In this document: positions 1 to 49,683 of the stretch, one piece after another
How the letters are laid out: each line of letters begins with the position of its first letter
Numbering within the stretch: position 1 is the stretch's first letter
DNA from: Clostridia bacterium
GTDB lineage: Bacteria; Bacillota; Clostridia; Oscillospirales; Acutalibacteraceae
Assembly (NCBI GenBank): GCA_017512465.1
Contig: JAFWGH010000079.1
Coordinates: 1 to 49,683, forward strand
DNA length: 49,683 nt
Reading direction: 5' to 3'
Position numbers and translations under genes: made by a program
The notes under the pieces: model-generated
Told to the model about the DNA's origin: nothing
Databases searched by the model: none
Seen by the model: the letters and a program-made list of their open reading frames with translations, nothing else

Positions 1-27
1 CAAAAACAATAAGGCTTGAACAAAGTG

Positions 28-103
28 AAAGCCCGCGCCTTGAGACGCGGGTTAGTAACGGGGCTTATAGCCCCTGAGCAAACCACCCGTTTGACGGGTG
101 GTA
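28..103. other. Three consecutive hairpins at the left edge
   Basis: Three perfect or near-perfect stems follow one another: CCCGCG/CGCGGG (32-51), GGGGCT/AGCCCC (60-74) and a 9-bp stem ACCACCCGT/ACGGGTGGT with a TTG loop (82-102). There is no room for a gene here. Compact hairpin series like this occur at the 3' ends of IS200/IS605-type elements, where the TnpB guide RNA scaffold lies, but no transposase is visible in the window, so that reading is a guess. The last stem also lies just beyond the stop of the next minus-strand gene and could act as a weak terminator, although its T tract is poor. Confidence 0.35.
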
Positions 104-112
104 TTGATTATT

Positions 113-742
113 TTATTGTAAATCATCGACATCCGGTGCATTGGATTTCGCGGCAATGGAAGAAGAATTAATTGTATAATAAACTAAGACACCATCGGTG
201 AAATTCAATTCAAGCACCGCATTCTGACTTGTCCAACCATAGTGATAAATATGGATTTGGTGACCATCCTTGGTTTCGGCTTTTAGATTATAAATATAGT
301 TGTAATCGGAGAGTAGTTTGAGCACATCGCTCTCTTTATCTCCATACTTGATACTATCCTCACTAAAGTCATCAATTTTCGATTGCACGGAATCATCTAA
401 TTCCATGTTATAGCTCATATAGGTAATCTCGCCTTTATCATTTACCTTAACTTTTACGCTTTCATTTCCCTTTGTAAAAACGGTAAATGCACCATCTTCC
501 TCTTTGGTATAACCTTCCAGGGAAGCTTCCACCTCATTTAAAGCAAGGTCTTCTTTTTGCTCGAGCTGTGTATAGCTTTCATTGCGCTCAATCTCAATAT
601 TTTTCGGCCCTCTGACAGCGAAATAAATCCCAATACCTGCAGCAGCAATCAGCACAGCGCCAATTACGGAACAAATGATAATGAGTTTTTTCTTGCCGAT
701 TTTTTCTACAAATCCGATTTTTTCTGTTGTTTCTTTCTTCAT
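113..742 (-). CDS. Membrane-anchored protein of unknown function
   Basis: I do not recognise the family. The 209-residue product begins with a short Lys/Glu-rich cytoplasmic stretch, then one hydrophobic segment at about residues 19-43 (LIIICSVIGAVLIAAAGIG), then an acidic, mostly polar extracellular part. This is the layout of a type II single-pass protein with an exported domain. The exported part has no cysteine pairs or catalytic motif I can name. The start is supported by a strong ribosome binding site (GGGAGG) about 8 bases upstream and a good promoter. It is transcribed divergently from mltG, which suggests an envelope role, but that is inference only. Confidence 0.75.
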   Translation of the reverse strand: MKKETTEKIGFVEKIGKKKLIIICSVIGAVLIAAAGIGIYFAVRGPKNIEIERNESYTQLEQKEDLALNEVEASLEGYTKEEDGAFTVFTKGNESVKVKVNDKGEITYMSYNMELDDSVQSKIDDFSEDSIKYGDKESDVLKLLSDYNYIYNLKAETKDGHQIHIYHYGWTSQNAVLELNFTDGVLVYYTINSSSIAAKSNAPDVDDLQ

Positions 743-759
743 AATGCCACCTCCCGAAA

Positions 760-788
760 ATTATAGCATATATAAAAGCTTTTATCAA
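760..788 (-). promoter_or_regulatory. Sigma-A-type promoter of the membrane-anchored protein gene
   Basis: Reading the minus strand, TTGATA and TATAAT are separated by exactly 17 bases, about 20 bases ahead of the start codon. It is divergent from the mltG promoter. Confidence 0.7.
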
Positions 789-831
789 CATTTTGTAATA
801 TTATTTTAATATTTTTTAACTTTTATGTTTC

Positions 832-860
832 TTTACTATAAAAAAGCGATATGCTATAAT
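832..860 (+). promoter_or_regulatory. Probable promoter of mltG
   Basis: TTTACT and TATAAT are spaced 17 bases apart and end 30 bases ahead of the mltG start. The -35 box is weak, the -10 box is consensus. Confidence 0.55.
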
Positions 861-890
861 GTAATCCTCAAAAAAGACGGAGTATAAAAC

Positions 891-1934
891 ATGTTCGAAA
901 AGAAAAAGAGTAAAAAAGGTAAAATTATCATCATTTTGTTGGTTCTTGCGCTGCTCATTGTGGCTTTTTTTGTGTACAAGCCGTATTTATTTGACAAGTA
1001 TGGAATTGCGCAAGAGGATAAAGCGGTGCGCCTTGAAATTAATGATGATAACAAAAACGATATCCCCTATTGCTTATATCAGGAAGGTGTTATCACCAGT
1101 GTAAACCTGTTCAAAAACTATATGAATAGTGAATACGGCTCCACCTTTGAATACCAAACCGGCGTATATAATCTCAATGCCAACATGAGCTATAAAGTGC
1201 TCGGCTTAAAACTGCAGCAGCCGGATAAAACGAATTTAAAAGTCACCATTCCCGAAGGCAAGAATGCTTATCAAATCGCTCAAATTCTTGAGCAAAGCGG
1301 CGCATGTACAGCAAAAGAGTTTATTGACTCTCTTTCCCAAAGCTACGATTATGATTTCCTCTCGGCGATTGACAATAAAGAAATGCGCCCGTATGTATTA
1401 GAAGGTTACTTGTTCCCCGCAACGTATGAAATTAAGGAGGACATGAAAGCAAGTGACATCACCAATATGATGCTCAGTGCGATGCAGCTGCGCCTGGATG
1501 AGAGCTTTCGCGCACAGTGCGAGCAAAAAAATCTCAGTATTGACGATGTACTTACCATGGCTTCAATTATTGAAAAAGAGAGCGGCGGTTCTCCTGCGGA
1601 AATGAGTAAGGTTTCGGCTGTCTTTTGGAATCGTTTAAATAATCCGCAGGCACAAAACACGCCGCATTTAGGCTCTGACCCCACTGTGCATTATGCCGAT
1701 ATGCTTGAAGAACAAGGCTACGATAAAAAGATTTGGAAAGCCTACTCTACATACTCTTGCATCGGCTTGCCGACAGGTCCTATATGCTCAGCGAGTGAAG
1801 GCGCTATCAAAGCAGCACTCGAGCCGGATGAACATGCATATTATTACTTCTTCACCGATAAATTCGAGAATTTTTACTATTTTGAAACCTATGAACAATT
1901 CCAAGCAAAATGGAAAGAAATCAATAAAAAATAA
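891..1934 (+). CDS. mltG: Endolytic peptidoglycan transglycosylase MltG (YceG-like)
   Basis: MltG cuts nascent glycan strands at the membrane and so helps set glycan length. The 347-residue protein has a very basic N-terminus, one membrane segment at about residues 13-30 (IIILLVLALLIVAFFV) and the family core. The core includes the LEGYLFPATYEI stretch, the SIIEKESGG segment carrying the catalytic glutamate (E228/E230), the LGSDPTVHYA segment and the late IGLPTGPICSAS motif followed by a YYYFF strand. Length is normal for the family. The start has a GGAG site 11 bases upstream. The small ribbon-helix-helix gene follows 83 bases later on the same strand and may be cotranscribed. Confidence 0.95.
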   Translation: MFEKKKSKKGKIIIILLVLALLIVAFFVYKPYLFDKYGIAQEDKAVRLEINDDNKNDIPYCLYQEGVITSVNLFKNYMNSEYGSTFEYQTGVYNLNANMSYKVLGLKLQQPDKTNLKVTIPEGKNAYQIAQILEQSGACTAKEFIDSLSQSYDYDFLSAIDNKEMRPYVLEGYLFPATYEIKEDMKASDITNMMLSAMQLRLDESFRAQCEQKNLSIDDVLTMASIIEKESGGSPAEMSKVSAVFWNRLNNPQAQNTPHLGSDPTVHYADMLEEQGYDKKIWKAYSTYSCIGLPTGPICSASEGAIKAALEPDEHAYYYFFTDKFENFYYFETYEQFQAKWKEINKK

Positions 1935-2017
1935 TTTTTTCAAAAAAAGTGTAGCATTTTTTCTTATTTTGTGCGATAATATCAGCATAGAATAAAAAAT
2001 GAGAGGAAGAGCAAATA

Positions 2018-2170
2018 ATGGCAAAAGAAAAAGTCAGTATCACGCTTGACTCCGAAGTCATTGAGCGGGTAAAGGAAATCGCGGAAATCGAAGACCGTTC
2101 CTTTTCACAGTGTGTGAATATGATTTTGAAGAGATATATTAAAGCGGTTGAAAAGAAAATGAACAAATAA
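2018..2170 (+). CDS. Small ribbon-helix-helix DNA-binding protein
   Basis: This 50-residue product reads MAKEKVSITLDSEV followed by IERVKEIAEIEDRSFSQCVN and a basic helix ending in KKMNK. A short beta strand with alternating polar and hydrophobic residues, then two helices, is the pattern of CopG/Arc/MetJ-type ribbon-helix-helix repressors, which bind DNA as dimers. A good ribosome binding site (GAGAGGAAGAG) lies just upstream and GATAAT, 44 bases upstream, could be a -10 box. No toxin partner lies downstream; the gene runs straight into a terminator hairpin broken by an IS element. Target unknown. Confidence 0.75.
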   Translation: MAKEKVSITLDSEVIERVKEIAEIEDRSFSQCVNMILKRYIKAVEKKMNK

Positions 2171-2197
2171 GCAAAAAAAGCAGTTGCATCGTGAAGT
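2171..2197 (+). terminator. Left half of a terminator hairpin split by the IS element
   Basis: The segment reads an A7 run, then GCAGTTGC and ATCGTGAAGT, and stops exactly at the IS end. Its partner arm (GCAACTGC followed by T7) lies on the other side of the IS at 3541-3569. Joined, they form a bidirectional Rho-independent terminator between the convergent ribbon-helix-helix and SGNH esterase genes. Confidence 0.8.
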
Positions 2198-2221
2198 TGT
2201 CAAGTAAAAGTGGACACTAAA
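2198..2221 (+). repeat. Left terminal inverted repeat of the IS3-family element
   Basis: Begins TGTCAAGTAAAAGTGGACAC; it pairs with the complement of 3517-3540. Confidence 0.75.
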
Positions 2222-2244
2222 AAAGTTAAAATTGCGATTTAAGG

Positions 2245-3075
2245 TTAAAAGCCCTGTTCAGTTCTGAACTGAACAGGGCTTTTTCTGCCGCATTTGGCAG
2301 AAGGTCGTTCAGTGTTGTAATAGATTATGTAGTTTTCAATTAATGCCGGTACATCCTTGCAATGGTAAATATCAAAATCAATTCGCAGTTCTTCCTTTAT
2401 CCATCCGTTTAGCGATTCAATAATCGGATTATCTGTCGGAGTTCCTACTCTTGACATTGAGCGTACAATATTGGTACAATGTGAATGAGCATTGAGGAAT
2501 GCTCTTGAAGAGTAAACGCTGCCTTGGTCGCTGTGGAAAATGATTGGGCGTGTTTGCTCTTTTGCTTTTTCGGCAACTTGGTGTGCAACATCAAGGTATG
2601 TTCTTGTGTCTCCAACCTTTTTTGAAAGAGAAGAAGCGATGATTTCGTTGTTGTAGGTATCTACTGCGAAAGTCCATTCCCATTTGCCATATTTCGTTTT
2701 TAATTCTGTCATATCGGAAACAACAATTTGCATCGGTTCCGTTGCATTCCAATTTCCTGCAACAATATTGTGATACTTCATATGTTCTTTTCCTTTGGTA
2801 GGGTTGTATGTTTTTCTCGCCTTTGACCGAATACCGGCGTATTTACAACATTTATGCGCAAGATTGTCCGAAAATACCCAGCCTGTTTCTTCTCTGATTT
2901 TCTGTGCAAGATTATGATACCCATAGCATTTGTGTTTTTTGTGTTGCTCAAACAACAGCCGGGTTAAAAGTTGTCTATCCTGCTCGTAGCGATTTAGTTT
3001 TCCTTTTCGCTTTTTCCATGCATAATAGCCGGAACGCTTTACACACATCAACGAACAAAGCATAACAACCGGCAC
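2245..3075 (-). CDS. IS3-family transposase OrfB (DDE integrase domain)
   Basis: OrfB supplies the catalytic rve-type core of the transposase. The conserved acidic residues are visible: the first D in VVSDMTELKT, the second in IIFHSDQGSVYSS and the E in IIESLNGWIKEEL, preceded by the HTH_21-type N-terminal region. The listed start is a GTG, but the frame stays open upstream through the 3' end of orfA. The active protein is therefore probably the OrfAB fusion made by -1 frameshifting at 3165-3171, which fixes the true N-terminus of this part near SWCKQGVRYFLRQ. The last codons overlap an 18-bp hairpin. Confidence 0.92.
   Translation of the reverse strand: MPVVMLCSLMCVKRSGYYAWKKRKGKLNRYEQDRQLLTRLLFEQHKKHKCYGYHNLAQKIREETGWVFSDNLAHKCCKYAGIRSKARKTYNPTKGKEHMKYHNIVAGNWNATEPMQIVVSDMTELKTKYGKWEWTFAVDTYNNEIIASSLSKKVGDTRTYLDVAHQVAEKAKEQTRPIIFHSDQGSVYSSRAFLNAHSHCTNIVRSMSRVGTPTDNPIIESLNGWIKEELRIDFDIYHCKDVPALIENYIIYYNTERPSAKCGRKSPVQFRTEQGF
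2248..2284 (-). terminator. Terminator-like hairpin at the 3' end of orfB
   Basis: An 18-bp perfect stem (AAAAGCCCTGTTCAGTTC and its complement) with almost no loop overlaps the last codons of orfB and is flanked by A and T runs on both sides. It could end IS transcription and also block transcription entering from the left flank. Confidence 0.7.
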
Positions 3076-3092
3076 TTCTTTGCTTAATTTAT

Positions 3093-3461
3093 CTATGATT
3101 TCATATTCTTGTCGTAAAAAATAACGAACTCCTTGTTTGCACCAACTCCTTCCACTGTGTAGCCTTTTTTTAATCGTTCATTCTCAATTCTCAATTTTAG
3201 ATTTTCAAGCTCAAGCCTTTCCGTTTTAGAAAGGTTTTTCTTTCTATGCAAAGCTGCATAAGGATTACCGCCACCGCCTCCTCTGTGTTCTTGATAAAAA
3301 TATTCTTCGCCATGTTCTTGATAATTCTTTATCCAACGTCGAATATTCGTATTTGTCATTCCATTTTTTAAAGCAACTTCTTCTTGTGAATGTTTTCCTT
3401 TCAAAACATCTTTCACACACTTAATTTTAAATTCCGGTGAATATTTATTATGCTTTCCCAT
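3093..3461 (-). CDS. IS3-family transposase OrfA (HTH domain)
   Basis: OrfA is the 122-residue DNA-binding part. An N-terminal helix-turn-helix of the HTH_Tnp_1/IS150 type (SPEFKIKCVKDVLKGKHS through MTNTNIRRWIKNYQEHG) recognises the IS ends. A glycine-rich hinge (HRGGGGGNPY) follows, then a leucine-zipper-like helix (LELENLKLRIENERLKK) that usually mediates multimer formation. After the slippery tract the zero frame continues only about 26 codons. The start has an AGGAGGGA-type site upstream. Confidence 0.92.
   Translation of the reverse strand: MGKHNKYSPEFKIKCVKDVLKGKHSQEEVALKNGMTNTNIRRWIKNYQEHGEEYFYQEHRGGGGGNPYAALHRKKNLSKTERLELENLKLRIENERLKKGYTVEGVGANKEFVIFYDKNMKS
3165..3171 (-). promoter_or_regulatory. 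Probable programmed -1 frameshift site (A7 tract)
   Basis: On the minus strand the codons TTA AAA AAA GGC give a run of seven A. Slipping back one base moves orfA into a frame that is open continuously into orfB (RLHSGRSWCKQG...). This is the position and type of slippery site used by IS3-family elements. Confidence 0.75.
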
Positions 3462-3516
3462 TCAAAATCCCTCCTTTTTAACGATTATACAATAAAAGAA
3501 AAGAAAGCAGACACTT

Positions 3517-3540
3517 TTTTGTGTCTACTTTCATTTTACA
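3517..3540 (-). repeat. Right terminal inverted repeat of the IS3-family element
   Basis: Its complement begins TGTAAAATGAAAGTAGACAC and matches the left end. Confidence 0.75.
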
Positions 3541-3569
3541 CTTGCACATCGCAACTGCTTTTTTTATCT
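3541..3569 (-). terminator. Right half of the terminator hairpin split by the IS element
   Basis: CTTGCACATC then GCAACTGC and T7. GCAACTGC is the exact complement of the left arm at 2180-2187, and the loop-proximal parts are also nearly complementary. It once served the SGNH esterase gene on this strand as well. Confidence 0.8.
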
Positions 3570-3619
3570 TCTTTTCTAACCCTTTTCAATCGGGTGCACC
3601 CTTTCTAAATGCCGCGTTC

Positions 3620-5332
3620 TTACATCATGGCTTTAGCAACCAGTTTGCCGAGTTTTCCGTAACCGAGTTTGGTAAAGTGCAAATTATCGGCACTTTCATG
3701 CAAGCAATTCTTTTCATTTAATACAGAGTTGCTATTGACAAATGTAACATCCAAATCGCTGTTCGCAAAGGTTTGGTGCAACGCTTTGTTATAATCCAGT
3801 GCTGTTAAACCGAGCTTGTTGGGCGTGGTAAAGCGACTGTGAAATTCGGTATTGAGTGAACCGAATCGACAGGAGAAGGTAATGTCGAGCACAATAACTT
3901 TGACAGGTGCCAAACCTTTTTCGGCGCGAATTGCATTTGTGGAAATGATAATATCCCTCATGCGATTAAGCGCACCGCTAAAGGTTTTTGTGTCTTGACT
4001 ATCCTCAGTGCCAATCGGCACATCGCAACCATAATCATTAGTGCCGCCCTCAATCACAAAGTAATCATACTGCCAAATCGGACTTAGAGATGTTGAATCC
4101 AAATAAGCCACCGGTGTATTCGGCCGGGCACCTTCATGCATAGGTACCAATTCATCCATTAAAACAGATTGCCGCGAAGATGTGGTTGATTCGACAATCG
4201 TAGCAGCAGGGATACCAAGATTATCGCACCGGATACCCAAAAGCTGCTGTACGCGAATAGGGAAGGAAAAATAGCGCAGAGCATCTCCTCTGGTGGGCGT
4301 ACCTCTGGTAATACTATCGCCCACAAAAAGAGCCTTTTTACCTGTATAGTTACGGTTGGTAATGCGGAAATCTTTTTCAAAATTGCCGGAAATCAGCTTG
4401 CCGTGAGAGTTCGCAAATGCACGCACCGTGAAATATGCATAATTTTTTGAAAGCGTAACGCTCTTGCTCTGTATTTCTTTGGCACTGTTATTGCTCACTA
4501 CCGCCAGCTTTTCCCATGAAGCTGTTTCACTTACTTTAGCGTAAATATTATAACTTTTAGCGACCGGAATGCCCGCCCATACTATTTCCGCTTTTTTTCC
4601 TTTTATATTGACACTCGACAAAGCGGGTGTACCGACCACACAAGTACCGGTTTTGCTGTAATAACCTCTGGATATCTTATTGCCGGTTTTATATATTGCC
4701 CTGACTTCATAGCGGAACGGATTTGCAGTCGGGTCCACATATGTTTTGTAAAGCAAATGCTGTTTTTCCGCAGCGGTTGTCAAAGTCTGATAATAATTAT
4801 CCTTAAACTTCGGCGAACGCTTTGCCTGCTGTGCACTCAGCTTGCCGATTTGTTTAAACGCATTGTTGCCGAATTTTCTATAAATAAGGTAAGAGGATGC
4901 TTCCGGAGTTGTTTTGAAGCGAATGTCTGCATACTGCGTTGTAAGGCTGATGGTAGGCGCACAGTCAAAGCAAATTACCTTAATGCCCTTTTTATCAAAA
5001 GCACTCAACTTATTACCGGAAATCATACGCACCGTATAAAAATAAATTGCACCTTTTTTTGCTTTTTTATCGGTAAATTGTGTAGTTTTTCCTTTCGCCG
5101 TAATCTCACCGAGAGCGGTGTATTTGCCGCTGTGAGGCACCCTGCGATAGACACGGTATTTTTTGCCCGCGGTACTTTTGAACTGTACCAGGCAAACCAT
5201 ATTCCCATCACTTTCCACACAAGAGGTTTCTAAAAGCTGCGGTGCACTGTTTGCTTGCGCAGCCGCTGCACTCGGCACCAAAGCAGAGCACAACAGGATA
5301 ATGGTACATATTGTAATAATCAGCTTTTTCAT
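3620..5332 (-). CDS. Secreted FN3-like repeat protein with C-terminal SGNH/GDSL hydrolase domain
   Basis: The 570-residue protein starts with a signal peptide (IITICTIILLCSALVPSAAA, cleavage near AAA-QA). About 300 residues of fibronectin-III-like modules follow, with YRVYRR, SYLIYRKF and SYNIYAKV strands. The SGNH hydrolase domain then shows block I FVGDSITRG near residue 337, block III EGGTNDYG near 431, and the Asp-His pair in SADNLHFTKLGY near 549. SGNH enzymes are esterases, often deacetylating carbohydrates; the FN3 modules suggest a wall or polysaccharide location. The substrate cannot be read from sequence. It starts 16 bases after the metallophosphoesterase gene, so the two are likely cotranscribed. 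A paralogue is at 7675-9003. Confidence 0.88.
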   Translation of the reverse strand: MKKLIITICTIILLCSALVPSAAAAQANSAPQLLETSCVESDGNMVCLVQFKSTAGKKYRVYRRVPHSGKYTALGEITAKGKTTQFTDKKAKKGAIYFYTVRMISGNKLSAFDKKGIKVICFDCAPTISLTTQYADIRFKTTPEASSYLIYRKFGNNAFKQIGKLSAQQAKRSPKFKDNYYQTLTTAAEKQHLLYKTYVDPTANPFRYEVRAIYKTGNKISRGYYSKTGTCVVGTPALSSVNIKGKKAEIVWAGIPVAKSYNIYAKVSETASWEKLAVVSNNSAKEIQSKSVTLSKNYAYFTVRAFANSHGKLISGNFEKDFRITNRNYTGKKALFVGDSITRGTPTRGDALRYFSFPIRVQQLLGIRCDNLGIPAATIVESTTSSRQSVLMDELVPMHEGARPNTPVAYLDSTSLSPIWQYDYFVIEGGTNDYGCDVPIGTEDSQDTKTFSGALNRMRDIIISTNAIRAEKGLAPVKVIVLDITFSCRFGSLNTEFHSRFTTPNKLGLTALDYNKALHQTFANSDLDVTFVNSNSVLNEKNCLHESADNLHFTKLGYGKLGKLVAKAMM

Positions 5333-5348
5333 AAATGTCCTACTTTCC

Positions 5349-6032
5349 TTATGATATTTCCAGGGGCAGTAATTCCTGATAAACCGCCGTAATTTTAGAG
5401 GTAATACGCTTGTCTATGTGAAAGTAGCCGAAAAACCACTTTTTGTATTCCACATTTTCGGAGAGCTGCTCCAAAAAAGCATTGAGCGCATTAATACTTG
5501 CCATCGTGCCCAATTTATCCTGGTCGGATAAGATGGATTTTATTTTCGAGCTCGGCTCGTGGGAGATAATAACATCTACTTTTCCCCCATGCAAATCAAT
5601 ATTTGCCGCACCCATTACCAATTCGCTTCTGTCCGGCAAGGAGCCGCCTGCCCAGGCATCTTCCCCGCGCAAATCATTCTCCTCGCTCTCACCGCCGCCC
5701 ATGGTAAAAAAGGTCTTTCCTTCAATCGTGTAATATTGACCGCGCATTAAATGAATAATATTATGTGTAATGCGGTGAATGGTGCCGCCATTCCACTGCT
5801 CTTGTGCAAAAGAACGCAGTCTGCCGAAATTTTCGTGAGAGCCGTCTACAAAAGCAATGGTGTATTTCTTTTTTGCCAGTGCTTTGAGTATTTTCCTCTC
5901 TTTTTCGCCGCCTTGCCAAATAAACCCGAAATCACCGCAGACAATAATCATATCCTCTGCTGTGAGCTTTTTGAGTGATTTCGTATTAAATCTTTCAAAA
6001 TCGCCGTGTGTATCACCGGTAATATAAATCAA
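5349..6032 (-). CDS. Calcineurin-like metallophosphoesterase, altered active site
   Basis: The fold is recognised from GDTHGDFERF at the N-terminus and IVCGDFGFIW near residue 33, which supply the first metal ligands. Two standard motifs differ. The GNHE box reads GSHENF (Asn replaced by Ser, near residue 64), and the late GHxH box reads FFGYFH (first His replaced by Tyr, near residue 201). The ISHEP histidine is kept. The family hydrolyses phosphomono- or diesters with two metals, so this copy may have changed or lost activity. The start is a TTG with a strong GGAGG site five bases upstream; no better ATG exists. It probably heads an operon with the FN3-SGNH gene. Confidence 0.85.
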   Translation of the reverse strand: MIYITGDTHGDFERFNTKSLKKLTAEDMIIVCGDFGFIWQGGEKERKILKALAKKKYTIAFVDGSHENFGRLRSFAQEQWNGGTIHRITHNIIHLMRGQYYTIEGKTFFTMGGGESEENDLRGEDAWAGGSLPDRSELVMGAANIDLHGGKVDVIISHEPSSKIKSILSDQDKLGTMASINALNAFLEQLSENVEYKKWFFGYFHIDKRITSKITAVYQELLPLEIS

Positions 6033-6084
6033 TTTATCCTCCGAAAAAAATAAAAAAGTATTTTATTTTTATGTCTTTATTTGA

Positions 6085-6090
6085 TATAAT
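6085..6090 (+). promoter_or_regulatory. -10 box of the PBP5-like gene
   Basis: A consensus TATAAT lies about 95 bases ahead of the start in an AT-rich divergent spacer; the -35 box is unclear. Confidence 0.4.
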
Positions 6091-6180
6091 AAGTATATAT
6101 ATGACCACCCTACACCGGAAAACGGAAGGCACCAAACTTTGATATTTTATATATCATATCACAAAAAGGAGCATAAGTCT

Positions 6181-7569
6181 ATGAAAAAATTAACTTGTTT
6201 TCTACTCATACTTGCCTTATTGGCGACTTTTGCGCCTTTATGTTATGCCTACACGCCCGATGAGCCGCTGATTAGCGAATGCGGAATCCTTATGAATTTG
6301 GATGATGATGAAACAGTGCTTTTTGCAAAGGATGCCGAAAAAAGGATGCAGCCGAGTACACTTTCCAAAATCATGACCGCCGTGTTGGCAATCGAAAGTG
6401 CAGAAGATATTTCCAAAGTCAATGTCACCTGCTCCTATGCCGGTGTTCATGCGCTTGACGGAACCTTTTCCACTTATTTCGGTGTCAAGGAGGGCGAGGT
6501 ATATTCCCTGCTGGATTTGGTGAGTATGATGATGCTCACAAGCGCCAATGATGCAGCGAATGTGATTGCCGTGCATGTGGGCGGCAGCGTGAATGCTTTT
6601 GTCAATAAAATGAATGAAAAAGTAAAGAGCTTGGAATTGGAGAATACCTTTTTCCTCAATCCGACCGGTTTGGATGCAGACGGTCAGTACACCACGGCAA
6701 GGGACATGGCAAAAATCACAAAGCACGCTATGACTTTGCCGCTGTTTCAGCAAATTGTGAAAAATGTAACATATGAAGTGCCTAAGAACAAAACACACAA
6801 ACAATACACCATTTACAATGATTGTGAATTGATTCCGACCGCCACATATAATCAATATGCTTACGAATACGCCACCGGAGTTAAATCCGGTGCCACGGAA
6901 GCATCCGGTTATTGTGTAAGCGCTACCGCTCAAAAGGACGGCATCACTTATGTCTGTGTTGTCATGGGCGGCAAAAAAACCGATATAGACGGAAAAAGCT
7001 ATACTTCCGCTCTGGTGGATGCACGCCGCCTGTTTCGCTGGGCATTTAACAATTTTAAAATGAAAGCGGTATCCACCGAAACCACCATCGTTGCCGAAGT
7101 ACCTGTCAGGTTTTCAACAGAAACCGACCATGTCAGTTTAGTGCCCGAAAAAACCATTACAAGTCTGGTGCCGAAAAATGTGGATGAATCCACCTTGATT
7201 ATTGAACCGATTGATTTGCCGAAATACCTCAATGCGCCTATTGAAAAAGGCACCTTTGTATGCAAAGCAAAAGTCATACACGCCGAGGAAGAAATCATGC
7301 AAATAAACCTGGTTGCCTATACAGATGTAGACTCATCTTTTATCATGCGCATTTTCAGTTTCTTCGGCAATCTGTTAAAAAGTCCGATTGTCATTATTGT
7401 ATGCGTACTCATTATTGCCGCGGCGGCAGTGCTTTTATACCGCTATTTGCATAAAAAGAAACGCTTAAAACGCCAAAAAGCACGCATTGCGCTTGCCCAA
7501 AAAAGCGAAGAACCCCGCAACAATGATTACCGGGATAAGTTTTCTTCCTTCAAGGATGATTTGGATTAG
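6181..7569 (+). CDS. PBP5/DacF-like D-Ala-D-Ala carboxypeptidase with Thr in place of the nucleophile
   Basis: Peptidase S11 family proteins trim the terminal D-Ala from peptidoglycan stems. I place the start at the ATG after AAAAGGAG, giving a clean signal peptide (KKLTCFLLILALLATFAPLCYA); a longer upstream reading lacks a site. The SxN motif (S121-A-N123) and K235-S-G are in order. The SxxK box, however, reads PSTLSKIMT, so the catalytic Ser position is Thr60 with Lys63 conserved. A C-terminal membrane helix at about residues 400-420, followed by a basic tail, replaces the amphipathic anchor of PBP5. The protein is about 462 residues. A clear terminator follows. Confidence 0.9.
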   Translation: MKKLTCFLLILALLATFAPLCYAYTPDEPLISECGILMNLDDDETVLFAKDAEKRMQPSTLSKIMTAVLAIESAEDISKVNVTCSYAGVHALDGTFSTYFGVKEGEVYSLLDLVSMMMLTSANDAANVIAVHVGGSVNAFVNKMNEKVKSLELENTFFLNPTGLDADGQYTTARDMAKITKHAMTLPLFQQIVKNVTYEVPKNKTHKQYTIYNDCELIPTATYNQYAYEYATGVKSGATEASGYCVSATAQKDGITYVCVVMGGKKTDIDGKSYTSALVDARRLFRWAFNNFKMKAVSTETTIVAEVPVRFSTETDHVSLVPEKTITSLVPKNVDESTLIIEPIDLPKYLNAPIEKGTFVCKAKVIHAEEEIMQINLVAYTDVDSSFIMRIFSFFGNLLKSPIVIIVCVLIIAAAAVLLYRYLHKKKRLKRQKARIALAQKSEEPRNNDYRDKFSSFKDDLD

Positions 7570-7583
7570 TGCGCTAAATCTTT

Positions 7584-7618
7584 ACGGGTTGTCTTGTTTA
7601 CGAGACAACCCGTTTTTA
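7584..7618 (+). terminator. Bidirectional Rho-independent terminator
   Basis: An 11-bp stem ACGGGTTGTCT/AGACAACCCGT is followed by T5 on the plus strand and lies between the convergent PBP5-like and FN3-SGNH genes. Confidence 0.8.
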
Positions 7619-7674
7619 TTATGTAATACGCCTAAAACTCTACAGCTTTTTACCTGCTGTAAAGGTAATTTTCC

Positions 7675-9003
7675 TTATTTAAGCTTATTAATCAGCGGCA
7701 TATAGAATTTTCTGTACGCCTGCTCTGTCGGATGCACACCGTCCCCTTCCGGATACACACCATTATAATTAAAGGTATACTGCTTTTTGATTTTTGTATC
7801 GGTGGTCTTTAACCCGCTATCCTTCAGGCAATCCGCCACAGATATTTTATATTTTGTACACACCTCTCGAATTACCTCGGCATAATCATTAAAGGTTAAG
7901 CCTATATCGTTTTTCTTTTGTGCTGCGCCGTCCGGTTCATGCATCAACACAAAGATAACCTTTGAATCCGGACAGTTTTTTTGTAAGTATGTGAAAGCGC
8001 TTTCGAGTGCACCGCAGACAGTGTTCAAATTGAAGGACTTGCTTCCCGCAGGCGTCACTTCACCAAGCGGAGCCCCGCTATAGTAGTCGTTATTACCGCC
8101 TTCTATAAAAACATACTTATAATCATTTGTCACATTTTTTATGATTTCCTCACAAATATGATCTTCGTTCTCATCGACTGAACATAACTGCGAACCTGTT
8201 GAGGTTGTATCAATCAGCTCCAGATTATTCTCTTGCGCAAATATATCTGCATAAGAAAAGCTGTGAGAGCCGACACCCATAGCAACGGAATCACCGCAGG
8301 AATACATCTTGCCTACCGTCTCGATGTCACTGACATAGGTTTTATTGTAATCACTGACATATTTTTCCCCATCCGCATAGCGAACCGCACGCACGGCTAA
8401 ATATATTTCCGGTGTCTTGGTTTTCTCGATTTGGAAAGAGGTTTTATCCGTAATGCCTTCTCTTGTCCACTTCTTTTGATCGGGTAACATGGAATAGACG
8501 ATGTACTCATTTGCATTATTCACACTTTCCCATGATAAAGAATATATATTATTCTTTTTGGTAACGGTAAACTCCGGAGTGTCCGGCAGGGTGTTGCCTC
8601 TAATTGTATAAGCAAACGAATCCGCTATAACTTCCTCGTCCCCATTTTTTGTATACGGCTTGATACCGAAGACATACGAGGTACCGCCTTCAAATCCATT
8701 GCAGCGAAAAGCGGTTTTCGGTGTTCTGCCGCATTCCTCCCAGCCGCTGCCGCTGTCATAATAGATTACATAGCCGCTTGCACTTTTTACGGATTTCCAA
8801 TTTAATAATGCTTTATACTCACTTAAAGCCAAGGTTATATCGCTCTGCTGTGAATCACGCGCATCCATCGTTGTCACTTCACTTGTGATGTCGGTGGTCT
8901 GTTGCGTTTGCGCACGGTTGCGACTAAACACAAAAAGCACCACTGCAAGCGATACACAAACGGCTGCGAGCACAATCATGAGCACTTTACTGCTTTTATT
9001 CAC
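7675..9003 (-). CDS. Membrane-anchored FN3-SGNH/GDSL hydrolase (paralogue)
   Basis: The 442-residue protein has an N-terminal membrane segment (VLMIVLAAVCVSLAVVLFVF), two FN3-like modules (SASGYVIYYD, NANEYIVYSM) and a C-terminal SGNH hydrolase. Catalytic blocks are visible: CGDSVAMG near residue 236, EGGNNDYYSG near 302 and EGDGVHPT near 421. It resembles the 570-residue protein at 3620-5332 in architecture and in the segment after the GxND block (PLGE...SKSF against PIGT...TKTF). The start is GTG with a GGAAGGAA site. It begins 32 bases after galT, as the last gene of the putative galactose operon, hinting at a link to carbohydrate esters. Confidence 0.87.
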   Translation of the reverse strand: MNKSSKVLMIVLAAVCVSLAVVLFVFSRNRAQTQQTTDITSEVTTMDARDSQQSDITLALSEYKALLNWKSVKSASGYVIYYDSGSGWEECGRTPKTAFRCNGFEGGTSYVFGIKPYTKNGDEEVIADSFAYTIRGNTLPDTPEFTVTKKNNIYSLSWESVNNANEYIVYSMLPDQKKWTREGITDKTSFQIEKTKTPEIYLAVRAVRYADGEKYVSDYNKTYVSDIETVGKMYSCGDSVAMGVGSHSFSYADIFAQENNLELIDTTSTGSQLCSVDENEDHICEEIIKNVTNDYKYVFIEGGNNDYYSGAPLGEVTPAGSKSFNLNTVCGALESAFTYLQKNCPDSKVIFVLMHEPDGAAQKKNDIGLTFNDYAEVIREVCTKYKISVADCLKDSGLKTTDTKIKKQYTFNYNGVYPEGDGVHPTEQAYRKFYMPLINKLK

Positions 9004-9035
9004 TGTTTATTCCTTCCCGGTTTATCCAAATTACA

Positions 9036-10532
9036 TTAGAGTGTCTGACAAAAACGCATAAACGCTTGCGTGTTTTTAAACACACCTGCATTTTCCAAAA
9101 TCTTTGCAAATATTTCACCGACAGACCGGCGGATCCCCTCTTCAATATCCTCTTGCGGCAAATTTTCGGCTTTCAGCTCCAAATACCAATCGTAATGAAT
9201 CTTCATATCCTCATCGGCAAAGATTTCCGCTTCCTTGCTCTCATCTTTAAGCGCTTCGGCAATTTTGGCAATGCTGTCTTTGAGCCGTGCCGGCAAAATT
9301 GCCAAACCCATCACTTCAATCAAGCCGATATTTTCTCTTTTGATATGATGGTATTTCGGATGCGGATGATAATAGCCATCCGGAAAGTCCGGTGTGGTAA
9401 TATTGTTTCTGAGTACCAAATCCAGCTCAAACTTGCCGTCTCTAAAACGGCAAATCGGCGTGATAGCATTATGTGCTTCTCCATCAGTGTATGCCAAAAT
9501 AAAAGCATCCTCATCCGTATACTCCGACCACATTTTATTGATGTAGTCCGCACAATCCGCCAGCACCTCTTTGCTCTCATGACGAATGCGAATCACGCTC
9601 ATCGGCCAGTTCACCAAGCCCGCTTCCACTGTCGGGAATTTTTCAATGTGTATATTCTGCGTCACTTCCGCTTTTGCCATCGGGAACTCGAAATTACCGC
9701 CCTGATAGTGGTCATGTGTTAAAATAGAGCCGCCTACAATCGGAAGTCCCGCATTGGAGCCTAAGAAATAATGCGGCATAAAATCGACAAAACCGAGCAA
9801 TCGTTCAAAGGTGCGCTTTGTAATCTTCATCGGTTCATGTGCGCCTTTAAAGACGATACAATGCTCATTGTAATATACATAAGGACTATACTGCATAAAC
9901 CAGCTCTCATCCGACAAGATATCTACCGGAATAATGCGGTGATTGGCGCGTGCCGGATGTGTCACGGTGCCCTTATAGCCTTCATTTTCTTTGCACAGCA
10001 GGCACTTAGGATAGGAGGACTTTTTCTTCTCTTTTAAAGCTGCCGCAATAGCACGCGGGTCTTTTTCCGGTTTGGAAAGATTGATGCTGATAATAATATC
10101 GCCATACTGTGTATTGGTATTCCAAATAATATTTTTACGGATTCTGTCCATGCGAATATAATTGGATTTATAAGAAAGCTGATAGTAAAAGTCTGTTGCC
10201 TTCTTTTTATCTTCGGCATATAAAGCATTAAACTTTCCGGTCACTTCGCTCGGCAGCGGCATAAAGCAGTCCATTAATTCGGTATCGAAAATATCACGCG
10301 CGGTAATGCCGTTATCTTCAAGAACCCCGTTTTCATATGCCCAATCAAGAATATTATCTAAAATCTCCTGCGGCAATTCCGGACTCTCGCCATCAACAGC
10401 CACTTCTTCATAATCATCCAGGCCGAGCTTTGCCAGCACGCGATTGATACAATATATTTTGTCCTGCTCGCAAATCAATGCATTATCTACCGCATATTTT
10501 GCAAGGCGGGATATTTCAAGGTTTATATTCAT
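9036..10532 (-). CDS. galT: UDP-glucose-hexose-1-phosphate uridylyltransferase (Firmicutes-type GalT)
   Basis: GalT exchanges UMP between UDP-glucose and galactose-1-phosphate in the Leloir pathway. At 498 residues it matches the longer Firmicutes GalT family rather than the E. coli type of about 350. It shows the CLLCKENEGYKG segment, the THPARANHRIIPVDI segment, and the HDHYQGGNFEFP motif near residue 274 holding the catalytic His. The start codon lies directly against the stop of the preceding gene, and AGGGAGG sits within that gene's last codons, so translation is probably coupled. No galK or galE is in the window; an upstream GPH-type sugar transporter fits galactose uptake. Confidence 0.95.
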   Translation of the reverse strand: MNINLEISRLAKYAVDNALICEQDKIYCINRVLAKLGLDDYEEVAVDGESPELPQEILDNILDWAYENGVLEDNGITARDIFDTELMDCFMPLPSEVTGKFNALYAEDKKKATDFYYQLSYKSNYIRMDRIRKNIIWNTNTQYGDIIISINLSKPEKDPRAIAAALKEKKKSSYPKCLLCKENEGYKGTVTHPARANHRIIPVDILSDESWFMQYSPYVYYNEHCIVFKGAHEPMKITKRTFERLLGFVDFMPHYFLGSNAGLPIVGGSILTHDHYQGGNFEFPMAKAEVTQNIHIEKFPTVEAGLVNWPMSVIRIRHESKEVLADCADYINKMWSEYTDEDAFILAYTDGEAHNAITPICRFRDGKFELDLVLRNNITTPDFPDGYYHPHPKYHHIKRENIGLIEVMGLAILPARLKDSIAKIAEALKDESKEAEIFADEDMKIHYDWYLELKAENLPQEDIEEGIRRSVGEIFAKILENAGVFKNTQAFMRFCQTL

Positions 10533-11012
10533 TTAGTCCTCCCTTTTCAATTCCGTTTTTTCCAAAGAGCGCTCTTTGGAGGGTTCCGGAAATATCATTT
10601 TTTTATGTGAAAACTTCTGTCCCCAGGCGTTTGCCCACTTTTCGGGATAGAATACATAATACGAAATATTATTTTTGCGGCGATACCCTTCAAAAAAGTT
10701 ACACCATATCGAGCTCGGTATGGCAATCACCGGATAGTAGAACACACCCAACAGCAGGCACTGCCAAGTGTGCCCGTATTCATGAATACGGGTGTTATAT
10801 GTCCATGTTTCATTCGGATGGTCGGCTTTCATAAAGATAAACAATCCCATCGATAAACCGCCCTGATTCCAGGGAAGATAGGTAATCCAAGCATAGCCGA
10901 ATTTTTCGCTTTTTCCTCCCATTGCCTTGCAAATGAGGAAGATAATTGCGCCGACCAAATTGACCGGCAGTCCCCAGGTCCACTGGACAAGATAAAACAA
11001 AAATGTTTTCAT
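10533..11012 (-). CDS. Small membrane protein with a HEYGH motif
   Basis: I cannot name the family with confidence. The 159-residue product has a hydrophobic N-terminus (WTWGLPVNLVGAIIFLICKA), a short amphipathic middle and a second hydrophobic stretch (CLLLGVFYYPVIAIPSSIW). Between them is RIHEYGHTWQ near residue 78. HExGH resembles a zinc-protease HExxH motif on the inner face of a membrane segment; whether it is catalytic is unknown. The gene sits 24 bases after the GPH symporter gene and abuts galT, so it is an operon member. An AAGGGG site supports the start. Confidence 0.7.
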   Translation of the reverse strand: MKTFLFYLVQWTWGLPVNLVGAIIFLICKAMGGKSEKFGYAWITYLPWNQGGLSMGLFIFMKADHPNETWTYNTRIHEYGHTWQCLLLGVFYYPVIAIPSSIWCNFFEGYRRKNNISYYVFYPEKWANAWGQKFSHKKMIFPEPSKERSLEKTELKRED

Positions 11013-11036
11013 ACTTTTTCCCCTTGTGCGCTTTAG

Positions 11037-12770
11037 CTATGATTTGTTTAAAATCTCATACTTACCGTCTACCGGCTCTTCGAGCTTATGCGCCGTGACA
11101 CCATCGGGATTTTTTCCTATCCACATTTCATCCCACTTTTTACCGGCAATATTTTCACATATCTCTCGGTCTTTGTCACTCAGCTCCACCGCACCGTATT
11201 GCCTTTTGGCGGCAATGGCGGCTCGAATCATGGTGTGCTGCTCTTTTGTCATGGTAAAGTGGCGCAGCGCAATGAGTGAACCGATAATGCACAGCAGCGG
11301 CGCACCGGCGCTAAAGAGTTTTATACCGAAATGCGCACCGAAAAATGAGCCGAAAATGTCATACGCATGCTTGCCGCTTTCCATGGAAGCGCGGATGGTG
11401 GTTTTGGCTGTTTCCGCCGTGTCAACACCAAACCATTCGAGTCCTGTTAACACGAACATGCCCATCATGCCCGAAGCGACTTTTTTAATAAACGTGGAAA
11501 ATGTGGCAATAACGCCCTCGCGCCTTCTGCCGACAATCATTTCATCCACATCCGTAATATCCGGATAGGTGTTAGAGGTTGTAAAGCCGATGCCGGATAA
11601 GCCGAAGTTATATAACACGGTGTGGATAATAATCATCACCGCATTAATCCACACCTTGCCCTCCTCTTTCGGTCCGGTAATAAACAAAACAATAGCAAGA
11701 GAGATAATCCAAAACGGCGTGGTAATCCACGAACACTTTTGCTTGCCGTATTTTTTGGTAATGGCAAAATTGAGCGGAAACGCGGAGGCTTCAAACACAC
11801 CGGCAATGATATTGATAATGCCGTAAAGAAAATAGGTATCGGATAATTCTTTAAACAAAAAGATTTTGGAAGAATTATAGAAACCGGTCGCAAACATATA
11901 TAAGATGCTGATGATAAAATATTGACGGAATGCACGGTTTTTAAACACCAGCGCATATTCCTTAAAGGCATACCCTGCGCTGAAAGGCTCAAAACGGTCC
12001 TGCAGGGAGCTTCTCTCCTTACACTTTCTCGCCGTGATGGACAGCGGGATAAGGTACGCCGCCGCCAGTACCAAGCCGACAACAAAATAGTGGCTTTTCG
12101 GCACTGTTTCGGGCTCTAAAGAATTGGTAAAGCAGCCGATAACGGAGACGAAGAAAGACCCCACCGTCAGTTTTACCGGGCGCACAAAATTGAGCACAAG
12201 AGATGCCAAAATAAAGGTAGGCACCATGCCCGCGGAGTTCATTAAATAGCCTACGGAATTATATTGTGTTCTCAAAAAATAATCGGGTGCCATTTCCGGC
12301 AGCATAGCGGTGTGCGGCACGGTTAAAACCGTGGTCGCGGTGCTATACAGCACATACGCCGCAATATAATAGAGCATAACTGTATTTGAAGAAGCATTTC
12401 CGCTCAGCCCGAAAGAGTACCATGTCATAAAGAAAGTTACCACAAACGGTATAACAGCGGCAATGATATACACCCTATGCTTTCCGTAACGCGAGTGTGT
12501 TCTATCCGTAATCACGCCCATGAGCGGGTCGGTAATCGCATCCCACACGGATTTAATGAGAATAATTAAGCCTACCTGTGTCGGTGATAATCCTTCCACA
12601 TAGACCAAAAAAGGAATATAGTACAAGCTGAAGAAATAGCCGGCACCGCTGGTGGATATATTTGTTGCGGTATAATTGAGCATGGGGAATAATACCTTTT
12701 TGGTATCCCCTTCCACGCCGATTGCTTTTTTTACTCTTTCACCGAAAGGTGCTTTATCGGATGCAGCCAT
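11037..12770 (-). CDS. GPH-family sugar:cation symporter (MFS)
   Basis: The protein belongs to the glycoside-pentoside-hexuronide:cation symporters, which take up sugars with H+ or Na+. Typical features are the early TATNISTSGAGYFFSLYYIP segment, the SVWDAITDPLMGVITDRTHSRYGKHR signature between helices 2 and 3, and about twelve hydrophobic segments. At 577 residues it is longer than the usual 450-480, with extra loop material and a soluble tail. I place the start at the ATG preceded by GGGGGA, 33 bases inside the longest frame. It heads the operon with the HEYGH protein, galT and the FN3-SGNH esterase, which points to galactose or galactosides as substrate; this is inferred from context. Confidence 0.88.
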   Translation of the reverse strand: MAASDKAPFGERVKKAIGVEGDTKKVLFPMLNYTATNISTSGAGYFFSLYYIPFLVYVEGLSPTQVGLIILIKSVWDAITDPLMGVITDRTHSRYGKHRVYIIAAVIPFVVTFFMTWYSFGLSGNASSNTVMLYYIAAYVLYSTATTVLTVPHTAMLPEMAPDYFLRTQYNSVGYLMNSAGMVPTFILASLVLNFVRPVKLTVGSFFVSVIGCFTNSLEPETVPKSHYFVVGLVLAAAYLIPLSITARKCKERSSLQDRFEPFSAGYAFKEYALVFKNRAFRQYFIISILYMFATGFYNSSKIFLFKELSDTYFLYGIINIIAGVFEASAFPLNFAITKKYGKQKCSWITTPFWIISLAIVLFITGPKEEGKVWINAVMIIIHTVLYNFGLSGIGFTTSNTYPDITDVDEMIVGRRREGVIATFSTFIKKVASGMMGMFVLTGLEWFGVDTAETAKTTIRASMESGKHAYDIFGSFFGAHFGIKLFSAGAPLLCIIGSLIALRHFTMTKEQHTMIRAAIAAKRQYGAVELSDKDREICENIAGKKWDEMWIGKNPDGVTAHKLEEPVDGKYEILNKS

Positions 12771-12811
12771 ATATCCCCCAAACACAAAATTATTAGCCCA
12801 CAATTACTTTT

Positions 12812-12840
12812 ATTTTAACATATGCGTGAGTAAATTACAA
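12812..12840 (-). promoter_or_regulatory. Promoter of the GPH-galT operon
   Basis: On the minus strand TTGTAA and TAAAAT are 17 bases apart, 42 bases ahead of the chosen start. Confidence 0.55.
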
Positions 12841-12845
12841 CATTA

Positions 12846-12873
12846 TTGATTTATTTATATTTTTTATTATAAT
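12846..12873 (+). promoter_or_regulatory. Promoter of the amidohydrolase gene
   Basis: TTGATT and TATAAT are 16 bases apart, 35 bases ahead of the start, back to back with the GPH operon promoter. Confidence 0.6.
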
Positions 12874-12908
12874 GATAGAGTAGTAAGAATTATTTAGGAG
12901 CTGTTTTT

Positions 12909-13757
12909 ATGATAATTGATGCACATACGCACACCTTCCCGCCGGCTATTGCCGACAAGGTCGTTGCTTCTTTGCAGCAGAAAGCTCAGTCCAAGGCATA
13001 CACTGCCGGTACGGATACAGCTTTGCAGCAATCCATGAAAGAAGCCGCTATTGATATCTCGCTATTATTGCCGGTGATGACCAATCCGGGGCAAGTGGAA
13101 AAGCTCAATGATATTGCACTGCAAAAAAACGAGCAATCCCAATCCACAGGGATTGTCTCGCTTGGCGGCATGCACCCCGATTATGAAAACTACGCGGCAG
13201 AACTCAAGCGCATCGCCTCACGGGGCATCCCCGGCATTAAGCTGCATCCGGCTTATCAAAACACGGATTTGGATGATATGCGCTATTTAAGAATCATTGA
13301 AAAAGCGGCGGAGCTGGAGCTTGCCGTGGTAATTCATGCCGGACTCGATATCGGCATTATGCATCATAATTTCGCCTCGGTGGCTCACATAAAAACCATT
13401 CTCAGCACCATACACCCCGATAAATTTGTGCTTGCGCACATGGGCGGCTGGAAGGATTGGGACAGCGTGGAAGCAGAGCTGTGCGGCGAAAATGTTTATT
13501 TTGATACTTCCTTTTCATTAGTCGCCTATGTACCGCCGGAAGGCGTGTTTGTGCCGGAGCAAAAGCGGCAAATGCTCCAAAAGGAGCAATTTGAGCGCAT
13601 TGTAAAAAAGCACGGAGCCGAAAAAATCCTCTTCGGTTCGGATTCTCCCTGGAGCCATCAAGCCGAAAGTGTAAAACAGATAAAAGAGCTTAATTTTAGC
13701 GAAGAAGCCTTAAAAAACATTTTATATAAAAACGCAAAAAAACTCTTTTCATTGTAA
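12909..13757 (+). CDS. Amidohydrolase-2 family metal-dependent hydrolase
   Basis: This 282-residue TIM-barrel enzyme begins with the HxH metal motif (IIDAHTHTF) and continues with GIKLHPAYQ, VVIHAGLD, LAHMGGWKDW and the final Asp motif ILFGSDSPW, all typical of the amidohydrolase-2 group (decarboxylases and hydrolases related to ACMSD). The exact substrate is not evident. A paralogue of similar length lies at 24877-25677 in another operon. This copy appears monocistronic, with its own promoter and an AGGAG site. Confidence 0.88.
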   Translation: MIIDAHTHTFPPAIADKVVASLQQKAQSKAYTAGTDTALQQSMKEAAIDISLLLPVMTNPGQVEKLNDIALQKNEQSQSTGIVSLGGMHPDYENYAAELKRIASRGIPGIKLHPAYQNTDLDDMRYLRIIEKAAELELAVVIHAGLDIGIMHHNFASVAHIKTILSTIHPDKFVLAHMGGWKDWDSVEAELCGENVYFDTSFSLVAYVPPEGVFVPEQKRQMLQKEQFERIVKKHGAEKILFGSDSPWSHQAESVKQIKELNFSEEALKNILYKNAKKLFSL

Positions 13758-13961
13758 TGAAGGTTGTGCCGAAAAGCGACCGTTCGCTCATTTGAAAAGC
13801 TTCTTTTCATCACATGATATAGTTGTTTTTTTGTAATTTATATATAATATCAACAAAATACAGTAACAATATTCGTTGTATTTCCGAGTTGCATTTCACA
13901 TGGCATTATGCTAATATATTGTGCAGCACATGTCCAAACCGTTCATAAGAAAGGTATAAAA

Positions 13962-14537
13962 ATGGCGAAACTGTATTTTAAGTATGGAGCCATGGGCTCT
14001 TCAAAATCGGCGCAGGCGCTGATTACAAAGTTTAATTATGAAGAAAAAGGGCTAAAGGTGTGGCTGATAAAGCCGAGCATTGATACAAGAGAAGATTTAG
14101 AGATTGTCTCCTCGCGCATCGGTTTGCAATCCACATGCACCGCTATCTTCCCCGATATGAGTATTTGGGATGAATTTGAGAATCGCATTGCACAAAAGGT
14201 AGATGTCATTATTGCGGATGAATCCCAATTTTTCACCACTGCGCAAATTGATGATATGCGCCGCATAGTGGATGAATTGGAAGTACCGGTACTGTGTTTC
14301 GGCTTACGCACGGATTTCAGAACACACTTTTTCGAAGGCTCACGCAGGCTTTTGGAAATTGCCGATAAAATCACGGAGATTAAAAACATTTGCGAATGCG
14401 GCAGAAAAGCAATCGTCAATGCAAGGATTGACGATTCCGGCAATGTTATCACCGAGGGCGAGCAGGTACTCTTGGGCGGCGATGAGCGCTACACGGCAAT
14501 GTGCCACAAATGTTGGAAAAAAGCAATTAACAGATAA
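13962..14537 (+). CDS. tdk: Thymidine kinase
   Basis: Tdk phosphorylates thymidine to dTMP with ATP. The 191-residue protein opens with KLYFKYGAMGSSKSAQAL, the P-loop form common in Firmicutes type II kinases, then VIIADESQFF (Walker B/lasso region) and two zinc-binding pairs (CECGRKA and CHKCWKK). I place the start at the ATG after AAGAAAGG; an upstream in-frame ATG adds 18 residues with no homology. The 204-base spacer upstream holds a TATAAT near 13844 and short hairpins but no gene. A strong terminator follows. Confidence 0.95.
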   Translation: MAKLYFKYGAMGSSKSAQALITKFNYEEKGLKVWLIKPSIDTREDLEIVSSRIGLQSTCTAIFPDMSIWDEFENRIAQKVDVIIADESQFFTTAQIDDMRRIVDELEVPVLCFGLRTDFRTHFFEGSRRLLEIADKITEIKNICECGRKAIVNARIDDSGNVITEGEQVLLGGDERYTAMCHKCWKKAINR

Positions 14538-14548
14538 CAAAAACAATA

Positions 14549-14578
14549 AAAACGCTGAAACCCGTTTCAGCGTTTTTT
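14549..14578 (+). terminator. Bidirectional terminator between tdk and the large secreted protein gene
   Basis: Stem AAAACGCTGAAA with its complement TTTCAGCGTTTT around a CCCG loop, then more T; A and T runs on both sides serve both converging genes. Confidence 0.85.
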
Positions 14579-14590
14579 TATTTTGAAATC

Positions 14591-17500
14591 TTAACCGATT
14601 ACTGCATCGTAAATAGTGCCATAATCTGTATAGAATTCATTAAATGTTTCATAGAAATAATATCTCCACCAGTTGATACCGGCTGCTTCTGCCGCTGCAG
14701 CATCCGCACGGTCATTACCGAAATCGGATTGGTGTGCGAATATTCTCGTTCTCATATATCTTTCAATCGCTGTGGAAGAGCCATCGCCTTCCGCCTCTTC
14801 AAACATATAGCCGAGTGCGGTGGAGAAAACCGTGCCAAAGCTGTAACGCGCAATAGGTGTCATGCCTTCATACTCTTCACCTTCAGGTAACTCCCCTGCC
14901 GAGCAGCCGCTGTCATAGATTTCATAGACAATACCATTATATTTATAGAGAATATACGGTCTTGCCGCATACAGCTTTTTCCAGTTTTTCGCTTTCATGG
15001 TGATAACCAAATTAAAGGTTAAAGCTGCCGCCTTATTTTCACCGTTTTCACCATCTGCATGGAAAGTTACGCCTTTCCAGTTATTACCGTTAAATGTACC
15101 GGAGGATGCATTCTTTTCGACAACGCTCATTCTCTGGTAATAATAGCCTGCATTACCATTATAATTTGTCATTTTAGAAGCATTTTCAATCGTAAGATTC
15201 TCCGGGTTATAATCCATATATTTATCTTGTGTGTAAATATAGCCGAAGTCTACAATGCCGTTGCCGATGGAAGAATCATTTTGAATTTCTTCTACGCTTT
15301 TCATCTTACCGCCGGAAAGCACCTTGCTCGGATTTACCGCATAAGGAACATCATATACCCTTGTGTCACCGGATTGTGTGTACGGAATGGCAACAGAGCC
15401 CGAGAAACGAATATCCTGATAGGAATTATCCACATCCGTATACGCTTCTTTCATTATCTTTAAGCTCGAAAGTCTGCCCGAATAATCATAACCCATGTTC
15501 GAATCCGTGAACGCATTGAAATCCGGTTTCGGGATTTTGTGGGAAGCCGTTTTCACATCAATCGGATTGGGCTGTGCTTCGCCGGTAGCAACATATGCGC
15601 TGCCATTGTAAGAAGCTGCCCAGCACTTCTCACAGCGCTCGCACTGCATGTATACAAAGCCGACATCTTCATTTTCTTGCGGGTCAACCGATTTTGCGGT
15701 TTGCAAGTGATTGGTAGAATCTATGGGGATAACGGACTCTACACCATAATCGCATACCGAGCAATGGGTAACGGATGTACCGGTTTCCATACATGTTGCC
15801 TCTTTGGTCACTACGCTTTCACCCTCTGCAGTATCATGCCCGGATTGTGATTGCCGCGGGTTCGGACAATTTGCATTTTTACAGGTTTTCCAGTGATTGA
15901 TGCCATCCGAAGACCAATCCACGCCTGCGATATCGTGACCTGTGGCGGGGATCACTGTGTGTGCGCTGCTAATTTGTGCATCGCACACGCTGCAATATAC
16001 AACAGTATCATATCCGCCGTTGTTTTCACAATCTGCTGCGCTGCTGTTTTCCGTAACGGCAGCTGCCGGTGTATGCCCTTTTGCATCCGTTGCAACGGTC
16101 TTTGTTTGCTCACAGGTATTACAGGTATAAGTAATGGAACCGCCTGCGGTACAGGTTGCCGTATCGGTAGTGCCTGCATCCCAATCGTGCGGCTGATAGC
16201 GGTAGTGCGTTTCTCCGCCGACAGTACATACAGAGCGGTGATAATCGCTCGCCGACATGCCCTCGGTAGCACTATCCATCTCCGCCCAAGCGCTCCAAGC
16301 ATGCGCGGTTGCAGCACCGTAAGCACAAGATACGGAAAGGCTCTCGTGCATGGTACCCGGTGCGGTGAAAGGTGTTGCCGCTGCGGTATAGTGACCGGAA
16401 GCGTCATAGTAATGGTCGGTATACTGTGCCGCTGCAGGCACGGTGGTAACATCATCACCGTAAAGCGCAGAGTAGCCCGCATTAGAGCCGGTGTCGCCGA
16501 CATTGGTGACAGCCGCTGTGCCCATGGAATCATAAATATCATTTTCGGCGTCTGTTTTTACCGGTGCGCCTAAAGTGGTTGTATTATTATAGGTATAGGT
16601 GACGGTTTGCTGCGGGTAGTTCATTAAAGCGGTTTTGGTATTGCCATAGTATAACCCGTTGACCGCACCGTTCACATTGACATACGCGCCGGAAATAATC
16701 CATGTTGTTTCCGGTCTGATAGAGTATTTATGGTATTGGAAACCATTTGCCTTTGTCGGTGTAATTTCACCGGTTGCTCCGTTAAGCGAATAGGAGGGTG
16801 TTGCAAAAGAGGAATCGGTCCAAGCACTGTTTTCATAGTGCTTATCTTCCACTACACTGAAGGATTGCTCCAATGTGCCGGCTAATACTGCGCCGTACTG
16901 GTCCTTATTGGAAAAAGTGTATGCGGAAGAAAACACGGCATGCTCCCCTGCCACATAGTATTCACTTGTGTCGGCTGACTTTGTAAAGGAATAGTCGGAG
17001 AACTGAGGAACCGGAACTGACCATGATTTGGTATATGCAGAATTAAAACTACCACCTTTTTTCATCGCGTCCTGTCCGGCTGCATAATCGGAAAAATGCA
17101 CCCAGTTATTTTCGGTGTTGCTCTCAAAATTATCACCGTATTCGTTGGGGCGCCAGATGGCAACCGTATCGTCTTGCTTGATGTAATAACGAGAACAGTT
17201 TTCACCGTCCGTGCTGGCGGAGCGAATGTTACCGGTAAAAATAGGACGATAGGAATCATATGCCTCACTTGTAACATCCACGCTGCTGTCATAACCGCTG
17301 ACACGGATTTGCGTGATTTCAAAATCGGTCCATGTATCCGGCTTCCAACCCCAGCTAAATTTCATATGGTCATTGTTGTTATATACGGCATAGGCAGTCG
17401 GGAAACCGCTTAAATCCAAGCAAAGCGTATAGTATGTATTATCCCATGAATCCCAATCGGAAGAACTGTTTTGCGGGAATAATGAAGACTTAGCAGTTGT

Positions 17501-17893
17501 TGTATTATCGGAGTGATAATATCCGTATTTATCATTAGCGGGGCTAAAGTCAATGGAATAATCTTTTTCACTTGCCGCGGTACCGTTGTTATCTTTATAC
17601 CAAATCACAATACCGCCCATATCTTTGTAATTCTCCGCTTCCCAGGTCCAACCGTCCGGATTACCTGTTTGCGTGCCTTTAAAGACGCGGTTAAAACCGT
17701 TACCGGCATCAAGAATGTGCAAATCAATTTCAACATGGTAAACAGGGTTATCGTCCTGATGCTCAATACGATATGCATACTCCGATGCACCTGCCGCACC
17801 GGCACCGGGTGCGGTAAACACCCAACAGGTCATGAGCATGACCATACACAAAATGAGTGATAAGGTTCTTTTGGTGTACACTTTCAACTTCAT
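14591..17893 (-). CDS. Large secreted protein with cysteine-rich repeats
   Basis: The product has about 1100 residues. It starts with a basic region and signal peptide (LSLILCMVMLMTCWVFTAPG, cleavage around residues 33-36). The first 400 or so residues are aromatic- and Ser/Thr-rich beta-type sequence. Residues about 585-760 hold a series of CxxC units (CNTCEQT, YCSVCDAQ, HCSVCDYG, CERCEKC), each near a GH or H residue, a repeat common in secreted proteins of gut Clostridia. The C-terminal 340 residues match no family I know. I saw no LPXTG or SLH motif. I place the start at the ATG after GAGAGGAAA, rather than an upstream TTG. It is monocistronic, behind a palindrome-rich control region. Confidence 0.8.
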   Translation of the reverse strand: MKLKVYTKRTLSLILCMVMLMTCWVFTAPGAGAAGASEYAYRIEHQDDNPVYHVEIDLHILDAGNGFNRVFKGTQTGNPDGWTWEAENYKDMGGIVIWYKDNNGTAASEKDYSIDFSPANDKYGYYHSDNTTTAKSSLFPQNSSSDWDSWDNTYYTLCLDLSGFPTAYAVYNNNDHMKFSWGWKPDTWTDFEITQIRVSGYDSSVDVTSEAYDSYRPIFTGNIRSASTDGENCSRYYIKQDDTVAIWRPNEYGDNFESNTENNWVHFSDYAAGQDAMKKGGSFNSAYTKSWSVPVPQFSDYSFTKSADTSEYYVAGEHAVFSSAYTFSNKDQYGAVLAGTLEQSFSVVEDKHYENSAWTDSSFATPSYSLNGATGEITPTKANGFQYHKYSIRPETTWIISGAYVNVNGAVNGLYYGNTKTALMNYPQQTVTYTYNNTTTLGAPVKTDAENDIYDSMGTAAVTNVGDTGSNAGYSALYGDDVTTVPAAAQYTDHYYDASGHYTAAATPFTAPGTMHESLSVSCAYGAATAHAWSAWAEMDSATEGMSASDYHRSVCTVGGETHYRYQPHDWDAGTTDTATCTAGGSITYTCNTCEQTKTVATDAKGHTPAAAVTENSSAADCENNGGYDTVVYCSVCDAQISSAHTVIPATGHDIAGVDWSSDGINHWKTCKNANCPNPRQSQSGHDTAEGESVVTKEATCMETGTSVTHCSVCDYGVESVIPIDSTNHLQTAKSVDPQENEDVGFVYMQCERCEKCWAASYNGSAYVATGEAQPNPIDVKTASHKIPKPDFNAFTDSNMGYDYSGRLSSLKIMKEAYTDVDNSYQDIRFSGSVAIPYTQSGDTRVYDVPYAVNPSKVLSGGKMKSVEEIQNDSSIGNGIVDFGYIYTQDKYMDYNPENLTIENASKMTNYNGNAGYYYQRMSVVEKNASSGTFNGNNWKGVTFHADGENGENKAAALTFNLVITMKAKNWKKLYAARPYILYKYNGIVYEIYDSGCSAGELPEGEEYEGMTPIARYSFGTVFSTALGYMFEEAEGDGSSTAIERYMRTRIFAHQSDFGNDRADAAAAEAAGINWWRYYFYETFNEFYTDYGTIYDAVIG

Positions 17894-17911
17894 AAGCAAT
17901 TTCCTCTCTTA

Positions 17912-17926
17912 TTTAACGACGTTAAA
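17912..17926. promoter_or_regulatory. Operator candidate 1: TTTAAC-GAC-GTTAAA
   Basis: A perfect 6+3+6 palindrome between the promoter and the start of the large secreted protein gene. It shares TTAAC-N3-GTTAA with two further sites upstream. Confidence 0.55.
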
Positions 17927-17942
17927 TAATTTAGCAAAAAAA

Positions 17943-17955
17943 TAAACTTTGTTAA
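17943..17955. promoter_or_regulatory. Operator candidate 2 (one mismatch)
   Basis: TAAAC-TTT-GTTAA matches the TTAAC-N3-GTTAA palindrome at 9 of 10 arm positions. Confidence 0.45.
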
Positions 17956-17998
17956 TTAATTTTAGCAAAAAAAAGAAACAGCCATTTATACCTATTAA

Positions 17999-18017
17999 TT
18001 AACTTTGTTAAATTATA
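17999..18017 (-). promoter_or_regulatory. Operator candidate 3 with abutting -10 box
   Basis: The perfect palindrome TTAAC-TTT-GTTAA (17999-18011) directly follows, on the minus strand, a consensus TATAAT (18012-18017). A protein bound here would cover the transcription start, which fits repression. The -35 box is not clear. Confidence 0.5.
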
Positions 18018-18138
18018 CCACATTTAAAAATTTAAAACTATTGACAATTCTTCCAATGATTTTAAATTTTGCGTAAATTTCACTCACACTTTTTGTGAAA
18101 AATGCATAAAAGCATTTTTTTGATTATCCATTATAAAA

Positions 18139-18164
18139 TAGCAGCCACTTGCTCGTGACTGCTA
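18139..18164 (-). other. Hairpin in the spacer upstream of the large secreted protein gene
   Basis: TAGCAG-C-CAC pairs with GTG-A-CTGCTA (one mismatch) around a TTGCTC loop; on the minus strand TTTTATAA follows, so it could be a second, weaker terminator of the oxidoreductase operon. Confidence 0.4.
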
Positions 18165-18216
18165 CATAGTTGAAAATTTTCAGTTTTAACTTTTGCACCA
18201 ACTATTGACAAAGAAC

Positions 18217-18259
18217 CAAAAAACACCTATTCTAAAAATGATTAAAATAAAAGGTGTTT
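18217..18259 (-). terminator. Terminator of the acyl-CoA synthetase/oxidoreductase operon
   Basis: Stem AAACACCT/AGGTGTTT with a 23-base AT-rich loop and a T6 run on the minus strand, starting within the last codon of the gamma subunit gene. Confidence 0.65.
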
Positions 18260-18791
18260 ATTCAAAATCATAACCTGCTTTTATCGCTTTTAAATTCACA
18301 TCAATAAGATTTGCTTTTCTTGCGGAAACGACCTTTTTGAGTGCATCCTCCATGCCTTCAAAGCTGACCACACCGGTTTCTTTAATAACTTTACCGAGAA
18401 TAATCATATTCGCCAAAGTCGGAATACCGGCATCCTGCGCCATTTTGGTGGCGGGAATGTAGTAAACATCCACATCTTCCCTCTCCACCTTGCGGCTGAT
18501 GAGAGTGGAATCCACAAAAATCTTAGCGCCTTTTTCCGCCGCTTTCTCATATTTATCTAAAGACGGCAGATTCATCACAATGAGTACATTCGGGTCATCC
18601 ACAATCGGAGAGCCGACAGGCTCATCGCTGATAATGACATTACAGTTTGCCGTACCGCCGCGCATTTCCGGACCGTAAGACGGCAGCCAGCTGAGTTGTT
18701 TACCCTCTACAAGACCTTTATAAGCAAGTACCTTACCTGCGAAAAGAATACCCTGTCCGCCGAAGCCGGCGATTAAAATTTTACTGGTCAT
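18258..18791 (-). CDS. 2-oxoacid:ferredoxin oxidoreductase, gamma subunit
   Basis: This 177-residue subunit carries the family N-terminus (ILIAGFGGQGILFAGKVLA) and the SYGPEMRGGTANC segment typical of gamma subunits of KOR/VOR-type enzymes. These join CoA acylation of 2-oxoacids to ferredoxin reduction, and can run in reverse as CO2-fixing synthases. The start overlaps the beta subunit stop (TAATG), so the stoichiometry is probably translation-coupled. It is the last of four subunits, in the order delta-alpha-beta-gamma, and is followed directly by a terminator. Confidence 0.92.
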   Translation of the reverse strand: MTSKILIAGFGGQGILFAGKVLAYKGLVEGKQLSWLPSYGPEMRGGTANCNVIISDEPVGSPIVDDPNVLIVMNLPSLDKYEKAAEKGAKIFVDSTLISRKVEREDVDVYYIPATKMAQDAGIPTLANMIILGKVIKETGVVSFEGMEDALKKVVSARKANLIDVNLKAIKAGYDFE

Positions 18792-19543
18792 TATTTTTCG
18801 CCCTCCTCGCTTGTTTTATCTTTATAAACACCCAAGGGATAGTAAGGAATCATCTTTTCCTCCACCCAATCGAGTGCCTGCTGCGGTGTCATACCCCAGT
18901 TGGTCGGGCAGGAAGAGACAACCTCAATCAAAGAGAAGCCTTTACCCTGAATTTGGTTTTCAAATGCCTTCTTAATTGCCTTTTGTGCCTGCTTAACATT
19001 TTTAACATTGTTTACAGCGACTCTTTGAATGTACGCCGGACCGTCTAACGCCGCAAGCAGCTCGCTGACTTTAATCGGGAAGCCTGCCGTTGCAACATCT
19101 CTGCCGTAGGGAGAGGTCTGTGTTACCTGCCCCGGCAAAGAGGTCGGTGCCATTTGACCGCCGGTCATACCGTAAATCGCATTATTGATAAAGATAATTG
19201 TAATGTTTTCATTTCTCGTTGCGGCATGCACGGTTTCCGCCATACCGATGGAAGCTAAGTCGCCGTCTCCCTGATAGGTAAACACAATATTATCGGGAAG
19301 TGCTCTTTTGATACCGGTCGCTACTGCCGGCGCTCTGCCGTGTGCAGCTTCTACCATATCGCAAGAAAAATAATCATATGCCATAACGGCACAGCCTACC
19401 GGTGCTACACCGATAGCATCGCCTTCAATACCAAGTTCGTCTATTGCCTGAGCAACAAGGCGGTGAACAATACCATGTGTACAGCCGGGACAATAGTGAA
19501 GCGGCACATCACACAATGCGTGCGGTTTTTCAAATACTACCAT
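18791..19543 (-). CDS. 2-oxoacid:ferredoxin oxidoreductase, beta (TPP-binding) subunit
   Basis: The beta subunit binds thiamine diphosphate and the proximal [4Fe-4S] cluster. The 250-residue product shows the YCPGCTHG segment near residue 18 and the TPP motif GDGDLASIGMAE through FINNAIYGMTGGQ at about residues 93-128. The GQVTQTSPYGRD stretch is typical of KOR/VOR beta chains. Length fits a four-subunit enzyme. It overlaps the alpha gene at its start and the gamma gene at its end. Substrate type (2-oxoglutarate, 2-oxoisovalerate or aryl pyruvate) cannot be decided from motifs alone. Confidence 0.93.
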   Translation of the reverse strand: MVVFEKPHALCDVPLHYCPGCTHGIVHRLVAQAIDELGIEGDAIGVAPVGCAVMAYDYFSCDMVEAAHGRAPAVATGIKRALPDNIVFTYQGDGDLASIGMAETVHAATRNENITIIFINNAIYGMTGGQMAPTSLPGQVTQTSPYGRDVATAGFPIKVSELLAALDGPAYIQRVAVNNVKNVKQAQKAIKKAFENQIQGKGFSLIEVVSSCPTNWGMTPQQALDWVEEKMIPYYPLGVYKDKTSEEGEK

Positions 19544-20604
19544 TATTCATTACCTCCTGCTACATTTTTAATAGATGCAAGCACCTGTTCGGGTGACGGA
19601 ATCATACCGCCGGCGCGGTTGCAAAGCTCAACCGGGCACTTGCACTCACTTGCAAGCTTGATATCCTCAATCATTTGTCCCATGGAAAGCTCAACACTGA
19701 CAAATGCCTTGCAATGCTCGGCTGCCTTTTTGACTGCTTCGCTCGGGAAGGGCCACAAAGTAATCGGTCTTAACAAGCCGGCTTTAATTCCCTGCTTTCT
19801 CGCCTCAACCACTGCATTTTTGGAAACTCTTGCAGCAATACCGAAAGCAACAACGCACACCTCGGCATCCTCCATCATGTATTCTTCATACATCACTTCG
19901 TTTTTCTCGATGATGGAGTATTTCTCATATCTGTCAAAATTGGTTTTTTCCAATTCTTCCGGCTTTAAGTAGAGAGAGTTCACAATGTTATGCTCTCTTT
20001 GCATCTTCGTACCGGTGAGTGCCCACGGTTTTTCCACCGTTACGCCGCTCTCCTCGGGAAGGAGTACGGGTTCCATCATCTGCCCCATGGTACCATCGGC
20101 TAACAGCATGGTCGGCATGCGGTACTTATCGGCAAGCTCAAAGCACTTTGCGGTTAAATCTGCCATTTCCTGCACGGAAGAGGGTGCCAACACAATTAAG
20201 TGATAGTCGCCGTGGCCGCCGCCCTTGGTTGCCTGGAAATAATCGGACTGGGAGGGTTGGATTCCACCCAAGCCGGGGCCGCCTCTTTGCACATTGACAA
20301 TGAGTGCCGGAAGGTCGGCACCTGCAATATAGGAAATACCCTCTTGCTTCAGGGATACACCGGGGCTGGAAGAAGATGTCATTACGCGCAAGCCGGTGCT
20401 CGCTACGCCATACACCATATTGATGGCGGCGATTTCACTTTCCGCCTGCAGGAAGCAGCCGCCGATTTTCGGCATGCGCTTTGCCATGTACGCTGCAAGC
20501 TCGGTTTGCGGTGTAATCGGATAACCGAAGTAATGGCGGCAGCCGGCTCTGATTGCAGCCTCTGCGATCGCTTCATTACCTTTCATTAAAACTTTTTCGC
20601 TCAT
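19543..20604 (-). CDS. 2-oxoacid:ferredoxin oxidoreductase, alpha subunit (VorB-like)
   Basis: The 353-residue alpha subunit contains the GYPITPQTELAAYM N-terminal pyrimidine-binding region, the SSSPGVSLKQEGISY segment and the QRGGPGLGG stretch found in KorA/VorB-type chains. General annotation often calls this group 3-methyl-2-oxobutanoate dehydrogenase subunit VorB, but specificity in the group varies. I place the start at the ATG after GAGGTGGCG, inside the longest frame; that site overlaps the delta subunit stop codon. The T-box at the head of the operon argues for an amino-acid-linked substrate. Confidence 0.92.
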   Translation of the reverse strand: MSEKVLMKGNEAIAEAAIRAGCRHYFGYPITPQTELAAYMAKRMPKIGGCFLQAESEIAAINMVYGVASTGLRVMTSSSSPGVSLKQEGISYIAGADLPALIVNVQRGGPGLGGIQPSQSDYFQATKGGGHGDYHLIVLAPSSVQEMADLTAKCFELADKYRMPTMLLADGTMGQMMEPVLLPEESGVTVEKPWALTGTKMQREHNIVNSLYLKPEELEKTNFDRYEKYSIIEKNEVMYEEYMMEDAEVCVVAFGIAARVSKNAVVEARKQGIKAGLLRPITLWPFPSEAVKKAAEHCKAFVSVELSMGQMIEDIKLASECKCPVELCNRAGGMIPSPEQVLASIKNVAGGNE

Positions 20605-20614
20605 ACTCGCCACC

Positions 20615-20821
20615 TCACTTCTCAACCGTGATTACACAATCAGGGCACATGGTCGCGCAAAAAGCACAGGCGATGCACTTGGACTGGTCGGTAATCCCTG
20701 CAGGAGAATGTCCTTTCTTGTTAATAATGTCTTTTTTAATTTCTATGATTTGCTTAGGACATGCGTTCACACAAAGACCGCAGCCTTTACACAAATCTTC
20801 ATCAAAAGTTACTTTAGGCAT
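20615..20821 (-). CDS. 2-oxoacid:ferredoxin oxidoreductase, delta subunit (2x[4Fe-4S] ferredoxin)
   Basis: The 68-residue protein has two ferredoxin motifs, CKGCGLCVNACPK and CIACAFCATMCPD, each binding a [4Fe-4S] cluster that passes electrons between the TPP site and external ferredoxin. A 13-residue spacer with GHSPAG separates them, as in VorD/KorD. The start is the ATG after GAAAGGGG. It lies 61 bases after the P-loop ATPase gene and 10 bases before the alpha subunit start. Confidence 0.93.
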   Translation of the reverse strand: MPKVTFDEDLCKGCGLCVNACPKQIIEIKKDIINKKGHSPAGITDQSKCIACAFCATMCPDCVITVEK

Positions 20822-20882
20822 TTCTTTACCCCTTTCCAACTTTAATTTTTATTCACTTTACAGCCGAAAAAGCGGCTGAAGG

Positions 20883-21536
20883 TTAATCAATAATCTTTTT
20901 TTGCAGCTTTAGCGGCATGATACACTGTGCATCAAACCGAGGCGCCAAGCTCTCTTTAACACTTGTAAATAACAGCGGCAAGCCCGTGAGTGCACACAGT
21001 TTGTTTACTTCTTCCTCGGTAGAAAGGATATCCTGCGCGGTTGTCTCCTCGCCCAAATTGGAATTGTTGACAATCGCCGTAAACGCTATGCCTCCCGCGC
21101 CTTCAATCTCGCGCATCACCTCGATTGCTTCTTCGGCAGTGCGCGTGAGCGGGCGGAAAAAGTTGGCGACAAAAACCATTTCGTAGTTATTCTCTTCCAA
21201 AATGTACGGGCGGTATCTGCCGAGCGCCAAAGCACCTCTTTCATCGCCGCCAATATCCATTATAGCATAAAAAGATGTATTTTGCACTAATGAATATATT
21301 TCCTGCGGCAAGGCAGGCAAATCCACATTGGAATTGGCAAATGCGGGCGATATCAATTCCACGCCGGCGCGCGCCAAATCCTCAGCGGAATCCTTGGTTC
21401 TGAAATAGGGATTGACCACATCCAAATCCGCAATTTTCACATCTTTCCCCTGCGCGGCAAGCTGCAGAGCAAGATTGACTGCAATATTCGTTTTTCCGCT
21501 GCCGTAATGACCGGCAAATAAATATACTCTTTTCAT
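20883..21536 (-). CDS. P-loop ATPase of the MinD/CobQ-like group
   Basis: The 217-residue protein has a Walker A motif of the GHYGSGKTNIAVNLA form at residues 8-22 and a switch-like DLDVVNPYFRT segment near 38, then MDIGGDERG. This resembles the MinD/ParA/CobQ class rather than a kinase. The role is not established; genes of this type can accompany ferredoxin-dependent oxidoreductases, perhaps in cofactor or cluster handling, which is inference. The ribosome binding site upstream is weak (TGGATT), perhaps because the four-helix-bundle cassette was inserted just in front of it. Confidence 0.8.
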   Translation of the reverse strand: MKRVYLFAGHYGSGKTNIAVNLALQLAAQGKDVKIADLDVVNPYFRTKDSAEDLARAGVELISPAFANSNVDLPALPQEIYSLVQNTSFYAIMDIGGDERGALALGRYRPYILEENNYEMVFVANFFRPLTRTAEEAIEVMREIEGAGGIAFTAIVNNSNLGEETTAQDILSTEEEVNKLCALTGLPLLFTSVKESLAPRFDAQCIMPLKLQKKIID

Positions 21537-21554
21537 AATCCATTTTGGATTGTA

Positions 21555-21584
21555 GCAGTCAGCAACCGGCAGTCAGCAGTCAGC
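21555..21584 (+). repeat. Heptamer array, downstream end of cassette A
   Basis: Four heptamers, CAGTCAG CAACCGG CAGTCAG CAGTCAG, with flanking G and C. It is 80% complementary (24 of 30) to the array at 22069-22098, so the two form an imperfect inverted repeat around the four-helix-bundle gene. Confidence 0.75.
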
Positions 21585-21611
21585 CACTGACGAAAGAACC
21601 ACTGCAATCCA

Positions 21612-21995
21612 CTAATCTTCTTTCAAACCAATTCCTTCGTTTTTTATGCGCGCTATCAATGCATTAAGCAACTTGCCTATTTCTTTACACAAATCAAAAA
21701 GTGCTTGCAACTGCTCCTCATTATAATACTTTAAACGAACAGCAAGCAACATCTGTGTTTCCAATTCGGCAAGAGAACCGGAAGCAATGTAAAGAAATCT
21801 GATAAATTCTTTATCAGAACATCTGCCATAGCCTTCAGCAATATTCGAAGGTACAGAAAGCGCACAACGGCGCATTTGACTAGACAACCCGAACAATTCT
21901 TCCTTTGGCAATAATTCAGTGTAATCATACACATTTTGCGCCAAATCTATTGACTTTTGCCAAACAATTAAATCTTTGTAACTCTTGTATCTCAT
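21612..21995 (-). CDS. Four-helix-bundle protein (S23/IVS-Avd family), cassette A
   Basis: The 127-residue protein matches the family first described from 23S rRNA intervening sequences and related to the Avd protein of diversity-generating retroelements. Signature parts are YKDLIVWQKSIDLAQNVY, LSSQMRRCALSVPSNIAEGY, KEFIRFLYIASGSLAELETQ and a final helix. Members form basic pentameric barrels; cellular function outside retroelements is unknown. The gene lies between the acyl-CoA synthetase and P-loop ATPase genes of one operon, in the same orientation, and is bounded by inverted heptamer arrays. A second copy lies at 42013-42372. AGGA precedes the start. Confidence 0.9.
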   Translation of the reverse strand: MRYKSYKDLIVWQKSIDLAQNVYDYTELLPKEELFGLSSQMRRCALSVPSNIAEGYGRCSDKEFIRFLYIASGSLAELETQMLLAVRLKYYNEEQLQALFDLCKEIGKLLNALIARIKNEGIGLKED

Positions 21996-22020
21996 AATAA
22001 TCCTGTTTGAGTGTGATCAA

Positions 22021-22062
22021 AGCTTGCCCCGCAAGCTACAATCGGGTATGGGCAGCGCCCAT
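22021..22062 (-). other. Two perfect hairpins ahead of the cassette A gene
   Basis: AGCTTGC-CCC-GCAAGCT (22021-22037) and ATGGGC-AGC-GCCCAT (22048-22062) lie between the heptamer array and the four-helix-bundle start. They would form in the operon mRNA and might slow or process it. Confidence 0.55.
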
Positions 22063-22068
22063 CCATTC

Positions 22069-22098
22069 GCTGACCGCCGACTGCTGAATGCCGACTGC
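22069..22098 (-). repeat. Heptamer array, upstream end of cassette A
   Basis: Heptamers GCTGACC GCCGACT GCTGAAT GCCGACT plus GC, starting five bases after the acyl-CoA synthetase stop codon. It is inverted relative to 21555-21584. Confidence 0.75.
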
Positions 22099-22103
22099 TA
22101 TTT

Positions 22104-24371
22104 TTACAGCTTGTTGCGCTGGATTTTACCGCTGATGGATTTGGGCAACTCGTCTCTAAAGACCACGATACGCGGGTATTTATAAGGCGCCGTGTTCTTC
22201 TTGACATAGTTTTGAATTTCTTTTTTGAGCTCTTCCGTGCCTTCTTTGCCCTTCACAAGCACAATGCTCGCTTTGACTACCTGCCCTCTGACTTCATCGG
22301 GCTCGGCGGAAACGCCGCACTCGAGCACATAGGGGAGCTCCATAATCACGCTCTCGATTTCAAACGGACCGATACGATAGCCGGAGGACTTAATAACATC
22401 GTCTGTCCTGCCGACATACCAGAAGTAGCCGTCTTCATCCTTCCAAGCGGTATCACGCGTATGGTACATTCCATCGTGCCAAATCTTGGCAGTGTTTTCT
22501 TCATCACGGTAATAGCCTTTAAACAGACCGCAGGGCACTTCATCATCCACACGAATGACAATTTCACCCACTTCACCGGTTTCAACACTATTGCCCTCTT
22601 CATCCACGATATCCACATTGTACTGCGGGTTAGGTTTGCCCATGGAGCCGACCTTGGTGCGCGAGCCGATTAAGTTGCCGATGGTCAAGGTGGTTTCGGT
22701 CTGACCGAAGCCTTCCATAATCTGCAAGCCGGTTGCCTTTTCAAACTGGCGGAACACTTCGGGATTGAGTGCTTCACCCGCGGTAGTCATATGGTGAATG
22801 GAGCTTAAATCGTATTTCGATAAATCTTCTTTAATAAACAGCCTCAACATTGTGGGCGGCGCGCAGAAGGTTGTGATGTTGTACTTTTGGAACATCGGCA
22901 TAATATCATCTGCATGGAAGCGGTTGAAATCATACACAAATACCGCACCTTCACACAGCCACTGTCCGTAGAGCTTGCCCCAAAGGGATTTGCCCCAACC
23001 GGTATCGGAAATGGTGAAGTGCAAGCCGTCTCGCTCACAGCAGTGCCAATACTTGGCGGTTACAAAATGCCCCAACGCATATTTATAGGAATGCTCTGCC
23101 ATCTTCGGGTTTCCGGTGGTACCGGAAGTGAAGAGTAAGAACATGGTATCATCGCCCGCCGGCGTATCGCTCTTGCGCGGGAAACGGGTGGAGAAGAGTG
23201 CATACTCTTGATTATAGTTATTCCAGCCTTCCCTGTCATCGCCGACAATGATTTTGGTTTCGAGCGAGGGAGATTCCAGTGCTGCGGTTTCGACTGCTTC
23301 GGGAATACCGTCATCCTGCGTGGCAATAATTGCCTTCACGCTTGCCGCATTGAAGCGGTAGACTAAATCGTGTGCCTTCAACTGGTTCGTGGCGGGAATT
23401 GCCACAGCACCGATTTTGTGCAGCGCGAGCATGGTAAACCAGAATTGATAGTGGCGCTTAAGAATAAGCATGACCTTATCGCCTTTTTTGATACCCAGCT
23501 GTGTCAGATAATTGGCGCAGCGGTTGGATTCCTGCTTCATCTGCTTAAAGGTGAAGCGGCGCTCTTTTTTATCGTTATCCACATAAATCATAGCAAGCTT
23601 ATCCGGCTCTTTGTCGGCAAGCGCATCCACCAAATCATAGGCAAAATTGAAGCGGTGGGTATTTTTAAAGCGAATGTTCAGCAGTTTTCCCTTTTCGTTT
23701 TCTTCGGTTTCAATAAATTCTTCGCATAACAGCTTCTCACTCGGGCGCGTGGAAACAATGCTTTCTCTGATTTTTTCTTCTTTTGTCTCCTTGCCGGGCA
23801 AGACCACTGCCAAGAAGGTGCAATCCTTCCCGTCTACAGCAATCATACCGTGAGGGGTGGAGGAATTATAATAAATAGAATCGCCTTCGTGTAACACTTC
23901 GCAGTTGGAGCCGACCTGCACTTTGAGCGAACCGCTGATAATGAGGTCAAATTCCTGCCCCGAGTGCTTAGTCAGGTGAATGGGTTTGTTCTGCAATTCG
24001 GGCGAATACTCATATGTTACCCAATAAGGCTCGGCGATTTTGTGCTTAAATTCATGTGCTAAGTTTTTAATGGTGATACCGTCTTCCTTCGTGGTTTCTT
24101 TGCCTGCGCCGGCTCTGGTGACCGTATACGATGACAGGTGCGCACCCTGCCCCTCCAAGAGCTCGGTAATTTCAATGCCGAATGCCAAAGCGCACTTGTG
24201 AATAAAGGTAAACGGTAAATCCGCTACTCCGCTTTCATAGGCGCGGTACTGCTCTTCGCTGACTTCGGTCTTCTTAGCCATTTTGGCTGCCGACCAACCC
24301 ATGATTTCTCGCGTGCCTTTGATTCTTGCCGCGACTTCACTGAGTTGGGTTAATGCTGCATTTTCGTTCAT
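22104..24371 (-). CDS. HTH-cupin-acyl-CoA synthetase (AMP-forming) fusion
   Basis: Three parts are fused in 755 residues. Residues about 10-65 are an XRE-type helix-turn-helix (MGWSAAKMAKKTEVSEEQYR). Residues about 100-200 are a cupin (HSGQEFDLIISGSLKVQVG through YYNSSTPHG). From about 215 on there is an ANL-superfamily acyl-CoA ligase with LLFTSGTTGNPK (phosphate loop, near 415), GFGQTETT, YHTRDTAWKDEDGY, GYRIGPFEIES and the catalytic Lys in SGKIQRNKL at the C-terminus. The ligase would activate a carboxylic acid with ATP and CoA. The HTH-cupin half resembles small regulators that sense an organic acid. It is the first gene behind the T-box and probably supplies the acyl-CoA used by the downstream oxidoreductase. 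Confidence 0.9.
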   Translation of the reverse strand: MNENAALTQLSEVAARIKGTREIMGWSAAKMAKKTEVSEEQYRAYESGVADLPFTFIHKCALAFGIEITELLEGQGAHLSSYTVTRAGAGKETTKEDGITIKNLAHEFKHKIAEPYWVTYEYSPELQNKPIHLTKHSGQEFDLIISGSLKVQVGSNCEVLHEGDSIYYNSSTPHGMIAVDGKDCTFLAVVLPGKETKEEKIRESIVSTRPSEKLLCEEFIETEENEKGKLLNIRFKNTHRFNFAYDLVDALADKEPDKLAMIYVDNDKKERRFTFKQMKQESNRCANYLTQLGIKKGDKVMLILKRHYQFWFTMLALHKIGAVAIPATNQLKAHDLVYRFNAASVKAIIATQDDGIPEAVETAALESPSLETKIIVGDDREGWNNYNQEYALFSTRFPRKSDTPAGDDTMFLLFTSGTTGNPKMAEHSYKYALGHFVTAKYWHCCERDGLHFTISDTGWGKSLWGKLYGQWLCEGAVFVYDFNRFHADDIMPMFQKYNITTFCAPPTMLRLFIKEDLSKYDLSSIHHMTTAGEALNPEVFRQFEKATGLQIMEGFGQTETTLTIGNLIGSRTKVGSMGKPNPQYNVDIVDEEGNSVETGEVGEIVIRVDDEVPCGLFKGYYRDEENTAKIWHDGMYHTRDTAWKDEDGYFWYVGRTDDVIKSSGYRIGPFEIESVIMELPYVLECGVSAEPDEVRGQVVKASIVLVKGKEGTEELKKEIQNYVKKNTAPYKYPRIVVFRDELPKSISGKIQRNKL

Positions 24372-24462
24372 TTTTTCTTTTCTCCTTCAAATCAGTTTTT
24401 GATAGATTTTGAGAAATTATCGGGCGTTTCTGCCGCAGAATGAACATGGGCTTTTCTGCGCG

Positions 24463-24544
24463 AAAGTTGAAGAACATCTCGACTGCCTTGCACAAGAACA
24501 ACTGCCTATGCACGAAAAGTGGAAGTGGAAACATCTTCAACTTT
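24463..24544 (-). other. Long-range hairpin between T-box terminator and acyl-CoA synthetase start
   Basis: AAAGTTGAAGA (24463-24473) and TCTTCAACTTT (24534-24544) are exact complements 60 bases apart. The enclosed segment has further pairing potential (TGCA arms) and a repeated GGCAGT. It lies in the mRNA after the T-box terminator. Confidence 0.55.
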
Positions 24545-24554
24545 GAGTGCCAAA

Positions 24555-24841
24555 ATAAAAAACTCGTCTCAAAGCATTCTTTGAGACGAGTTGCGAAATC
24601 AAATTTCAGCACCCGCGGTACCACTCAAATTGCACAAATGTGCCACTCAGGCTCTATCAAGCCGTAGGCCTTAACGCTGCCATACGGGAAACGCCTACTA
24701 ATACAAAAGTATGTTCGGATTTCCGGCTCGGAAGGGATTGGAGCTTGAACACCGCACTTACCGGGCTTGCACCGCCCCCGGCTCGCTTTGAAGATAAGCA
24801 TTCGTCCGTCTTCGTCATCGCTTTTGTGATAATAAATATCG
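24555..24841 (-). promoter_or_regulatory. T-box leader, specifier most likely UUC (Phe)
   Basis: The minus-strand leader has the conserved T-box GAGTGGTACCGCGGGTGC (24609-24626), a Stem I distal part with AAAGCGAG followed by the CCGGG...GGTGCAAG...CCCGG hairpin (24761-24781), and a downstream terminator. Uncharged tRNA pairing would stabilise the antiterminator and switch the operon on. On the 3' side of the specifier loop GTGTTCAAGC offers UUC followed by A (24747-24749). The variable base in UGGU pairs with discriminator A, as in tRNA-Phe and not tRNA-Ser. The UCA alternative is less consistent. The kink-turn part is poorly conserved, so the assignment is tentative; the T-box itself is certain. 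Confidence 0.9.
24561..24592 (-). terminator. T-box-controlled Rho-independent terminator
   Basis: AACTCGTCTCAAAG pairs with TTTGAGACGAGTT around a short loop, followed on the minus strand by T6 and ATTTT. Confidence 0.88.
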
Positions 24842-24847
24842 TTAACT

Positions 24848-24876
24848 ATTATATTACCGCAATATCCTTTTGTCAA
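24848..24876 (-). promoter_or_regulatory. Consensus promoter of the T-box operon
   Basis: Perfect TTGACA and TATAAT with a 17-base spacer. The -35 box abuts the stop codon of the neighbouring amidohydrolase gene on the same strand. Transcription would start near 24841. Confidence 0.85.
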
Positions 24877-25677
24877 CTATAATTTGAATATTTCTTCGGT
24901 ATTTTTATGCAGTATCAAATCGCGCTCCGCTTCGCTTAGCGGCAGTGAGAACAAATAATCCAGTTCATTTTCTGCCTTCCACATCGGATAATCGCTGCCG
25001 AAAAGCACCTTGTCCGCGCCATAGGTGCGAATAAGCTTGGTGCTCACCTCGGGCGTGAGCGCATAAAAAGAGGAAGAACAATCCACATAAAAGTTATCAT
25101 ACCCGGAAAGCTCTTGTGTTGCCTGCTCCCATACAGACCAGCCGCCGAAATGTGCGCCGATAAAGGTGACATCGGTAAAGATTTCCAACAGCGGCTTCAT
25201 GCGGTTCGGGTTGGAGTAATCATAACGAAAATCGCCTGTATGAATGAGCACGGGCAGCCGCCCGGCACACAGCTCATACGCTTTTAAGTAGCGGTAATCA
25301 TCCAGCTTAAAGGCTTGAAAATCCGGATGAATTTTAATGCCCTTTAAGCCGAGTTCCAAAATATGCTCGATATCCCCTTTCATATCTTCACTATCGGGGT
25401 GAATCGTGCCGAGGCCAATCATTTTGCCGCCGCTTGCCTGCGCTTCACGCGCAATAAATTCATTAATCGATTTCACCTGCGCGGGTTTAGTGGCAACCGA
25501 AAAAATCAAATGTTTATCGATTCCGACACTTTCGCCGCGCGCAAGCATATCCGATGCCATGCCCTTTTCATTCATTTTCAAATCATAAAAGCCGCCAATG
25601 CCCTCTACTGCCTTTGCGGCAATTTTTTCGGGATAAATGTGACAATGTGCGTCAATTACCTTGTGTCCCTTGTACAT
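24877..25677 (-). CDS. Amidohydrolase-2 family hydrolase
   Basis: The 266-residue TIM-barrel enzyme shows VIDAHCHIYPEK at the N-terminus, GIKIHPDFQAF, VLIHTGDF, GAHFGGWSVWEQ and VLFGSDYPMW, the metal-binding series of the amidohydrolase-2 group. It is related to the 12909-13757 protein. The substrate is unknown. Its start lies 26 bases inside the end of the VanZ-like gene, so the two are translationally coupled, and its stop touches the T-box operon promoter. Confidence 0.87.
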   Translation of the reverse strand: MYKGHKVIDAHCHIYPEKIAAKAVEGIGGFYDLKMNEKGMASDMLARGESVGIDKHLIFSVATKPAQVKSINEFIAREAQASGGKMIGLGTIHPDSEDMKGDIEHILELGLKGIKIHPDFQAFKLDDYRYLKAYELCAGRLPVLIHTGDFRYDYSNPNRMKPLLEIFTDVTFIGAHFGGWSVWEQATQELSGYDNFYVDCSSSFYALTPEVSTKLIRTYGADKVLFGSDYPMWKAENELDYLFSLPLSEAERDLILHKNTEEIFKL

Positions 25678-26116
25678 CCTTCTTCCCCTTTACTTTTCGG
25701 TATATCAAATACAGGCAACCCAAAACCAATACTCCCAACAGGGTACCCGCTAAATCGACAAATACATCCCGCACCTGTCCTGACCTGCCCGGCACATACA
25801 GCTGATGTATTTCATCCGTAATGGAATATACGAAGCTGAAAATAATGCCGAAATAAAAGTACTTTGCTTTTTTTAATGTATAGGCAAACGCAAAGGCACT
25901 CACAAAGCCGAGTGCCGCATATTCTAAGGTATGTGCCATTTTGCGCACGAAAAACTCTGTGAAGCCCACGCCGAAGAGCTTAGTAAACAATTCCCTGAAA
26001 AATGCGCTCTGCTCGGCAGAGTCATCCGCCACCTGCGCAGAAAAATGAAAGATGGCAACACAAAGCGCTGCAACAAGCAACCATGAAAAGACGATAATAC
26101 ATTTTCTTTTCATCAC
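25652..26116 (-). CDS. VanZ-like membrane protein
   Basis: The 154-residue protein has four hydrophobic segments and the VanZ-family signature: an N-terminal IFHFSAQ after helix 1, KMAHTLEYAALGF on helix 2, and DEIHQLYVPGRSGQVRDVFVDLAG leading into helix 4. VanZ in enterococci gives low-level teicoplanin resistance; most family members have no known role. The start codon overlaps the stop of the solute-binding lipoprotein gene (ATGA), and the end overlaps the amidohydrolase. Confidence 0.9.
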   Translation of the reverse strand: MMKRKCIIVFSWLLVAALCVAIFHFSAQVADDSAEQSAFFRELFTKLFGVGFTEFFVRKMAHTLEYAALGFVSAFAFAYTLKKAKYFYFGIIFSFVYSITDEIHQLYVPGRSGQVRDVFVDLAGTLLGVLVLGCLYLIYRKVKGKKDVQGTQGN

Positions 26117-27729
26117 TTCACCCTTTCGGCATTCAAAAAGTTCACCTTGCCGCCGAATGCATAGAAATAGATACCGCTAATCCCCTGCCTTTGCACATAG
26201 TAGGAATTGGAGCAAAACAGAGGATACAGCGCACCATCCTTCACCAAAAGGCTCTCGGCGGTGATACATTTTTGTGTTTCACCTTCATCGGATGCCAATA
26301 CGCGGTTATATGCACCGCTCTGATAGCGAAAATCATTTTCCGCCGCAAATCGGTTTAAGAATACCAACGCATCGGTCGTGTCGGCAGACAGCGGCATAAT
26401 CACGCCGTCATACGCACCGCTTTGTACCTTCTCGGATAATTCATCCAAGCTCAAAACCGAAATTTTCACTTCAAAACCGGTACCGAAATTCATTTGCCAG
26501 CTCTGCACCATACGCTTTGCGCACTGCTCAAAGGCATCCGTACACAAAAAGCGGAATACCGGTATTTCATCCGCATCCGATTCCGCAAGATATTTTTCGG
26601 AAAAAGTGCGGTATAATGAAGCGGATGTATCGGCACTGTATTCCGGCAGCTGCTGCGCGCCCGCTGCCTTGCGGTATTCTGTACCGCCGGCAGTGCAAAT
26701 ATTCGGCACTAAGCCGCCTGCTTTTGCCGCCCACTCGGGAGCTGTCAGTGTCTCGTTGTCAAACCCGCACATTAACGCCTGCCGCAAGGCTTGAGAGGAG
26801 CCGAGCGGGCTTTCACAGTTTACACCGAATGCCCACACCGTATCATCATAGGTTTGCACCTGCAGCGAAGTATCTGCCAGGGCTTCATCAATACAATCAT
26901 CGGCTATGGCAAGCGCATCATAATTGTTATTTTTAAAGCTTTCAAAAGCATTTTCATCGCGGTAAAGCGTTACGGAATCGGCTTTTGCCGCATTCTCGAG
27001 CGCATAGCTTTCGCTTTTGCGCATGATGAGGTTGGTGTCACCCCACATACTCAGCCGAAAGCCGCCGTTGGAAAGGAAGTAGGCAGACTGCCTGCCGTAT
27101 CTGCCCGAACAGTATTCGAAAAACTGCTCGCTGCAGGGCATAAACACGGCGGAAGTCAGTGATTTTAGAAAATCACTGTTGGCACTCTCAAGTGTGATAC
27201 GCAGTGTGGAAGCATTGACCGCTTTGATACCCAAGGAAGAAGTATCCGATGTGCCGGAAGCATTGATTTTTCCGGCATTTTTAATCAAAGAAACACTTTG
27301 AAAATCCGGTGCCTGTGTTTGCTGCAGCACTGCTCTTGAAACCGCAAAAACAAAATCATTTGCCGTTATTATTTTATTGAAATTTTTAATTTTAAAATCT
27401 TCATCCTCCGTATCCACATCCCACACGGCGTTTTCATTGAGATGGAAGGTGTACTGTAAGCCATCAGCCGAAATGTCCCAGCTTTTTGCCACAGCGGGAA
27501 TCACTTCTCCCTTTTCATTCAAGCGCACCAAACCCTCCATGCAGTTTTCAATCACAATTAATTCCGCGGGAGAGGAAGCAATCTGCGGGTCAAGCGACTC
27601 GGGCATGCTCTCTATCGGATAAGAGAATGTCTGCTCTTGATTGCCGGAAAAGAGTTGATTGATTTTGGAACAGGAGCAAAGCGAGAACACGCATGCCAAT
27701 ATGAGCATAATGGCAATCACTTTTTTCAT
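26113..27729 (-). CDS. ABC transporter substrate-binding lipoprotein (SBP_bac_5, OppA/DppA-like)
   Basis: The 538-residue protein has a lipoprotein signal (IMLILACVFSLCSC, lipobox with Cys near residue 23). The family-5 peptide-binding fold follows: the ESLDPQIASSPAELIVIENCMEGL opening, GEVIPAVAKSWDISADGLQYTFHL and the later LRQALMCGFDNETL segment. Such proteins deliver oligopeptides, nickel or other ligands to an ABC permease. No permease or ATPase genes adjoin it, so it either works with a remote transporter or has a sensory role. It heads a three-gene operon with overlapping VanZ-like and amidohydrolase genes. Confidence 0.9.
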   Translation of the reverse strand: MKKVIAIMLILACVFSLCSCSKINQLFSGNQEQTFSYPIESMPESLDPQIASSPAELIVIENCMEGLVRLNEKGEVIPAVAKSWDISADGLQYTFHLNENAVWDVDTEDEDFKIKNFNKIITANDFVFAVSRAVLQQTQAPDFQSVSLIKNAGKINASGTSDTSSLGIKAVNASTLRITLESANSDFLKSLTSAVFMPCSEQFFEYCSGRYGRQSAYFLSNGGFRLSMWGDTNLIMRKSESYALENAAKADSVTLYRDENAFESFKNNNYDALAIADDCIDEALADTSLQVQTYDDTVWAFGVNCESPLGSSQALRQALMCGFDNETLTAPEWAAKAGGLVPNICTAGGTEYRKAAGAQQLPEYSADTSASLYRTFSEKYLAESDADEIPVFRFLCTDAFEQCAKRMVQSWQMNFGTGFEVKISVLSLDELSEKVQSGAYDGVIMPLSADTTDALVFLNRFAAENDFRYQSGAYNRVLASDEGETQKCITAESLLVKDGALYPLFCSNSYYVQRQGISGIYFYAFGGKVNFLNAERVK

Positions 27730-27824
27730 GTTCTCACTTCCTTTCTTTTTAATAAATCAATCTCGCTACATCATTCTATCACAGTGTGAATATAAAAAGT
27801 GTTACAAAAAATTACAAAACTCAA

Positions 27825-27853
27825 TTGACAACGACTCTTAGCTATGTTAAAAT
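27825..27853 (+). promoter_or_regulatory. Promoter of the pyr operon
   Basis: TTGACA and TAAAAT with a 17-base spacer, giving a leader of about 125 bases ahead of pyrC. Confidence 0.7.
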
Positions 27854-27890
27854 AAATGCAATAAATTTTTAAACGGATGCTGTGACATCT

Positions 27891-27976
27891 GCAAGGTTTA
27901 TGGTATAAATTGTATAAAATATAATAATATACTATACTATTTCCGACCTTGCGCTTGCGTGAAGGTCTGTTTTTTT
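27891..27976 (+). promoter_or_regulatory. Attenuator-like switch in the pyr leader
   Basis: A terminator hairpin GACCTT/AAGGTC (27945-27967) followed by T7 ends nine bases before the pyrC start. Upstream, GCAAGGT (27891-27897) is exactly complementary to ACCTTGC (27946-27952), so it can pair with the 5' arm of the terminator and prevent it forming. The spacer between is a run of TATA-like repeats that could allow polymerase pausing. I found no PyrR-binding consensus (UCCAGAGAGG-type loop), so the signal sensed is unclear. Confidence 0.65.
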
Positions 27977-27985
27977 GAGGTGACA

Positions 27986-29200
27986 ATGAAAACCGCTTTA
28001 CAAGACTGCATGATATACCGAAACGGTGTAATACAAAAAGGAAGCATGACTGCCGATATTGCGTTTGATGGCGGTGATGTTCTTTCTCTTTCCAATCTAT
28101 ATGTATTTCCGGCTTTTTGTGATGTGCATGTGCACTTCAGAGAGCCGGGTTTTTCTTATAAAGAGACAATTTTCACCGGCTCACGCGCAGCAGCGCGCGG
28201 CGGCTACAGTGATGTGTGCACCATGCCCAATCTCAGTCCTGTACCGGACAGTGTGGAGCATATAAAAAAACAATTAGACATCACCGCGCGCGACAGTGCG
28301 ATAGCCGTGCATCCCTTTGCGGCAATCACCATTGGCGAAGAAGGTAAACAGCTTGCGCCGCTTGAAGCACTTGCCCCCTACTGCATCGGCTTTTCGGATG
28401 ACGGTAAGGGTGTGCAGGATGCCGGCATGATGCGCGAAGCGATGCAGCGCGCAAAGGGATTACATAAAATCATCAGCGCACACTGTGAAGATAACACTTT
28501 ACTGCACGGCGGCTATATTCACGACGGCAGCTATGCCGCCGCTCACGCACACAAAGGCATTTGCAGTGCGAGCGAGTGGAAACCGATTGAAAGAGATATC
28601 GATTTGGCTGCACAAACCGGCTGTGCCTACCATGTGTGCCATATTTCCTGCCTGGAAAGCGTGGAGCTGATACGCCAGGCGAAAAAAAGCGGTGTTAATA
28701 TCAGCTGCGAAACCGCGCCGCACTATTTATGTTTGGATGAAAGCGATTTGCAGGAGGACGGCAGGTTTAAAATGAATCCGCCACTGCGCACCCCGAAAGA
28801 TAAAGAAGCACTGTTAGAAGGCTTGGCAGACGGAACGATTGACATGATAGCAACCGACCACGCCCCGCATGCAGCAGAAGAAAAAGCAAAAGGACTGCGC
28901 GGCAGCGCCATGGGCATAAGCGGGATTGAAATCGCTTTTCCGGTGCTTTATACAAACCTTGTGCGCCGCGGTATTTTACCGCTTGAAAAATTGGTCGCTT
29001 TACTGACAGATAAACCCAGAGAGCGCTTCGGGATTGCAAATCAAGATGCTTTTTGTGCCTTTGATTTAGAGCAGTGCTACGACATCCGCGCCGCAGAGTT
29101 TATTTCAAAAGGAAAAAGCACACCGTTTGACGGTATGCGTGTTTACGGCAAAAACATATTAACCGTTTATGGGGGAAAGACAGTATGGAAAGAATCATGA
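27986..29200 (+). CDS. pyrC: Dihydroorotase
   Basis: Dihydroorotase closes carbamoyl-aspartate to dihydroorotate. The 404-residue protein is of the class I type, with the CDVHVHFREPGFSYKE metal motif, the SAHCED and CHIS histidines and ATDHAPH near the end of the barrel. I place the start at the ATG following GAGGTG; upstream codons in frame run through the attenuator. It is the first of nine genes that together make UMP, with its end overlapping carA. Confidence 0.95.
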   Translation: MKTALQDCMIYRNGVIQKGSMTADIAFDGGDVLSLSNLYVFPAFCDVHVHFREPGFSYKETIFTGSRAAARGGYSDVCTMPNLSPVPDSVEHIKKQLDITARDSAIAVHPFAAITIGEEGKQLAPLEALAPYCIGFSDDGKGVQDAGMMREAMQRAKGLHKIISAHCEDNTLLHGGYIHDGSYAAAHAHKGICSASEWKPIERDIDLAAQTGCAYHVCHISCLESVELIRQAKKSGVNISCETAPHYLCLDESDLQEDGRFKMNPPLRTPKDKEALLEGLADGTIDMIATDHAPHAAEEKAKGLRGSAMGISGIEIAFPVLYTNLVRRGILPLEKLVALLTDKPRERFGIANQDAFCAFDLEQCYDIRAAEFISKGKSTPFDGMRVYGKNILTVYGGKTVWKES

Positions 29201-30279
29201 ATAAAAAAATCGTGCTCGAGGACGGTTCTTCATATTTAGGTTACGGCTTCGGCAGTGAGGAAAGCCGCGTATGTGAGATTGTGTTTAACACCTCCATGGT
29301 CGGCTATCAGGAAATCATTTCCGACCCCTCCTACACCTATCAGGCGGTAGTGATGAGTTATCCGCTCATCGGTAACTACGGTATAGCCGATGAGGACTTT
29401 GAAACAAGGGTGCCGACCATCGGTGCACTCATTGTCAGAGAATACAACGACATCCCTTCCAACTTCCGCTCCACAAAAACGCTCTCGGAAGTGATGGAGG
29501 AATACAAAATTCCCGGCATTTCCGGCATTGATACACGCAAGCTCATTCGCTCTATTCGCGATTTGGGTTCGCGCCGCTGTATTATTACCGATGCATCCGT
29601 TTCCGACAGTGAAGCGCTGCAAATCATCAGCCAAACACCGGTGCCTCACGATGCCGTGGCAAGCGTGAGCTGTAAAAAGAAATGGTATTCGCGCACCGCA
29701 AATGCCCGCTTCAATGTAGTGGCGGTTGACTGCGGTATTAAGCTCAACATTATCCGCTCATTAAAAAAGCGCGGCTGTAATATCACGGTGGTTCCCTACT
29801 GCACCACCGCCGCGGAAATTGAAGAAATTAATCCCGACGGTGTTTTTCTCTCCAACGGTCCCGGCGACCCGGAAGATGTAACGGAAGTGATTGAGCTTGT
29901 TAAACAAATCAAAGGCAAGTACCCGATTTTCGGTATCTGCTTAGGTCACCAAATGGTATCGCTTGCCTACGGTGCCAAAACCTATAAGCTCAAATTCGGT
30001 CACCGCGGCGGCAATCATCCGGTCAAGAATTTACTTACCGGCAAAGTGGAAATCACCTCACAAAACCACTCCTATGCCGTGGATGCCGACAGCCTCAACA
30101 AAACAGAATTAACACCGACACATATCAATCTGCTCGATAACACGATTGAAGGTGTGGCATGTGAAAGGGACAAGGTTTTCAGTGTGCAGTATCACCCCGA
30201 AAGCGCGCCCGGTCCGCAGGACAGTGCCTATTTATTTGACCGCTTTATTCAGCTCATGGAAGAAAACGGCGGCAAATAA
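29185..30279 (+). CDS. carA: Carbamoyl-phosphate synthase small subunit
   Basis: CarA releases ammonia from glutamine for carbamoyl phosphate synthesis by CarB. The 364-residue chain has the N-terminal domain opening KKIVLEDGSSYLGYGFG and the class I amidotransferase triad region, with catalytic Cys in FGICLGHQM and His and Glu in VQYHPES. Two starts are possible: the ATG after GGGGGAAAG used here, or one four codons later that overlaps the pyrC stop (ATGA). It is part of the pyr operon, so it probably serves pyrimidines; I see no arginine genes nearby. Confidence 0.95.
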   Translation: MERIMNKKIVLEDGSSYLGYGFGSEESRVCEIVFNTSMVGYQEIISDPSYTYQAVVMSYPLIGNYGIADEDFETRVPTIGALIVREYNDIPSNFRSTKTLSEVMEEYKIPGISGIDTRKLIRSIRDLGSRRCIITDASVSDSEALQIISQTPVPHDAVASVSCKKKWYSRTANARFNVVAVDCGIKLNIIRSLKKRGCNITVVPYCTTAAEIEEINPDGVFLSNGPGDPEDVTEVIELVKQIKGKYPIFGICLGHQMVSLAYGAKTYKLKFGHRGGNHPVKNLLTGKVEITSQNHSYAVDADSLNKTELTPTHINLLDNTIEGVACERDKVFSVQYHPESAPGPQDSAYLFDRFIQLMEENGGK

Positions 30280-30309
30280 TTTCACGCTTCACTACATAAT
30301 ACATTTTGC

Positions 30310-30336
30310 ATATGCCTTGAACCCGCAAAGGCATAT
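30310..30336 (+). other. Hairpin between carA and carB
   Basis: ATATGCCTT pairs exactly with AAGGCATAT around a 9-base loop. No T tract follows, so it is more likely an mRNA processing or stability element than a terminator. Confidence 0.5.
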
Positions 30337-30375
30337 CACTGCGCGAAACAGCGGGATGAAAGGTTTGGTAAAACA

Positions 30376-33300
30376 ATGCCGAAAAGAACAGATATTCAAA
30401 GAATTTTAGTCATCGGTTCCGGTCCCATCGTGATTGGCCAGGCTGCCGAGTTTGATTACGCCGGCACGCAAGCCTGCCTGGCACTCAAAGAAGAGGGTTA
30501 CGAAGTAATCTTATGCAACTCCAACCCTGCCACAATTATGACCGATACGAGTATTGCCGATAAGGTATATATGGAGCCGCTGACACTCGAATACATTGCA
30601 AAAGTCATTCGCTATGAGCGCCCCGATGCGATTTTACCCGGCATCGGCGGGCAAACCGGTTTAAACCTCGCCATGCAATTAGAGAAAAAAGGCGTTTTAA
30701 AAGAGTGTGAAACCGAACTCTTAGGCACCGGCGGTGCAAGCATTGAAAGAGCGGAGGACAGAGAGCTGTTTAAAGCTTTGTGTGAAGAACTCGGTGAGCC
30801 GGTGCTCCCCTCTATGATTGCGGATGATTTGCAAAGCGGCTTGCGCGCCGCGGAAAAAATCGGCTACCCGGTTGTGTTAAGACCCGCGTTTACTCTCGGC
30901 GGTACCGGCGGCGGCTTTGCCGACAATGAGAAGGAATGTGAAGAATTATTAAAAAATGCTTTAAAACTCTCCCCCGTACACCAAGTGCTGGTAGAAAAGA
31001 GCATTAAGGGCTATAAAGAAATCGAATACGAAGTGATGCGCGATGCCAACGATACCGCCATCACGGTTTGTAATATGGAAAACATGGACCCTGTGGGCAT
31101 TCACACGGGTGACTCCATAGTGGTGGCGCCTTCGCAAACGCTAACCAATAAAGAATACCACATGCTGCGCGACAGTGCGCTGCGCATTATTCGCGCACTC
31201 AAAATTGAAGGCGGCTGTAATGTGCAGTTTGCGCTTGACCCGCTCTCGTTCGATTACTATGTTATTGAGGTTAATCCCCGCGTTTCCCGCTCCTCGGCAC
31301 TCGCTTCCAAGGCGAGCGGCTACCCGATTGCGCGCGTATCCGCCAAAATCGCCGTGGGCATGCATTTGGATGAAATTATGTTGGCGAATACCCTCGCTTC
31401 TTTCGAGCCTACATTGGATTATGTTGTCACCAAAATGCCCCGTTTCCCCTTTGATAAATTTGCGAGTGCGGACAATGCGTTGTCCACCCAAATGAAGGCA
31501 ACGGGTGAAGTGATGAGTGTGGGCAGAACGATTGAAGAGAGCCTGTTAAAAGCCGTGCGCTCACTGGAAATCGGTGTTAATCACATTCACTTAAAGAAAT
31601 TTGATACCTATAAAACTTCCCAATTGTTTGAGTATATCAAAACCGGCACGGATGACCGCATTTTCGCCTTGGCGGAATTGTTTGCGCGCGGCGCGGATAT
31701 TTTTAAGGTATGCAACAATTCCAAAATTGATATGCTGTTTTTGGAAAAAATCAAAAACATTGTTTTGATGCAACAAGAGCTTGCGGATAATCAAGCGGAT
31801 GTTAAGACACTCTACGCCGCAAAGCGCATGGGCTTCTCCGATGCCTATATCGCCGAAGTTTGGGGCATGACGGAAATGGATATTTTCAAGTTGCGCGAAA
31901 AAGAAAACATTTTCCCGGTCTATAAAATGATAGATACCTGCGCTTCGGAATTTGAGAGCTATATTCCCTATTTTTACTCGACTTATGAAGACGAAAATGA
32001 ATCCATTGTTTCGGATGCACCGAAAATCATTGTGCTCGGCTCCGGTCCCATTCGTATCGGTCAGGGTGTGGAGTTTGACTATTCCACCGTGCATGCCGTG
32101 CAAACGATTAAACAATCGGGTTATGAAGCGATTATTATTAACAACAACCCCGAAACGGTTTCAACCGACTACACCTGCTCGGACAAGCTCTATTTTGAGC
32201 CGCTGTGCACGGAAGATGTGATGAATATTATTCACTTGGAACAGCCGATTGGCGTGATTGCCTCCTTGGGCGGTCAAACCGCTATCAACCTGTCCGACAG
32301 CCTTTCGGCGCACGGGGTTAAAATTATCGGTACAGACTGTGAAGCCATAGACAAAGCGGAAAACAGGGAGAGCTTTGAAAAGCTGCTCAAATCCTTAGGT
32401 ATTCCGCAGCCGCAGGGCGAAGCCGTGACCGATATTGAAGCAGGTGCCGCGGCGGCAGCCACTATCGGCTACCCCGTTTTGGTAAGACCTTCCTTTGTGC
32501 TCGGCGGCAGAGCCATGCAGATTGTGGCGGATGAAGTGCAGCTGCGCCAATATCTGAAAACCGCCGTGGAAATCGACAAAGATAAACCGGTTTTGGTCGA
32601 TAAATACATTCAAGGCAAAGAGCTGGAGGTCGATGCGATTTGTGACGGTGAGCATGTCTTTATCCCCGGCATTATGGAGCTTGTGGAAAGAACCGGTATT
32701 CACTCCGGAGACTCTATCAGTGTTTACCCGACCTTCTCGGTAAGTGAAAATGTGAAAAAGACCATTATCGACTACACCGAAAAGCTCGGACTCGGTATCG
32801 GCATTGTCGGGCTCTACAACATTCAGTTTATTGTCGATAAAGAAGAAAATGTATATATTATTGAGGTCAATCCCCGCTCTTCCAGAACCGTGCCTTTCCT
32901 TTCCAAATCCACCGGCTATTCGCTTGCGGATATCGCTACAAAAGTGATTTTGGGCGAAAGCCTGCGCGCACAGGGAATTGAATGCACCTATGCGCCGGAG
33001 AAAAAGCGCCACTATGTCAAGGTACCCGCCTTCTCTTTCTCGAAGCTCAGCGGTATGGATGCGTACCTCTCACCGGAAATGAAATCCACCGGTGAAGCCA
33101 TCGGCTACGATAATCAACTCAACCGCGCCTTATTTAAAGCGCTGCAGGCATCGGGCATGAATGTGGTGAACTACGGTACAGTGCTTGCCACCATAGCGGA
33201 TGCGGACAAATCGGAGGCGCTCCCCTTGATTCGCCGATTCTACAACATGGGCTTTAATATCCAGGCTACGCAGGGCACGGCGAATTTCCTTAAAGAGCAC

Positions 33301-33552
33301 GGGATTCGCACCCACAGCTTAAAAAAGCTCAGTGACGGCAGCGATGAAATCCTACACGCTATCCGACAAGGCTATGTCAATTATATTATCAACACAAGAG
33401 ACTTAACTTCCGGTGTGATTTCCGATGGTAAGCTCATTCGCCAATGCGCGGTGGAAAACGGTGTGACGATTTTCACCTCGCTCGATACGGTAAAAGTATT
33501 ACTCGATGTACTTGAAGAAACCACACTGACGATTTCAACGATTGATGCATGA
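30376..33552 (+). CDS. carB: Carbamoyl-phosphate synthase large subunit
   Basis: CarB joins bicarbonate, ammonia and two ATP into carbamoyl phosphate. At 1058 residues it is full length. The duplicated ATP-grasp halves are visible, each starting with a [11 protein letters not shown]-type or [12 protein letters not shown]-type segment (near residues 12 and 555) and containing the EVNPR motif ([11 protein letters not shown] and [10 protein letters not shown]). The C-terminal allosteric MGS-like domain follows ([16 protein letters not shown]). Its stop overlaps the pyrK start (TGATG). Confidence 0.97.
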
Positions 33553-34283
33553 TGAAACAGACACAATTTACAATTACCGAAAACAAAAAAATAGCCGCAA
33601 ACACTTATCGCATGATGCTCTCCGGCGATTGCTCCGCAATGCGCAGTGCCGGGCAGTTTATCAACATTCTCATTCCCGCAAAATTTTTGCGTCGCCCGCT
33701 TTCGGTGTGTGATTATACCGCCGATAGCCTGTGTATTATTTATAAAACAGTCGGCGAGGGTACAGAAATTTTAAGCCGCATGCAATGCGGAGAAACTATC
33801 GATGCGTTAGTGGGTTTGGGCAACGGTTTTAACCTTAACAAAGACATGCGGCAACCGCTGTTAATCGGCGGCGGTGTCGGCGTTCCCCCGCTCTACAAGG
33901 CGGCAAAGGATTTGACCGCTGCCGGCAAGAGCGTGAGCGTGATATTGGGATTCAACACAAAGGATGAAATCTTTTATAAAGAAGAATTCGAAGCGCTCGG
34001 CTGCCGTGTTATCCTCACCACTGTGGATGGCTCCGCCGGCAAAAAAGGCTTTGTGAGCGATGTAATGGATGAAATAGAATATGATTATTTCTACGCTTGC
34101 GGACCAAAGCCGATGTTTGAAGCTATCGAAAAGAAAGCACGCACAAGCGGTCAATACTCGTTTGAAGAAAGAATGGGCTGCGGCTTCGGTGCCTGCATGG
34201 GCTGTACCTGTAAGACAAAGCATGGCAACAAGCGCATTTGTAAAGAAGGCCCCGTGCTGGAAAGAGAGGAAATACTATGGTAA
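33549..34283 (+). CDS. pyrK: Dihydroorotate dehydrogenase B, electron transfer subunit
   Basis: PyrK carries FAD and a [2Fe-2S] cluster and passes electrons from dihydroorotate to NAD+. The 244-residue chain has the FAD-binding [10 protein letters not shown] segment, a [10 protein letters not shown] nucleotide-binding motif and a C-terminal cysteine cluster ([12 protein letters not shown] and a later C). It overlaps carB at its start and the pyrD gene at its end. It pairs with the class 1B PyrD downstream. Confidence 0.95.
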
Positions 34284-35188
34284 ACACCCGCGTTGAGCTG
34301 TGCGGATTGCCCTTGGATAATCCGGTGATTCCCGCAAGCGGCACCTTCGGCTTCGGCTATGAATTTGCGGATATTTATGATATTAACTGTTTGGGTACTT
34401 TTTCCTTTAAAGGCACCACCCTCTCGCCGCGCTACGGCAACGCCACACCGCGCATTGCCGAGAGTGAAAGCGGCATGCTCAATGCAGTCGGTTTGCAAAA
34501 CCCGGGTGTGGAAAAAGTGATTAGCGAAGAATTACCCAAGCTTGCTCGGTGCTTTCACAAACCGGTTATGGCAAATGTGAGCGGCTTCTCGGTGGAAGAA
34601 TATGTTGCCACCGTGAAGGCGCTCGAGAGTTGTGAACAAATCGGCTGGCTGGAAATCAACATCTCCTGCCCGAATGTTCACGGCGGCGGTATGAGCTTCG
34701 GCACTTCCGCGCAAGCGGCGGCAGAGGTCACCCGCGCGGTAAAAGCCGTGACAAATAAACCGGTGATTATGAAACTGTCGCCGAATGTGAGCGATATTGC
34801 CGCTATTGCCAAAGCCTGTGAAGATGCAGGGGCGGACGGTATCAGCCTTGTAAATACATTTTTGGGCATGAAAATAGATTTAAAAACCAAAAAGCCGCTG
34901 CTTGCCAACAAAACCGGCGGACTTTCGGGTCCCGCAATTAAACCGCTTGCCGTGCGCATGGTCTATCAGGTGTATGAAGCGGTCAATATCCCGATTGTCG
35001 GTATGGGCGGCATTATGACAGCGGAGGATGTGTTGGAATTTATGCTTGCCGGCGCCACGGCGGTGGAAGTCGGTGCGGCAAACCTTATCTCGCCTTACGC
35101 TTCAAAACAAATCATCGATGCGTTACCGGAAGTGATGGAGCGCTACGGTATCACATCTTTAGAAGAAATTATCGGAAAGGGACACTGA
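34277..35188 (+). CDS. pyrD: Dihydroorotate dehydrogenase B, catalytic subunit
   Basis: This FMN enzyme oxidises dihydroorotate to orotate. The 303-residue class 1B chain shows [13 protein letters not shown], the [12 protein letters not shown] motif with the catalytic Cys, and the phosphate-binding [25 protein letters not shown]. The Cys (not Ser) and the adjacent pyrK identify it as the NAD-linked B type. The start codon overlaps the pyrK stop (ATGGTAA). Confidence 0.96.
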
Positions 35189-35189
35189 T

Positions 35190-35888
35190 ATGGGAAAAGA
35201 TGTAATTATAGCCTGTGATTTTCCGACTGCGGAAGAAACTATGCGGTTTTTGGACGGGTTTCAAAAAGAAAAGCCGTTTGTAAAAATCGGCATGGAGCTT
35301 TACTATGCGGAGGGACCCGCTATAGTCAAAGCCATCAAAGCCCGAGGGCACAAAATATTTTTAGATTTAAAGCTGCACGATATACCCAACACGGTCAAGC
35401 GCAGTATGGCGGTTCTCTCGCGCTTGGATGTGGATATTTGCAACCTGCATGCGGCAGGTGCATCGGAAATGATGAAAGCCGCCTTGGAAGGCTTAACGCG
35501 TGAGGACGGTACAAGACCGTTGCTTATTGCCGTTACCCAGCTGACCTCTACAAGTGATGAACAATTAAAAAACGAACTGCTCATAGAAACGGATATGGCG
35601 CAAACGGTTATCAGCTACGCCAAGAATGCGGCAGCGTGCGGTCTCGATGGTGTTGTGTGCTCCCCGCTTGAAACGGGTGTTGTGCATGAAAACTGCGGCA
35701 AAGACTTTTTATGCATCACACCGGGCATTCGCTTTGCGGATGCGGCAAAGGATGACCAAACCCGCGTGATGACTCCCGCAAAAGCCAAAGAAATCGGGAG
35801 TGATTATATCGTTGTCGGCAGACCCATTACCGCGGCGGCAGACCCCTATGCGGCATACCGGCGCTGCGTGGATGAATTTGTAGATTAG
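35190..35888 (+). CDS. pyrF: Orotidine 5'-phosphate decarboxylase
   Basis: PyrF decarboxylates OMP to UMP, the last step of the pathway. The 232-residue TIM barrel has the opening IIACDFPT, the catalytic [16 protein letters not shown] motif and the closing [14 protein letters not shown] phosphate loop. It begins one base after the pyrD stop. Confidence 0.96.
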
Positions 35889-35897
35889 GAGGAAGTC

Positions 35898-36530
35898 ATG
35901 AAAGAGTTAATTGCAAAGGATTTATTAAAAATTCATGCGGTGTTTTTAAGACCCGAAGAACCCTTTACCTGGGCGAGCGGCATTAAAAGCCCCATTTATT
36001 GCGACAACCGCTTAACCCTCACGGCACCGGAAGTGAGAAACGATATTGAAAACGGTCTTGCGCGCTTAGTTAAAGAAAACTACCCGCAAGCCGAAGCACT
36101 CTTCGGCACCTCCACTGCCGGCATTGCGCACGCGGCAATTACCGCACATATTTTAGATATGCCGATGGGTTATGTTCGCTCCGGCAATAAAGACCACGGC
36201 AGGCAAAACCGCATTGAAGGCAGTTTGCACGCAGGCGAAAAAGTGGTCGTGGTGGAGGATTTAATCTCTACCGGCGGCAGTGTGATTGAGGTGGTTGAGG
36301 CACTGCGCGAAGCAGGCGCAGAGGTTTTGGGCATTGTTTCCATTTTCACCTACGGCATGCAAAAGGGATTGGACAGACTCGCAGCGGCAAATGTCAAAAA
36401 TGTCTCGCTGACCGATTTTGAATGTGTTGTACAAACGGCGGCAAGTGAAAACTATATTAAAGCGGAGGATGTGGAAAGGCTTATCGCTTTTCGCAACAAC
36501 CCTGCGGATGAAAGTTGGATAAAAACATGA
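35898..36530 (+). CDS. pyrE: Orotate phosphoribosyltransferase
   Basis: PyrE joins orotate and PRPP into OMP. The 210-residue protein has [16 protein letters not shown] near the N-terminus and the PRPP-binding motif [14 protein letters not shown] near residue 120. AGGAGGA lies just ahead of the start. Its stop overlaps the pyrB start. Confidence 0.96.
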
Positions 36531-37438
36531 AGCATTTAATTGATATTAAAGATTTTAGCACACAAGAGTTAGATGCATTGATTCGGGTGGCAAAGGATAT
36601 TATGAAGCACCCCGAAAACTATGCACACAAATGTGCCGGCAAAAAGCTCGCCACGCTCTTTTTTGAGCCCTCTACAAGAACCCGCCTTTCCTTTGAGGCG
36701 GCGATGTATGAGCTCGGCGGTCATGTGCTGGGCTTTTCGGAGGCGGACTCCTCCTCTGCCGCAAAGGGTGAAAGTGTAGCGGATACGGCAAGGATAGTTT
36801 CGTGTTACGCGGATATTATCGCCATGCGCCACCCGAAGGAGGGCGCACCGCTTGTGGCAGCGATGAACTGCCCGATACCGGTCATTAATGCGGGTGACGG
36901 CGGTCACAACCACCCCACCCAAACGCTGACGGATTTATTGAGCATCAGTGTGGAAAAAGGCAGGCTCGATAATATGACTATCGGTCTTTGCGGTGATTTA
37001 AAATTCGGCAGAACCGTGCATTCGCTCATTGCCGCGATGTCGGAATATTCCGGTATCAAATTTGTGCTCATCTCCCCCGAAGAGTTAAAGCTGCCCGGGT
37101 ATGTAAAAGATATTTTAAAAAGCAAAAATATTCCCTTTGAGCAGACCGCTTCGCTCGAGGAAAGCATGCCCAAGCTCGATATTCTCTATATGACAAGAGT
37201 ACAGCGCGAGCGCTTTTTCAACGAAGAAGATTACCTGCGCTTAAAAAACAGCTATATTTTAACCCCGCAAAAGCTTCATAATGCAAAAGAGGATTTATGC
37301 ATCCTGCACCCGCTACCGCGCGTGAACGAAATCAGCACCGCGGTGGATAGTGACCCGCGCGCATGCTATTTTAAGCAGGCATTATACGGAAAATATATCC
37401 GCATGGCGCTTATCTTAAAGCTGTTGGAGGTAGAGTGA
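36527..37438 (+). CDS. pyrB: Aspartate carbamoyltransferase, catalytic chain
   Basis: PyrB makes carbamoyl-aspartate from carbamoyl phosphate and aspartate, the committed step. The 303-residue chain has the carbamoyl-phosphate site [16 protein letters not shown], the HPTQTLTDL segment and the HPLPRVNEI motif near the end. I use the ATG overlapping the pyrE stop (ATGA); a TTG four codons upstream is also in frame but less likely. It is followed by a regulatory chain gene with a stop-start overlap. Confidence 0.95.
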
Positions 37439-37851
37439 TGAAAATTGATTCCATTAAAAACGGTATTGTGATTGACCATATCAGCGCCGGCAACAGCATG
37501 CGTTTATACTATTTGCTGCATTTGGATACACTCGAATGTCCGGTGGCGCTCATTCAAAACGCCGCGAGCAACAAAAGCGGCAAAAAAGACATTATTAAAA
37601 TTGACGGTGAGTGGGAACTGAATTTAGATGTGTTGGGTTATGTGGATTCCGCCGTTACGGTCAATATCATTAAGGATGGCAAGATTGTTGAAAAAATCAC
37701 GCCCTCTATGCCGCAAACACTTGAAAATGTACTCTTTTGCAAAAATCCCCGCTGTATTACCGGTGTGGAGCAGGAGCTGCCGCATATCTTTAAGCTGACA
37801 GACCCGAAAAAACGCATATACCGCTGTTTATACTGCGAAAGCAAAGCGTAA
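37438..37851 (+). CDS. pyrI: Aspartate carbamoyltransferase, regulatory chain
   Basis: PyrI binds nucleotide effectors and holds catalytic trimers together. The 137-residue protein has the N-terminal allosteric domain (GIVIDHISAGNSMRLYYLL) and a C-terminal zinc site with CKNPRC and CLYC. This indicates allosterically controlled ATCase, as in enterobacteria and some Clostridia, so flux may be regulated by CTP and ATP in addition to the leader switch. It starts at the ATG overlapping the pyrB stop and ends the operon. Confidence 0.95.
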   Translation: MKIDSIKNGIVIDHISAGNSMRLYYLLHLDTLECPVALIQNAASNKSGKKDIIKIDGEWELNLDVLGYVDSAVTVNIIKDGKIVEKITPSMPQTLENVLFCKNPRCITGVEQELPHIFKLTDPKKRIYRCLYCESKA

Positions 37852-37888
37852 AAAGAGAGATAAGCAGTCGCTTATCTCTCTCTTTTTT
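37852..37888 (+). terminator. Terminator of the pyr operon
   Basis: A 12-bp stem AGAGAGATAAGC/GCTTATCTCTCT with an AGTC loop, then CT6; an A run precedes it, so it may work in both directions. Confidence 0.9.
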
Positions 37889-37899
37889 GCTTTGCTGTT

Positions 37900-37925
37900 T
37901 TCAGTGTTCAGTTTTCAGTGTTTAG
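37900..37925 (+). repeat. Orphan heptamer array of the cassette type
   Basis: TTCAGTG TTCAGTT TTCAGTG TTTAG: the same unit as cassette B but without a four-helix-bundle gene, lying 12 bases after the pyr terminator. Confidence 0.7.
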
Positions 37926-37931
37926 TATCTA

Positions 37932-37973
37932 CCCCTCAGCCGCCTATGGCGGCAGCTCCCCTGTCAAGGGGCG
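37932..37973. repeat. Palindromic intergenic element
   Basis: Two hairpins in series, GCCGCC-TAT-GGCGGC and CCCCT-GTCA-AGGGG, preceded by CCCCTCA. Elements of this CCCCTCAG...AGCTCCCCT type recur between genes in Clostridia. The remaining spacer to 38053 holds another GC-rich palindrome (GCGGG/CCCGC near 38036-38050) but no gene. Confidence 0.5.
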
Positions 37974-38053
37974 CTATGAATAAGTAAAGATGAAAACATT
38001 GAACTAACTATCAAATTAAGCGAAGCGGAACGGGTGCGGGTGTCCCGCCCTTT

Positions 38054-38083
38054 AATTCCGAATTTCGCATTCCGAATTCCGAA
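38054..38083 (-). repeat. Second orphan heptamer array with a different unit
   Basis: ATTCCGA ATTTCGC ATTCCGA ATTCCGA, again four units of seven bases, ending at the stop of the sufB-like gene. Same architecture as the cassette ends but an unrelated unit. Confidence 0.6.
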
Positions 38084-39007
38084 CTATTTCAAGAAACCGT
38101 TAATAATTTGCTCTTCCGCCTCTTTTTCACTCAAACCGAGCGACATCAGTTTAATGAGCTGCTCGCCGGCAATTTTGCCGATTGCCGCCTCGTGAATGAG
38201 CGAAGCATCCACATGGTTTGCGGTCAGCTTCGGGTCAGCGGTAACACCGGCATTATCCATAATAATCGCATCACACTCGGTATGTCCGTTGCACTGATTA
38301 TTACCGTTTATAAGTGAAGTGAAATGCTGGTGAGAGTTATCCTTTGCCACGGAGCGGGAAACCACATGCGCACCGCAATCAAACCCATTCATATCCACGG
38401 CAAAATCCGTTTCGGCGCTCTGCTTGCCGTGGGTCATGATTTTTTCATGGATGATAAGAGTTGCTTTATCTCCGAGTACCGCACGCGTTACGCGCTTGGT
38501 GGAATCCACACCTTTAATTTGTGCGGTCTCCATCTCTAAATAGCCGCCCTCGGCAATATCCACTTCCGTGGTGGGGTTGAGGATTCTCTCGCCTGTTCCC
38601 TCGCCCTCGCCATAGTGCTTTTCAACATACTTAACGCGCGCATTTTTGGCAAGGTGGAAAGCATGAATACCATCATGCTCGCTTTTTTCGGAGCCGTCAT
38701 TATGAATACCGCAGCCGGCAACGATTAATACATCCGCGCCTTCTCCGATATAAAAATCATTATACACTAAATCCTTTAAACCGGTTTTTGAAACAATAAC
38801 CGGAATATCCACGCGCTCATTTTTGGTGCCTGCTTTAATATAAATATCAATACCGGGTTTATCCTGCTTGGTTTCAATCGTGATGTTTTCCGTATTATTG
38901 CGCATTGCAAGTCCACCGTCTAAACGCAGGTTAAACGCACCATCCGGTACCTTTTCAAGGTCTGCAATGGTTTTGAGCAGATTCATTTGCATTTTATCAA
39001 GTGCCAT
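38084..39007 (-). CDS. SufB/SufD-family Fe-S cluster scaffold protein (minimal SUF type)
   Basis: The protein belongs to the SufB/SufD beta-helix family, which works with the ATPase SufC to build Fe-S clusters. At 307 residues it is much shorter than SufB (about 460) and lacks its N-terminal part, matching the compact SufB-like partner of two-gene SUF systems. Visible parts are the glycine-rich beta-helix core and the C-terminal ASLIHEAAIGKIAGEQLIKLMSLGLSEKEAE segment diagnostic of the family. It follows sufC by 12 bases. No sufS, sufU or sufD is in the window. Confidence 0.9.
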   Translation of the reverse strand: MALDKMQMNLLKTIADLEKVPDGAFNLRLDGGLAMRNNTENITIETKQDKPGIDIYIKAGTKNERVDIPVIVSKTGLKDLVYNDFYIGEGADVLIVAGCGIHNDGSEKSEHDGIHAFHLAKNARVKYVEKHYGEGEGTGERILNPTTEVDIAEGGYLEMETAQIKGVDSTKRVTRAVLGDKATLIIHEKIMTHGKQSAETDFAVDMNGFDCGAHVVSRSVAKDNSHQHFTSLINGNNQCNGHTECDAIIMDNAGVTADPKLTANHVDASLIHEAAIGKIAGEQLIKLMSLGLSEKEAEEQIINGFLK

Positions 39008-39019
39008 TATTTTCTCCTA

Positions 39020-39760
39020 TTATTCCATATCCACTTTATTTTTAAGCACTGTGCATGCATCGGTTGCGCTCTGTGTTCCGAGCAGCTCCGGCAATACTGC
39101 CTCGCCCTTACCGTCGTTGGTAATCTTTCCGTCTGCAATCACAATAATTCTGTCGGCAATATTTAAAATACGCTCTTGGTGGGAAATGATGATGATAGAG
39201 CCGTTTGTTTTATCATACATCTTTCGGAATACCGAAATCAGGTTTTTAAACGACCACAAATCAATGCCCGCTTCGGGTTCATCAAACACAGTCAGCTCTG
39301 TTCCCCTTGCCATTGCCATGGCAATCTCTATGCGCTTAAGCTCGCCGCCGGATAAACTCTCATTGACCTCTCTGTCCACATAATCGCGCGCACAAAGCCC
39401 GACCTCCGAGAGATAATTACAAACCTGCGAAGTATTTAGCTCTTTTGCACTCGCAAGTGTAATCAAATCCGAAACCGTAATGCCCTTAAAGCGCACCGGC
39501 TGTTGAAATGCAAAGGTAATACCCATTTGCGCTCTTTCGGTAATGCTCTTATCGGTAATATCTACACCGTTAAATATAATTTTACCAGCCGTGGGTTTGT
39601 ATATACCCATTATGAGCTTTGCGAGGGTGCTTTTGCCGCCGCCGTTTGGTCCGGTAATGGCAACAAAGCGCTCATCGATACGCAAGTTGACACTGTCTAT
39701 AATTTCCTTTTGTCCGTTTTCGGAATCTACCTGAAACGAAACATTTTGTAATTCTAACAT
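39020..39760 (-). CDS. sufC: Fe-S assembly ATPase SufC
   Basis: SufC is the ABC-type ATPase that drives conformational change in the SufB scaffold. The 246-residue protein has Walker A (GPNGGGKSTLAK), the Q-loop, the signature NESLSGGELKRIEIAMA and Walker B followed by DEPEAGIDLW. DEPEAG rather than DEPT/SG is a useful marker of the minimal-SUF type, in my judgement. I place the start at the ATG after GGAG, four codons inside the longest frame. Confidence 0.92.
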   Translation of the reverse strand: MLELQNVSFQVDSENGQKEIIDSVNLRIDERFVAITGPNGGGKSTLAKLIMGIYKPTAGKIIFNGVDITDKSITERAQMGITFAFQQPVRFKGITVSDLITLASAKELNTSQVCNYLSEVGLCARDYVDREVNESLSGGELKRIEIAMAMARGTELTVFDEPEAGIDLWSFKNLISVFRKMYDKTNGSIIIISHQERILNIADRIIVIADGKITNDGKGEAVLPELLGTQSATDACTVLKNKVDME

Positions 39761-39808
39761 TTTTATCTCCACTAAATGATTTACATCTTATTATTATATT
39801 ACTTTAAT

Positions 39809-39836
39809 ATTATACATTAAAACGCTCATAAAGCAA
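39809..39836 (-). promoter_or_regulatory. Promoter of the sufC-sufB operon
   Basis: TTGCTT and TATAAT on the minus strand, 16 bases apart, about 50 bases ahead of sufC. Confidence 0.5.
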
Positions 39837-39936
39837 GTGTATTTTCACAAAAGCGGCAGTTAAGAGTACCAAAACGCGCCAAACTGACCTTATCAAATTT
39901 ATTTATTTTGGCTATTTTAATATTATCACTTTTTGA

Positions 39937-39942
39937 TATAAT
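39937..39942 (+). promoter_or_regulatory. -10 box of the pyridoxal kinase gene
   Basis: Consensus TATAAT 33 bases ahead of the start; the -35 box is poor. Confidence 0.45.
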
Positions 39943-39974
39943 GATACATAAAGGATGAAAGGGGTTTTTGTATC

Positions 39975-40811
39975 ATGAAAAAGATAGTTACGATTCAAGA
40001 TATTTCCTGTTACGGCAAGTGCTCATTAACCGTGGCGCTGCCGATTATTTCCGCCATGGACGTGGAAGCGGCAATTATTCCGACCGCCGTGCTTTCCACA
40101 CACACCATGTTCAGCCGCTTCACATTTAAGGATTTGAGCGACCAAATCGAGCCGATTAGTGAGCATTGGAAAGAGGAAGGGCTCAAGTTTGATGCACTTT
40201 ATACCGGCTACCTCGGCTCTTTTGAGCAAATTGATTTGATGAAGGATTTCTTCTCTGATTTCGGTAAAGATGCCCTCAAATTCGTAGACCCCGCTATGGG
40301 TGATAACGGTAAGCTCTACCCGGCATTTGATGAAGCCTTTGCCAAGCATATGGCAACACTTTGCGCAAAAGCGGATATCATTGACCCGAACCTCACCGAA
40401 GCATGCTTTATGCTCGGCACCGAGTACAAAGAGGATGGCGAGTATGATGAAGCCTATGTCAAAGACATTCTCATTAAGCTGACCGACCTCGGTGCAAAAA
40501 CCGCTATTTTAACCGGTGTGAGCTTAGAAAGCGACAAGCTGGGCGCGATGGGTTATGACAGCGAGAAAAAAGAATTCTTCTCTTATTTTAACCAAAAAAT
40601 CCCCGCCAAATACCACGGCACCGGCGATGTTTTCTCCTCCGCACTCGTGGGCGCGATTGTAAGGGGTAAACCCTTGCAAGAGGCAATTAAAATTGCAGCG
40701 GATTTTACCGTTCAATCCATTCTTTTGACAGAGAAAGATGCTGAAAAACCATGGTACGGCGTGAACTTTGAGCAGGCCATTCCGAGCTTGATTAAGGAAT
40801 TGGATGAATAA
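39975..40811 (+). CDS. Pyridoxal/pyridoxamine kinase (PdxK/PdxY-like)
   Basis: The ribokinase-fold enzyme phosphorylates vitamin B6 vitamers to give PLP. The 278-residue protein shows IQDISCYGKCSLTVALPI at the N-terminus, DALYTGYLGSFEQI in the middle, DPAMGDNGKLYP and the catalytic GTGDVFSSALVGAI motif near residue 215. PLP is needed by the aminotransferases of amino acid synthesis encoded elsewhere. It is monocistronic, with its own promoter and a terminator shared with aroF. Confidence 0.9.
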   Translation: MKKIVTIQDISCYGKCSLTVALPIISAMDVEAAIIPTAVLSTHTMFSRFTFKDLSDQIEPISEHWKEEGLKFDALYTGYLGSFEQIDLMKDFFSDFGKDALKFVDPAMGDNGKLYPAFDEAFAKHMATLCAKADIIDPNLTEACFMLGTEYKEDGEYDEAYVKDILIKLTDLGAKTAILTGVSLESDKLGAMGYDSEKKEFFSYFNQKIPAKYHGTGDVFSSALVGAIVRGKPLQEAIKIAADFTVQSILLTEKDAEKPWYGVNFEQAIPSLIKELDE

Positions 40812-40824
40812 GAATTAAAGAATC

Positions 40825-40866
40825 AAAAAAAGTCTCAACCTCTATGAAAGGTTGAGACTTTTTTTA
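40825..40866 (+). terminator. Bidirectional terminator between pyridoxal kinase gene and aroF
   Basis: Stem AAAGTCTCAACCT/AGGTTGAGACTTT with A and T runs on both sides; it overlaps the last codon of aroF. Confidence 0.88.
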
Positions 40867-41901
40867 CAAGTTTTCGGCAATATCCAAAATCAGTTTTTCG
40901 CTCTTTTCCCAGCCAAGACATGCATCGGTAATGGATTGTCCGTAAACATCGCCGCCTATCGGCTGTGCGCCATCTACCAAATAGCTTTCTATCATCAAGC
41001 CTTTGACAAGTGATTTGACATCGGCTGAAGCTTTCATGGAGTTTAATACCTCCAAAGCGATACGCGGCTGTTGGGTAAAGTCCTTAGCGGAATTGCAGTG
41101 GTTGCAATCCACAATAACCGCTTTATTTTTTAACCCTCTTTTATCATATTCCTCATTCACAAGTTGCAAGTTTTCATAGTGGTAATTCGGCATGGGCTTG
41201 CCATAGGCATCCACAAAGCCGCGCAAAATGGCATGCGCCAACGGATTTCCGGCGCTATCCACTTCCCACCCTCTGTAAATAAAGGTGTGCGGATGTTGCG
41301 CAGCGGTGATGGAATTCATCATCACGGAAATATCGCCACTTGTGGGATTTTTAAACCCTGTCGGCACGGATAACCCGCTTGCAGTCAAGCGGTGCTGCTG
41401 ATTTTCGGTTGAGCGTGCGCCGACGGCGGTGTAGGACAATAAATCCGACAAGTAGCGGTGGTTGTCGGGATAGAGCATTTCATCCGCCGTGCCGAAGCCG
41501 CACTCAATGAGTGCGCGTGCATGCAGATGTCGGATTTCGACAATACCCTTATACATATCCGGCTTGGTATGCGGATCCGGCTGGTGCAGCATGCCCTTAT
41601 AGCCATCTCCGGTGGTGCGCGGTTTATTGGTATAAATGCGCGGAATAATGATGATTTTATCCTTCACCTTTTCCTGCACATCTTTTAAGTGATAGATATA
41701 TTCCATCACCGCGTCTTCCCTATCGGCAGAACAAGGACCAATCACGAGAATAAATTTGTCGCTCTTTCCCGTGAATACATCTGCCACACGCATATCAAAA
41801 ACTTCTTTGTATTCCGACACTTCAAGCGGAATCGGATATTTTTCCTTCACTTCCATCGGTATCGGAAGTTTGCGCTTGAAGTCCATATTATTCATGCTCA
41901 T
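40864..41901 (-). CDS. aroF: 3-deoxy-7-phosphoheptulonate synthase (DAHP synthase, AroFGH type)
   Basis: This enzyme condenses PEP and erythrose 4-phosphate, the first step of the shikimate pathway. The 345-residue type I-alpha chain shows ILVIGPCSADREDAVMEY, IIPRIYTNKPRTTGDGYKG, GARSTENQQHR, VGFKNPTSGD-like PTGFKNPTSGD and VDCNHCNSAKD. This class is usually feedback-inhibited by one aromatic amino acid. It is the last gene of the aromatic operon, separated from tyrA by four-helix-bundle cassette B. GGAG lies ten bases ahead of the start. Confidence 0.94.
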   Translation of the reverse strand: MSMNNMDFKRKLPIPMEVKEKYPIPLEVSEYKEVFDMRVADVFTGKSDKFILVIGPCSADREDAVMEYIYHLKDVQEKVKDKIIIIPRIYTNKPRTTGDGYKGMLHQPDPHTKPDMYKGIVEIRHLHARALIECGFGTADEMLYPDNHRYLSDLLSYTAVGARSTENQQHRLTASGLSVPTGFKNPTSGDISVMMNSITAAQHPHTFIYRGWEVDSAGNPLAHAILRGFVDAYGKPMPNYHYENLQLVNEEYDKRGLKNKAVIVDCNHCNSAKDFTQQPRIALEVLNSMKASADVKSLVKGLMIESYLVDGAQPIGGDVYGQSITDACLGWEKSEKLILDIAENL

Positions 41902-41925
41902 AGTTTATTCACTCCGTTCGTAGTT

Positions 41926-41951
41926 TTCAGTGTTCAGTGTTCAGTTTTCAG
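41926..41951 (+). repeat. Heptamer array, downstream end of cassette B
   Basis: TTCAGTG TTCAGTG TTCAGTT TTCAG, an exact 26-base inverted match of 42418-42443. Confidence 0.85.
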
Positions 41952-42012
41952 TAAAAATCCGAACTCACATGAACATACTGAATTCTTTTTTTGTCTTCAT
42001 TATCTATATGTG

Positions 42013-42372
42013 CTATTCTTTCATTTTTTTAACAAGTGTATAAATCACTCGGGATATTTCATTACTTAAATCCATTGCTTTTTGAACTTGTTGTTCTGTA
42101 AAATAGCCGAGCATACACCCAATCAATAATTGTGTTTCTAACTCCGCTCTGGAACCATTTGCAATCGATAAAAAATTGATGAATTCTTTTTTGGTTTTTC
42201 GTGATTCTCCCTCCGCTATGTTAGAGGGAATTGAAATCACAGAGCGCCTGAGTTGATCCGCTAAAGAAAACTTCTCTTCATTTGGTAAATACTCTATCAA
42301 TTCATACACTTCTTTAACCAAATCCATCGATTTATTCCACACTACTAAATCTTTATAATTAGAATATCCCAT
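42013..42372 (-). CDS. Four-helix-bundle protein (S23/IVS-Avd family), cassette B
   Basis: The 119-residue protein has the same signatures as the cassette A copy: YKDLVVWNKSMDLVKEVY, LADQLRRSVISIPSNIAEGE, KEFINFLSIANGSRAELETQ. The two are clearly homologous but well diverged, so cassette A and B are not a recent duplication. I place the start at the ATG after TGGAG; longer readings run into the heptamer array. It sits between tyrA and aroF, oriented with the operon, and its upstream array starts five bases after the tyrA stop. Confidence 0.9.
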   Translation of the reverse strand: MGYSNYKDLVVWNKSMDLVKEVYELIEYLPNEEKFSLADQLRRSVISIPSNIAEGESRKTKKEFINFLSIANGSRAELETQLLIGCMLGYFTEQQVQKAMDLSNEISRVIYTLVKKMKE

Positions 42373-42417
42373 GATTTTCTCCATTCCAATCAGAGTAACG
42401 ACAATGTCCACTGAACG

Positions 42418-42443
42418 CTGAAAACTGAACACTGAACACTGAA
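42418..42443 (-). repeat. Heptamer array, upstream end of cassette B
   Basis: Reads CTGAAAACTGAACACTGAAC plus ACTGAA on the plus strand, the exact complement of the array at 41926-41951. Confidence 0.85.
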
Positions 42444-42448
42444 GAAAA

Positions 42449-43303
42449 CTATTTGTCAAATAGTTTTCTTCTTGCGGTTGAGTTTTTCATCAATTGACGC
42501 ATGCCGTCCACATCTTCGGCAGCAATCATTATTTCAAGTCTTTCAAACTGTTCTCGAAACTCTTTCATTTGTTCGAGCAGTGCCACCTTATTCGCCACAA
42601 ACAGTTCCGACCACATCACATCATTGATTTTTGCAATGCGTGTTAAATCTCTAAATGAATCTCCCGTATATTTTTCCAAATGTTCTTTTGTATTACAGGT
42701 CATCAGTGTAATGGCGATACAGTGTGTAAGCTGCGAGACAAAGCCGATTATTTCATCATGCTTATCAATATCCATTTCCACCACGCGGTAAAAGCCTAAT
42801 ACCCAACCCAAATCGCGGCACAGCTCTATTGCTTCCTTGGTGTTTTTCTCTGTCGGCGTGACCAAATAGTTTGCACCGTTAAAGATTTTATCATCCGCAT
42901 TCTCCACGCCGGAAACTTCCTTGCCGCACATCGGGTGCGCCGGAATATACTCAACATCCTCACGCAAAAGCGCTTGCATTTCGCGCACAAAATCGCCCTT
43001 AATGCCGGTAACATCCGTAATCACGGTGCCCGGTTTAAAGTAAGATTGGTAGCTTTCTACCCACTCCTTAAAAATATGGGGATACAAGCCGAAAATCACC
43101 ACATCTGCCCAAGCGACTGCTTCGGGTGTCACCTCGGTGGTGCCCGCTTCTATCAGTCCGTGGGAGAGTGCATATTCCAGTGTATCGGCACTGTGGCAAA
43201 TAGCTCTTACATGATAATCCTTGCGCGTTAATGCCATGGCATATGAGCCGCCCAAGAGTCCCAAGCCTACAATTAATATGTTTTTATCTCGATTAAATGT
43301 CAT
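42449..43303 (-). CDS. tyrA: Prephenate dehydrogenase
   Basis: TyrA oxidatively decarboxylates prephenate to 4-hydroxyphenylpyruvate, the tyrosine branch. The 284-residue protein has the NAD-binding GLGLLGGSYAMAL at residues 13-25, the VTGIKGDFVREM segment and the AHPMCGKEVSGVENAD motif with the conserved His. No ACT domain is fused, as expected from the short length. The ATG start lies inside the end of aroA (11-base overlap, GAGG site); a longer TTG reading is less likely. Confidence 0.94.
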   Translation of the reverse strand: MTFNRDKNILIVGLGLLGGSYAMALTRKDYHVRAICHSADTLEYALSHGLIEAGTTEVTPEAVAWADVVIFGLYPHIFKEWVESYQSYFKPGTVITDVTGIKGDFVREMQALLREDVEYIPAHPMCGKEVSGVENADDKIFNGANYLVTPTEKNTKEAIELCRDLGWVLGFYRVVEMDIDKHDEIIGFVSQLTHCIAITLMTCNTKEHLEKYTGDSFRDLTRIAKINDVMWSELFVANKVALLEQMKEFREQFERLEIMIAAEDVDGMRQLMKNSTARRKLFDK

Positions 43304-44507
43304 ACTGTTCAACCTCAATTCCAAGCGCCTTTAATCTCTCAAAAAAGTCCGGCAGGCTCTTTTTGACCGCCTCGGCACCTTCTATTATGCCTCCCGTGCG
43401 TGTGGCGAGTACGCTTAAGCTCATCACAATGCGGTGGTCATTATGCCCGCACAAAACCGCATCCGGCTGATGAAAGTCTGCAGGATACACCACAATGCTG
43501 TTTTCATACACCGTAACGGAGGTGCCGAATTTTTTAAGCTCCTGCGCCATGGCGCTGCCTCTGTCGCTCTCTTTAATCTTCAAGCGCCTGGTATCATCAA
43601 ACACCGCGCCGTTTTTTGCCGCGGCAACCGCCATCAGTATCGGTCCCAAATCGGGACAATCTCCCAAATGAATGGTGGGCGTGCCGGCATCCAACATTTG
43701 CAAATAGCGCTCATAAGCTTTATCGCCTTGTAAAGAGTCGGCATCCAAGCCGCCAATGTCAATAGAGGAGCCGAGCGCATTGAGCGCCGCAAAAAAGGCG
43801 GCATTGGAATAATCGCCCTCTACCGCGGTTTCGCAAGGCGTATAGCTTTGATTACCCTTTACAGTGATGGTTTTTTCATCCGCCCACTTCACCTCTACAC
43901 CGAATTTTTTGAGTGCGCTAATGGTTAAATTGATATACGGGCGGCTCTCAATGGGCGGCAAAATAGATATTTTGCTATCGCTCTGTAACAGCGGCAGTGC
44001 AAAGAGCAAACCGCTGATAAACTGAGAAGAAATATTTCCCTTTACCTTATATTCTCCCGGTGTGAGCGTGCCGTTTAAATACAGTGAGCAAGTATCCTGC
44101 TCAAAGCGAATACCCTGCTCGCGGCAAATCTTTTGATACACATCAAGCGGGCGTTTAAACAGCCCTTGCTCACCGGTAAGCACCGCTTCCCCGCCGCCCA
44201 ATAAGCACAGCGGAACAAAAAAGCGCTGGGTACTGCCGCTCTCTCTGCACGGGAGCGGTACAGCGGCATCGGTGTGGACACTCCCCGTACCGATAACATG
44301 AACAGTTTCCCCGTCTCGATATACCTTTACGCCGATAGCACGCAGGCAGTCCACGGTTGCCGATACATCTTCCGACACATCAATACCGCGAATAATACTC
44401 TCACCTGCACAAAGACCGCTGCAAATCAAATAGCGGTGCGCCATGCTCTTAGAAGGCGGCGCGGTCATGCTGCCGGCGGCTTTACTTTGCCCAATCTTAA
44501 CTCTCAA
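43293..44507 (-). CDS. aroA: 3-phosphoshikimate 1-carboxyvinyltransferase (EPSP synthase)
   Basis: AroA adds an enolpyruvyl group from PEP to shikimate 3-phosphate. The 404-residue protein has APPSKSMAHRYLI near the N-terminus, RESGSTQRFF (usually SGTxxR; here Ser-Thr-Gln before Arg) near residue 90, GDYSNAAFF and DHRIVMSLSVLA near the C-terminus. The start is TTG, overlapping the stop of the aroE-aroK fusion (TTGA), with GGAAGG upstream; no ATG is available before the conserved region. The S-T-Q-R sequence may affect glyphosate sensitivity, which cannot be judged here. Confidence 0.94.
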   Translation of the reverse strand: MRVKIGQSKAAGSMTAPPSKSMAHRYLICSGLCAGESIIRGIDVSEDVSATVDCLRAIGVKVYRDGETVHVIGTGSVHTDAAVPLPCRESGSTQRFFVPLCLLGGGEAVLTGEQGLFKRPLDVYQKICREQGIRFEQDTCSLYLNGTLTPGEYKVKGNISSQFISGLLFALPLLQSDSKISILPPIESRPYINLTISALKKFGVEVKWADEKTITVKGNQSYTPCETAVEGDYSNAAFFAALNALGSSIDIGGLDADSLQGDKAYERYLQMLDAGTPTIHLGDCPDLGPILMAVAAAKNGAVFDDTRRLKIKESDRGSAMAQELKKFGTSVTVYENSIVVYPADFHQPDAVLCGHNDHRIVMSLSVLATRTGGIIEGAEAVKKSLPDFFERLKALGIEVEQYDI

Positions 44508-45745
44508 TCTGAAAAATCCTTCCCGATAGATGCTGCCACACCGGCGGCATCCGTACTCACTTGTATTTCTGTATCGGCGCTTGAAAGATAAATTTCATAG
44601 CGCTCATCAAATCGCTTTTGCAGTGCTTGTCTATCAGTCGCCAGCGGTCTGTCCGCTGTCGGAACAATGTCTTCGATACGGCGGTTTAAAAAGTGGATTT
44701 TACCGTTGCGCTTTAAGCGCTGCACATTTTCGCACTTTAATACTGCGCCGCCGCCGAGTGCAATCACAAGACCCTGCTCACCACTTAAAGAAGCAATCAC
44801 TTCACTTTCCAATCGGCGAAAATGCACTTCTCCATACTTTGTAAAGATATCACTAATGCTCATTCCCGCCTGCTTTACTATGAGTGCATCCGTATCCACA
44901 AAACTGCGCGCAAGCTGTGCGGCAAGCAATGTACCGACCGTGCTTTTACCGCTGCCGGGCATGCCCGAGAGCACAATGTTTGTTTTCTCATTTAAAAGCT
45001 TTTGGTAGAGTGTATCAAACACAGCCGCATCATAGTTTGTTCCGGTAAATAATTGCCGTGCATAAACCGCTTGTGCCACAAGCATGTATAAACCGCCTGA
45101 GGCGACAAGTCCGCGTTTTTTTGCCGCTAATACCAAATCGGTGCGCAGCGGGTTATAGACCGCATCAAACACCGCTTCAAGCTGCGGAAGTTTTGAGATA
45201 TCCGCCGGTGTTCCCTCTATGTGCGGGTACATGCCGACAGGTGTGGTATTCATTAACACCTGCGCATCGGCATGTGCGGCATAGAGCTGTGCATAAGTAA
45301 TACAATCCTCTTTCTGCGCTCGGCTGACTCGGTATACAGTTGCCGCTCCCATATTTGTCGCCGCCTGTTTTGCGGTTAAAGAAGTGCCGCCGCTGCCGAG
45401 AATGATAACCTTTTTACCGCCAAGCGAAACGCCGTTTTTTTCTATAAGCGCTTTTAAGCCGAGATAATCGGTATTGTAGCCGAAGAGCTTCCCGCCGCGA
45501 TTAACCACTGTATTGACAGCGCCGATATTTGCCGCCGCTGTGTCGATTTCATCCAAAAGCGGCATAACACTTTGCTTATATGGAATGGTTACATTCACAC
45601 CGAGAAAGTCTTTTTGTGCAAAAAAAGACTGCAGTTGCTCTTTAGTGAGTTCTATTAATGCATAACTATCATCCGCAAGCTGCTCGTGGATAGTTTTGGA
45701 AAAACTGTGCGTGAGTTTTTCGCCGATAAGTCCGTATTTCATCAT
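44504..45745 (-). CDS. aroE-aroK: Bifunctional shikimate dehydrogenase / shikimate kinase (AroE-AroK fusion)
   Basis: Residues 1 to about 255 are shikimate dehydrogenase: SFSKTIHEQL, the catalytic Lys in GVNVTIPYKQ, NTDYLGL and the NADP-binding GSGGTS. Residues from about 258 to 413 are shikimate kinase: Walker A GMPGSGKST near 262, VDTDALI, RRLESEVI and GGGAVL. The fusion catalyses two successive steps, dehydroshikimate to shikimate to shikimate 3-phosphate. The frame is continuous across the joint (KLLNEKTNIVLSG), so it is a genuine fusion and not a frameshift. It starts 48 bases after aroC. Confidence 0.95.
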   Translation of the reverse strand: MMKYGLIGEKLTHSFSKTIHEQLADDSYALIELTKEQLQSFFAQKDFLGVNVTIPYKQSVMPLLDEIDTAAANIGAVNTVVNRGGKLFGYNTDYLGLKALIEKNGVSLGGKKVIILGSGGTSLTAKQAATNMGAATVYRVSRAQKEDCITYAQLYAAHADAQVLMNTTPVGMYPHIEGTPADISKLPQLEAVFDAVYNPLRTDLVLAAKKRGLVASGGLYMLVAQAVYARQLFTGTNYDAAVFDTLYQKLLNEKTNIVLSGMPGSGKSTVGTLLAAQLARSFVDTDALIVKQAGMSISDIFTKYGEVHFRRLESEVIASLSGEQGLVIALGGGAVLKCENVQRLKRNGKIHFLNRRIEDIVPTADRPLATDRQALQKRFDERYEIYLSSADTEIQVSTDAAGVAASIGKDFSD

Positions 45746-45793
45746 CTTTATTAACTATGTGCAGTGCGGATTGCCCGCCTGCATGTTTTTATT

Positions 45794-46885
45794 TTACATT
45801 GCTAAAAAGTCTGTACCGAAGCGCAGTGCCAGCATATCGCAAAGCGTTAAAGCCGTTAATGCATCCTGCACCGCTTTTGCCCTGTGCACAATCGCCGGGT
45901 CATGCCTGCCTTTAATGGTAAAGCGTATTTTTTCGCCGGTTTTCAAATTCACACTCTGCTGTTCTTTAAAGATAGACGGTGTGGGTTTCACCGCAGTTCT
46001 GAAAAGAATAGGCATGCCGTTGCTGATACCGCCGTTAATGCCGCCGTTATTGTTGGTTGCGGTAACGACCTTTCCGTTTTCCACATCCAAAGCATCATTG
46101 ACCTTTGAGCCTAAGGATTTTGCAATCTCAAAGCCCATACCGAACTCAATGCCTTTCACGGCGGGAATGGAAAACATGGCATGAGAGAGCGCACTCTCCA
46201 GCGAATCAAAAAACGGTTCGCCCACGCCTGCCGGCATGCCGATAACGGCAGTTTCCAAAATACCGCCGACACTGTCGCCAACCGCTGCCGCTTTTTCGAT
46301 AATCTGCTGTACCTGCGCACTGACACCCGCATTGAGTATGGGCATTGGCGCCGATTCCAAAAAAGCAATATTGCTCGCATAATCATGAAAAGCATCATCG
46401 CGCACGGTCGCACATTCCAAAATATGTGTGCCGATGTATATACCCTTTTTCTTCAGTGCCGAAAGTGCGAGAGCGCCCGCCGCAACAATCGGTGCGGTGA
46501 GCCTGCCCGAAAAATGACCGCCGCCGCGGTAATCCTCAAACCCGTGATACTTACAATGCGCTGTATAATCCGCATGCGAAGGGCGCGCAAACAGGCGATT
46601 TTCATTATAATCGGAGGATTTTTGCGCACTGTTTTCAATTAAAAAGGTAATCGGTGTACCGGTGGTTTTTCCATTAAACACGCCCGAGAGAATCTGCACT
46701 TTGTCCTTCTCGCGACGCTTGGTGGAAATACTGTCCAACCCCTGGCGCAGCTGCATTTGAGAGGCAATAAAACCTTCATCCACTGCAATGCCGGGGGCAA
46801 AACCATCCAGCACGGCACCGACTGCGCTGCCGTGGCTTTCACCGAAAAGGGTGATATTGATACTGTTTCCGAAGCTGTTTTTCAT
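45794..46885 (-). CDS. aroC: Chorismate synthase
   Basis: AroC converts EPSP to chorismate using reduced FMN. The 363-residue protein has the FGESHGSAVGAVLDG motif near the N-terminus, YRGGGHFSGRLTAPIVAAGA, and the RHDPAIVHRAKAVQDA motif at the C-terminus. The start overlaps the aroB stop (TAATG), so the two are translationally coupled. Confidence 0.96.
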   Translation of the reverse strand: MKNSFGNSINITLFGESHGSAVGAVLDGFAPGIAVDEGFIASQMQLRQGLDSISTKRREKDKVQILSGVFNGKTTGTPITFLIENSAQKSSDYNENRLFARPSHADYTAHCKYHGFEDYRGGGHFSGRLTAPIVAAGALALSALKKKGIYIGTHILECATVRDDAFHDYASNIAFLESAPMPILNAGVSAQVQQIIEKAAAVGDSVGGILETAVIGMPAGVGEPFFDSLESALSHAMFSIPAVKGIEFGMGFEIAKSLGSKVNDALDVENGKVVTATNNNGGINGGISNGMPILFRTAVKPTPSIFKEQQSVNLKTGEKIRFTIKGRHDPAIVHRAKAVQDALTALTLCDMLALRFGTDFLAM

Positions 46886-47883
46886 TAAAAGTTTTCCTCT
46901 ACTGTTTTTCTAAAATCATTCACGGATGTCTGCCTTATTTCGAATGTACCGATTTCCGGTACATACACGGTGTGCAGCACATCGCCTTCCAGCTTTTTAT
47001 CATGCTCCAATGCGCGCATAATATCTGCCGCGCGGGCATCACTTTTTAGCGGCAAGGCGTATTTTTGCAACACCTTTTCGAGCCTTTCTCTCACAGCTCG
47101 CGCACACATCGGCAGCATGCCGAGCGCAACACATTCGCCGTGATATAAGGCACCGCCGGCTTCTATGCCATGCCCAATCGTGTGCCCGAAGTTGAGCACA
47201 CGGCGCAGTCCCTTTTCCTTTTCATCTTCTTCAACCACATGCGCTTTGATACGCACACTGCGGGCTATAATTTCATCAATATGTTCATATGGTGCACTGC
47301 TTTCAATCAGCTCAAACAAATCCTTATCAAAGCACAGTGCCATTTTTATCGCTTCCGCCATACCGCATGCACGCTGCCGCGCATCTAAGGTTTCGAGTAC
47401 AGAGGAATCAATCAACACCTTTTTCGGCTGATAAAATGCGCCGACAATATTCTTGACACCGCCGAGATTAAGCGCGGTTTTACCGCCGACCGATGAATCT
47501 ACTTGGGATAAAAGCGTGGTGGGAATATTATAAAAATCAATCCCCCGCATAAAGCTTGCCGCCGCAAAGCCGGCAAGGTCACCCACAACACCGCCGCCGA
47601 CTGCCACAACCGCATCCGCGCGGGTAAAATGCTCCGCAAGCATCGTGGTGAGTAAGCTCTCCCAAACCGAAATGCTTTTACTGCTCTCCCCTGCTTTTAC
47701 CGTGACACAAACCGCGCTATCGCATAAGCGGGCAATAGTCCGGGCATAAGCCTCGGGTACGCCTTCATCGGTAACAATCAAGACCTTGCGCTTTAAATCA
47801 AGGTGCTTGTCCGCCTCGGATAAAACGCCTTTTTGTATGATGATATCATAAGGATTTTGTTTTAGATTTACGCGAATATTCAT
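46885..47883 (-). CDS. aroB: 3-dehydroquinate synthase
   Basis: AroB cyclises DAHP to 3-dehydroquinate with NAD+ and a divalent metal. The 332-residue protein, slightly short for the family, has AVGGGVVGDLAGFAAASFMRGI, IPTTLLSQVDSSVGGKTALN, the metal ligands in NFGHTIGHGIEA and a later histidine segment (YHGECVALGM). It starts 11 bases after pheA. The next enzyme of the pathway, dehydroquinate dehydratase, is not encoded in the cluster. Confidence 0.95.
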   Translation of the reverse strand: MNIRVNLKQNPYDIIIQKGVLSEADKHLDLKRKVLIVTDEGVPEAYARTIARLCDSAVCVTVKAGESSKSISVWESLLTTMLAEHFTRADAVVAVGGGVVGDLAGFAAASFMRGIDFYNIPTTLLSQVDSSVGGKTALNLGGVKNIVGAFYQPKKVLIDSSVLETLDARQRACGMAEAIKMALCFDKDLFELIESSAPYEHIDEIIARSVRIKAHVVEEDEKEKGLRRVLNFGHTIGHGIEAGGALYHGECVALGMLPMCARAVRERLEKVLQKYALPLKSDARAADIMRALEHDKKLEGDVLHTVYVPEIGTFEIRQTSVNDFRKTVEENF

Positions 47884-47894
47884 ATACTTCCTTT

Positions 47895-48992
47895 TTATTC
47901 ACTCAACTGTTTAATGTCTTTAAACGAGCCAATCAATTCTATCTTATTGCAATACTTGTTTAGTTCTTTTAACATCTGCTGTCCCTTTTCGGAATAGATA
48001 TCGCCGACAGCCTCCACAAAAAAGTAATATTGCCATGAAACCTGTGCCAGCGGTCTCGAGCGCAGTACCTGCATATTAAAGCCGCTCCCGGAAATCACAT
48101 TAATCGCCTTTGCCAAAGAACCGGTTTCATCCGCCACGGTAAACATCATAATAAAATGGTCGCCCTTGTGGTTTTTGCGGATATTCCTGCTTCTCGAAAG
48201 CACTGCAAAGCGTGTGGTATTGCGGTCGGAGGCATTGATATCATGGTCGAGAATTTGCAGTCCGTACAGTTTTGCCGTTTCTTTAGAGGCTATTGCCGCT
48301 GTAGAAATATCGCCTGCTTCGGCAACCGCTTTTGCCGCCATGGCGGTATTTTCATAGTTTTGCTTTGCAAAGCCGTGTTCCTTAATATATTTGTGACATT
48401 GGGCGAGCGCTTGCGGATGTGAAATAACGGTTTTGATATCGCTCATCTGCGCGCCCTTCACACCGATAAGATTATGAATCACGCCCAAATCATAGACACC
48501 GTTAACATACAAGGAGCCGCCAAAGAGCAAATCCATCACCTGACCGACATCACCGGCATAGGAGTTTTCAATCGGCAGCACGACTACATCACACTCGCCG
48601 CTTTCGCACGCTTCATATGCCGAGCGAAAGTCACCGAAAGCACTTAATGCCGCATCCGGAAAAATGCGCCTTGCCGCAATTTGCGCAAATGCGCCCTCTA
48701 CCCCGCAATACGCCACCTTCATTCCATGCATTAAGCGGTGCTGATAGTTTTTGGAGATTTGCATATTGCTTTTAATAAAGTTTACATAAAACTCACGCAA
48801 CACATCATCCGCAACATAGGCGCTGTTTTTGGCAATCACATCTTTTTCACGGCTGCCGTCTTCTATCGGCAAGCCGTTTTCAATCTTATAGGCGCAAATT
48901 TCCTCAACCGCCTTCATGCGCTGCTCAAACAGCTCTGCCATCTGCTTATCAATCGTGTTGATGGTATCTCTCGCTTCCTTTAACTGATTCAT
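47895..48992 (-). CDS. pheA: Bifunctional chorismate mutase / prephenate dehydratase (P-protein)
   Basis: PheA makes prephenate from chorismate and phenylpyruvate from prephenate. Residues 1-85 are the AroQ-type mutase (ARDTINTIDKQMAELFEQRM), about 92-270 the dehydratase (VAYCGVEGAFAQIAA, the NTTRFAVL motif with the catalytic Thr), and from about 282 an ACT domain with the SRP motif (VLRSRPLAQVSWQYYFF) that binds Phe for feedback control. I place the start at the ATG after AAAGGGG, giving 365 residues; an upstream extension of 32 codons is untranslated leader. It heads the aromatic operon. Confidence 0.95.
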   Translation of the reverse strand: MNQLKEARDTINTIDKQMAELFEQRMKAVEEICAYKIENGLPIEDGSREKDVIAKNSAYVADDVLREFYVNFIKSNMQISKNYQHRLMHGMKVAYCGVEGAFAQIAARRIFPDAALSAFGDFRSAYEACESGECDVVVLPIENSYAGDVGQVMDLLFGGSLYVNGVYDLGVIHNLIGVKGAQMSDIKTVISHPQALAQCHKYIKEHGFAKQNYENTAMAAKAVAEAGDISTAAIASKETAKLYGLQILDHDINASDRNTTRFAVLSRSRNIRKNHKGDHFIMMFTVADETGSLAKAINVISGSGFNMQVLRSRPLAQVSWQYYFFVEAVGDIYSEKGQQMLKELNKYCNKIELIGSFKDIKQLSE

Positions 48993-49234
48993 ACTAACCC
49001 CTTTTCGCCTGCGGTATACTGCCGGTGCAGCACCCGAAAGCTTTTTTACTCTGCTATGCCGCTTTAAACACTTTGATTCTCCCGACACATATCGGCATTA
49101 ATACTCACAGAGTTATTAGAAATATATACTATTAAAGTATAAATACATTATAAATAGCTTGCTTTTTATCTCTTGCCCGCACATCTTAAAACGCGCAGAA
49201 AAAGCAAAGCAAAAAAGTTATCACTGTTAACTTA
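48993..49234 (-). promoter_or_regulatory. Long structured leader of the aromatic operon, with a possible Phe-rich peptide
   Basis: About 240 bases separate the predicted transcript start from pheA. A GTG codon at 49222-49224 opens a 12-codon frame, MITFLLCFFCAF, with four Phe codons. The Phe-codon stretch can pair with AAAAAGCAAGC shortly downstream. Further on, ACTCTG...ATGCCG (49093-49113) pairs with CGGCAT...CAGAGT (49048-49061). I see no T-box motif and no clear U-rich terminator, and the peptide has no good ribosome binding site. Attenuation is therefore possible but unproven, and T-rich DNA gives Phe codons easily. Confidence 0.4.
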
Positions 49235-49240
49235 TTTTCT

Positions 49241-49268
49241 ATTATACACTATTTTTAAGGATTGTCAA
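49241..49268 (-). promoter_or_regulatory. Promoter of the aromatic amino acid operon
   Basis: Perfect TTGACA and TATAAT, 16 bases apart, on the minus strand, immediately after a terminator hairpin. Confidence 0.8.
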
Positions 49269-49279
49269 CAAAAAAAATA

Positions 49280-49305
49280 GCAGGTGCGCAAGTTTACGCA
49301 CCTGC
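49280..49305 (-). terminator. Terminator upstream of the aromatic operon promoter
   Basis: 9-bp stem GCAGGTGCG/CGCACCTGC with an 8-base loop, followed on the minus strand by TA and T8. It insulates the aromatic operon from the gene to its right. Confidence 0.85.
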
Positions 49306-49392
49306 ATTATAGCGAAAAAACACCCGAAGACACGACAATGTTTATTGCCAAAATAACACAAACAGTTTCGACAATTCACAACACTCCAAAAA

Positions 49393-49422
49393 AATTGGCT
49401 GCCTCAAATGAGACAGCCAATT
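49393..49422 (-). terminator. First terminator after the dockerin-like gene
   Basis: AATTGGCTG-C-CTC pairs with GAG-A-CAGCCAATT around AAAT (one mismatch), then T7 on the minus strand. Between it and the next terminator I see nothing gene-like. Confidence 0.85.
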
Positions 49423-49447
49423 GTATATTAAGCTTTATTCATTCCAA

Positions 49448-49683
49448 TTAGATTGCACTTGCCAAAGCGATAACTGCTGCAACATCTACATCTGCACCGC
49501 CGCACTTAGCAGCTGCGATTTGATATGCAGTGAAGCCATCGGTAGAAACTGCCATCTTCTTAGCGAGTCTGATATCTGCAATAGAAACCTGACCATCGCC
49601 ATTGATGTCGCCGTAAACAACAACATACTTTGTCAATTTCACTTCGCCGCCCTGTACAAGCTCAACCTTTGTACCGGTACCGA
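49448..49683 (-). CDS. C-terminal end of a secreted protein with a dockerin-like module (partial)
   Basis: Only the last 77 or so residues lie inside the window; the reading frame is open to the edge, so the gene is cut by the window. The end holds YGDINGDGQVSIADIRLAKK, a calcium-binding dockerin repeat (D-x-N-x-D-G-x-V-x-x-x-D). A second helix-loop follows in which the loop has become AAKCGGADVDVAAVIALASAI, with most calcium ligands lost. Dockerins anchor enzymes to cohesin scaffolds or mediate internal folding; related modules at the C-termini of surface proteins in Oscillospiraceae are frequent. The catalytic part is out of view. Confidence 0.8.
   Translation of the reverse strand, partial: GTGTKVELVQGGEVKLTKYVVVYGDINGDGQVSIADIRLAKKMAVSTDGFTAYQIAAAKCGGADVDVAAVIALASAI

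Follow-up and report, generated by a model that had tools for sequence, protein, structure and literature searches.

S23-family genes between inverted arrays of about five phased units: a putative operon-dwelling element of Clostridia and other bacteria

The closest described relatives of the locus analyzed here are the intervening sequences (IVS) of 23S rRNA that carry an S23 open reading frame, as in Coxiella burnetii. Like that locus, they hold an S23-family gene, measure about 430-550 bp, end in inverted complementary sequences and are thought to be selfish or mobile. IVS with S23 are excised by RNase III and their function is unclear; the S23/IVP proteins have "no known function" (PMC4990558). 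A second resemblance is to orphan heptamer arrays (Xanthomonas GGGAATC, Nostoc GGGGA(C/T)T, Beggiatoaceae TAACTGA, the Geobacter heptanucleotides and the cyanobacterial STRR), which are intergenic 7-base tandems, often of 2-6 copies. The arrays of Xanthomonas and Nostoc include 70-75 convergent pairs and have no general link to mobile elements, with paired inverted copies noted in Xanthomonas (PMC4692102); others occur in Beggiatoaceae and further bacteria (PMC4679880), and the Geobacter sites contain four or five repeats (PMC2700814). S23 is not mentioned in the texts of these three papers, and no report linking heptamer arrays to S23 was found in the literature searched, which omits most subscription journals. 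REPIN/RAYT systems and MITEs are likewise small dispersed elements with inverted ends and with gene-bearing and gene-less copies. Avd/bAvd of the diversity-generating retroelements has the four-helix-bundle fold, works with structured RNA and needs a reverse transcriptase. Finally, the trp RNA-binding attenuation protein (TRAP) is an 11-subunit ring that reads 11 spaced triplets separated by 2-3 base spacers, a binding mode that is proven.

The window, i.e., the whole 49,683-nucleotide stretch of Clostridia DNA that was analyzed, contains on its minus strand a gene for a 127-residue S23/IVP four-helix bundle protein (21612-21995; PF05635, E=7e-42; TIGR02436), termed cassette A together with its flanking arrays. 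As an earlier sequence-only reading had described, the gene lies between inverted 7-base arrays and between two host genes of the same strand, those of an acyl-CoA synthetase (AMP-binding ligase; 22104-24371) on the 5' side and of a P-loop ATPase of the CbiA/ParA type (20883-21536) on the 3' side. A T-box leader of the host operon lies 5' of the synthetase gene (24579-24827, minus strand) and scores 75 bits with RF00230 (E=4e-15), against an Rfam cut-off of 93. A sub-threshold PyrR binding site is found at 27862-27976 on the plus strand (RF00515, 44 bits vs 54). An Rfam scan of the window at the gathering threshold revealed no known RNA family in cassette A.

The upstream array of cassette A (22068-22099, minus strand) has the unit AGCAGTC and is decayed with respect to the intact ortholog L039; it reads, in gene sense, AGCAGTC GGCATTC AGCAGTC GGCGGTC AGCG. 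The unit of the downstream array (21554-21585, plus strand) is the reverse complement of the upstream unit. The two arrays match as inverted repeats at 25 of 32 positions (24 of 30 in the sequence-only reading), and the lag-7 score gives p=0.02 for the upstream and p<1/2000 for the downstream array, with p<1/500 for the inverted match in dinucleotide shuffles. Cassette A is a decayed copy of the element, and the orthologous cassette in the relative genome G006 has intact arrays with 21 of 24 lag-7 matches on either side. Between the upstream array and the S23 start, a short hairpin followed by ACCCGATT can be read at 22040-22063 (minus strand), variants of which are present in further cassettes of the same genome (L002, L004). 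Cassette A thus possesses the intergenic tandem 7-mers of the orphan heptamer arrays; unlike those, its arrays bound an S23 gene. It differs from the IVS in location, since it sits between protein genes of an operon and outside 23S rRNA.

The protein of cassette A scores well above the curated cut-offs of its families (142 bits vs 33.8 for PF05635; 138 vs 24 for TIGR02436). Its AlphaFold model displays four helices with a pLDDT of 90.6, and the best PDB matches of the model are 2gsc (rmsd 1.0; about 43% identical) and 2rld, each of which holds five chains. The S23 protein of Xanthomonas is a homopentamer that forms a toroid (PMC4990558). A pentameric ring, carried over from these solved relatives, is anticipated for the cassette A protein. 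The genome of the window contains seven S23 genes and one fragment. S23 of this type was not found in phages; among plasmids there are 32 S23 records, mostly cyanobacterial, all with less than 60% identity.

A second cassette, B, occupies positions 41922-42443 and encodes an S23 protein of 119 residues (42013-42372, minus strand; PF05635, E=8e-39) that is homologous to the one of cassette A yet diverged from it, as noted before, with 52% identity. Its upstream array (42411-42443, minus strand) has five in-register AGs at a period of 7, and its downstream array (41922-41952) has five in-register AGs on the plus strand. In contrast with the decayed cassette A, the lag-7 and inversion signals of cassette B are strong on every count, and the inverted match of its arrays is 26 of 30; terminal inversion around the S23 frame, as in the IVS, is therefore present in both cassettes. 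The upstream array of cassette B begins 5 bases past a stop codon, the distance that had been claimed for both cassettes, whereas in cassette A the stop lies 4 bases ahead of the array. An extended palindrome spans the stop codon at cassette B. The 75 bases ahead of its S23 start (42373-42447) are 95-97% identical to those of G006 and G004, while third codon positions of the flanking genes are only 55-60% identical between those species, which suggests that the array and leader of cassette B are under constraint.

The window also contains a gene-less insert. An array with a unit of the cassette B type and four in-register AGs (37897-37926, plus strand) has no S23 gene, and an opposite-facing array with a different unit, AATTCCG (38054-38083, minus strand), constitutes the second end. 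A GC-rich motif (GGGCGGGACACCCGCACCCGAT and variants) is located just inside the arrays of several cassettes and gene-less inserts, at 38030-38053 of the window and in L002, L004 and L196.

The arrangement was further analyzed in two samples of S23 loci. Sample 1 comprised 94 loci from 80 related genomes, with flanks of 250 bases and 168 control windows, and sample 2 comprised 80 loci from many phyla with S23s of the KDLxVWQKS type; loci are shared among the tests, and related loci are not independent. In sample 1, a 24-base window with at least 20 lag-7 matches was present in the flanks of 36 of 94 S23 loci and in 0 of 168 controls, and at no other lag from 4 to 13 did a window of the S23 flanks reach the threshold. 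Inverted ends were found at 30 of the 94 loci of sample 1, against 1 in mismatched pairs, and at 43 of the 80 loci of sample 2, again against 1; a looser threshold raises the latter two counts to 54 and 2. Both the lag-7 autocorrelation and the inversion between flanks that the sequence-only reading expected of S23 loci are thus found beyond the window. Among the 25 loci of sample 1 that have both arrays, 19 show upstream and downstream units that are reverse complements of each other (at least 6 of 7 bases), compared with 5.5% for mismatched loci. Readable periods in sample 2 are 7, 8 or 9, and wherever both arrays are strong, with at least 4 AGs each, they have one period in common (44 of 44 cassettes: 32 with period 7, 11 with 8 and 1 with 9). 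Many S23 loci of non-KDL type have no arrays.

A scan of all dinucleotides revealed that the arrays of KDLxVWQKS-type loci are best described as an AG each 7, 8 or 9 bases. Among array-bearing loci, the AG core is found in 34 of 44 of the KDL type and in 8 of 31 others (p=1e-5), and the AA core in 8 of 44 and 27 of 31, respectively (p=3e-9). The number of in-register AGs peaks at five, in 30 of 89 upstream and 33 of 89 downstream arrays, or 32 and 41 of 89 if one internal miss is allowed. Counts of 3, 4 and 6 account for 7 to 14 arrays each, the peak at five being two to five times the values at 4 and 6. Shuffled flanks mostly yield 2, and five or more AGs were present in 5 of about 320 control windows. 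Arrays of the non-KDL types, which have AA-rich cores, peak at five as well. Exactly five plus five AGs are found in 19 of the 44 two-array cassettes; many arrays depart from this number, having 3, 4 or at least 6 units, and dozens in some cases. Period and core track the protein tree with 5 changes each (60 scored tips for the period), a link to the protein that sets these arrays apart from the orphan heptamers as described, and the similarity of units increases with that of the proteins, also below 60% identity.

Across relatives and multi-phylum loci, period, copy number and inversion are kept while most bases of the unit vary, as the sequence-only reading had proposed. Its corollary, that the array sequence is not conserved, holds for most unit bases and not for the dinucleotide core, which is AG in the KDLxVWQKS type and AA-rich elsewhere. 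Nor are the arrays free of sequence, since those within a cassette use the same unit, with a non-AG identity of 67% vs 33% between cassettes.

The peak of five AGs equals the subunit number taken from the S23 relatives. Together with the five chains of the solved structures, it leads us to infer that the ring would read the array with one S23 subunit per array unit. The proposal resembles TRAP, where a ring protein also reads phased short motifs equal in number to its subunits and leaves the spacer bases free. S23 is, however, a four-helix bundle and does not have the TRAP fold, and TRAP has 11 subunits and no flanking inverted pair.

Inverted arrays could alternatively pair in the operon transcript and place the S23 gene in a loop to be excised by RNase III, in the manner of an IVS, so that structure would be selected and not recognition by a protein. 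In the 23S rRNA intervening sequences, the terminal inverted repeats on either side of the S23 gene pair into a 28-bp stem that RNase III cleaves (PMC4990558), the inverted arrays of the window cassettes are about 78-87% complementary, and the cassettes are co-directional with the operon. Selected pairing, or inverted copying, would nevertheless predict the best match at the same register. A comparison of the non-AG positions of upstream unit i with those of downstream unit i in 22 cassettes revealed no register-matched complementarity, the match being 0.674 in register and 0.672 out of register (p=0.85). This result speaks against selection for an RNA stem, and the candidate was rejected. Units are common within a cassette and are not mirrored: the non-AG match is 66.7% between units inside one array and 32.6% between cassettes. 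In orthologous cassettes of Flavobacteriaceae the 8-base unit retains AG and, for the most part, CA, and its other positions drift independently on each side. Moreover, lone arrays without a same-unit partner are common, and an AG core and a five-copy rule would be superfluous for a stem. We consider the stem unlikely. Whereas an IVS ends in a unique stem, the cassettes end in phased multi-unit arrays, show no register-specific pairing and have many gene-less copies. The data favor a phased core that is read by a protein in both arrays, each being a putative site. The earlier suggestion of a mechanism acting on structure or periodicity is therefore retained for periodicity and abandoned for structure.

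The cassettes are oriented with their hosts. A co-directional open frame ends at most 120 bases away from 51 of 64 upstream arrays, and the flanking genes are co-directional in ratios of 64:7 and 58:6. The distance from the stop codon to the upstream array is -6 to +11 in 30 of these 51 and extends to about 100 in the rest; it clusters near zero and is not fixed, contrary to what the two window cassettes had led the sequence-only reading to expect. The strong co-direction with host operons favors a role of the RNA or a plain need for host transcription, whereas the like constraint on both ends, which lie on opposite strands, favors DNA, or both, as the bound form. The bound form would be RNA or single-stranded DNA.

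The gap that holds cassette A (site A) is variably occupied among relatives. It is empty in G003, where both host genes overlap (TAATG), and filled by cassette A in G000 and G006. In G005 it contains another S23 cassette, with CAGCCAA-type units; of the 26 residues available for comparison, 14 are identical. In G001, G002 and G004 the gap is taken up by repeat elements of other kinds that lack S23. The site of cassette B (site B) behaves in a similar way. With such varied occupants, the gaps at sites A and B are recurrent landing places. A comparison by eye of site A with the empty site in G003 showed no clear target duplication, the divergence being too high. The cassette has no linked transposase, nuclease or reverse transcriptase, so that no enzyme can be named for its putative movement. 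Third positions of S23 are 91% identical between G000 and G006, those of the ATPase gene 58%, and those of the ligase end also raised, at 81%; a recent movement of cassette A between these genomes was discarded as an interpretation, since a recombination tract explains the identities equally.

At site A of G004, G002 and G001 (L070, L073 and L071), the 3' end of the host gene, including its stop codon, is followed by its own inverted copy, which gives a hairpin at the insertion point (for example, ACAAACTGTAAGC-TGCAG-GCTTACAGTTTGT). In Bacteroidota, an S23 cassette is located right before an apparent sdhB, likely in the sdhA-sdhB gap, in several families (L204, L228, L262, L211, L235, L216), and the units and periods of these cassettes differ at this one place. 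Some cassettes are long-lived at one site, namely before sdhB and at another Bacteroidota site, and this retention points to use by the host no less than to selfish spread.

Arrays without an S23 gene are dispersed in the same genomes. A loose four-unit CAGT pattern has 58 matches in the genome of the window, several of them overlapping inside one array; most of the matches that were read have no adjoining S23 gene, and they frequently consist of one array with about 5 units. A strict five-unit CAGT-type pattern (AGTNNNC) occurs 6 to 35 times per genome in six members of the genus with a KDL S23, counting G002 and G005, where a contig end truncates the gene, and 0 times in the member G003, where no KDL S23 was found. 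Outside the genus it was found only in G017, G042 and G073 (2-3 matches), of which G073 has a KDL S23. Period-8 arrays exceed a reversed-pattern control in genomes with period-8 cassettes (251/29, 240/17, 47/10 and 44/19) and are not enriched in period-7 genomes (4/16, 3/42 and 7/40), the exceptions being the period-8 genome G092, which does not fit (67/104), and the period-7 genome G094, with a mild excess (25/11). Generic AG patterns at periods 7 and 9 were set aside as genome-wide evidence, because the reversed-pattern control is equally high in many genomes; we ascribe this to the frequency of GA itself in heptads and to the 3-base rhythm of coding sequence. A Chitinophagaceae genome (G093, that of L256; e.g., C8:18233-18317) contains many gene-less mini elements, in which two period-8 AG arrays face each other across about 17 bases. 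In a different type of array, CAGTTG, AGTTATATT or CATCACT alternates with unrelated hairpins, sometimes as an inverted pair (L071, which is site A of G001; L005, 5' of an S23 gene; L104).

The many gene-less copies, some of them closely spaced inverted pairs, and the three Y1 transposase genes of the genome would also fit REP- or MITE-like elements moved by a transposase such as RAYT, a Y1 transposase, with S23 as a passenger. Yet the repeats on either side of two RAYT-like genes (L189, L190) are of the GGGGACGGTTCT type and belong to a distinct family, and no array pair bounds the third Y1 gene; mobilization of the arrays by RAYT was rejected because the transposases sit within other repeats. 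Array core and period track the S23 lineage, and the cassettes differ from REPIN/RAYT and MITE elements in having no linked transposase and in ending in multi-unit phased arrays, which makes this explanation improbable. It is more improbable still that S23 plays an Avd-like part in a retro-mobile element, beside the reverse transcriptase of a diversity-generating retroelement. The cassette A protein matches the Avd model NF033474 weakly (E=6e-9, 36 bits), below the cut-off of 80, and shares its fold with the Avd structures 4dwl, 8ub7 and 8ub8. The reverse transcriptase that Avd needs was, however, not found in the genome of the window, which is 96% complete and has no RVT_1 match despite two cassettes and many arrays, and a partner of this kind was rejected on that ground. 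We know of no phased arrays for Avd. That slippage produced ordinary simple-sequence repeats whose link to S23 is incidental is scarcely credible. Many bacteria do have an excess of heptamer repeats, and descriptions of these name no gene that goes with them (PMC4692102, PMC4679880, PMC2700814), but slippage does not account for 36 of 94 S23 loci vs 0 of 168 controls, the inversion, the equal period in 44 of 44 cassettes, the preferred copy number and the lineage-specific core.

On balance we lean, with modest confidence, towards the reading in which S23 pentamers recognize the five-unit arrays as marks of the two ends of a mobile cassette that dwells in operons, and of its gene-less copies; we infer binding, the choice between RNA and DNA, and mobility. 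The cassette would be a small, widespread element in which an S23-type gene is enclosed by two arrays that face inward and have about five phased units apiece. Either array would be a binding site of the S23 ring, a pentameric toroid of four-helix bundles by analogy with the solved relatives, and each of the five subunits would hold a single core dinucleotide, which is AG for the KDLxVWQKS subfamily. The protein lineage would set the 7-, 8- or 9-base spacing, much as the TRAP ring is matched to 11 triplets. With an inverted site at either end, two rings may mark or join the ends of the cassette. Lying right behind a stop codon and in the direction of the host gene, the cassette would have its S23 made from the host transcript, and gene-less arrays would spread in the same genomes, recognized in trans. 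The element would spread with the help of host enzymes.

More tentatively, and somewhat short of what we would call probable, these loci may represent a new class of element defined by an oligomer-to-array rule, in which pentameric S23 rings read five phased dinucleotides at the ends of their own cassette and at many gene-less copies, in many phyla. Two long-standing puzzles would meet here, namely the role of the S23/IVP proteins (PMC4990558) and the abundance of intergenic heptamer arrays (PMC4692102, PMC4679880). If the reading is true, the S23 family gains a function and much of the unexplained heptamer-repeat content of bacteria is explained; should the elements prove mobile, few mobile elements that dwell in operons would be smaller or more widespread.
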